Shown in pieces: positions 1 through 35,586 of a stretch of DNA of 35,586 nucleotides. This DNA is from Clostridium sp. DSM 17811 (GTDB lineage Bacteria; Bacillota; Clostridia; Clostridiales; Clostridiaceae). The stretch covers positions 1 to 35,586 of the forward strand of contig NZ_JAHLDU010000033.1 in the NCBI RefSeq assembly GCF_018861905.1. Reading direction: 5' to 3'. The stretch's first letter is position 1, and each line of letters starts with the position of its first letter. The position numbers and the translations under genes were made by a program. The notes beneath the pieces were generated by a model that saw only the letters and a program-made list of their open reading frames with translations, searched no databases and was not told the origin of the DNA.

Positions 1-396
1 TAATAACACTTCCTTATTTTTTATTTCGACAATAAAAGTTTATAGGAAGTGTGTATTATAATAAAGAAGTATCTTAGTCAAATAAGATACTTCTTTCTAT
101 TTTATTTAAGTGAAAATTAAATTAATATGATTAGCACTCGTCTGCCACCGTTTTTAGCGGTTTAGTTCTTTATCCGTAAAACGAACTCTGGCTATATGAC
201 TAGCTTCAATGACCTCAATATAAAACAAACGAACTCTAGGTTAATGTAATACGAACTTTTACCGGTTTTTCATTCATTTTATAATTATTATTCTGACTCT
301 TAGATAAGGCAATATAGTATAATTAAATATATATTATTAGTCGAAATTGTAAAGGGATCATGGTTATATAAATAAGTTTTTATTGGGAGGATTGCA
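1..396. other. Left-edge noncoding region with short repeats
   Basis: I see no gene here. A 9-bp inverted repeat (6-14 with 44-52) lies at the very start and is followed by a terminator at 63-96. Three copies of ACGAACT, the first two extended to ACGAACTCT, lie at 181-189, 229-237 and 251-257. The last 100 bases are AT-rich and lead to the ribosome binding site of the broken VOC gene at 385-390. Confidence 0.5.
63..96. terminator. Strong hairpin terminator
   Basis: A perfect 14-bp stem (63-76 with 83-96) encloses a 6-base loop. T-rich sequence follows on the plus strand and A-rich sequence precedes it, so it could act in both directions. It probably ends transcription of a gene lying left of the window. 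Confidence 0.75.
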
Positions 397-757
397 ATGA
401 AAATAAAACAAATTTTAAATCGATTTTATGTAAGTGATATTGACCAATCAATAAAATTTTATGAAAAAATATTATGAAAAATGTAATATGAGATTTACAT
501 ATTCTGAAGCAAATTTAAAATTAGCACAAGTAGGAAATATTTTAATTATAAGTGGTTCAGATGAAGCACTAAAGCCTTTTAAAGATACTAAAGCAACATT
601 TTTAGTGGATTCTATTATTGAATTCAAAGATTTTTTGTTAAATAACGGAGCAACAGTTATAAGAGATTTAAAAGTAGTTCCAACTGGAATGAATATGACT
701 GTAAAACATTTAGATGGAGCTATAGTTGAATATGTTGAATATAAAAATAAACCTTGA
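397..757 (+). pseudogene. VOC (glyoxalase/bleomycin-resistance fold) protein, frameshifted
   Basis: The start at 397 has a good ribosome binding site (GGGAGG, 385-390). The first frame reads MKIKQILNRFYVSDIDQSIK and on into FYEKIL, the opening of a vicinal-oxygen-chelate protein, then stops at about 474-477. The rest of the domain continues in the +2 frame (within 461-757), with a motif ending in LDGAIVEYVEY that fits a metal-binding C-terminal strand. Joining the frames gives about 119 residues, the usual length of a one-domain VOC protein. One inserted or deleted base near 465-478, within an A/T-rich run, explains the break. It is either a pseudogene or a sequencing error. The substrate cannot be told. 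Confidence 0.75.
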
Positions 758-802
758 AAAATTATAAAACATGTTTCGCAACTTTCTTATATGCTAGTTA
801 CA

Positions 803-834
803 ATTACCCATATATCTAATGATATATGGGTAAT
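803..834. terminator. Hairpin terminator after the VOC gene
   Basis: A 13-bp perfect stem (803-815 with 822-834) has a 6-base loop and AT-rich flanks. It is also the first copy of a repeated motif centred on CATATATCTAATGATATATG that recurs near 1768 and 2110. Confidence 0.6.
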
Positions 835-956
835 TTATTAATTGCGTATTATTCTAAATGTAACACAATACCAATTGAGTTACTTTCACATTGAGGCTAT
901 TACATATTCTTAGGGTGAGGAATACTAGAAAGTTGTCTATGAATTTCATCCCTGGA

Positions 957-1277
957 CTATCCAACTCCATTAATAAAGAAATCTAATAAAAATATAATAG
1001 AGGCAAACAACATCATAATGCCTGTAACTAAATATAGCTTGTTTTCTGTTTTATTTTTATACTTATAAAGAGAAGCAATTGCAATTTGAATCCCAATAAT
1101 TGCCATTAAATCATTGTGCGGCATTTTACGAAACATTTTCCATAATGTAACTAATACTAATATAATAGTTCCTATTGATGATGCATAGTTTTCTGATTTA
1201 ATTGTAACTTGCTTAGTTCTTTCATCTTCCCATAAATTTTCACGTTTGCTTTTTTCTAAAATTTCTTCTTTATTCAT
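957..1277 (-). CDS. Small membrane protein partnered with an XRE regulator (DUF6442-like)
   Basis: A 106-residue protein with a charged N-terminus (about 1-30), then three hydrophobic stretches at roughly 34-46, 56-70 and 80-102 that look like membrane helices. The start at 1277 follows an AAGGAAGG ribosome binding site. It lies 35 bp downstream of the XRE regulator on the same strand, so the two are probably one operon. Pairs of a short Cro/CI-type regulator and a 100-residue membrane protein are common in Firmicutes. The family resemblance to DUF6442 is from memory and not verified. Its role is unknown; it could be a sensor or an antagonist of the regulator. Confidence 0.7.
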   Translation of the reverse strand: MNKEEILEKSKRENLWEDERTKQVTIKSENYASSIGTIILVLVTLWKMFRKMPHNDLMAIIGIQIAIASLYKYKNKTENKLYLVTGIMMLFASIIFLLDFFINGVG

Positions 1278-1312
1278 GATTAAACTACCTTCCTTTACTA
1301 TTGCTCATTAGT

Positions 1313-1522
1313 CTACTCAAAGTAAAATAAATCTTCGAATTTTTTATCTAATGCAATGCAAAATATCAATGCTAATTTTGCAGTCGGATTAAATTGCCCT
1401 GTTTCTATTGAACTAATTGTTTGTCTGGAAACACCAACCATTTCAGCTAAATCTCCTTGGGATAGATTATTCTCTGCCCTAGCTATTTTAAGTTTGTTTT
1501 TTAATATTAATTCTTCCTTCAT
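1313..1522 (-). CDS. XRE-family transcriptional regulator (short Cro/CI type)
   Basis: A 69-residue protein that is almost entirely a helix-turn-helix. Residues about 8-60 carry the classic LSQGDLAEMVGVSRQTISSI followed by an ETGQFNPT stretch. A longer reading up to 1624 is open, but the start at 1522 is preferred: it has an AAGGAAG ribosome binding site 9-10 bases upstream and matches the length of this family. It is transcribed with the small membrane gene at 957-1277. A promoter and three TTGTCAA/TTGACAA half-sites lie upstream, so it probably regulates itself. Confidence 0.88.
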   Translation of the reverse strand: MKEELILKNKLKIARAENNLSQGDLAEMVGVSRQTISSIETGQFNPTAKLALIFCIALDKKFEDLFYFE

Positions 1523-1595
1523 AAAGTACACTTCCTTAATTGTTGTAAAAACAAAGCTCATTAAAGGTTCAAGAGAAACGATAATGCTAAAATAT

Positions 1596-1658
1596 AATAT
1601 ATCACTATTTAGCCCTTTTGACAATTTATGTTGTCAAATTTTCAATATAACTTGTCAA
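1596..1658 (-). promoter_or_regulatory. Promoter and candidate operator of the XRE operon
   Basis: On the minus strand a -35 box TTGTCA (1624-1619), a 17-base spacer and a -10 box TATATT (1601-1596) fit a sigma-A promoter. The -35 lies inside an inverted repeat, TTGACAA (1618-1624) and TTGTCAA (1631-1637), and a third TTGTCAA lies at 1652-1658. The repeats would suit binding by the XRE repressor. Confidence 0.6.
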
Positions 1659-1787
1659 AATTATAAGAGTATCTATGGTTTTCATTTGTTATAGGGGTAA
1701 GGCAACTAACACAACACACAAAGGATTAAAGTCAGAATATTCATATATTTCATCACAAATAGCCCTCATATCATTGGATATGGGGGC

Positions 1788-1807
1788 ACTTGATTTAAGT
1801 GTATATT
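1788..1807 (+). repeat. 20-bp direct repeat, copy 1
   Basis: ACTTGATTTAAGTGTATATT occurs here and again, identically, at 2134-2153. Both copies follow an imperfect palindrome built on CATATC...GATATG. Confidence 0.7.
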
Positions 1808-1860
1808 TTATGTCATACTCGTATTCTATGTTGCATTAATATATATTTGTTGAAGGGAGA

Positions 1861-2080
1861 TTTTATTATTATAAAACAGTCGATTTATACAACAATTGCA
1901 ATATTCTTTGCTTATTTATTAAAAGGAATTACTTATTCTTTTGGAAATTTCAGTTTCGATAACGCACCATTATTTTCTTTAAAATTCTTTTGTGATATGG
2001 TTATTTTGATTATTTACTATTTAATATTCCTACTTATTATAAATAAGATAAGAACAAAAAAGAGTAGAGAAAAAGAATAA
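1861..2080 (+). CDS. Tiny membrane protein, unclear start
   Basis: I do not recognise a family. The frame is open from 1799, but the only good ribosome binding site (GGGAG, about 1854-1858) sits just before a run of Ile codons (ATT/ATA) with no ATG, GTG or TTG nearby. The likely product of about 70 residues has two hydrophobic stretches, one near the N-terminus and one beginning FFCDMVILIIYYLIFLL, and ends in a basic tail KKSREKE. It may use an ATT or ATA start, or it may have lost its start codon by mutation. It is bracketed by two copies of a 20-bp repeat (1788-1807 and 2134-2153). Confidence 0.45.
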
Positions 2081-2108
2081 TACCTTAAAATATTCCCCCA
2101 TTGCAAGT

Positions 2109-2212
2109 ACCCCATATCTAATGATATAGGACTACTTGATTTAAGTGTATATTGATATTTTGAAAGTAACACACTACTAATTGTGTTACTTTCACATTGG
2201 GTCTATTGATCA
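2109..2212 (+). repeat. Intergenic repeat module with hairpin
   Basis: This contains a CATATCTAATGATATAG palindrome, the second 20-bp repeat (2134-2153), and a perfect 13-bp inverted repeat (2161-2173 with 2182-2194) that could act as a terminator. The palindrome and the TAACACA...GTTACTTTCACATTG part recur in diverged form at 803-905. Confidence 0.6.
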
Positions 2213-2321
2213 TTCCTTAAAAATTTCATTCTGAATGTAACATAACGTGTTAACTTGCAACATTCAATGTATTATAAATCAATTAATCCATTCCATAAAA
2301 AAAGAAGGTATTAACCCTCTC

Positions 2322-2921
2322 TTACATTTCATATTCTTTTATATATCTATATAATGTCGCTTTGCTTACGCTCAATAATTTTGCAAATTCAACTCCGGTT
2401 ATTTCTTTATCTTTCCACTTACTATAATACTTCTTGAAGTCTTCTGGTAAAATTCTATTAGGTCTACCCAACTTAATGCCTTTAGCCTTAGCATTCTTTA
2501 ATCCCTCTATAACTCTACCCTGTATTTTCTCCCGCTCCTTATCAGCTATATAAGACAAGAAATTAATAAGCATATTGTTTATCGTATAATCTAATTTGGT
2601 GTCTCCTGTGCTTACTAATGGCGTATCAAGTATTATTACTTTTATATTTCTCTCAAAGAAATATTGCAGTTCCTTTGGTGTATCCATGAAGTTACGTCCT
2701 AACCTATCAAGTTCTTTTATTATAATTGTATCTCCTATTTTAACTATTTCTTTTAATGCTTTATACTGTAATCTTTCGAAATCTTTACCACTTGCTCTAT
2801 CTTCAAATACGATTTTGTATTTTAGCTTATTTGAAGTAGCATACTCTTTTAAGGCTTCATGTTGACGATCTGTATTTTGCTCTTTGGTGCTAACCCTAAT
2901 ATAAGCATATACACTATTCAC
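2322..2921 (-). CDS. Serine recombinase (resolvase/invertase family)
   Basis: A 199-residue small serine recombinase that cuts and rejoins DNA through a serine nucleophile. The catalytic box YIRVSTKEQNTDRQ places the nucleophile at about Ser11, with Arg9 before it. The middle carries the family's ELDRLGRNFMD motif, then a LINFLSYIADKEREKI helix. A helix-turn-helix at about 155-195 (VEFAKLLSVSKATLYRYIKE) binds the crossover site. A TTG start at 2939 is possible, but the GTG at 2921 follows GGGGAG at the right distance, so I prefer it. It stands alone. Its target may be a resolution or inversion site of the surrounding element. It resembles the recombinase at 20448-21026 but is clearly diverged. 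Confidence 0.9.
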   Translation of the reverse strand: MNSVYAYIRVSTKEQNTDRQHEALKEYATSNKLKYKIVFEDRASGKDFERLQYKALKEIVKIGDTIIIKELDRLGRNFMDTPKELQYFFERNIKVIILDTPLVSTGDTKLDYTINNMLINFLSYIADKEREKIQGRVIEGLKNAKAKGIKLGRPNRILPEDFKKYYSKWKDKEITGVEFAKLLSVSKATLYRYIKEYEM

Positions 2922-3106
2922 GCTTACAACTCCCCACAAATTATTTGTTGTTTAATTTATTACTAATAATATCATAAAACCTACGAAACCGTATGATACA
3001 CTTTTGCAATCAATTGAGTGGGTTTATAGAGGATATTATCTGTCTTTTTCATAGTATCATTTAACTAATGTTATTGTATACGCTTATACGTTCCCACCTT
3101 TGTTAC

Positions 3107-3135
3107 TTGGACAAAATTCGTTAATGCAATTATAT
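3107..3135 (+). promoter_or_regulatory. Candidate promoter of the zinc-ribbon gene
   Basis: TTGGAC (3107-3112), a 17-base spacer and TTATAT (3130-3135) lie about 60 bases before the start codon. This is a modest match to a sigma-A promoter. Confidence 0.35.
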
Positions 3136-3195
3136 AAGTATTTATGGTAAACTATATTTAAATAAATACTAAATTTAAAATAGAGGATGATACTA

Positions 3196-4380
3196 ATGAG
3201 TAATACTAATTATGAAGTAAACCAAAAACTAAAACATTTAACAGAAGATGAACTAAATGAGTTAATGATAAGATATTATAATAATGAAAAGATAACTTCA
3301 CTAATAGAAGAGTATAAAATTAATACAATTCCAAGTCAACTATGTTTACTGTTTCCACCAGAGATATGCGATGATACATTTTGTCCAAATTGTAATATAG
3401 CTATGATAATAGAACGAAAATCTAGAACTTCGTCTTCATCAAAGCGAAACCCAAAATGCTCTGTATGTGGTCATAGTGAAACTACTAACTGTAGGTGTGA
3501 TTCATGTTCAGAAAGAAGAAAAGAAGCACAGCTTAAAGAAATTACGCAGAAAAAGGAAATGGAACTAAAGAAGAGACAAGTAATTAATGAAGTTTTTGAA
3601 TTACACGATATTGTACCTATTGAAATGGCTGATTTAACATTTAGAGACAGATTGTACATAGGGTCTTTATTAAGACTAAGCTTATCAGAGGATATGCAGT
3701 ATATTGAAGCAGTAGGTAAGGCAAAACGTGAATTATCACCTACAGAAGATCTAATGGAAGAAATTATACAATCATTGAAATCAAAAAATATAATTGTTAT
3801 ACACCCAAATTCAGACATTGGAGCATTTGTTGACGAAGAAGATGTTGATTTTCCTTATACGTATTATAGGTATTCTGTTAATTATTATTTGAATGTTGGA
3901 AAATCTTCACAAAGAGATACAGTTTTGAAATACCTAATGAACCCACCTGATATTGATATCATCAGTAATATAATGGTGGCTTCAATTTGGAAGGAAATAG
4001 CCCTTGCTGAATGTCTTCAGTACTTAAAGTATCAGATGGAAAAAGTGCATTTTAGTTTTAATCCCGGAGAAAAAACAATTTCTATCTTTGATGATCTTTT
4101 AAATGAATTTTCGACTTCTCAAGTTTTTGGAATTATATATAAAGGTATTACAAGTTCAACAAGATATTATCAAGAAAATAAGGTTAGTAGACAGCAGGCA
4201 GCTAATTCTGTTATTGGAGCTTGTCAAAGATATGCTGAAAGAGCCATAATTAATAATTGGGATATTTTAAAATACAGCAGAATTATTGATCTTCCTCAGA
4301 CAGTTATTAGTGAGTTTTTCTTTAATAAATTGCTTAAAATCGGTGATGAAGGATTTAATTCTATCCCTAGAAAACTTTAA
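3196..4380 (+). CDS. Zinc-ribbon protein of unknown function
   Basis: I do not recognise this 394-residue protein. Near the N-terminus it has a cysteine cluster: C63-x2-C66, C88-x2-C91 followed by GH, then C99-x-C101-x2-C104. This should bind one or two zinc ions. A basic, Glu/Lys-rich helical stretch follows (about 105-135). The rest (about 140-394) looks mainly helical and has no motif I know. An ATG at 3187 is open, but the GAGG at 3183-3186 is spaced for the ATG at 3196. The gene converges on the PLD-NUMOD nuclease gene, with 38 bp between their stop codons. A nucleic-acid-binding role is plausible from the cysteines; anything further would be a guess. Confidence 0.75.
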   Translation: MSNTNYEVNQKLKHLTEDELNELMIRYYNNEKITSLIEEYKINTIPSQLCLLFPPEICDDTFCPNCNIAMIIERKSRTSSSSKRNPKCSVCGHSETTNCRCDSCSERRKEAQLKEITQKKEMELKKRQVINEVFELHDIVPIEMADLTFRDRLYIGSLLRLSLSEDMQYIEAVGKAKRELSPTEDLMEEIIQSLKSKNIIVIHPNSDIGAFVDEEDVDFPYTYYRYSVNYYLNVGKSSQRDTVLKYLMNPPDIDIISNIMVASIWKEIALAECLQYLKYQMEKVHFSFNPGEKTISIFDDLLNEFSTSQVFGIIYKGITSSTRYYQENKVSRQQAANSVIGACQRYAERAIINNWDILKYSRIIDLPQTVISEFFFNKLLKIGDEGFNSIPRKL

Positions 4381-4418
4381 CGAATATAACTATAAGTTTA
4401 TTCTAAGCTATAAAACTA

Positions 4419-5894
4419 TTACTTTATATGTTCATTCACATAATCATACTCATATCTAAATATAGTCTTGTTTTTTTGATAATAATATTTTTTTTGGGAA
4501 CTATAAATATCTTCAACAGTTATTCCTCCAAGAAATTTGATGTTTTTGTCATTAATAAGCCGTAGGGCATCTTTTCTTGTTACAACATCATCATAGGAGA
4601 GATGGTTGCTGCTATTGCATATATACTGTTTAGACTTATAATATTCACCCTCAAATTCATAAAAAACACTTTTCTTGGATGCTATTATATCAACAATCAT
4701 TGCATCACCTATTTTTATATTAAACACACTCTCATAATAGTCTTTTATATCTTCAACAGATTTACCAACAGGCTCATCTTCAATTAATTTTTTATTTAAA
4801 CTCTTTTGAAAATAGTCTGCAAAATAGACATACTCTTCACCACTGTTTGAAATTATTTTAAAAAAGGAGCAACCCATTCTTTTATATTGGCTAATCAATG
4901 CTGAAATAGCTCTAAAACTCATTTTTCTTTTTTCCTTAATTATCGTTGTACCTTCAAATATTTTTGTTAATTCAGATAAAAGTCTATCAATTTCCTCCTT
5001 TGTCATCATTCTATAATCTTCTTCAAATCGCCATATCTTTTTCTTATAATGGGTTTTAATCTCTCTGCATACATCGCTGATATACCCATATCCACGTGTA
5101 GAATTGTATATTGTTTTTGAAGCCTCTTTCATTGAGCTATATTTGATTCCTGTATTAAGGCAAACAACAGGTTTTGATAACTCATTCCTCATCGCTTCCG
5201 CTTGTGCCATCTTACCCTCTTCAGATAACGGGGTATGTTTCCTTCCTATATTTCCCTCTGAAATTTTTCTTTTATGTTCCTCTGATAACGGCGGCCTATG
5301 GCTCATCTCATCTTTATTTTCTTCTCCGCCATCAGTTCCATCTTCATTTTGTGATTCTTCATACAAACTATCTTTTAACGCCTTAGCAATACTATTATCA
5401 ATTTTAAAAGCATCATTCTGATGATTAACAATAATGTTTCTGAACTTTTCTAACTTTTCAGGTGTTAATAACTTTGCTGTGCCCCAGTATTCTTCAAACA
5501 AACTATCTAAACCATCAAAACACTCGTCCTCCTTATCAATACCAATATTAATTCTGCGATTATTCTTCAATCCTCCATTAGTGAAATTGCTTGAACCTAC
5601 AATAATAAGAGATTTATTCAAAATATAAATTTTAGAATGAAAATGCTGATCAATATAAAATTTTATAGTAACATTATCACAATGTAGAATTTTTTCTAGA
5701 GCACTAGGCGATGTTACAACGCATAAACGCACAATTAATCTTATATTGCATTTGTTTTTGATAAGGGTATCTAAAAATGCGTTTTCAGTAAAAAATGGAG
5801 TGGCTATAGAAGCCCATTTACTGTACCAAAACTTATTAAGAGTATCAATAAGATAATCTCCTTTGTCTTTTGAATTTGTAATTAGCAATTTCAT
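4419..5894 (-). CDS. PLD-type nuclease fused to NUMOD3 and NUMOD1 modules
   Basis: A 491-residue protein. Residues about 1-145 form a single HKD (phospholipase D) nuclease domain: H86-x-K88, then G100-S101-S102-N103 in VGSSNFTNGG. The usual Asp between them is replaced by Asn93. An acidic linker (about 175-197, EDGTDGGEENKDE) leads to two NUMOD3-like repeats (PLSEEHKRKISEGNIGRK and HTPLSEEGKMAQAEAM, about 200-235). A NUMOD1-like DNA-binding module follows at about 241-290 (KPVVCLNTG...SMKEASKTI...IWRF). The last 200 residues are unrecognised. NUMOD modules are known DNA-binding add-ons of GIY-YIG and HNH homing endonucleases, so this may be a site-specific DNA nuclease. Single-HKD enzymes usually act as dimers. 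The ATG at 5894 is chosen over the TTG at 5909 because GGGG lies just upstream of it. Confidence 0.8.
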   Translation of the reverse strand: MKLLITNSKDKGDYLIDTLNKFWYSKWASIATPFFTENAFLDTLIKNKCNIRLIVRLCVVTSPSALEKILHCDNVTIKFYIDQHFHSKIYILNKSLIIVGSSNFTNGGLKNNRRINIGIDKEDECFDGLDSLFEEYWGTAKLLTPEKLEKFRNIIVNHQNDAFKIDNSIAKALKDSLYEESQNEDGTDGGEENKDEMSHRPPLSEEHKRKISEGNIGRKHTPLSEEGKMAQAEAMRNELSKPVVCLNTGIKYSSMKEASKTIYNSTRGYGYISDVCREIKTHYKKKIWRFEEDYRMMTKEEIDRLLSELTKIFEGTTIIKEKRKMSFRAISALISQYKRMGCSFFKIISNSGEEYVYFADYFQKSLNKKLIEDEPVGKSVEDIKDYYESVFNIKIGDAMIVDIIASKKSVFYEFEGEYYKSKQYICNSSNHLSYDDVVTRKDALRLINDKNIKFLGGITVEDIYSSQKKYYYQKNKTIFRYEYDYVNEHIK

Positions 5895-6051
5895 TGCATT
5901 TCGCCCCAATTTTTTTAACTCATTTCCAAATTGTTTAAAATTGTAGTATTATAATTACTTACATTTTAAGTTATTGTGAAATATAAAAAAATATAACATA
6001 AACATTAAAAATTCAGTACAGTATATCATATATTACATATTATGTATCACA

Positions 6052-6524
6052 TTATTAAATCCTTTATTTATATCACTTTTTATGCTTAAATATCGTACGA
6101 TGATAGTATTATCTATTTTTAGTGGCATGAGGCAAGGAGACCTAACAGCCTTAACCTGGAGTGACATCGACCTTGAAAATTTTACTATAAACATTGATAA
6201 TTCATTACAACACTTACCTGGTAGAGAAACTTTCACAAAAGTACTAAAACTAAAACAATGAGATTAATCTCCGTTCCAGTTTCAGTAATAGAACTATTAA
6301 AAAAATATAAACTGTGGCAATCAGAGGAAAAACTAAATTTAGGTGAATTATGGCATAAAGAAAACTCTTTTTTATTTACCACATATGATGGCAAAGCTAT
6401 TTTCTTAAGTACAATCAGCAAATGGTTTTTAATTTTCCTTAGAAAACATAACGAGTTAATAACCAAAGATGATAAAATCTCAGATAAAGAAAAATACTTA
6501 CTTCCTGAAGTTAACTTCCATGGA
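6052..6524 (+). pseudogene. Tyrosine integrase, N-terminal part of the catalytic domain (broken)
   Basis: This is a fragment of a phage-type tyrosine recombinase. The frame at 6052-6260 reads KYRTMIVLSIFSGMRQGDLT, with the first catalytic Arg in SGMRQGDLTALTWSDIDLEN. Around the AAAA run at 6237-6240 it shifts into another frame, which continues TKTMRLISVPVSVIELLKKY and later FTTYDGK and LPEVNFHG. The core-binding domain and start codon are missing upstream. At 6524, exactly after the codons for HG of the HGLRHT box, the reading breaks off; it resumes at 7873. It was probably the integrase of an older element in the same tRNA-Arg site. Confidence 0.8.
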
Positions 6525-6531
6525 TCAAGAG

Positions 6532-6598
6532 ATTATGGTGAGTGTAGTACATTATACTTCTTGTTAACAGTATAATATCTTAAATCACTCACCATAAT
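6532..6598. repeat. Nested inverted repeats at the left end of the RIT remnant
   Basis: ATTATGGTGAGTG (6532-6544) pairs perfectly with CACTCACCATAAT (6586-6598). Inside it, ATTATACT (6551-6558) pairs with AGTATAAT (6569-6576). The structure sits immediately inside the inferred insertion point and just downstream of the last recombinase gene. Confidence 0.7.
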
Positions 6599-6659
6599 AT
6601 CAACAACTTTAAAACTACTCACACAAGGAATTCAATCAGTTCATCAAATCACCATCTTC

Positions 6660-7636
6660 TTACCACCTCGGAATAATATCCGGAACTAAATTAGTATATG
6701 CAGTTTCAATTGCCTTTCTTTTCATTCCGCTATCTGCTCTTGCATATATTTCGGTTGTAGAACAGTCTACATGTCCCAGGAAATCACGTATATAAATTAG
6801 GTTTACTCCGGACTGTATCAGGTGCATTGATTTAGCATGGCGAAGCACATGTGGTGTCACAGCTAATTTTACTGCAAATAAAGGATTATCCTTCGCCATT
6901 TCCACATATTTATTTAAAATATATAAAATTCCCCACTGGGATAGTTTCTGTTTTTTTTGTTTACGAAAATATAATTATTTGCCTTTGCAATTCCAGGATG
7001 ATACTTTTTTATATCTAGATATCTTGTTAGTAGTTCCGATGTTTTACCCATAAGTGGAACCTGCCTCACTTTTCTATGTTTTCCATAAAGTGTTATAACC
7101 ACAGGTGACGAAACACGAATGTCTTTGACTTTAATGTCCGTAAGTTCTTGCACCCTTGCACCGGTATCGTATAACACACAAAATAGCACCATATCACGGA
7201 AGCCTTCGTAATTAGAACAATCTGGTTGGTTTAATAGGATTTTCATTTTTGGGCCGGTCAGGTATGAAATCATTGGCTTAGGATGTTTCTTGCTTGGGAT
7301 GGAAAGACTTTTATGGAGTTCATACAGATTCTCTAGTGATTCTTTCAGTACATACCGTAATAAAGAATGAAATACAGCTAGTCTCTGGTTACGTGTGGAA
7401 ATAGCACATCATCTTTTTTTCTCAAGCCAGTCTAGATAGTTAATAATCAATTCTGTCGTCATGTGAGACATCCGTATTCTTTCGGGGTGCATTGATTTCT
7501 CTTCTTCACAGAATATCAGAAACAGTTTTAATGTATCTCTGTAAGAAGCTATTGTGTGTCTACTGGCATTTTTCTGGCCGGGGAGGTATTTTGAAAAAAA
7601 ATATGACAGGTACTTGGGGAAATCAGCTTCCTTCAT
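6660..7636 (-). pseudogene. RIT-type tyrosine recombinase, third-gene type (nonsense and frameshift)
   Basis: Once about 325 residues, this recombinase starts at 7636 (MKEADFPKYLSYFF) with GGAGG at 7645-7649. The N-terminal core-binding part runs to LDWLEKKR. An in-frame TGA at 7409-7411 then replaces what is probably a Gly codon before CAISTRNQRL. The catalytic domain follows, with Arg in YDTGARVQELTDIKV, and the frame shifts at a run of eight A (plus-strand T run near 6951-6958). The end carries VTPHVLRHAKSMHLIQSG, IRDFLGH and the nucleophile region STTEIYARAD. All the catalytic boxes can be read across the lesions, so this is recent decay. Its start is one base after the stop of the preceding recombinase, which implies translational coupling. 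Confidence 0.8.
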
Positions 7637-7637
7637 G

Positions 7638-7872
7638 TTATATACCTCCTTTTGGAATGACGTAATTGAACGCGGCTTCTGTACTACTGATGATGTTAGG
7701 ATATAAATCACCTGTTAGCCTCAGATAATACTGAGTACCTCTGAAATCGGAATGTCCCATATATGCAGCAAGGTAAGGTAGTATATTTGTAAGTTCTTCT
7801 CCTGCCATAACCCAGCGTTTAATGCATTTAACAGCAAAATTATGTCTTAATAAATCCAAACGTTTAGATTTA
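7638..7872 (-). pseudogene. RIT-type tyrosine recombinase, C-terminal fragment
   Basis: Only the last third of a tyrosine recombinase remains. It has LRHNFAVKCIKRWVMAGEEL, then ILPYLAAYMGHSDFRGTQYY with the LGH-like box and the Tyr region. This pattern (FAV...RW...AG...LP.L..Y.GH) is typical of the Tn554/RIT class. The coding frame runs on into the palindrome at 7843-7878, where the gene is cut at its LLRH box. Its TAA stop at 7638-7640 lies one base before the next recombinase's start. Confidence 0.75.
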
Positions 7873-7878
7873 CTAAGA
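7843..7878. repeat. 36-bp imperfect palindrome at the right junction
   Basis: The two 18-base arms (7843-7860 and 7861-7878) match at 16 of 18 positions with no loop. Both strands encode the same peptide, KRLDLLRH. On the minus strand it belongs to the RIT recombinase fragment; on the plus strand it runs into the resumed integrase. Confidence 0.75.
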
Positions 7879-8070
7879 CACACCTACGCTACCATATTGA
7901 TTAGCCAAAATGTAGATGTAAGTACAGTATCTAAAAGACTTGGTCATGCTAGAACTTCGACAACTATGGATATATATAGTCACAGCCTACAAAGATCAGA
8001 TTCAGCAGCAGCATATAAACTTGAAAATCTATTTAATAAAAAAGAACGAAATAAAAAGCAGGGATTATAA
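7873..8070 (+). pseudogene. Tyrosine integrase, C-terminal part
   Basis: The reading resumes in a new frame with LRHTYATILISQNVDVSTV, then SKRLGHARTSTTMDIYSHSL. These supply the catalytic Arg/His boxes and the Tyr nucleophile missing from the fragment at 6052-6524. The C-terminus is normal (LENLFNKKERNKKQGL). The stop lies inside a terminator hairpin, and the gene ends 150 bp from the tRNA-Arg copy at 8220. That position suits an integrase next to its attachment site. Confidence 0.8.
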
Positions 8071-8083
8071 AAATCTCTGCTTT
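8055..8083 (+). terminator. Terminator of the broken integrase
   Basis: A 12-bp stem with one G-T pair (8055-8066 with 8072-8083) overlaps the stop codon and is followed by TTTC and AT-rich sequence. Confidence 0.65.
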
Positions 8084-8170
8084 CTTATCGTATTCTATAG
8101 TAATCTTTTGTGTTTTATTGTATCAATAAACACCAAATAAACGCCAATTTAATGTTTGTCATGTTATACA

Positions 8171-8208
8171 AAAAAAGTGATAGGCACCTCAAACCTTTGA
8201 GATGCCTA
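8171..8208 (-). terminator. Likely ancestral terminator of tRNA-Arg
   Basis: A 13-bp stem with one mismatch (8181-8193 with 8196-8208) has a two-base loop. On the minus strand it is followed by a run of seven T. It lies just beyond the tRNA 3' copy, where the tRNA gene's own terminator would have been before the island inserted. Confidence 0.65.
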
Positions 8209-8219
8209 CATTCGTCATG

Positions 8220-8262
8220 GTGCGTCGGACAGGAGTCGAACCTGCGACCAACTGGTTCGTAG
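8220..8262 (-). repeat. Distal attachment site: 43-bp copy of the tRNA-Arg 3' part
   Basis: These 43 bases are identical to 24799-24841. They cover the tRNA-Arg sequence from the anticodon loop (CTACGAA on the minus strand) through the T arm and acceptor 3' strand to the discriminator base plus one base. The tRNA 5' half is absent. With the intact gene at the other end, this is the classic trace of a tyrosine-integrase island in a tRNA gene. Confidence 0.92.
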
Positions 8263-8461
8263 GCAATACGTCAATATATATCGCCATTGTATATTTATAC
8301 ATTATAACAGAATAAATATACATTAACAGTCCTGTTTTATACCCATTAATGTATAAAAACAGCATTTACAATACCAATTCGGTATATAATATGCTATTTT
8401 TGTTTGCCACTGTTTGCCAATAACGCAAATAAACTTTATTAAATATTCTATTTGTCTCGAT
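8263..8461. other. Island left-end region with inverted repeats and arm-type motifs
   Basis: There is no gene here. A 10-bp perfect inverted repeat (8317-8326 with 8346-8355) encloses AACAG/CTGTT (8325-8329 with 8332-8336). Two TTTGCCA copies lie at 8403-8409 and 8413-8419, ten bases apart. Related TTGCCA copies occur at the other end (24509, 24529 and 24541), so these may be integrase arm-binding sites. Confidence 0.5.
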
Positions 8462-10066
8462 TTACCTTATGCCTTCAAGAATTGAATCTATGTGTTCAGA
8501 TAATGTTTCGCCACCTTTATGCAAGTCTTCCTTATTCATATTTGCATATATGCGTGTTACCATTTTTCCGTCATTATCTCCCATTAACATTTGTACAGTC
8601 TTCAAATTAATATTCTTTCTAAAACATTCTGTACAAAAACTATGTCTAAACTTGTATAAATTGTATTCACTTACATTTAATCCATGCTTTTTCAAAAGTC
8701 TTTCATATACTTGACTGTAATCACTATATTTCCACATTTGACCTTTACTTCCGCAAAATAAAAATTCTTCTGTTCCATTTTTACATTTCATCTGCATTAG
8801 TTTAGTATTTCCTTTTACTTCCTCTTCCCAATTTTTAAGTATACTCAATAAATTTTTACCAATTTTAAGTTTACGAATTTGAAATTCAGACTCTCCTCTA
8901 TCACGTACATTCTTTAAATCTGTAATTATTGCAATAGATACTCCTTTTCTCTTTTGAGATGCAACATCATGTTTTATCTCATGACTTAGAGTCCTTTCAA
9001 TGTTTAGCATGCCACTTTCATAATCAACGTCGCTGAATTTTAACGCCAATCCTTCTGAGGGTCTTAATCCTAAATACATTAAGATGTTTACCCAAACATG
9101 CATCATATTATTTTCTTTTATAATTTCAGAAATCTTTGTATATTCCTCCCTCTTAAATGCTAAATTTTTCTTATCTTTATATGCCTTAGATCTTGGTTTC
9201 TTTACTTCCTCCATTAAACCCTTTGTAATTATTTCTCCCCCACCCAAACTCGAAGCATACCTAATTATTACACTCAAAATATCATAAATCTTATTAATCG
9301 AGCTTTGACTAAAAGGTTTAGATTTCCCACCCTTTCCATAGTTCTTTTGGGTTAATGAATTAATAAATTTACTTAGTTTAAAACAGTCAATTTCGCACAT
9401 TTTATAATTCCCTAAAGCTTCAGTAATATGACGAGATGCATTTACTTTTGTATCAAAGGTTCTTGAACTATCTCTACCATCTATACTTTCTAAATATTCA
9501 GTAATATAATCTTTAAAACACATCTCCGCTTTAGGATGTTTTGGTTCTTTGACAAAAGCAGAATAAATAACCGGTGCTGTCTCTTCCACAGGTAAAACTT
9601 TATTTTCACATTGAAATTCACCATGTTTTACCCATAATTCTTGTTGTGTATCAGCGGTTATTACCTTTCTCATACGTTTATGGTTTTCATCATAACCAAG
9701 GCTTAAAGCCATACACCATTTTTTCCTTTGTTCATTCCAATAAGCCTTTATTTCTTTAACTCCTGCTTTTTCCATTATTACCCACTCCTCATCACTCAAA
9801 TCTTTAATCTCATTTGAATTGGTATGAGGGTAACGCTGATAGCCAATTAAATCAATAGGTCTTTCTTCATTTTCTACTAATGCAATTTCTCCATTAATAA
9901 ATCTACTCAAGTCTACAAATTTTACTAGTTCCTTTTTACTACCCACAGCAGTTAGCTCTCCACAATCTATAAGGTCTTTTACCTGCTCAATATCAGCTCC
10001 AAGCTTTTCAGCAGTCTCCTTTAATGTGTACATTAATTTTCTTTTACTTTCTTTAATAAGTTCCAT
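8462..10066 (-). CDS. Island tyrosine integrase
   Basis: A 534-residue site-specific recombinase, long for its family. Residues about 12-58 look like an excisionase- or MerR-like helix-turn-helix (YTLKETAEKLGADIEQVKDL). A poorly defined segment (about 60-175) with an AP2-like stretch KWCMALSLGYDENHKRMRKV follows, then a core-binding domain (about 180-290) and the catalytic domain (about 300-525). Arg335 (YLGLRPSEGLAL) and Arg474 (YKFRHSF) are in place, and Tyr507 (RIYANM) is the nucleophile. The first His of HxxR is Tyr471, and the LGH box is LMGD, variants I recall in clostridial integrases. The ATG at 10066 has AAAGGA upstream. Its position beside the distal att copy marks it as the enzyme that inserted this island. 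Confidence 0.93.
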   Translation of the reverse strand: MELIKESKRKLMYTLKETAEKLGADIEQVKDLIDCGELTAVGSKKELVKFVDLSRFINGEIALVENEERPIDLIGYQRYPHTNSNEIKDLSDEEWVIMEKAGVKEIKAYWNEQRKKWCMALSLGYDENHKRMRKVITADTQQELWVKHGEFQCENKVLPVEETAPVIYSAFVKEPKHPKAEMCFKDYITEYLESIDGRDSSRTFDTKVNASRHITEALGNYKMCEIDCFKLSKFINSLTQKNYGKGGKSKPFSQSSINKIYDILSVIIRYASSLGGGEIITKGLMEEVKKPRSKAYKDKKNLAFKREEYTKISEIIKENNMMHVWVNILMYLGLRPSEGLALKFSDVDYESGMLNIERTLSHEIKHDVASQKRKGVSIAIITDLKNVRDRGESEFQIRKLKIGKNLLSILKNWEEEVKGNTKLMQMKCKNGTEEFLFCGSKGQMWKYSDYSQVYERLLKKHGLNVSEYNLYKFRHSFCTECFRKNINLKTVQMLMGDNDGKMVTRIYANMNKEDLHKGGETLSEHIDSILEGIR

Positions 10067-10315
10067 AAAATTATCATCCTTTCATCTTTTATGTAACTTA
10101 ATATCTAACTGCTTATTTACTTGCTTATTATGAAATCTAAATACGTTCCTTAAAATGTCCAAACAATTGTAATGTTTAGATTAAATCACCCTCTTAACTC
10201 TTACATAACTAGCATATAAAACGAACTAAATTTTTTTGTTATTTCTAATAACCATGGTAATATCTTTTTTATTATAAAATTTTTGTTTCTTGTAACTAGT
10301 CATAAATCTGTTTAA

Positions 10316-10984
10316 TTAATCACCCACTAAACATTCTAACAATAAGTTCTTCTGCTCCTTCTGGATATCTGAAAGTAGTGTGCTAGAAAGTAGGTACTCT
10401 GCATAACCAATCGAACGTTTATTAATGTTGTCATAAATAAAATTAATTTGAGATTTTAAATAAGGCTTTATTATCTGTAGAAAGTCATTAAATTCATCGT
10501 CTGATAAACTATTATTCAATTTTGTCTTAGGCAATTTCAATCCTATATTTTCATGTAGAATTTTTTTATTGGAGTACTTATTTAACACGTCAGCCAAAGC
10601 TTCTTCGTACATGTCCATATTTGCCTTATCATAAAATAGGATCTCTGTAAGCATTTTAGATGTAAATACCGATGCTATTTTTGTTGAGTCATAGTATAGT
10701 TTAGCTGTGACTGTTCGATAGGCTATCCTTGAGCCTAATTTCTGTATCTCTTCATGTACATTTCTCATAGTATAATTTTTATTTAATAAATATATTTTGG
10801 ACTCATTTGTAATAAATTTCGTATTTAATAACAAGTCTATAAACTGCCTTATAAAGTCGTTTCTTCTTTTGTTAAGCTTAATTGTATTAATAGTATATGG
10901 CTTTGGCTTATCTAAGATACGCCCCTCAGAATCCACAAATGCATAAATTATTTCTTTTAGCTGCGCTAATATGTTTCCCTTCAT
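10316..10984 (-). CDS. Hypothetical protein, mostly helical
   Basis: I recognise no family in this 222-residue protein. It begins MKGNILAQLKEIIYAFVDSE. The middle (about 75-110) contains YTMRNVHEEIQKLGSRIAYR followed by TVTAKLYYDSTKIA, which could be a helix-turn-helix that chooses between targets. The rest is helical and charged. A GTG at 11014 is open, but the ATG at 10984 has GGAG nine bases upstream and is preferred. It lies 250 bp upstream of the integrase on the same strand, so it may regulate integration. That is inference from position only. Confidence 0.6.
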   Translation of the reverse strand: MKGNILAQLKEIIYAFVDSEGRILDKPKPYTINTIKLNKRRNDFIRQFIDLLLNTKFITNESKIYLLNKNYTMRNVHEEIQKLGSRIAYRTVTAKLYYDSTKIASVFTSKMLTEILFYDKANMDMYEEALADVLNKYSNKKILHENIGLKLPKTKLNNSLSDDEFNDFLQIIKPYLKSQINFIYDNINKRSIGYAEYLLSSTLLSDIQKEQKNLLLECLVGD

Positions 10985-11515
10985 TAATCCCCACTCCTCA
11001 TCAATTATTTTCACATGTCCGCTCTACACCTTTTCACTTAAATACACTAATAAACATAATTTTAAAATTTTTGTATTCTTTATACCTTAGCCATTTAGTT
11101 TTTAATTCATCAAATACCTCCTGTTTTTAATACTTTTAAACTCATAAAACCCCTTACTACATTCATTTCGAAGATTACATGTTTCTAAATTTACTTAATA
11201 CTTTTGAATCTCTTAGTACATTATTTATTAACTTTAGTGCTCTTTTTTAGGTCTTTTCCGTAATAAAATAATACTATCTTTAGCCTTTTCCAAGTAGAAA
11301 TGGGATGTCTCAAAATAGGTTTCTAATTAATTTATTATTTGAGATATTTCAAATTGTTTAATAAAAAATAAAAGCTATGAAATTTAAGATTAGTGTCTCT
11401 TAATTTCATAGCTTTTTACAGTTTAAATATGCAAGTTATATTTATATAATTCATGAATCGACTTTTCATACATCACTTTCTAGTAACCTATATTGTTATT
11501 ATAATTTTTATATGT
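10985..11515. other. Intergenic region with a terminator and a broken-looking start
   Basis: There is no convincing gene. On the minus strand near 11110-11125 a good GGAGG is followed by ATG AAT TAA, so any translation would stop after two codons. An overlapping frame without a normal start encodes KTKWLRYKEYKNFKIMF up to 11032; it may be a gene remnant. The hairpin at 11370-11416 is listed separately. Confidence 0.4.
11370..11416. terminator. Long hairpin terminator
   Basis: A 15-bp stem (11370-11384 with 11402-11416) ends in TTTTT on the plus strand and TTTTATTTTTTA on the minus strand. It lies about 100 bases downstream of the 77-residue gene and probably ends its transcript. Confidence 0.7.
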
Positions 11516-11749
11516 CTATAATTGTTGATTACTGTTTCCTCTAATTCTAATCCTAATCCTGGCTTCCACACATTTTACCAACGCCTCCATGTATTTATTA
11601 TTCTCTTTAACTCTATTGCTCTCCATGAATTTACCATCAGCTACTAACTTAAATTTAAGTAGATCTCCATACCCAACTGCTGATATTACAAAAGTCATGT
11701 TACTAATCTGATTGACACTGATATCATTCTTCTTATATACTAACAACAT
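11516..11749 (-). CDS. Small hypothetical protein
   Basis: A 77-residue protein I do not recognise. It has a strong ribosome binding site (GAGGAGG) eight bases before the ATG at 11749. The sequence looks like an alternating beta-strand fold (MTFVISAVGYGDLLKFKLV) followed by a helix and an unusual Arg-Ile repeat tail (EARIRIRIRGNSNQQ). It has no signal peptide or membrane segment. It stands alone between an unusually long upstream gap and a terminator. Confidence 0.6.
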   Translation of the reverse strand: MLLVYKKNDISVNQISNMTFVISAVGYGDLLKFKLVADGKFMESNRVKENNKYMEALVKCVEARIRIRIRGNSNQQL

Positions 11750-12414
11750 AATTAATACCTCCTCATTTACTTACTACTCTCTCTCATAATTAGGCTTGTT
11801 TTTAAGCTCTGTGTGGTTTGTTTTAATCTGTTAAACAATATATTTCACCTACAATTCTTTTCACTTGATACGACTCGTTTAAACACAAACACTATATTTT
11901 TATATCACTATATCATTTTCACATTTTTCTAATCACTTTTTTATTTAATATTTATTTCTCAAACTCTTTTTCTCTTAATTTTTCATTACTTTTATTTTTA
12001 TTAATTTTCGACACCACTGTATACTATAAAAAACTGCTAATGAATATAGTGTTTTTTCATTAGTAATTTTAAATTATTACTCTCTCCTTTAATCAATCAC
12101 AACATATTATATTTATTAGATATTGTTGTAAATGCAGTAAGTGCTATTTGTTTTTAGCTACTTGTATATATTTAATGATTCTCCTTCGTTTATTAAATGT
12201 TTGCTGTTTATGCCTTTACTTTTATTCATATGTTATATATTTTAAATTTTATTAAACTTTCTCAATTAAACAGGTATATATTTAATTGCATACCTATTAA
12301 ACTAATTCACTAATACTGCTATGTTCTTTATGTCTCTTCTGTTAATCATATATCTTCCTCCCATTCTTTATTTAATATTATCTTTATATCCTTAATGCTT
12401 TAATTTTAGGCAAT
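11750..12414. other. Long AT-rich gap between cargo genes
   Basis: About 665 bases with no open frame that looks coding. A hairpin (12037-12044 with 12056-12063) is followed on the minus strand by six T, so it may be a terminator. A weak -10-like TATAAT on the minus strand lies near 12105-12110. No recognisable riboswitch or RNA gene was seen. Confidence 0.35.
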
Positions 12415-12453
12415 AAAAAGGTCAGCTATTAATTTCTAATTGCTCACCTTTTT
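12415..12453 (-). terminator. Terminator of the S-layer-homology gene
   Basis: A 12-bp stem with one mismatch (12415-12426 with 12442-12453), with A and T tracts on either side, lies 36 bases beyond the stop codon. Confidence 0.7.
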
Positions 12454-12488
12454 ATCCTATTTATATTATATAGCCTAATACTTTACTC

Positions 12489-13922
12489 CTATAAACTTCC
12501 TCCCATTATTCCATCTACTATCATTTTTATTGCTTCTGCTCTTGTCATTACGTTATACCAATTTGAATTTCCTTTTGAATCAGCCTCTACTATTCCTTTC
12601 TCTGCTGCTAAATTTAGTACTTTTACATCAGTACTATCCATTACTTTATTTGCTATCTCGTATTTTAAAGCTGTATCTACATTACCTTTGTATTTAAGAT
12701 ATATATCTCCACCATTCTTAGTATCTTTAAAATAAGAAGTTTTAACTGGTGCTTCACTGCTGTTTATTTCTAGTACAGCATCTGTATATACAAAATTTGT
12801 TACTGCATATATTCCTTCTAGTCTTGACATTGGTTTAGTTATGTTTGATTTATCTAGACCAAAGTTTGTGTTCATTAATACTGCATCTTGCGTATTTTTA
12901 ACATATGGTGTGTAATATTCTAATCCTATGTCTTCTGCTAAATAATCAGCGTTTGTTACATATATTGCTGATGCTCTAGTATTTGATCTGTCTAGCAATA
13001 CTGAGAACTCCGCTCTTGATATTGGCTCATTTGCTCCATATATACCCTCTTCTTTTCCTGCTGTTAAACCAAAGTATGTTTCTAATGCTGCATAGGGTGC
13101 ATACCATTCATCACCTGTTATATCTGTGTATGCTTGTGAAGCCGCTGTTCTTAATGCTTCTTTTACATCCGGTTGTTGTATTGCTGTCTGGAAATTCTCA
13201 CGTCTTAACATTGATGATAGAACAGCATCTCTTCCTCCTGCATATAAAATTCCTTTCTTAGTATTTACACCTAATGACTTGTCTTTTACATTTACTGTTG
13301 TTCCAAATGCTTTATCCATTGTAGCCCTTAGCTGAGGAAAATTATTTAATTCCCATGTCTCCTTTAAATTCATCCAATTATTTCTTCCTCTATATCCAGT
13401 GTCTAATTCTATCCCTAGCATCTTTTGTACCCCATCTGCTATTGGTCTGTCTGATTCAGCTATATTCTTTCCTGTATAAGATGGTACATTTGCATATATT
13501 AAATCTCTTGATACAGTTGTATTGTATATTGCTGGTACTTCCGCTATAACTTCCTTAGCTACAACGAATGCTGGCGCAATAACCTTTGTACCATTTTTAT
13601 ATGACATTCTGAAAACTACGCTTTGACCTACTGATGTTTTAGCTACTATTGGTACGGTTAATGTAGCAATTTTTTTTGTTACATCCATAGTGACTTTTGC
13701 TACCTTTACCGTTTTTAGGTTCGTGTTACCTATTGACTGAACCAAAACGAAATCTGTTACTTTAGGTGTTGCAGTCACACCATTAAATATTACCGTTACT
13801 TTACCATTAATGGCAGTAACATTCTTAATGCTAGTACTTGCAAAAGCATTGTTAGGTATAATTATTAGCGTAAATAAAAAAGCGCAAATTAAACCTTTAG
13901 TTATAGTTGATAATTTCTTCAC
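12489..13922 (-). CDS. Secreted S-layer-homology (SLH) domain protein
   Basis: A 477-residue exported protein. Residues 1-28 are a signal peptide (basic KK start, hydrophobic core, cleavage after AFA). Residues about 30-125 form an Ig-like beta domain. The C-terminal half contains three SLH-like repeats: about 265-312 (GANEPISRAEFSVLLDRS), about 325-380 (ITKPMSRLEGIYAVTNFV) and about 430-472 (NVMTRAEAIKMIVDGIM). The third position of each core motif is well kept (SRAE, SRLE, TRAE). SLH repeats anchor proteins to pyruvylated cell-wall polymers, so this should sit on the cell surface. The start at 13922 is preceded by GGGGG. Its promoter closely matches that of the transglutaminase-like gene upstream. 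Confidence 0.85.
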   Translation of the reverse strand: MKKLSTITKGLICAFLFTLIIIPNNAFASTSIKNVTAINGKVTVIFNGVTATPKVTDFVLVQSIGNTNLKTVKVAKVTMDVTKKIATLTVPIVAKTSVGQSVVFRMSYKNGTKVIAPAFVVAKEVIAEVPAIYNTTVSRDLIYANVPSYTGKNIAESDRPIADGVQKMLGIELDTGYRGRNNWMNLKETWELNNFPQLRATMDKAFGTTVNVKDKSLGVNTKKGILYAGGRDAVLSSMLRRENFQTAIQQPDVKEALRTAASQAYTDITGDEWYAPYAALETYFGLTAGKEEGIYGANEPISRAEFSVLLDRSNTRASAIYVTNADYLAEDIGLEYYTPYVKNTQDAVLMNTNFGLDKSNITKPMSRLEGIYAVTNFVYTDAVLEINSSEAPVKTSYFKDTKNGGDIYLKYKGNVDTALKYEIANKVMDSTDVKVLNLAAEKGIVEADSKGNSNWYNVMTRAEAIKMIVDGIMGGSL

Positions 13923-14009
13923 TTAATATCCCCCTTGTAATCTTTGTTTTACATATGTTAGCTTTTTTGCATTTTAATAAACAATATATGAAAATATTTC
14001 CTATAAAAT

Positions 14010-14038
14010 ATTATAACGTACACTTATTATAAGTGCAA
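14010..14038 (-). promoter_or_regulatory. Promoter of the SLH gene
   Basis: On the minus strand TTGCAC (14038-14033), a 17-base spacer and TATAAT (14015-14010). The spacer holds a 13-base palindrome, ACTTATTATAAGT (14022-14034). The -35, spacer length, -10 and flanks match the promoter at 15796-15824. Confidence 0.75.
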
Positions 14039-14136
14039 TAAGCAGTTTCATAAGCTAGAATTAGTTTATTTGGTGTCTAACCTAAAACCCTTTAACTTAC
14101 TATATTAACTGTATTTATTGCTATTTTTAAGAATAA

Positions 14137-14170
14137 AAAGAGTGCACCTAAAAAAATAAGTACACTCTTT
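14137..14170 (-). terminator. Terminator of the transglutaminase-like gene
   Basis: An 11-bp stem with one mismatch (14137-14147 with 14160-14170), followed on the minus strand by TTATTC, 42 bases beyond the stop codon. Confidence 0.7.
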
Positions 14171-14211
14171 ATCTTGTTTTATTAACTTCCTATAAACGCT
14201 ATTCTATATCT

Positions 14212-15696
14212 TTAAGATGCTAATTTTATACTACTAATGTCTATAGTCTTACCTGTGCTGTTATCTAACCAGTTTCCTGAGAAGTCTTTAACGTATACTT
14301 TTCCACCCCCAATTATATCTTTGCTTATTTTATCCACATTACTAGCATCATTTGCATAAGATAAGTCATATGCTTTATTTCCTATTACTACACTACCACT
14401 TACTACCTTGGCTAAATCCACACTATTAGTTATTGTTGTTGTGGTTGTTACTGGAGTAATAACTACAATTGGTGGCGTTACTACTGGTGAAGTTATATTA
14501 TCAGCCGTAAATACATATTTTACTGCCTTACTTTCATGTTTTCCTACACTCTGTACTGTCATAAATAACGAATCTCCATTCTTATAAACTCTATCAACTG
14601 TATTTATTGTTGTAGTTGGCTTTGATATATCTACTGTTCCCTTGCCTAATACATTATCTATTAATACATTCGTATACACATTTACTACATCACCTTGCTT
14701 GAATGCACTATTATTTAATGTTACTACTACTGCACTACCTGATGCATTATTTGCTATTGATACTGAGTTTGATAATATTGGCATTACTGATATATTAGTA
14801 TCTACTGGAGGTGTAACTACTGGAATTGTATCTGTTGTTTCTAAATGCTTACTTATATCAAAGTTATAAGTTTGACCTGTAGAACCAGGTGCTAATATTT
14901 CTTGCTCCTTTTTCATATATGCATTTCCTGAATTACTTTGTATATGATGTACTATTGAAAATTCATCTAGCCCAGTATCTGATTGTTTATATCCTGGTAT
15001 TAAAAATATTTTTCTGTTATTTCCTGTGTCATTCCATGTAGCATCTACCATTAACCATTTACCTTCCACATAAACTTCATTCCACATATGATTATCTCCG
15101 TATGCTTTTACACATGGTATTCCTACCTTACTGCATAATAATTGAACCGCTTTTGCATACCCCTCACATACTGCTTGATGATTTACTAACGCTCCATATG
15201 CACTTCCATCAATTACATCTCGTGTTCCGTGGTTATAACTAACCATGCTCACTACTTCGTCATTGATATATGCTATCTTTTCTCTGTCTGTACTAAATGT
15301 ATTTGCTTTAGATGCTATCGTATTAGCTATAGACTCTAACTGCGGGCTATTCTCACATGCAAAATCATCAGCCTTCTGTACTGTGAACTTTATTACTGTA
15401 CCTGTATCAGTTTGCTTAAAACTTAATCTTATATCATCATTGAACCACACCATTCCATAAATATCTGCATCTAAATTCCAGTCCATTAAGTCTGTTTGCT
15501 CATTAAGAGTTATTGATGTTGTCATTATTCCCTTTTTATAGTTGTCATATATTAATTTTTCTACACCTACTCCAAACATTGGATCATCTTTATATGATTG
15601 TGTAGTTTGTGCTGATGCTATACCTGTTAATGTTGATGATGCTACTATCGTTGCCATTAGTAACTTTGCTAATATTTTCTTTATTGACTTTGCCAT
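14212..15696 (-). CDS. Secreted transglutaminase-like (cysteine protease fold) protein
   Basis: A 494-residue exported protein. Residues 1-29 form a signal peptide with cleavage after ASA. A transglutaminase-like core spans about 125-225. Its catalytic triad is visible as Cys177 (HQAVCEGYAKA), His203 (GDNHMWNEVYV) and Asp218 (LMVDATWND). In bacteria this fold includes peptidases and cross-linking enzymes of the cell wall. Two Ser/Thr/Pro-rich linkers (near 285-300 and 400-425) separate two beta-rich modules of about 100 and 70 residues that may bind partners or wall polymer. It has no SLH repeats of its own. The start is preceded by GGGGG. It is upstream of the SLH gene but separately promoted; the two may act together at the surface. 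Confidence 0.85.
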   Translation of the reverse strand: MAKSIKKILAKLLMATIVASSTLTGIASAQTTQSYKDDPMFGVGVEKLIYDNYKKGIMTTSITLNEQTDLMDWNLDADIYGMVWFNDDIRLSFKQTDTGTVIKFTVQKADDFACENSPQLESIANTIASKANTFSTDREKIAYINDEVVSMVSYNHGTRDVIDGSAYGALVNHQAVCEGYAKAVQLLCSKVGIPCVKAYGDNHMWNEVYVEGKWLMVDATWNDTGNNRKIFLIPGYKQSDTGLDEFSIVHHIQSNSGNAYMKKEQEILAPGSTGQTYNFDISKHLETTDTIPVVTPPVDTNISVMPILSNSVSIANNASGSAVVVTLNNSAFKQGDVVNVYTNVLIDNVLGKGTVDISKPTTTINTVDRVYKNGDSLFMTVQSVGKHESKAVKYVFTADNITSPVVTPPIVVITPVTTTTTITNSVDLAKVVSGSVVIGNKAYDLSYANDASNVDKISKDIIGGGKVYVKDFSGNWLDNSTGKTIDISSIKLAS

Positions 15697-15795
15697 TTTT
15701 TAATGTCCCCCCTAATTACCTCTAATGTGCCTGTTATATACATGGTTACTTTATTGTATCTAATAGACAATATATTAAATAATTACCATTAACGT

Positions 15796-15824
15796 ATTAT
15801 ATCGTATGCCTATTATATCTGCAA
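15796..15824 (-). promoter_or_regulatory. Promoter of the transglutaminase-like gene
   Basis: On the minus strand TTGCAG (15824-15819), a 17-base spacer and TATAAT (15801-15796). Most bases of the spacer and the following AATATATTGT are shared with the SLH gene promoter. Confidence 0.75.
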
Positions 15825-15972
15825 TAACAATTTTTTGTAATGCCGAAAACCTTATCACTGTGTTCTTTTAGTACTTATAAACTGTCACATATATTATTAA
15901 TTTATGTTTTATATAATGCTATTATTAAATATTATTTCAGATGTATAATTTCGTTTATCTCTAGCCCTAAAA

Positions 15973-16020
15973 TAAATAAACCACCAACATATTTATCTCC
16001 TTATGTGGATGGTTTATTTA
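15973..16020. terminator. Hairpin terminator between the surface genes and the ABC-3C operon
   Basis: An 11-bp outer stem (15973-15983 with 16010-16020) continues into an inner CCAACATA/TATGTGG stem with a bulge. It lies 330 bases past the ATPase stop and could insulate the two transcription units. Confidence 0.6.
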
Positions 16021-16349
16021 CTCCTGCTTATTAATTTATTACATTAGTTTTAGTTTAGTACATCTAATTATGTTTAACCTAATTGCTTGTATCTCTCTGT
16101 CTCTATATTCTATTGTAACTACCTTTTTAATTGTTTCCTTTTGTTTACTTGTTCAAATATATATACATTAATGATTGTTCCTTTGCTTTAATAAATAAAT
16201 CCCATTGCACATATATTATTCTGATTGTAACTTGTGAGTTTGTAATTATATTTCTGTGCTATATCTACCATTCATTTAATATATTTTTATATCAATTAAA
16301 TAGCTTATGCCTCTTATAGTTGTAATGTACTTTCCATTTTTAAAAAATC

Positions 16350-18275
16350 TTATTTAGTTTTTATTTTTAATAGCAAATTATCATCTTCTAGCGTCAAAAA
16401 TACATACTTTTTAAAACTCTCTGGATAAGTACCTGTCCCAGTTGTTAAAATTATTTGAAATAATGTACTTGGGTCACTTCTTAGCTCATATGCTTTTGAG
16501 AGTTGTTCTAAATTTTTAATTAAATTTATCTTATCAATTCCTTCTTTATTGGGAGTATCTATCATTAGGAACCTCGGATAATTTACGTTATTTTTTAAAC
16601 TCATGATAAGCATTGTTAAAAAGAACATTAAACGTTTAGGTACTGATGCACTTCTTTCTCTATAAGAATTCATATTAATGTGAGGCATATAATCATCACC
16701 AACATATGCTGCATAACAATTCTTATCTGCATTTTCCATCAAATCAAGATAAATTTCACTAAATATCTTTTTCTTTACTAACATATCTTCTCTAGCTGAA
16801 CTTAAATATGAATCAACTTTAATTTTTAATCCATCAATTTGATTCCTTAATTTGGTTACCTCAACAGCTATGTTTTCTCTTTTCTGTGCTAATTCCTCTG
16901 CTTTTCTATATTCAATAATGTTTGAGTTGATCTCACAAATCCTATCATCTATTTTTTTTACATATGCTGAATTATAGTCTGATGTAATATCTTTTGCTAA
17001 ATCCTGAATAAAAGAACGTACGCCATTAATCTTATGGTTGTATTCTTCTAATTCATTCAATATCATCTGCAACCTTTTATTTTTCTTATTAAGCAATCCA
17101 CTTAACGATTGTATTGCCTTTTTTTTAACCTTTAATATTTCTAAATATTCCTGATCTGTGTAAAAAAATTTTTCATATTGCTCTTCATCTATTTCGCATC
17201 CACATATACATTTATCCTTATCTCTTATTACTTCCCTTAGACAGTAAGGGCATGTATTTGGTGTAAATAACTTTAGCTTTTTGTTTACAAAACGAATTTT
17301 CTCTATTTCATACAGCTCTTTTTCAGACCCATCAATAAGATATAATATTTTCTCTGTTGATTGCTCTACTGATGACCTAGCATGAATAAGCTCTTCCATA
17401 TTACCCTGCAATTGATTTAATTTTCGTCTTTCAAAATCTATTTCTTTTAAAATTTCACTAGCATTACTTTCTTCACTTCTTGCTATATCTCGTTCTATGG
17501 TGACCTTCGTAAGCATTTCTTCATTTTCATTTATAATTGTTTTAATATGAGCTACATTTCCTAATTCCTCATTTAATATTTCTGCTAAAAATTCATTGTA
17601 ACTATCCATTACAGCTTCTTTCTTCTCATACTCTTTTAACTTAATCTTATATTTTCCAAGTACAGAATAATAGTCATTGTAAATCTCACCTAATAGCACT
17701 TCAAAAATAGCCTTTCTAATTTCTAATGAATCTGAGAGGAAATTTTCATTATCCGGAATCTTATATATTTTGTCTACCTCAGTAGCTTGATCATGGTATA
17801 TCAATCGCATTAAATCTGTCATATTTAATTTAAATTTCTTAGTTCCCTGAACAATGTCAAATACATCTACTCCCAATACTTCTAGTATCCAATCAGAAAA
17901 TACTGTAGTATCCCCATTACTTTTATTCCTATAAACACAAGTTTCTATTACCTTTTTTTCTGAATCTACAATATAAATTGAACTATCCCCTATGGATCGA
18001 GTCAATTCATAATTTTTGTCATTGATAGTTACCTCTAATTCAACATAATTATCGACATCATAATATATTTCATTATGCTTATTTTCTGCCTCTTTATCCC
18101 TTTTATTGAACCCTGAAACTTTGCCTCCTAATCCATAATAAATAAGGTTCATGAACGTACTTTTACCTTGACCATTTTCTCCTTCCAAAACAATTATTCC
18201 ATCATTTAAATAAGGAGATTCAAAGTAATATTTTTGACCGTTATAAGCAACCCTTCTAATTGCTAATCTTCCCAT
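16350..18275 (-). CDS. ABC-3C system ATPase (SMC/Rad50-like, zinc-hook-like)
   Basis: A 641-residue ABC ATPase of the SMC/Rad50 kind. Walker A is G32-ENGQGKS-T40. A coiled coil runs about 205-335, then a cysteine cluster C342-x2-C345 and C356-x-C358-x-C360 that resembles a zinc hook, and a second coil about 375-510. Walker B is at 569-575 (FLMIDTP). The signature region is probably around SVPKRLMFFLTML (545-557). It overlaps the preceding gene by 13 bp, so translation is probably coupled. In ABC-three-component systems (a predicted class of conflict systems described by Aravind and colleagues) such an ATPase works with a middle component and an effector. DNA or phage-structure sensing is the expected role. 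Confidence 0.88.
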   Translation of the reverse strand: MGRLAIRRVAYNGQKYYFESPYLNDGIIVLEGENGQGKSTFMNLIYYGLGGKVSGFNKRDKEAENKHNEIYYDVDNYVELEVTINDKNYELTRSIGDSSIYIVDSEKKVIETCVYRNKSNGDTTVFSDWILEVLGVDVFDIVQGTKKFKLNMTDLMRLIYHDQATEVDKIYKIPDNENFLSDSLEIRKAIFEVLLGEIYNDYYSVLGKYKIKLKEYEKKEAVMDSYNEFLAEILNEELGNVAHIKTIINENEEMLTKVTIERDIARSEESNASEILKEIDFERRKLNQLQGNMEELIHARSSVEQSTEKILYLIDGSEKELYEIEKIRFVNKKLKLFTPNTCPYCLREVIRDKDKCICGCEIDEEQYEKFFYTDQEYLEILKVKKKAIQSLSGLLNKKNKRLQMILNELEEYNHKINGVRSFIQDLAKDITSDYNSAYVKKIDDRICEINSNIIEYRKAEELAQKRENIAVEVTKLRNQIDGLKIKVDSYLSSAREDMLVKKKIFSEIYLDLMENADKNCYAAYVGDDYMPHINMNSYRERSASVPKRLMFFLTMLIMSLKNNVNYPRFLMIDTPNKEGIDKINLIKNLEQLSKAYELRSDPSTLFQIILTTGTGTYPESFKKYVFLTLEDDNLLLKIKTK

Positions 18276-18781
18276 TTTGTAACCTCACTATATCCTAATA
18301 TTTTTGTTTGCAGAGTTTCTATTTTAAGAACCTTAAGTCCTCGTATATTTTTTTTAAGCTCCAATGCAGCATCTACATCCTTTTTAATCGAATCATCCAT
18401 AAATATTTCTTCTGTTTTTTCATTATGTAACATCATTACATCTATATTCCCAGATTTTATATTCTTTTGCAAAGAGACGATTTCTTGTTTTTCCAGAAAA
18501 AAAAGGACTCTTTTTATTATAGAAACATCCATTTTTGAATCACAAAATAATTTTACTGCTTTCTCATTTTCAAATATATCTAATTCATCTTGTTTAATTA
18601 ATTTTCTAAACAATTTCATATTTCTATCATCTTTAATAAATTCAAATATAAGTCCTAATTTCCTATAGTCAGAAAAAGGCTTTTTATAGCATTCCAAAGC
18701 TTTAAAAATGGCTAATAGTTTTATAGTGATAAAATAATAATCTTCCTCTAATATAAACATCATTCTTTTTTTACTATCCAC
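18263..18781 (-). CDS. ABC-3C system middle component
   Basis: A 172-residue protein between effector and ATPase genes. It has no enzyme motif. It is helical and charged throughout (for example RNMKLFRKLIKQDELDIFEN), with a possible winged-helix segment at about 80-110 (VSIIKRVLFFLEKQEIVSLQ). Size and position match the middle components of ABC-three-component systems, which probably link the ATPase to the effector. The start is a GTG at 18781, directly after the effector's TAA, with a GGGGGGTGG ribosome binding site inside the effector gene. Its 3' end overlaps the ATPase start by 13 bp. The call rests mainly on context. Confidence 0.75.
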   Translation of the reverse strand: MDSKKRMMFILEEDYYFITIKLLAIFKALECYKKPFSDYRKLGLIFEFIKDDRNMKLFRKLIKQDELDIFENEKAVKLFCDSKMDVSIIKRVLFFLEKQEIVSLQKNIKSGNIDVMMLHNEKTEEIFMDDSIKKDVDAALELKKNIRGLKVLKIETLQTKILGYSEVTKWED

Positions 18782-20032
18782 TTAAGCCACCCCCCCTTTA
18801 TCTAATGCTAAAAAACAATCCTGAAACAAAATAATTATTGTTTTTTTTACCATATCTCTATCTAAGTAAGGTTCCTTATATGTTTTTGCTTTATCATTAA
18901 TGACTCTCTCTGCTTCATCAGCTAATTGCTCAAATATACCCTCTACTTCTTCTTGTAAAAACTTTCCTTGTTTCTCTTTTATAACTCTATTAACTATTCT
19001 CTTACATACTTTATAAATTCGATAATTATATGCCTTAACTTCCTTTATTTCAACATATCGTTGTTGCTCGTAAATTCCTTCAACATAATCATCTTCTAAT
19101 TCTTGTATTATATCCTCATCAAATTCAGGACAAACTGTATATATTTTTTCTTGTAAGTTTCGTACATCATCGCATTTAATTTGATCCCACTTTGGATACA
19201 GTGGATCCAATCTTTCTTCTACTTTTACTTTTCTTATAAATTCAAAGAAAATAATTTTAACTTCCGAAACATGCACAATTTTCATCAAGAAATCTTTTTC
19301 TAGTGCTCTTGATTCAATCATGTCAAGTAAACAGGCAATAATCTTATCACAGAATTTAATGTCAGTATTATATCTTATGCATAATTCCATAACATATTCT
19401 TTAATTCTACCTCTAATTTCTTGCTCAGTTTCCTCACCGAAACGCCATTCAATTAAATTAAAAAACAGCTCCCATTCATCATTTGTTATGCCCTCAATTA
19501 ACTTTTCATAGTAAGAGTTATCACCATTTGAATGTTTCTTATGCTGTTGAATATAATAATCTTTAAACACCGGCAATGCAAATGGAAATGCTTTGTCATA
19601 TTTCTTTTCTATTAAAAGTTGTAATATAGACTCTGTAGGTAATGGTTCTGAAATTTCTTTTAATACTCCAACTTTCTTTTCCTTAGCAACTTTTGTATTA
19701 GTATAAAAAACAAATACTATATTTTCAGATTGTTCAACCTTTCTCCAGTTATCAAAAAAAATACGCAATGAATTTTTAATTTCTTCACTATTTATTGAAA
19801 AAGGGGTACTATATACTTTATTTTGCTCTGTTATGTATTTCGTTATATCTGATCCCATATCTATTTCAAGAACATCATCTATATGTTCTATAGTACAATA
19901 AATGCTTTTTCTGTCCTCTAATAAAGCTTTAATTAACCGCTCTACAGCTCTCATTTTTTGCAAACCTATACCTTTTATACTTGCTTCTGCATCAGTATTA
20001 ATTTCTTTATTACCATTAAGAGGTTTTTTCAT
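18782..20032 (-). CDS. ABC-3C effector: predicted PD-(D/E)xK-type nuclease
   Basis: A 416-residue protein. The N-terminal 100 residues look like a restriction-endonuclease fold close to the DUF4297/Cap4 and Mrr type: a helix with Arg/Glu (KMRAVERLIKALLED), then E49-H-I-D52-D53, then Q70-x-K72 in ITEQNKVYSTPFS, and a closing helix ending FFDNW. The remaining 300 residues are helical and acidic and fit the C-terminal region shared by ABC-3C effectors. The ATG at 20032 has GGGGAG seven bases upstream and is preferred over 20068. It is the first gene of a tight three-gene operon. It should cut nucleic acid when the ATPase module senses infection; that function is inferred from family and context. 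Confidence 0.75.
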   Translation of the reverse strand: MKKPLNGNKEINTDAEASIKGIGLQKMRAVERLIKALLEDRKSIYCTIEHIDDVLEIDMGSDITKYITEQNKVYSTPFSINSEEIKNSLRIFFDNWRKVEQSENIVFVFYTNTKVAKEKKVGVLKEISEPLPTESILQLLIEKKYDKAFPFALPVFKDYYIQQHKKHSNGDNSYYEKLIEGITNDEWELFFNLIEWRFGEETEQEIRGRIKEYVMELCIRYNTDIKFCDKIIACLLDMIESRALEKDFLMKIVHVSEVKIIFFEFIRKVKVEERLDPLYPKWDQIKCDDVRNLQEKIYTVCPEFDEDIIQELEDDYVEGIYEQQRYVEIKEVKAYNYRIYKVCKRIVNRVIKEKQGKFLQEEVEGIFEQLADEAERVINDKAKTYKEPYLDRDMVKKTIIILFQDCFLALDKGGVA

Positions 20033-20447
20033 GATTTTCTCCCCTGTCAGAAATATTAAGTTTGCCATTAAACATTTAACTCTTTAACTCTACTTTACCA
20101 CTTACATATTGCGTGATATAAGACAAAACTTAACATTATAATACCACATTATCTACTGAATTCAAATCCCTCCCTCATGCTAATATCTAGATTTCTAATA
20201 GTATAATAAGCAAGCTTTTAAAATACTAATACTCTTTTTCTAACTATATCTGTAAATCTAATAGACTTTCCTATATATATATCTATTTTTCTTAGTTTAC
20301 ACTTGTAGATATCTCCATGTTGTTCTTTAAGTTAATATCTACTAAAAACATATTTATATAAACGTAAAGGGACAGTATTTAGCTGTCCCTTTATAACAAT
20401 ACTATGCTATTTTTGAGAATTTAGTAATTCTATATGTTTATTTATAA
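20033..20447. other. Upstream region of the ABC-3C operon
   Basis: There is no gene. A -10-like TATAAT on the minus strand lies at 20140-20135, but its -35 is weak (TTGAAT at 19 bases). A strong terminator at 20366-20392 separates this operon from the serine recombinase. Confidence 0.45.
20366..20392 (-). terminator. Terminator of the serine recombinase gene
   Basis: A perfect 10-bp stem (20366-20375 with 20383-20392) with a 7-base loop, rich in G and C for this genome, 56 bases past the stop codon. Confidence 0.75.
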
Positions 20448-21026
20448 TTAATAATCTATGATTTGGCTGTCTTCATATTCCTTTATCCGTCTATAAAATG
20501 TGTTTCTCTTCATGTTTAATAATCCCATAGCCTTGGTTGCGCTAATCTGCTTGTTTTGGATTTGGTTGTAGATCATTCCCATAGTGCTTCTATCCACTTG
20601 TATTTTTTTCCGTCCCATGTAAACGCCCTTCCCTTTCGCAATGGAAATACCTTCACGTTGGCGCTCTCTAATGTATTCTCTCTCAAGAGCAGCAACAGCC
20701 CCAAATATTGTCAACATAAACAAACCTGTAGGTGTTGTCGTATCGATGTTTTCTTTTAAAGAGATGAATTTAACACCTTTTTCATGTAACCTATTAGTAA
20801 GTTCCAGTAAATCTCTTGTATTTCTTGCAAATCTAGAAATCGAATCGACAATTAATGTATCCTTTTCACGTATGAAATCCATAACTTCCTTTAGCACTGG
20901 TCTGTTCATATCCTTGCCACTTAGTTTTTCAATGTATACCTTGTCAACTCCTAATGATTCCATATTAAATTCTTGCCTATCTGTTTTTTGATTTTCGTCA
21001 CTTACTCTAATGTAACCAATCTTCAT
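20448..21026 (-). CDS. Serine recombinase (resolvase/invertase family)
   Basis: A 192-residue small serine recombinase. The catalytic box is IGYIRVSDENQKTDRQ, with Ser9 as nucleophile and Arg7 beside it. The family motifs DSISRFARNTRDLLEL and TIFGAVAALEREYIRERQ follow, then GRKK and a C-terminal helix-turn-helix (about 155-185, ATKAMGLLNMKRNTFYRRIKE). The ATG at 21026 has GGAGG upstream. It lies directly upstream of the ABC-3C operon but is separated from it by a terminator. Small recombinases of this group resolve dimers or invert segments; no flanking crossover pair was identified with confidence. Confidence 0.92.
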   Translation of the reverse strand: MKIGYIRVSDENQKTDRQEFNMESLGVDKVYIEKLSGKDMNRPVLKEVMDFIREKDTLIVDSISRFARNTRDLLELTNRLHEKGVKFISLKENIDTTTPTGLFMLTIFGAVAALEREYIRERQREGISIAKGKGVYMGRKKIQVDRSTMGMIYNQIQNKQISATKAMGLLNMKRNTFYRRIKEYEDSQIIDY

Positions 21027-21476
21027 TTATGCCCTCCATTAATTTATTACTTAATACTGATTTAAATAAATAACTAGTCCTTAAAATGTTATAGTATTTC
21101 ACACTTTTCTATTTTTTATAATCAGTGTCACCAACCCTCTCCCATTATTTTTAAAATATATCAATAACTTTTATCAGAATTTTGAAATGTTTCAGCTGGT
21201 ATACCCCACATAAACATTATATCTAGCTAATTCCATCTATACAGTTAGTGTCAACAACTTATAAATTCATTCTTAAATGTGTCAACTATACATAGTAATC
21301 CTATTGACGCACTTTTGCATGTTACTAACTTATAAAATTAAAAATCCCTAACATTTGCTAGAGACTTTTAATTACATTAACCAGTTATTTTATGCTGAGA
21401 TTTTGCCTAATATTTAATACCTATGTATTAGGTACTTACACTAATTTCCTAATCATCATTAAATCCTTGTATATTA
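21027..21476. other. Intergenic region upstream of the serine recombinase
   Basis: There is no gene. GTGTCAAC occurs at 21248-21255 and 21279-21286, with GTGTCA also near 21125. AACTTATAAA-type words repeat in the same stretch. These could be recombinase sub-sites but no clear dimer site is visible. A terminator lies at 21341-21370. Confidence 0.4.
21341..21370 (-). terminator. Terminator of the SprT-like gene
   Basis: An imperfect 10-11 bp stem (21341-21350 with 21360-21370) is followed on the minus strand by TTTTTAATTTT, about 107 bases past the stop. Confidence 0.55.
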
Positions 21477-22103
21477 CTAGTCCATTTTTATCATAACGCA
21501 CATACACTCACCACATATGATATTTACATCCCTAGTAGCCCTTATATTGATACCACATTCATTACAAACATATTTCCGAGTGCTCGTTTTCCTCTTACCC
21601 AAATTACTTACATTAGCACCTCCAGTAGGTGGTACTATCAAACTATTTACATTAGTCCTACAATGATCTATGTTTGTATACATCCCATTTTCTTTAAGTA
21701 CCCCTATAAACCTCTTACTGGGTGAAGTTTTGCTATGTCCTATATAATGAACATATTCAATTATTAAATTTCTTTTTTCCGCCTCTGCTTTAAACCTTTT
21801 ATTATGATACCTTCCCCCATTACTTGTATCCTCAATGCTATTTACCATACAATAAAGATGCACCATTTCATGCAAAAGAGTAGCTAAAACATTTTCAATA
21901 TCTCTAGTAAGATGCTCTGCTGAAATATTTATCTCATGATAAGTATCCTTATTATCTTTCCAAACTTTATGAACAGTGATGTACCCATAACTTTTAGGAC
22001 TTGATTGAATTGTTATTACTACCTCTGGTAAACTTCCATCAAAATATATCTTGTTGAATACATTAAAAGCATTCTCCAATAAAAAATTGTCCGTAGATAT
22101 CAT
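21477..22103 (-). CDS. SprT-like zinc metalloprotein
   Basis: A 208-residue protein of the SprT-like group, distant relatives of the DNA-protein crosslink protease SPRTN. The zinc site H78-E79-x2-H82 lies in LATLLHEMVHLYC, with a likely third ligand at H100 (GGRYHNKRF). The N-terminal part (LENAFNVFNKIYFDGSLPEV) is typical of the family. A linker of about 40 residues leads to a C-terminal zinc ribbon C180-x2-C183 and C197-x2-C200. Such proteins are often carried by phages and plasmids. The start at 22103 follows GGGGG. It has its own terminator and stands between the methylase operon and the serine recombinase. Confidence 0.85.
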   Translation of the reverse strand: MISTDNFLLENAFNVFNKIYFDGSLPEVVITIQSSPKSYGYITVHKVWKDNKDTYHEINISAEHLTRDIENVLATLLHEMVHLYCMVNSIEDTSNGGRYHNKRFKAEAEKRNLIIEYVHYIGHSKTSPSKRFIGVLKENGMYTNIDHCRTNVNSLIVPPTGGANVSNLGKRKTSTRKYVCNECGINIRATRDVNIICGECMCVMIKMD

Positions 22104-22212
22104 TATTATTTACCCCCATTTAAGCAGTTTATAATACTTATATAAAACTGCTTATTTAGAGGTATACTTCTTAGAGTGCACTTGTTAAAACTTCCTCTTA
22201 TATAACAAAAAC

Positions 22213-22237
22213 AGCACTCACCAAATTGGTGAATGCT
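22213..22237 (-). terminator. Terminator of the methylase operon
   Basis: A 10-bp stem with one wobble or mismatch (22213-22222 with 22228-22237), followed on the minus strand by GTTTTTGTTAT, about 110 bases past the methylase stop. Confidence 0.7.
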
Positions 22238-22278
22238 GATAATATGCTTTGTAATCTTATAATTATTTTATTATCCGG

Positions 22279-22301
22279 TAACTCAGTAACTCAGTAACTC
22301 G
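22279..22301 (+). repeat. Three tandem copies of an 8-base unit
   Basis: TAACTCAG repeats head to tail at 22279-22286 and 22287-22294, then TAACTCG at 22295-22301. It lies between the methylase stop and its terminator. Confidence 0.7.
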
Positions 22302-22347
22302 TATGGATAGTATCTACATGTTTATTATACCATTTTACACGTTTTTG

Positions 22348-23712
22348 TCAATAATAATTATACCACAAAACTTCCATTCTTCCGTTGCCCTTTATTCCAC
22401 CTACGCCAGTTGTTGTGTCAACCTGTACACTCCTCCAACCATTATCGGCATTAAGATATTTATTGTATAATTCTGTATTATAGTTACTAACAAGCATCTT
22501 ACATTTTCCCTTATATATCGTTTTCAAAAAAATTTCGTGGTCTTCATAAGTAAAAGAATCTTTATATATTTCACCTAAGTTTTTCTTTTCATCCTCTGGT
22601 TTTAAATAACTTGGATCAAAATAAATCATTGCCCTCTCATCATTTAAATAAGGACATTTCAACACATATAATAATGCCCCTACTTGACTTACATGTACGC
22701 CTTCTAATCTCTCTGCAACATCATAGAGCCTACTAATAGCCCTATGATAATCGTCTGTAGATTTATATTTAACAGCACTCCAATCCTTTGCCATCCCATC
22801 CCTGCTTTGAGAATAAATGACATAAGTTGCAACTGCTAAATCCATATCGCCAATACTTACATTATCATGATTGTTCGAAGTCTCTGAATAAGCAATTTTT
22901 TTAGCTCGCATATGTACTTTTTCCTCGTATTGTTTTAATCTATTTTTATTCATACTCGTCAATGTCATATTAAGAACGTCTAATAATTTTTTTTCTAACT
23001 TCTCTATTTTTTTATAAAAGTCTAATTTATCATTTTGACTACTCATTAAAGTCTTTGATTTATCTAAGTAAACCGCTATTTCTTTCTTGACCTCTTTAAT
23101 AGTCATATGCTTGAATTCTTCAAAATATAGTATATACTGCTCTTCATATGCTGGTGAAAGTATTTTTTTATATATTATTATATAATCATCAAATAACCTT
23201 TTGAAGTTTCCGAGAATGTTTAATTCTTCAACTTTAAAATTAGTATCTTTTATAACCTTGTCATAACTTTTAGCTATTGCATCAATCCTTTTATAACGTA
23301 TATTATCCCTTAGTTTCTCCAAATCTTCTGAATAATATATAAAATTCAGTTGTTTTAAATATACCAATGCCTGCCTTTTCAACTCATCTATAAAATGATC
23401 TTCAGCCTCATTTCTTATCATCATATAATGATGAAATTCTTCAAGACTGTACTCTGTTCCATATATCCTGTTTATTAACTCATTAGCAGTGTCCTTATTA
23501 CTCATGACTCGCATAAAGGCACATAAACCTGCACTTGAGTCATTATAAATCTCGATTTTATGATGTGGTTTGTTAAAAAGCAAACGTGCCGCACCTCCAA
23601 ACGGTTCAATATACAAGTCCGTATTATTATAGTCGAGCATATCACTAATAAGAGATGCTAGTCTAGCTTTACCACCAAAATAAGGAAATGGGCTTAATGT
23701 TTTTAATGCCAT
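22348..23712 (-). CDS. Dam-type (D12 class) adenine-N6 DNA methyltransferase
   Basis: A 454-residue enzyme that should methylate adenine using S-adenosylmethionine. Motif I is at 8-15 (PFPYFGGK), followed by YIEPFGG at 34-40. The catalytic motif IV is D366-P-S-Y369 (IYFDPSYLKPED), a variant of DPPY. Between them lies an unusually long charged, coiled region (about 110-275) that makes it much longer than typical Dam (about 270-280 residues). Conserved FVSN-like (MLVSNYN, 406-412) and a C-terminal RMEVLWYN end complete the fold. It lies 12 bp downstream of an unknown gene in one operon. No restriction nuclease is recognisable nearby, so it may be an orphan or phage-derived enzyme, or part of an unusual defence pair. 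Confidence 0.9.
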   Translation of the reverse strand: MALKTLSPFPYFGGKARLASLISDMLDYNNTDLYIEPFGGAARLLFNKPHHKIEIYNDSSAGLCAFMRVMSNKDTANELINRIYGTEYSLEEFHHYMMIRNEAEDHFIDELKRQALVYLKQLNFIYYSEDLEKLRDNIRYKRIDAIAKSYDKVIKDTNFKVEELNILGNFKRLFDDYIIIYKKILSPAYEEQYILYFEEFKHMTIKEVKKEIAVYLDKSKTLMSSQNDKLDFYKKIEKLEKKLLDVLNMTLTSMNKNRLKQYEEKVHMRAKKIAYSETSNNHDNVSIGDMDLAVATYVIYSQSRDGMAKDWSAVKYKSTDDYHRAISRLYDVAERLEGVHVSQVGALLYVLKCPYLNDERAMIYFDPSYLKPEDEKKNLGEIYKDSFTYEDHEIFLKTIYKGKCKMLVSNYNTELYNKYLNADNGWRSVQVDTTTGVGGIKGNGRMEVLWYNYY

Positions 23713-23724
23713 AATCTCACCCTC

Positions 23725-24417
23725 CTATTCAATTGTACCAAATTTCTTTAAAATAGGTTCAGCAATAGACTCATGAATACTAACCATTTTTGTTTTTAAT
23801 CCATTTTCACTAACTACATAATCAAATTTGCCTTTATTTGAGTGTGTGTAATGTTTTTTTGATAACCCTTCCTTTATATCAGTATAATTATAATTTTTGA
23901 ATTTACTGTCTTTTAGTTCTTTATTGAAGTCCTTAAGTGGAATATGATAAAGCTTCAGCTCACCAATGGTTCTTCCCTCAATTACTTTTACTTCAATTTC
24001 ATCATCATTGTATATATACCTACATAACATTTCAAGGACTTCATCAGCTATATCGCCTGTAACCTCATAATCTATGCTTTCTGTTTCTTCAGGCTTAAAA
24101 TAATAATATTTGTCTACTATAAATTTACTAAGCTCTACAAATTTAGTTCTGCCCAATGCAACGCCATGAGACCTAAATGCTACAATTTCACTTTCTAGAT
24201 TCATTAAATTAGCCTTTATTTTCCCATAATCCTCACCTTGGACTTTAGCCGATATTTCTAACTGCTCCCTTTTAGAATTTTTATCTTTATATCGTTTAAC
24301 TTCAAACTCAAATAATCCAAGTAATTTTTCCTTCTTTATAGCATTTTCAGTAGCTATAATTTTATGTGTTTTTACTATTTCTTCATTATCCATTTGCCAA
24401 AGTCTAGTTGACTCCAT
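23725..24417 (-). CDS. Hypothetical protein, operon partner of the adenine methylase
   Basis: I do not recognise this 230-residue protein. It begins MESTRLWQMDNEEIVKTHKI. It has a helical first part (about 1-110, with a coiled stretch at YGKIKANLMNLESEIVAF) and a mixed alpha/beta second part rich in Lys, Glu and Tyr. No catalytic motif stands out. The frame is open back to 24468, but the ATG at 24417 follows GGGGG and is preferred. Its stop is 12 bp before the methylase start, and both share one terminator. It could be a specificity or antagonist protein, a restriction partner or an unrelated phage gene; the sequence alone does not decide. Confidence 0.65.
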   Translation of the reverse strand: MESTRLWQMDNEEIVKTHKIIATENAIKKEKLLGLFEFEVKRYKDKNSKREQLEISAKVQGEDYGKIKANLMNLESEIVAFRSHGVALGRTKFVELSKFIVDKYYYFKPEETESIDYEVTGDIADEVLEMLCRYIYNDDEIEVKVIEGRTIGELKLYHIPLKDFNKELKDSKFKNYNYTDIKEGLSKKHYTHSNKGKFDYVVSENGLKTKMVSIHESIAEPILKKFGTIE

Positions 24418-24664
24418 AATTATTCCCCCTATGTAGAACCATATAATATTATCCATAAATTTTAGCATATAACAAATAAGAAATCTATGTTATTAGCATT
24501 AAATTGGTTTGCCAAATAAGCACATGGATTGCCAATATGCTTGCCATCCCTTAAATTCTCCATAACTGCACCATTTTTAAGCTGACATACTGGCTATATA
24601 TAATATAAAATTTACTGCCATTTAAATACCTCAGAACACTATAATGCATAAATATTCAAATTAA

Positions 24665-24700
24665 AAAAAGCCTGCAAACCCTTATGTTTACAAGCTTTTT
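24665..24700. terminator. Hairpin near the island right end
   Basis: A 15-base imperfect stem (24665-24679 with 24686-24700) has A5 and T5 tracts at its base. It may stop transcription entering or leaving the island. Confidence 0.55.
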
Positions 24701-24754
24701 ATATCTTTAGTCTCCAAATAATCTCGAAACCCTATATTTTATAAAATCTTCAAA

Positions 24755-24791
24755 AAATAACAATGCCCAGTAACTGGTACAGTTACTAGGC
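24755..24791 (-). terminator. Terminator now serving tRNA-Arg (island-borne)
   Basis: A 12-bp stem with one mismatch (24765-24776 with 24780-24791), followed on the minus strand by ATTGTTATTTTTT. It begins 9 bases past the tRNA end. As it lies inside the island, it replaced the ancestral terminator at 8171-8208. Confidence 0.65.
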
Positions 24792-24799
24792 TTATCAAG

Positions 24800-24873
24800 T
24801 GCGTCGGACAGGAGTCGAACCTGCGACCAACTGGTTCGTAGCCAGCTACTCTATCCAACTGAGCTACCAACGC
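24800..24873 (-). tRNA. tRNA-Arg(ACG)
   Basis: A full cloverleaf of 74 bases with discriminator A and no encoded CCA. The acceptor GCGTTGG pairs with CCGACGC. The anticodon loop CTACGAA reads ACG. The 3' part, from the anticodon loop on, is the attachment site used by the island and is repeated at 8220-8262. Integration kept the gene intact because the island brought an identical 3' part. Confidence 0.95.
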
Positions 24874-24923
24874 ATAAACTACATTCCTATACTACCATAT
24901 TATATGATAAGAGTAAAGTTTTT

Positions 24924-25451
24924 TTACAAATTATTGTTCATAAATTCTTCTATCAAAATTCCCATACCTATTACATCTCTGTAACTTCCATATGAAAAGC
25001 AAGCTTTTCTTTTCTTTCCCTCGACGATAAACCCACATCGTTTATAACATTGAATTGCCCTTAAATTAAAATCTAACACCTGTAGCTCCACTCTATGTGC
25101 AGCCATATTCATAAATAAATATTGAAGCAATACTTTTATAGCATCTTGTCCATATCCTCTATTCCAAAATCCTTTATCTATAGTAATACCTAGTGTATAT
25201 ACATTCTTACATTCATTACTTTCTCTAAATGTTATATATCCTACAACTATTCCTTTTTCATTTATAATACTAAGATATTTCTTATCCATGTTAACAAATT
25301 TATTGAAATTGTTTAATATATCCTCTTTAGATGGAGGTAATCTAAATTTACCATCAAGTTTTCTAATATCTTCATTACACCAAATATCATAAAATATATC
25401 TAGATCTTTTCGTTCTACACATCTAAGTGATACTTTATTACCTTTCAACAT
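24924..25451 (-). CDS. GNAT-family N-acetyltransferase (RimJ/RimL type)
   Basis: A 175-residue acetyltransferase that should transfer acetyl from acetyl-CoA to an amino group. It starts LKGNKVSLRCVERKDLDIFY, the usual opening of RimJ/RimL-like enzymes. The acetyl-CoA pyrophosphate loop is GFWNRGYGQDAIKVLL (about 95-109). The C-terminal motif NLRAIQCYKRCGFIVEGKKR (about 128-147) is typical. The ATG at 25451 has AAGGAG upstream. It sits alone between tRNA-Arg and the tRNA-Ser genes and marks the first core gene outside the island. Its substrate is unknown. Confidence 0.88.
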   Translation of the reverse strand: MLKGNKVSLRCVERKDLDIFYDIWCNEDIRKLDGKFRLPPSKEDILNNFNKFVNMDKKYLSIINEKGIVVGYITFRESNECKNVYTLGITIDKGFWNRGYGQDAIKVLLQYLFMNMAAHRVELQVLDFNLRAIQCYKRCGFIVEGKKRKACFSYGSYRDVIGMGILIEEFMNNNL

Positions 25452-25536
25452 ATTTACTCCTTAATTATTATATTTTAGTTACATTTAAATAAATTAACAA
25501 TTAAATAGATATATATATTCCACATAATAAAATAAA

Positions 25537-25562
25537 AACATCTAACAAATGTTAGATGTTTT
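25537..25562 (-). terminator. Terminator abutting tRNA-Ser(GCT), copy 1
   Basis: A stem of about 12 bp (AAACATCTAACA with TGTTAGATGTTT) directly adjoins the tRNA's CCA. A matching, slightly diverged hairpin lies at 25964-25989. Confidence 0.7.
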
Positions 25563-25653
25563 TGGTGGAGAAGGAGGGATTTGAACCCTCGCACCAGTTG
25601 CCCAGTCTATACCCTTAGCAGGGGCACCTCTTTAGCCACTTGAGTACTTCTCC
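25563..25653 (-). tRNA. tRNA-Ser(GCT), copy 1
   Basis: 91 bases with an encoded CCA and a long variable arm, as expected of tRNA-Ser. The acceptor GGAGAAG pairs with CTTCTCC and the anticodon is GCT. It is identical to the copy at 25990-26080. Confidence 0.94.
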
Positions 25654-25678
25654 AGGCTTAATATTGTGTTGTTAAAAA

Positions 25679-25769
25679 TGGTGGAGGAAGTGGGATTCGA
25701 ACCCACGGTACGCTTTCACGTACGTCGGTTTTCAAGACCGGTGCCTTAAACCAACTCGACCATCCCTCC
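25679..25769 (-). tRNA. tRNA-Ser(TGA), copy 1
   Basis: 91 bases with an encoded CCA and a long variable arm. The acceptor GGAGGGA pairs with TTCCTCC and the anticodon is TGA. It is upstream of tRNA-Ser(GCT) in the transcript, 25 bases apart. Confidence 0.94.
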
Positions 25770-25963
25770 ATGTCCTATGCGACAAGATTTATTATATCAG
25801 CATGTTTATATCATGTCAACATGTTTTTTAAATCTTATACCTATAATTATATTTCATTTTAAATTTATGAAACAATTTTCTTACTATTTACTCAAGATTT
25901 ATAATAGTATTACACAATATAACATATCCAACTATAGATATATTTTGTTATATAAAAAAAAGA

Positions 25964-25989
25964 AACATCTAACAAATGTTAAATGTTTC
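25964..25989 (-). terminator. Terminator abutting tRNA-Ser(GCT), copy 2
   Basis: AAACATCTAACA pairs with TGTTAAATGTTT, with one mismatch relative to copy 1, and adjoins the CCA of the second tRNA-Ser(GCT). Confidence 0.65.
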
Positions 25990-26080
25990 TGGTGGAGAAG
26001 GAGGGATTTGAACCCTCGCACCAGTTGCCCAGTCTATACCCTTAGCAGGGGCACCTCTTTAGCCACTTGAGTACTTCTCC
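25990..26080 (-). tRNA. tRNA-Ser(GCT), copy 2
   Basis: Identical to 25563-25653, offset by 427 bases. It is part of a duplicated two-tRNA block. Confidence 0.94.
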
Positions 26081-26105
26081 AGGCTTAATATTGTGTTGTT
26101 AAAAA

Positions 26106-26196
26106 TGGTGGAGGAAGTGGGATTCGAACCCACGGTACGCTTTCACGTACGTCGGTTTTCAAGACCGGTGCCTTAAACCAACTCGACCATCCCTCC
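26106..26196 (-). tRNA. tRNA-Ser(TGA), copy 2
   Basis: Identical to 25679-25769, offset by 427 bases, including the 25-base spacer to the neighbouring tRNA. Confidence 0.94.
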
Positions 26197-26302
26197 ATAT
26201 TGTAGCAACAAAATATATTATATCAGTATAAATATTCATTGTCAACATATTTATTGTTTTTTTGTATATTTCATGCAATAAACCTCAATTGCAATAAATA
26301 AA

Positions 26303-26329
26303 ACGCCTTAATATCAAATATTAAAGCGT
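26303..26329 (-). terminator. Terminator of serS
   Basis: A 12-bp stem with one mismatch (26303-26314 with 26318-26329) and a 3-base loop, with T-rich sequence following on the minus strand, 33 bases past the serS stop. Confidence 0.65.
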
Positions 26330-26361
26330 ATATTTATTATGTTATATATACAATAATCTTT

Positions 26362-27645
26362 TTATTTTGATATTACTGTATTTTTTCCCATATATTTTAA
26401 TAAAACTGATGGTATAGTTATTGATCCATCTTCGTTTTGGTAGTTTTCAAGCACTGCAGCTAACGCTCTTCCAACAGCTACTCCCGATCCATTAAGTGTA
26501 TGGATGTATTGAGCCTTATCTTTTTTATTGTCCTTATATCTAATATTTGCACGCCTTGCTTGGTAATCTTCAAAATTACTACAGCTTGATATTTCAACAT
26601 ACTTATTGTAACTTGGCATCCAAACTTCAATATCATATTTAAATGAAGCTGTAAATCCTAAATCACCTTTACATATCTTAACTATTCTATAAGGAAGTTC
26701 AAGTCCTTGTAGGACTGATTCTGCATCAGCAAGCAATTTTTCAAGTTCCGCATAAGAATCTTCAGGTTTTGTGAATTTAAGAAGCTCAACTTTATTAAAT
26801 TGATGTTGCCTTATAAGTCCTCTTGTATCTCTTCCTGCTGATCCTGCTTCTTGTCTAAAACAAGCACTATACGCAACATGTTTTATAGGAAGATCCTGAC
26901 CATTCAATATTTCGTCTCTATATATGTTAGTAACCGGCACCTCAGCTGTAGGTATTAAGAAATAGTCTGTATTAGCTACTTTAAAGGCATCTTCTTCGAA
27001 TTTAGGTAGTTGACCAGTACCAATCATACTTTGCCTGTTAACCATGTATGGAGGCAATATTTCTGTATATCCATTTGTGTCCACATGTAAATCTAAAAAG
27101 TAGCTTATTAATGCTCTTTCAAGTCTTGCTCCAAGGCCTTTATAAACTGTAAACCTTGAACCTGTAATCTTTCCGCCTCTTTCAAAATCTAAGATATCAT
27201 TATCTATTCCTAAATCCCAATGTGCTTTAGTTTCAAATTTAAAATTTGCTGGTTCTCCCCATTTTTTTATTTCAACATTATCTTCTTCTGTATTGCCGAG
27301 TGGTACGTTTTTATTAGGAATATTTGGAATACTTAACATGATATTTTTGATTTTCTCATCTACCTCAGATAACTCAACATCATAGTTTTTAATTTCATCT
27401 GAAAGCTGTTTCATTTCCACCATTATTTCTTCTACGCTTTCACCATTTTTTTTCATTTTTGGTACAAGTGCAGATTCAGTATTTCTTCTGTTTTTTAACT
27501 CTTCTACCTTTGTTAACATATCTCTTCTTTTTTTATCAAGATACACAACATCATCAATTAATGATACTTTAAAATTTTCCCCTCTATCTGCCATCAATGC
27601 CTTTATTTCTTCCGGATTATTTCTTATTCTCTTTAAATCTAACAT
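26362..27645 (-). CDS. serS: Seryl-tRNA synthetase
   Basis: A 427-residue class II aminoacyl-tRNA synthetase that charges tRNA-Ser with serine. The N-terminal tRNA-binding coiled coil spans about 25-105. Motif 2 is near 263-283 ([20 protein letters not shown]), and motif 3 near 385-400 ([16 protein letters not shown]). The serine-site region TAEVPVTN lies at about 233-240. The ATG at 27645 has AAGGAGG upstream. A T-box leader precedes it, so expression rises when uncharged tRNA-Ser accumulates. Four tRNA-Ser genes lie just downstream. Confidence 0.98.
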
Positions 27646-27723
27646 AATCGTTCCTCCTTAAATATATTATAAATGTTTGTCATTTCCAATTCTTAATTAA
27701 GATACCTAGATTATAAATACAAT

Positions 27724-27960
27724 AAAAAAAGAGTCTTCTTCCCTAAAAAAAGGGACGAAAGACTCCGCGTTGCCACCCTACTTGATTAAATATAAATATC
27801 TAATCCTCTTTATCAAATATAACGGTTATACCGTACTGCTACTCACAGTCCCTCGGAAGTGGATTCGCAAAAATGAAGGTATCAGTTTTCACCAATCACT
27901 GACTCTCTTAACCTTTATATTTTGTTACTATTTTCATCATAGGTTTTATACTTTATTAAA
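27724..27960 (-). promoter_or_regulatory. T-box leader of serS
   Basis: On the minus strand the T-box core AGGGTGGCAACGCGGAGTC (27779-27761) is followed by a terminator hairpin (GGAGTCTTTCGTCCC...GGGAAGAAGACTC) and a run of T (27730-27724). Upstream, the AGTGA motif and a small stem GGT...ACC lie in Stem I. The probable specifier codon is TCC at 27863-27861, in GAATCCA, fitting serine. Binding of uncharged tRNA-Ser to the T-box bulge would favour the antiterminator. The exact upstream end is uncertain. Confidence 0.9.
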
Positions 27961-28069
27961 TTATACTTTTATGCTAATAATTTCAAAGTAATATCATTTA
28001 TTTTATATAAAACATTACATCTAATTTTTTATAAAGTCAATAAAAACTTTTAATGTAAAATTATATGTA

Positions 28070-28333
28070 CTAGCTATTTCTCTCGACATTTTTAGTACAT
28101 ATAATATCAATTCCAGTATTAAGCAAATTTTTACATACTACATCTCCTATTTTTATAGGTGGCCCCACATGTATTCTACTCAATGCCTTAGAGCACTCTA
28201 TCCATAGCTTCTTACTAATAGGTTTACTCGTTTTTACTGAAACAACATTACACAAATCCGAACCTTTTATCCTAACTAAAGTTGTTAATATATCATCATT
28301 TTCATTAATGTCATAACTAGTTTCTTCTTTCAA
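28070..28333 (-). CDS. Shortened DUF1667 protein
   Basis: An 87-residue protein matching the C-terminal part of DUF1667, with the conserved run KPISKKLW...LSRIHVGPPIKIGDVVCKNL then NTGIDIICTKNV. Members are usually about 115-120 residues and begin with a Cys-rich motif of the form CxxCPxGC; that part is missing here. The frame starts with a TTG at 28333 after GGGGATG. An ATG at 28343 leads into another frame that stops after eight codons. It lies 13 bp after the oxidoreductase gene, in the same operon. It may be a remnant or a trimmed version. Confidence 0.75.
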   Translation of the reverse strand: MKEETSYDINENDDILTTLVRIKGSDLCNVVSVKTSKPISKKLWIECSKALSRIHVGPPIKIGDVVCKNLLNTGIDIICTKNVERNS

Positions 28334-28346
28334 GTATACTCATCCC

Positions 28347-29780
28347 CTACATACTATTAAATTCTTTTATTCTACATAACAAAATATTAGAGTCTTTTGA
28401 GTCCTTAGTTATTTCTGTCATTTTTTTACTAGTCTCTCTCGCTAAAATAGAAACGACTTTATTTAGGCAATGTGCCCCTTGGCAATTTCCAAATGCAGCG
28501 CCAGTTCTTCTTTTAACACCTTCTACTGTTCGTGCACCAAGAGGTCTACGTATAGCATCAACTATTTCACCTTCGGTTACCTTTTGGCATCCACATATGA
28601 TTCTACCATATTTTTCATCAAGCTCTATAACTCTTTTTCTCTCTTCATCACACAAATCGCGGAATTTATAATTTTCTCTTCTTTTATCATTAAAATCTTT
28701 TTTAAGTTTACACTTCATATTACTCACTACACTCTCACATACAATACTTGCAATAGCCGGTGTCATAGTAACTTGGCCATAGTGCTTTCCTTTGATTTGA
28801 ATAAGTCCTTCATCTATACTGCTATCATCAATTACCATAGGATCTTCGAAAAAAGGCCAATCCAAAAACATTTTAACATTCATATCATCCACGACACTTG
28901 TTATCTTAGATACCATTTTTACTACCTCATCATAACTAACATTCTCTCTTGTACTAATAGCTGCTACTGTATCTCCTTCCATAGTTGGAAGTGTATAAGT
29001 CCTCTCGCCCTTAGAATTCATAATAAATAATGCATGAGAATATTTTGTTTTTTCATTATTATCTAAAAGTATATATTTCGATACTCCCTCATTATTATTT
29101 ATATCTTTTCCATTTATGGTAGATTTCTTTTTATTTTCATTAACTTTTTTTTCATTTACTATGCTGTAATTTTCCGATGGCGTTGTATTTATTACCATTT
29201 TACAAGTTAATTTATTTTTATTAGTAATAACTTTAAAACCTTTTGTTAACTCTTGAATGTCTATTACTTCTTCTTCTAGTTTAAATTTGACACCATTATC
29301 AAATGCTACTTCGCCATAGGATAATGCTAAATCAAATGGACAAATTACACCTGTATTTTTAGAATATAGTGCTTTTTTTATATCTACATTTAGATTTGGT
29401 TCCATCTCATATATATATTCAGAATCTAAAATAAGCACATCCTTCGTTCCTCTATCTATTGCTCTATTATATATTCCTTGTATTATATCTACTTCTTCAT
29501 CAGTTTGAGCAAGTATTAGAGAACCACATCTTTTGAATGGAATATTAAATTTAGCACTTATAGTATCCATCATTTTATTTCCCATACGTTCAAGCTTTGC
29601 AGTTAAAGTATCTTCACTCTCAACGCCATTATATACCATAGCGGTATTTATTAATGCTACATCATCCGCTATATCATAGTCTTTTTCAATAACAGCTATA
29701 TTAAGATTATATTTTGAAATTTCATAAGCTACTGCACATCCAATTATTCCTCCGCCTAAAATAAGTACATCATAATCCAT
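28347..29780 (-). CDS. FAD-dependent oxidoreductase, GlpA-like, with BFD-type [2Fe-2S] domain
   Basis: A 477-residue flavoprotein. FAD binds at the N-terminal Rossmann motif G9-G-G-I-I-G14. Substrate-domain motifs follow (RCGSLILAQTDEE). A Lys/Asn-rich insert lies at about 205-235. The C-terminus is a bacterioferritin-associated-ferredoxin-type iron-sulfur domain, with C396-x-C398 and C433-x4-C438 (CGCQKVTEGEIVDAIRRPLG then NCQGAHC). The arrangement matches anaerobic glycerol-3-phosphate dehydrogenase-like enzymes of clostridia, which normally work with a second flavoprotein and a DUF1667 protein. Here DUF1667 follows directly and the middle partner is absent. The ATG at 29780 has GGAGGG upstream. 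Confidence 0.85.
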   Translation of the reverse strand: MDYDVLILGGGIIGCAVAYEISKYNLNIAVIEKDYDIADDVALINTAMVYNGVESEDTLTAKLERMGNKMMDTISAKFNIPFKRCGSLILAQTDEEVDIIQGIYNRAIDRGTKDVLILDSEYIYEMEPNLNVDIKKALYSKNTGVICPFDLALSYGEVAFDNGVKFKLEEEVIDIQELTKGFKVITNKNKLTCKMVINTTPSENYSIVNEKKVNENKKKSTINGKDINNNEGVSKYILLDNNEKTKYSHALFIMNSKGERTYTLPTMEGDTVAAISTRENVSYDEVVKMVSKITSVVDDMNVKMFLDWPFFEDPMVIDDSSIDEGLIQIKGKHYGQVTMTPAIASIVCESVVSNMKCKLKKDFNDKRRENYKFRDLCDEERKRVIELDEKYGRIICGCQKVTEGEIVDAIRRPLGARTVEGVKRRTGAAFGNCQGAHCLNKVVSILARETSKKMTEITKDSKDSNILLCRIKEFNSM

Positions 29781-29887
29781 TATAACCCTCCAGCATACCT
29801 AAACTTTTTCTTTACATTGTTATTATATCCTTTTTTTAAACATACGACGCAGTATATAAAAACTTTTTAGATTATGTTAAATATATT

Positions 29888-32626
29888 CTATTTAATTACC
29901 TTATTAAGCACATCACCTAATAGTTTTATATATGTTCCATATTCATCTGTTTTACCGTTTTCTTTGGCTTCCATTGCCTTATTATATAGATCTTTAGCAA
30001 TTTTTATATTATCAGATGTTTTAAAATCTAAATCTGAATTATATACAGATTTTAATATATTACTTCTATCAGAACTATTAAATATTTGTTCTAATGCTGA
30101 CTCTATATTATCATCTAAAACTATTTTACCACCATAAGAGACTATAACTTTTTTCATCTCTGGTATACTTGTTTTCCCCTTAGCCCTTAAATACATAGGT
30201 TCTACATAAAGCAGAGAATTTTTAATTGGTACAATTACTGTTTCTCCAAATTGAACCTGAGACCCTTGGGTATTCCAGAGTGATAATTCCTTTGATATTA
30301 CAGTATCTTGATTTATCTGTTGCTTAAATAATACTGGGCTATACACCGTTTGCTTTGGTGGCAATATATATAAAACCATTTTACCATAATTGTCTCCATC
30401 CATTCTTGCTCCAAACAACGATACCATGTTATCTCGCCCTTTAGTATTGAAATATTCAAGTAAAACCATTTCTTGCTTTTTTTCCTTTGGTAATTTCATT
30501 ATTAAGTAAGAAGCATCAATCTTCTCTTGGTTACCTTCAATTTTCTCTTGATTTGTTGCTATAGACCATACATCATCTCCATTATAAAATACTTCTGGGT
30601 CTGTTATATGATATTTTTCTAGGAGATTTGATTGCAAACTAAATAGCCTCTCTGGGTATTTAAAGTGTTCTTTTATACCACTTGGAATTGACTCTAAATT
30701 TTTAAATAGTTCAGGAAATATTTTTGAATAGCTATTTACTATAGGATCATTTTTATCAACTATATAAAAGTCAGGAGTTCCATCTAATGCATCAATAACC
30801 ACTTTAACTGAATTCCTTATATAATTTTTGCCATCTTGTGGCTGTGAATATGGATATCTATTTGAAGTTGTATATGCATCTATAATCCAATATAACCTTC
30901 CTCCATTTATTGCAATGTATGGGTCATCATCATATGTTAAAAATGGAGCAATTTTTTTTACTCTTTCAAGTATATTCCTATCAATTAATATTTTACTATT
31001 TGACGTAATATCATCAGATAATAAAAATTTGGCACTTTTTTGATCTATTGCAAATAAAATTCTATTTAAAATATTCATTTTTATGCCAGCCATGCCTTCA
31101 TAACTATTCATTTGATTTTCCCCGCCCTTAGGGTAATCAAGCTCTCCAATTTTAGTGTTAACAATGCTATAATCATTGGTTTTTTCACCAAAATATATTC
31201 TAGGATTAGCTAATTTTATATTTGTTTTATTTTCTAGTGGTATATTGTTAATTATGAAATCTGGTTGTCCTTCACTAGTTACAGAATTTACCTTACTCAC
31301 AACTACGCCATACCCATGTGTATAAACTAAATGTCTATTCTGCCAAGTGTTTGAATTACCTTTTAACGACTCTAAATTAACTTCTCTTGGTGCTATAAAT
31401 ACTTGATTATATTTTCCATTAATATTATATCTATCAATATCTATATCATTAAATCCATAATAATACCTTAAATATTGGAATTGGTTATAAAATTCTAAAG
31501 CTGGCTTATAAGAATTTACTTTTATATTATTAACGGTATCTTTATTTTCTTTAATATCCTCTTTTGTTAAATCATTTTTTATCTCAAATGGTATTTCATC
31601 TATATTATTTATATTGAAAGCTTTTCTTGTACTATCTATATTGTACTGAATATAAGGTTTTTCTAGAGTTTTTTCGTTTGATTGAACTTCAAATTTTTGA
31701 ACTGCAATTGATGTTATATTTTCCCCAATAATTAAAATGATTATCACAATGATAGATATCACTATAGGTTTTATTTTATATGTTAAAATGCTTATAAATG
31801 TTATTATGGCAGATATTAAAGATACTACTGCTATTACCTCATAAAACCTTAATGTTACATGTACATCCGTATAACTCGCTCCAAATACTATTCCTTTTTG
31901 TGAATATACTAGATCCCAAGATTTAATTAAATATCCTAAAGACACCAAGAATATTGCAATTGAAGATAATGCGGCAAGCTGCCTTCTTGCAAATTTAGTT
32001 AATTCACCTCTTACATTTCTAATATTCTTAAATTTTTTAAGTGAAGAAACATTATTCCTTTTTCTTGGATACATTATATAATCCTTTGACTTTAATATAA
32101 TATAAGTTATTATGGTAATTATCATTAAGCCCGCAATAATCGTTATAAGCATCTTATATAGTGATTCAATTAACGGAAGTTTAAATATAAAAAATGAAAT
32201 ATCTTTTTTAAATAATGGATCTACAGAATTAAACTTTGTAGTACTCTCAAATTGTAATATTGTATACCAATATTTAGATGCAAAACTAAAAGATATTATA
32301 AAAGAAATTATAGTATTAATTAGAATACTAATACTACGTTTTATCTTTTCTTTATTTTTATTACACTCTTCTACCTTTTTACTTCTTAAAATAATTCTTT
32401 TGATTATTTTATAATATGTCCATATTGATATATAACTTACTATAAATACTGGTACCATTAGCTTTAAAATTGATGTTATCTTAGTAAAATATACAGATAA
32501 ATAGCCAACTTCCTTAAACCATTGAATATTTATGGCTAGATTAACTATGTTACCTAAGAAAATTATAATAAATACTATTATCACAATAATAGTTACTATT
32601 GTTTTTTTCCCTTTCACAAGATTCAC
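29888..32626 (-). CDS. UPF0182 family large membrane protein
   Basis: A 912-residue integral membrane protein of the UPF0182 (COG1615) family; its function is unknown. About seven membrane helices occupy the first 330 residues, starting with VTIIVIIVFIIIFLGNIVNL. The rest is a large, probably extracellular domain with family motifs such as PNRYPYSQPQDG-like TSNRYPYSQPQDGKNYIRNS and NRHLVYTHGYGVV. The C-terminal tail (about 880-912) is helical and charged. The start is a GTG at 32626 that overlaps the stop of the DUF362 gene by four bases, so the two are translationally coupled. GAGG lies just before the start. Confidence 0.92.
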   Translation of the reverse strand: MNLVKGKKTIVTIIVIIVFIIIFLGNIVNLAINIQWFKEVGYLSVYFTKITSILKLMVPVFIVSYISIWTYYKIIKRIILRSKKVEECNKNKEKIKRSISILINTIISFIISFSFASKYWYTILQFESTTKFNSVDPLFKKDISFFIFKLPLIESLYKMLITIIAGLMIITIITYIILKSKDYIMYPRKRNNVSSLKKFKNIRNVRGELTKFARRQLAALSSIAIFLVSLGYLIKSWDLVYSQKGIVFGASYTDVHVTLRFYEVIAVVSLISAIITFISILTYKIKPIVISIIVIIILIIGENITSIAVQKFEVQSNEKTLEKPYIQYNIDSTRKAFNINNIDEIPFEIKNDLTKEDIKENKDTVNNIKVNSYKPALEFYNQFQYLRYYYGFNDIDIDRYNINGKYNQVFIAPREVNLESLKGNSNTWQNRHLVYTHGYGVVVSKVNSVTSEGQPDFIINNIPLENKTNIKLANPRIYFGEKTNDYSIVNTKIGELDYPKGGENQMNSYEGMAGIKMNILNRILFAIDQKSAKFLLSDDITSNSKILIDRNILERVKKIAPFLTYDDDPYIAINGGRLYWIIDAYTTSNRYPYSQPQDGKNYIRNSVKVVIDALDGTPDFYIVDKNDPIVNSYSKIFPELFKNLESIPSGIKEHFKYPERLFSLQSNLLEKYHITDPEVFYNGDDVWSIATNQEKIEGNQEKIDASYLIMKLPKEKKQEMVLLEYFNTKGRDNMVSLFGARMDGDNYGKMVLYILPPKQTVYSPVLFKQQINQDTVISKELSLWNTQGSQVQFGETVIVPIKNSLLYVEPMYLRAKGKTSIPEMKKVIVSYGGKIVLDDNIESALEQIFNSSDRSNILKSVYNSDLDFKTSDNIKIAKDLYNKAMEAKENGKTDEYGTYIKLLGDVLNKVIK

Positions 32627-33786
32627 CTCTTATTTAGTTTTAGTAATCTTCCTAGAGTTGAATATTTTGTTTCAATTGCACCAACTGGACATAATTCTTG
32701 ACAACAAAAACATCTAATGCATTCATTCATATTCCATTTAGGGTTTAATTTATCTCCATTTTTAACCATTGTAATCACCGATGGCTTTTCTGGACATACC
32801 TCTGCACACCTACCACACCCTATACATTTACCTTGAATAAGTGTTGGATTTGGCGCTATCATTCCCCTTAAAAAATTAGTTACAGCCGGGTTTATAAAAT
32901 AAAAATTACCACCCTTTCGACATAGCTTGAAATTTTTCGCTTTCATATCATCTAATTTTTCTCCAAGTATGTTTATATCCTTTGGAAGCACTACTCCCCA
33001 CTTGCTATCGTATGCCTCTTTTAATACTGGTGTATCTAATGGATTGTCATAACCTATAAGCCTAACTGCAGTTGAATCTACAGCCGTTAAGCTTTGTCCC
33101 ATAATTAAAGTATTCAAATTATACGCCTGACCACTTTTAGGACCATTACCTTCCATAGCAATTATACCGTCTACGATAGCAAAGTTAGTCCCTACAGCTG
33201 TATTCAAATCCAGAAGCATCTTACAAAAATTATTTGCATCAGGCATTCTTGTATGCCATGTTGCCTTTTGCGTTCCCGGTATACATCCAAATTGATTTTT
33301 TACAGCCCCTGTATAATATGCCATAGCATGTGTTTTAAGCTTTGGAAGTGTTATGACAACCTCTGCTTCATAAGCTGCTTTAGCAACATTCCATGATTTA
33401 CATAGAATAGAATTCTCTAATCTAACATGCACTGATTCTTTAAAATCCTCAAATTTAACCCCATATCTATCTGCAACTTCCATAAGACCAGATTTCTCTG
33501 CTGCCTTCCTTGAATCACCAAATCCTGGTGAATCACCAAAGCTAACATAATTTGAATATTCCTTAACAATTCTAATTACTGCCTCAAAAACAGCATAATG
33601 AGTTACTACTGGTGATTCTTTGCTTTCAACACTTAACATGTTAGGCTTCAAAAGTACTTTACTATCTTTAGGTATTAATTTTCTTAAAAAGTCATCTCCA
33701 CCCAATAATTCAAATCCTTCTCGCAACTTTTTTTCTATTAAATCAACATCATATTGTTCGCATTTTAAAAGTGCAACATTTTCCAT
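32623..33786 (-). CDS. DUF362 protein with two [4Fe-4S] clusters
   Basis: A 387-residue protein. The first 300 residues are a DUF362 domain (motifs LLKPNMLSVESKESPVVTHY, GDSPGFGDS, and LKTHAMAYYTGAVKNQFG). The C-terminus has two ferredoxin-type motifs: C321-x2-C324-x2-C327-x3-C331-P and C356-x2-C359-x2-C362-x3-C366-P. It is probably a cytoplasmic electron-transfer protein of unknown partner. The ATG at 33786 has GGGGAG upstream. Its stop overlaps the start of the UPF0182 gene, so the pair forms an operon. Confidence 0.92.
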   Translation of the reverse strand: MENVALLKCEQYDVDLIEKKLREGFELLGGDDFLRKLIPKDSKVLLKPNMLSVESKESPVVTHYAVFEAVIRIVKEYSNYVSFGDSPGFGDSRKAAEKSGLMEVADRYGVKFEDFKESVHVRLENSILCKSWNVAKAAYEAEVVITLPKLKTHAMAYYTGAVKNQFGCIPGTQKATWHTRMPDANNFCKMLLDLNTAVGTNFAIVDGIIAMEGNGPKSGQAYNLNTLIMGQSLTAVDSTAVRLIGYDNPLDTPVLKEAYDSKWGVVLPKDINILGEKLDDMKAKNFKLCRKGGNFYFINPAVTNFLRGMIAPNPTLIQGKCIGCGRCAEVCPEKPSVITMVKNGDKLNPKWNMNECIRCFCCQELCPVGAIETKYSTLGRLLKLNKR

Positions 33787-33846
33787 AATAATCTCCCCTT
33801 ATTAATTAAATCATCTCCTGCTAAGCTGCAATATTGCAAAAATAAA

Positions 33847-34362
33847 CTAATCAGAAATTAAGTAGTTTTTGTCTTTTAATTCTTTTATAATAGATTCTAT
33901 AATTTCCTCATTATCAGCCTTTATAGTATGCAGATGTATACCTTTAGTTAAAGATGATAATGGCTGAACACTTGATTCTTTGAATTTTTTTGTAAATCCT
34001 TCTATATCCATAAGCGTTTTTATCATAATCATTGCTCTTATTTCGCCATATAAAGGATGTTCTACTGTTACATCTTCTACTACCCCACCGAACTTAACAA
34101 TACATTCAAGCTCATTATATATGTCATTACGCCCATGCGAAACTGCTATTACTCTGCGTACAAAATTATTTTCTTCACTAGGAATCAAATACCCTTCTGG
34201 AGTTGCAATTATGTTTACTCCTTCTGCTCTTATAATTGCTATATCCTTTACAATAACCTGCCTTGTGACTCCTAATTGCTCTGCTAGAAACTGACCTTTA
34301 TATGTATTATCCTTTGTAACTAGTAGATTTCTAATATATTCTCTTCTTTCCTTTGAATTCAT
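33847..34362 (-). CDS. NiaR/NadR-type NAD biosynthesis repressor
   Basis: A 171-residue regulator with an N-terminal winged helix-turn-helix (about 5-55, QFLAEQLGVTRQVIVKDIAI) and a C-terminal 3H domain (about 70-170). The metal- and ligand-binding histidines are visible at H76 (AVSHGRND), H102 (VEHPLYGE), and H143 and H145 (GIHLHTI). In Firmicutes these repressors sense niacin and control NAD synthesis and uptake genes. No such target genes lie in this window. The ATG at 34362 has AGGAGG upstream. Confidence 0.9.
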   Translation of the reverse strand: MNSKERREYIRNLLVTKDNTYKGQFLAEQLGVTRQVIVKDIAIIRAEGVNIIATPEGYLIPSEENNFVRRVIAVSHGRNDIYNELECIVKFGGVVEDVTVEHPLYGEIRAMIMIKTLMDIEGFTKKFKESSVQPLSSLTKGIHLHTIKADNEEIIESIIKELKDKNYLISD

Positions 34363-34487
34363 TTTATCCTCCTAGTATATGTATTTAATTATATTCTAGC
34401 ACTCTTCACTAGTTATTAAAATATTTTATAATATATAAATTGTTCCATTTATATATATTTTTTTTAATTTATTATAAAAGGTTATAA

Positions 34488-34512
34488 AAAAAGAAACTAT
34501 TATTAGTTTCTT
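34488..34512 (-). terminator. Terminator of the HD-domain gene
   Basis: A 9-bp stem (34491-34499 with 34504-34512) overlaps the stop codon, with TTTTTTATAACC following on the minus strand. Confidence 0.65.
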
Positions 34513-35050
34513 AGTTTTTATTATCACATTCTTTTAATATATTCAATTCTATATCGTCTATTATACTATTGTTATGATGATTTTTTATCAAAAATAAAAA
34601 TCTATCCTCATACCCATATTGTTTCAATAAATTACATCCTATCTCTCCATGGTTATAATATATATTAACATTTTTAAATTTGTTAAATGCTCTAATCTTT
34701 CCATTTGTTATTTTATGCAATATAACCATTATAGCTTTATCTATTGGATTCATTGTACTATATATCTTGCCTATATCATGTAACAATGCTACTTTTATCA
34801 AATCAAATGATTGTATTTTTCTTTTGTTACAATTTATTTCTACGTCTCTAGCTACATTTATGCAATGCTTTTGTTCATATATAGGTAATTTATTAAATAA
34901 CAACAATTCATAAGTTTTTAAATAAGTTTTTAGGAAATCTACATCTTTATCATTAAGTTTAGCAACCATTGATCTGTAAAACTGCTTTATTCTATATAGT
35001 GACAATGTAGTTCTCCCTTCATATTTAAACTTTTTTATTCTTTTATACAT
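34511..35050 (-). CDS. HD-domain phosphohydrolase-like protein
   Basis: A 179-residue protein with an HD-superfamily metal site: H62 (EQKHCINVA), H91-D92 (VALLHDIGKIYS), H134 (YYNHGEIG) and H158-H159 (IKNHHN). The N-terminal 30 residues are basic (KRIKKFKYEGRTTLSLYRIK). HD enzymes hydrolyse phosphate esters of nucleotides or cyclic dinucleotides; this stand-alone short form has no sensor or GYP motif that would tell the substrate. No clear ribosome binding site precedes the ATG at 35050. The gene lies just downstream of the tRNA-Ala terminator. Confidence 0.82.
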   Translation of the reverse strand: MYKRIKKFKYEGRTTLSLYRIKQFYRSMVAKLNDKDVDFLKTYLKTYELLLFNKLPIYEQKHCINVARDVEINCNKRKIQSFDLIKVALLHDIGKIYSTMNPIDKAIMVILHKITNGKIRAFNKFKNVNIYYNHGEIGCNLLKQYGYEDRFLFLIKNHHNNSIIDDIELNILKECDNKN

Positions 35051-35096
35051 TTTATTTGAGTATATTTATTAATTTACAACTAATTTTTAACGAAAT

Positions 35097-35125
35097 AAAA
35101 AACAGTCCATATTAGACTGTTTTTT
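35097..35125 (-). terminator. Terminator abutting tRNA-Ala
   Basis: A perfect 11-bp stem (35097-35107 with 35115-35125) with a 7-base loop directly adjoins the CCA end of tRNA-Ala and closes the rRNA-tRNA transcript. Confidence 0.75.
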
Positions 35126-35201
35126 TGGTGGAGATAAAGGGAATCGAACCCTTGACCCCCTGCGTGCAAGGCAGGTGCTCTCCCAGCTGAGCTATATCCC
35201 C
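35126..35201 (-). tRNA. tRNA-Ala(TGC)
   Basis: 76 bases with an encoded CCA. The acceptor GGGGATA pairs with TATCTCC (one G-T pair), and the anticodon loop CTTGCAC reads TGC. It is the last gene of the rRNA-tRNA cluster. Confidence 0.94.
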
Positions 35202-35204
35202 ATA

Positions 35205-35281
35205 TGGTGGACCTTCAGGGACTCGAACCCCAGACCGACCGGTTATGAGCCGGTAGCTCTAACCAACTGAGCTAAAGATCC
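35205..35281 (-). tRNA. tRNA-Met(CAT) (or Ile2)
   Basis: 77 bases with an encoded CCA. The anticodon is CAT and the acceptor GGATCTT pairs with AAGGTCC (one T-G pair). The body resembles clostridial elongator tRNA-Met, but a modified Ile2 tRNA with the same anticodon cannot be excluded by eye. It is not an initiator, as the acceptor's first pair is G-C. Confidence 0.85.
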
Positions 35282-35290
35282 ATATGAATA

Positions 35291-35406
35291 TTTGGCGACA
35301 ACCTACTCTTCCACAAGGTCACCCCTGCAGTACCATCGGCGCATTGAAGCTTAACCTTCGTGTTCGGTATGGGAACGGGTGTTACCTTCATGCCATAATC
35401 ACCAAA
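35291..35406 (-). rRNA. rrf: 5S ribosomal RNA
   Basis: A 116-base 5S rRNA: the ends pair (TTTGGTG with CGCCAAA), and the conserved core CCCGTTCCCATACCGAACAC and GGTAGTACTGCAGGGGTGACC-like region are present in the Firmicute form. It lies between 23S rRNA and tRNA-Met. Confidence 0.95.
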
Positions 35407-35537
35407 TTTATAAGGTATTAACCTTACTTTAAAAGTATACCAAGTTATAGTTAACTTGTCAATACATTTTATGAGATATTCTCTCAAAATTGCACAGTTT
35501 TCGCATTATTAATATTAATTGTTACTTATGTTATCTT

Positions 35538-35586
35538 GGTCAAGCCCTCGACTTATTAGTATTAGTCAGCTGAACATGTTACCATG
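35538..35586 (-). rRNA. rrl: 23S ribosomal RNA, 3' end (cut by the window)
   Basis: The minus strand reads ...CTGACTAATACTAATAAG then TCGAGGGCTTGACC, the standard 3' end of Firmicute 23S rRNA. Only about 49 bases are inside the window. Confidence 0.9.

Follow-up and report, generated by a model that had tools for sequence, protein, structure and literature searches.

A PLD-type nuclease domain joined to homing-endonuclease DNA-binding modules in a mobile island of Clostridium sp. DSM 17811

The stretch of DNA analysed here, 35,586 nucleotides on contig NZ_JAHLDU010000033.1 of Clostridium sp. DSM 17811 (hereafter the window), carries a gene which encodes a PLD-type nuclease domain followed by NUMOD-like modules (hereafter the PLD-NUMOD gene). 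This gene and the features around it are:

2322..2939, minus strand: serine recombinase (resolvase), beyond the 397-aa gene; DNA similarity to genus genomes ends at about 3067-3087
3187..4380, plus strand: gene of a cysteine-bearing 397-aa protein, convergent with the PLD-NUMOD gene and 38 bp away on its downstream side
4419..5894, minus strand: PLD-NUMOD gene, 491 aa, ATG at 5894, no internal stops; an in-frame TTG at 5909 is a possible start
6088..8067, plus strand: interrupted tyrosine integrase with its N-terminal half missing, upstream of the PLD-NUMOD gene
6660-7711, minus strand: second set of integrase fragments, inside the truncated integrase
8220..8262: perfect 43-bp copy of the tRNA-Arg 3' end, the other copy lying at 24799-24841
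16350-20068, minus strand: Lamassu-like three-gene set, in the element next door
22348-23712, minus strand: D12-class adenine methyltransferase, in the neighbouring element, adjoining a 247-aa gene (23725-24468)

The plus strand across 4419-5894 is riddled with stops, and the codon score of the PLD-NUMOD gene (0.163) falls inside the range of 0.061-0.328 spanned by eight further genes of the window, of which two belong to the reference set. The GC fraction is 0.366 in the NUMOD part, 0.285 in the PLD part and 0.272 in the C-terminal part. The truncated integrase matches an intact relative at the DNA level over 6088-6359 and 7873-8265; this relative, in genome G002 (L121, 4592-5689), is open over 366 codons. 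The 43-bp tRNA-Arg repeat is likely an attachment site, and its two copies seem to bound an integrated element of about 16.5 kb with its own integrase (8462-10066, 534 aa). In the Lamassu-like set, PADLOC recognised LmuB-like (1.7e-53) and LmuA-like (4.9e-19) genes and gave no match for the 172-aa middle gene; the same tRNA-Arg-bounded element also carries a resolvase and a SprT-like protein. The D12 methyltransferase and the 247-aa gene are possibly a restriction-modification pair. No methylase was found among the ten (longer) ORFs scanned between 960 and 13922, the D12 enzyme being the nearest. Two tandem copies of a tRNA-Ser(gct)-tRNA-Ser(tga) pair lie at 25563-26196 (minus strand).

Relatives of the 397-aa gene were present in 3 of 97 other genomes (G036, G026 and G042), in differing settings. 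The G036 relative is 65% identical, is accompanied by a second partial copy and lies beside prophage-end-like genes, while that in G026 is near a serine recombinase (both by eye). DNA similarity to G036 stops at 4389, just short of the PLD-NUMOD gene, and no PLD or NUMOD profile was matched at E 1e-3 in 16-18 kb around the three relatives. We thus rejected the 397-aa gene as a partner; on these comparisons, it appears to move independently of the PLD-NUMOD gene.

No DNA match covering the PLD-NUMOD gene was obtained in 16 other genus genomes, with 17 candidates scored per genome. The recombinase, integrase, tRNA-Arg and Lamassu surroundings lead us to regard the gene as cargo of a mobile hotspot of mixed and partly defensive content. 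The initial annotation had proposed a new class of site-specific or mobile nuclease. This proposal is only partly supported: the gene does lie in a mobile island, but the Rfam gathering scan found no intron in the window, so that an intron setting was rejected, the genus DNA search identified no empty allelic site, and no second copy of the gene was found.

The encoded protein is divided as follows, all on the minus strand:

5484..5810: PLDc_2 domain (Pfam), residues 29-137
5631..5639: catalytic motif H86-x-K88, seen in the sequence
5586..5597: motif G100-S-S-N103, seen in the sequence
5553..5555: Arg114 (N+11), where relatives carry a conserved Glu
5295..5399: acidic linker, about residues 166-200
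5178..5288: two NUMOD3-like repeats, residues 203-239, with borders set by eye and the second degenerate (phrog_314, alignment A4)
4989..5177: NUMOD1-like module, residues 240-302 (alignment A4, predicted fold, profile A6)
4422..4988: orphan C-terminal region, residues 303-491, for which no convincing relatives were found

The presence of a PLD (HKD) domain with H86xK88 and GSSN, as annotated initially, was confirmed: Pfam PLDc_2 (PF13091) matches with E 5.3e-11 (42.9 bits, cut-off 27) and both motifs are in place. A profile of five relatives scored the domain at 138.7 bits, compared with 7.2 for the best of 2000 shuffles. NCBIfam gave only sub-cut-off matches for the protein, the best being DpdK, and PADLOC matched DrmC (1.1e-7) and DpdK (1.5e-4). 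When a profile of the window domain and five proteobacterial relatives was compared with solved structures, 19 matches were obtained, with SauUSI first (7clg, E 2.7e-14) and the Nuc endonuclease (1byr, E 3e-5) among them. Pfam recognised no ATPase in the protein.

Active sites were compared in 42 PLD ORFs from 42 loci, that is, the window protein and 41 relatives, many of which are of one SauUSI-like type, so the counts below are not independent. H86, K88, G100, S101 and N103 are invariant across the six rows of alignment A2. Attention had been drawn to Asn93 in place of the Asp of the HKD motif. The residue was read correctly, but this position (seven after the His) is Asp in only 9 of 41 relatives, Lys in 25 and others in the remainder; we thus rejected Asn93 as a notable active-site change. 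At the position 11 residues past the Asn of GSxN, Glu is present in all 41 relatives (40 by pattern; L071 by alignment, its pattern match falling at a spurious place) and in 5 of 5 close viral PLD relatives, one of which is from the same contig as L072 and was already counted. The window protein has Arg114, a change that the initial annotation did not pick up. In BfiI, the catalytic residues N125 and E136 show the same spacing as N103 and Arg114 (PMC4081073). Since Arg114 replaces a conserved Glu, catalysis by the window protein is doubtful, and the enzyme may have reduced activity or none. Across the wider superfamily the Glu is not invariant: Gln occupies the N+11 position in two remote PLD-like viral proteins. 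On viral contig L157 the PLD-like motif FHPKIYLTDN...GTQNLT, with Gln at N+11, is part of an open frame spanning 3577 codons or more, and L162 has a similar one. Our literature search for an E136 mutant of BfiI led only to the review PMC4081073.

Two NUMOD3-like repeats and a NUMOD1-like module had been read in the part following the PLD domain. Searched with the whole protein, Pfam gave no NUMOD at E up to 10; the segment alone gave one NUMOD3 copy (13.3 bits, E 0.082; cut-off 20.4) and no NUMOD1. A homing-endonuclease profile was nevertheless matched through PHROGs: one stretch, residues 185-301, spanning both the NUMOD3-like and NUMOD1-like parts, matched phrog_314 ('homing endonuclease') at E 2.6e-10. 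The GIY-YIG enzymes L073, L029, L046 and L078 match the same profile. A profile of nine other NUMOD segments, the window excluded, scored the window protein at 74.8 bits (best of 2000 segment shuffles, 12.9); because those nine segments were retrieved using the window sequence, it is the PHROGs match that serves as the independent test. By eye, the first NUMOD3-like repeat is clear and the second degenerate. The reading was upheld, though not at the level of the Pfam cut-offs. In alignment A4, the window segment is 28-38% identical to GIY-YIG/HNH enzymes.

The full-length AlphaFold model was of low confidence (pLDDT 52.5) and too poor for use, whereas residues 196-312 were modelled with a mean pLDDT of 82.9 from an alignment of 6 sequences. 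In this model, the NUMOD1-like module is predicted as a strand, two helices and a strand. A Foldseek search of the PDB with the 196-312 model placed I-HmuI first (E 0.004, probability 1.00, TM only 0.36/0.25), sCTP-23166 second (E 0.09, probability 1.00, TM 0.81 by target over 52 columns) and the DNA-binding domain of I-TevI third (E 1.2, probability 0.25). None of the 44 matches reached E 0.001, only sCTP-23166 among the top three had a high TM, and the likeness of fold over the whole length is weak. Compared with solved structures, profile A6 matched 1u3e (E 0.0012), 8b6e (0.0013) and 1i3j (1.1).

The partners of such segments were then surveyed in phages and viral contigs. With the 113-residue segment as query, tblastn at an E limit of 1 gave 13 phage records, the best at 0.04. 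Five carry the annotation intron-associated endonuclease 1, and one each HNH endonuclease, NUMOD3 protein and homing endonuclease; three are hypothetical and two lack a feature. When five phage records and one genome match were run against Pfam, 5 of the 6 passed the cut-off for NUMOD3 or NUMOD1; in the sixth (S-H34), GIY-YIG was found together with an I-HmuI NUMOD-like match below cut-off. Scanning viral contigs with residues 195-262 yielded 40 loci whose ORFs resemble, by eye, GIY-YIG, HNH or bare NUMOD repeats, and Pfam confirmed GIY-YIG in 4 of the 5 scanned; the other one is cut. Across the NUMOD loci inspected (40 viral by eye, 11 by Pfam), the partner was GIY-YIG, HNH or none recognisable.

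The region between the two homologous parts is acidic, with 12 D/E versus 5 K/R in residues 160-200. The linker of BfiI has been hypothesised to repress its nuclease, and the acidic linker of SauUSI might do likewise (PMC7913695). The final ~190 residues, left without assignment initially, found no convincing relative in genomes, phages, viral contigs, plasmids or the PDB. The C-terminal 196 residues gave matches in 24 of 206 family genomes at E 0.1, the window's own included, but these were scattered and the best other match was 0.0019. At 1e-4, the own genome was the only one among 391 class genomes; phages, viral contigs and plasmids gave no match, and the best value against the PDB was 0.54.

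Searches with the whole protein gave no match in genome contigs, viral contigs or phages. In plasmids, 128 records matched, none over 80% of the query, and among the best 20 listed the furthest residue reached was 192. In the samples of relatives', order and phylum genomes, which overlap, matches occurred in 23 of 148 relatives' genomes (window genome included) and 25 of 225 order genomes, confined to residues 2-226 except in the window gene itself; at E 1e-11, one of 358 phylum genomes matched, the window's own. Within the family, the NUMOD segment was found in 2 of 206 genomes, that of the window and G155. The G155 match (L029:1330-2115, minus strand) is a GIY-YIG/NUMOD3 homing-type endonuclease, and it adjoins an ORF that by eye resembles the start of an anaerobic ribonucleotide reductase. 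A Pfam NUMOD3 search found 7 places in 6 of 341 class genomes, the window genome not being among them.

These 7 places, the G155 match, 40 viral loci and 5 phage loci make up 53 NUMOD loci, several of them copies of one another. The NUMOD profile matched 58 ORFs (45 distinct) in them at E 1e-3, and the PLD profile matched 0 of their 2524 ORFs; L128 and L132 hold no ORF that this NUMOD profile matches. Approached from the PLD side, 0 of 41 relatives reached E 1e-3 against the NUMOD profile over the part covered (E 0.6 or worse; 25 are truncated 3' by the end of the locus), and the window ORF alone among the 42 does so. Alignment A3 retrieved one locus each from genome contigs and viral contigs, neither with a NUMOD match, and a 61-aa PLD piece gave no match in viral contigs. 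A fixed-codon PLD pattern returned 0 stretches, and two broader patterns returned 26 and 5, representing the 5 close PLD relatives, 2 remote PLD-like proteins and otherwise out-of-frame chance matches. No NUMOD was detected at E 0.1 in these 31 stretches, so that all five close viral PLD relatives are without one.

A full-text search of the PMC literature, with subscription papers outside its scope, did not find a PLD-NUMOD fusion; where the terms met in one text, PLD was a fragment of pLDDT or the terms belonged to separate proteins. Neither PLD nor phospholipase appears in the main text of a GIY-YIG survey (PMC1564403), and PLD is not among the six homing-endonuclease classes, plus an Endo VII class, set out in PMC6083498. 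The pairing of NUMODs with a PLD nuclease had been called unfamiliar at the outset, and indeed a second case was found neither among the 41 PLD relatives nor in the 53 NUMOD loci; in the collections searched, the predicted architecture is a singleton. As far as the sequence can tell, the joining of a PLD nuclease domain to homing-endonuclease DNA-binding modules in one protein is real.

Several known systems resemble parts of this protein. BfiI has an N-terminal PLD nuclease, acts as a dimer with one active site and carries a C-terminal B3-like recognition domain (PMC4081073). Like the window protein, BfiI/BmrI and the PLD-B3 R subunits of NgoAVII/CglI combine an N-terminal HxK PLD domain, a linker and a C-terminal DNA-binding region (PMC4081073, PMC7913695). 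The DNA-binding domain of the BfiI type is, however, B3-like and not NUMOD; BfiI keeps the catalytic E136 where the window protein has Arg, and no cognate methylase was found near the window gene. SauUSI-type PLD-helicases provide the closest solved PLD domain by profile (7clg) and share the acidic linker, but in SauUSI the reader (TRD) sits at the far C-terminus behind an ATPase (PMC7913695), which Pfam does not find in the window protein. The window's genome and its relatives also hold open frames of about 1000 aa that, by eye, begin with PLD and contain helicase-like motifs. PLD-wH fusion endonucleases join a PLD nuclease to a small DNA-binding domain, as here, and show that PLD cores swap readers; their reader is a winged helix for Gm6ATC, whereas that of the window protein would be NUMOD (PMC11037411). 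Since BfiI, NgoAVII and PLD-wH already pair PLD with C-terminal DNA-recognition domains, we consider the window protein a variation on a known layout and not a new class.

On the homing side, I-TevI, I-HmuI and their phage relatives have the NUMOD3/NUMOD1 tail in common with the window protein, but the core of these enzymes is GIY-YIG or HNH, not PLD, and those inspected by eye lack the orphan C-terminal tail. The nearest proteins found are stand-alone PLD proteins of ~422-437 aa from plasmids of proteobacteria and from viral contigs, with 32-41% identity in the PLD domain (within residues 1-159). They keep the Glu, and their C-terminal ~260 residues form a different shared region without NUMODs; one matches phrog_28026. 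The genes for two such proteins of 423 aa (L072:3032-4303 and L022:5911-7182) follow a CI/S24-type repressor gene, in regions that look like prophages. Sites of this kind in prophages often carry superinfection or defence genes.

The explanation we favour, tentatively and with slightly less than even confidence, is a BfiI-like modular PLD nuclease which has borrowed a NUMOD targeting tail and serves conflict between mobile elements. The two homologous parts, their order, the charge of the linker and the mobile setting are observed; dimerisation, DNA binding, cleavage, autoinhibition and the role of the protein are inferred. In such a nuclease, the PLD domains of two chains would dimerise, with the paired HxK motifs forming one metal-independent active site, and the acidic linker would restrain it. 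The NUMOD3-NUMOD3-NUMOD1 tail would recognise particular DNA sites and carry the nuclease to them. Competing DNA might be attacked without a partner methylase, a role in inter-element conflict being the most likely. A targeted PLD nuclease is suggested by the BfiI-like order of parts, the acidic linker and the known ability of PLD cores to swap readers. The BfiI-like reading is further favoured because the NUMOD segment matches a homing-endonuclease profile and resembles the fold of these enzymes, and because the island holds integrases, recombinases and a duplicated tRNA-Arg end, with a Lamassu-like set nearby. It is weakened by Arg114, the orphan C-terminal region and the lack of a homologue of the same architecture in our searches, and also by the unpassed Pfam NUMOD models and fold matches that are weak over the whole length.

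A rival account is a true homing endonuclease with a new, PLD-type core, which would cut gene-less alleles and be copied in by repair, its C-terminal region helping to bind a long target. Homing is possible for a protein of this composition, given that the NUMOD loci examined hold GIY-YIG, HNH or no recognisable partner and that the adjoining integrase has lost its N-terminal half; the island location also fits, as most bacterial GIY-YIG homing-type enzymes are in or near mobile elements (PMC1564403). We nevertheless consider this account rather unlikely: the window lacks an Rfam intron, the genus search identified no empty-site allele and no gene-covering match in the 16 other genomes, and Arg114 may impair cutting. 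Arg114 is also the main argument for a dead or weak PLD relic, now decaying or acting as a NUMOD DNA-binding protein (a repressor, or a shield of its own target), since Glu is found there in 41 of 41 relatives and 5 of 5 close viral ones. A dead enzyme is a serious rival, though we judge it unlikely: H86, K88, S101 and N103 are all retained, no stop breaks the 491-codon frame, its codon score lies in the range of eight other window genes, and the two remote viral proteins have Gln in place of Glu. An artefact, either a chimeric assembly or a chance likeness to NUMODs, could account for a singleton that passes no Pfam NUMOD model and whose NUMOD part is higher in GC than its neighbours; the PHROGs E-value, the shuffle control, the fold match, the in-frame fusion and an acidic linker of the type described in other PLD nucleases make it very improbable. 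With Arg114, full catalytic activity of the protein is uncertain. The most far-reaching possibility, a first homing or homing-derived site-directed nuclease with a metal-independent PLD core whose active site works without the usual Glu, seems to us improbable.

GIY-YIG and HNH homing endonucleases use NUMOD tails as exchangeable targeting parts. A NUMOD tail on a PLD core would show that this module also pairs with a metal-independent nuclease cutting via a covalent intermediate, and homing endonucleases would be tied to PLD restriction and defence nucleases. Arg114 poses a concrete, testable question, namely whether a PLD site without the Glu still cuts. Should the homing reading be true instead, the protein would add a further catalytic class to the selfish site-specific nucleases.
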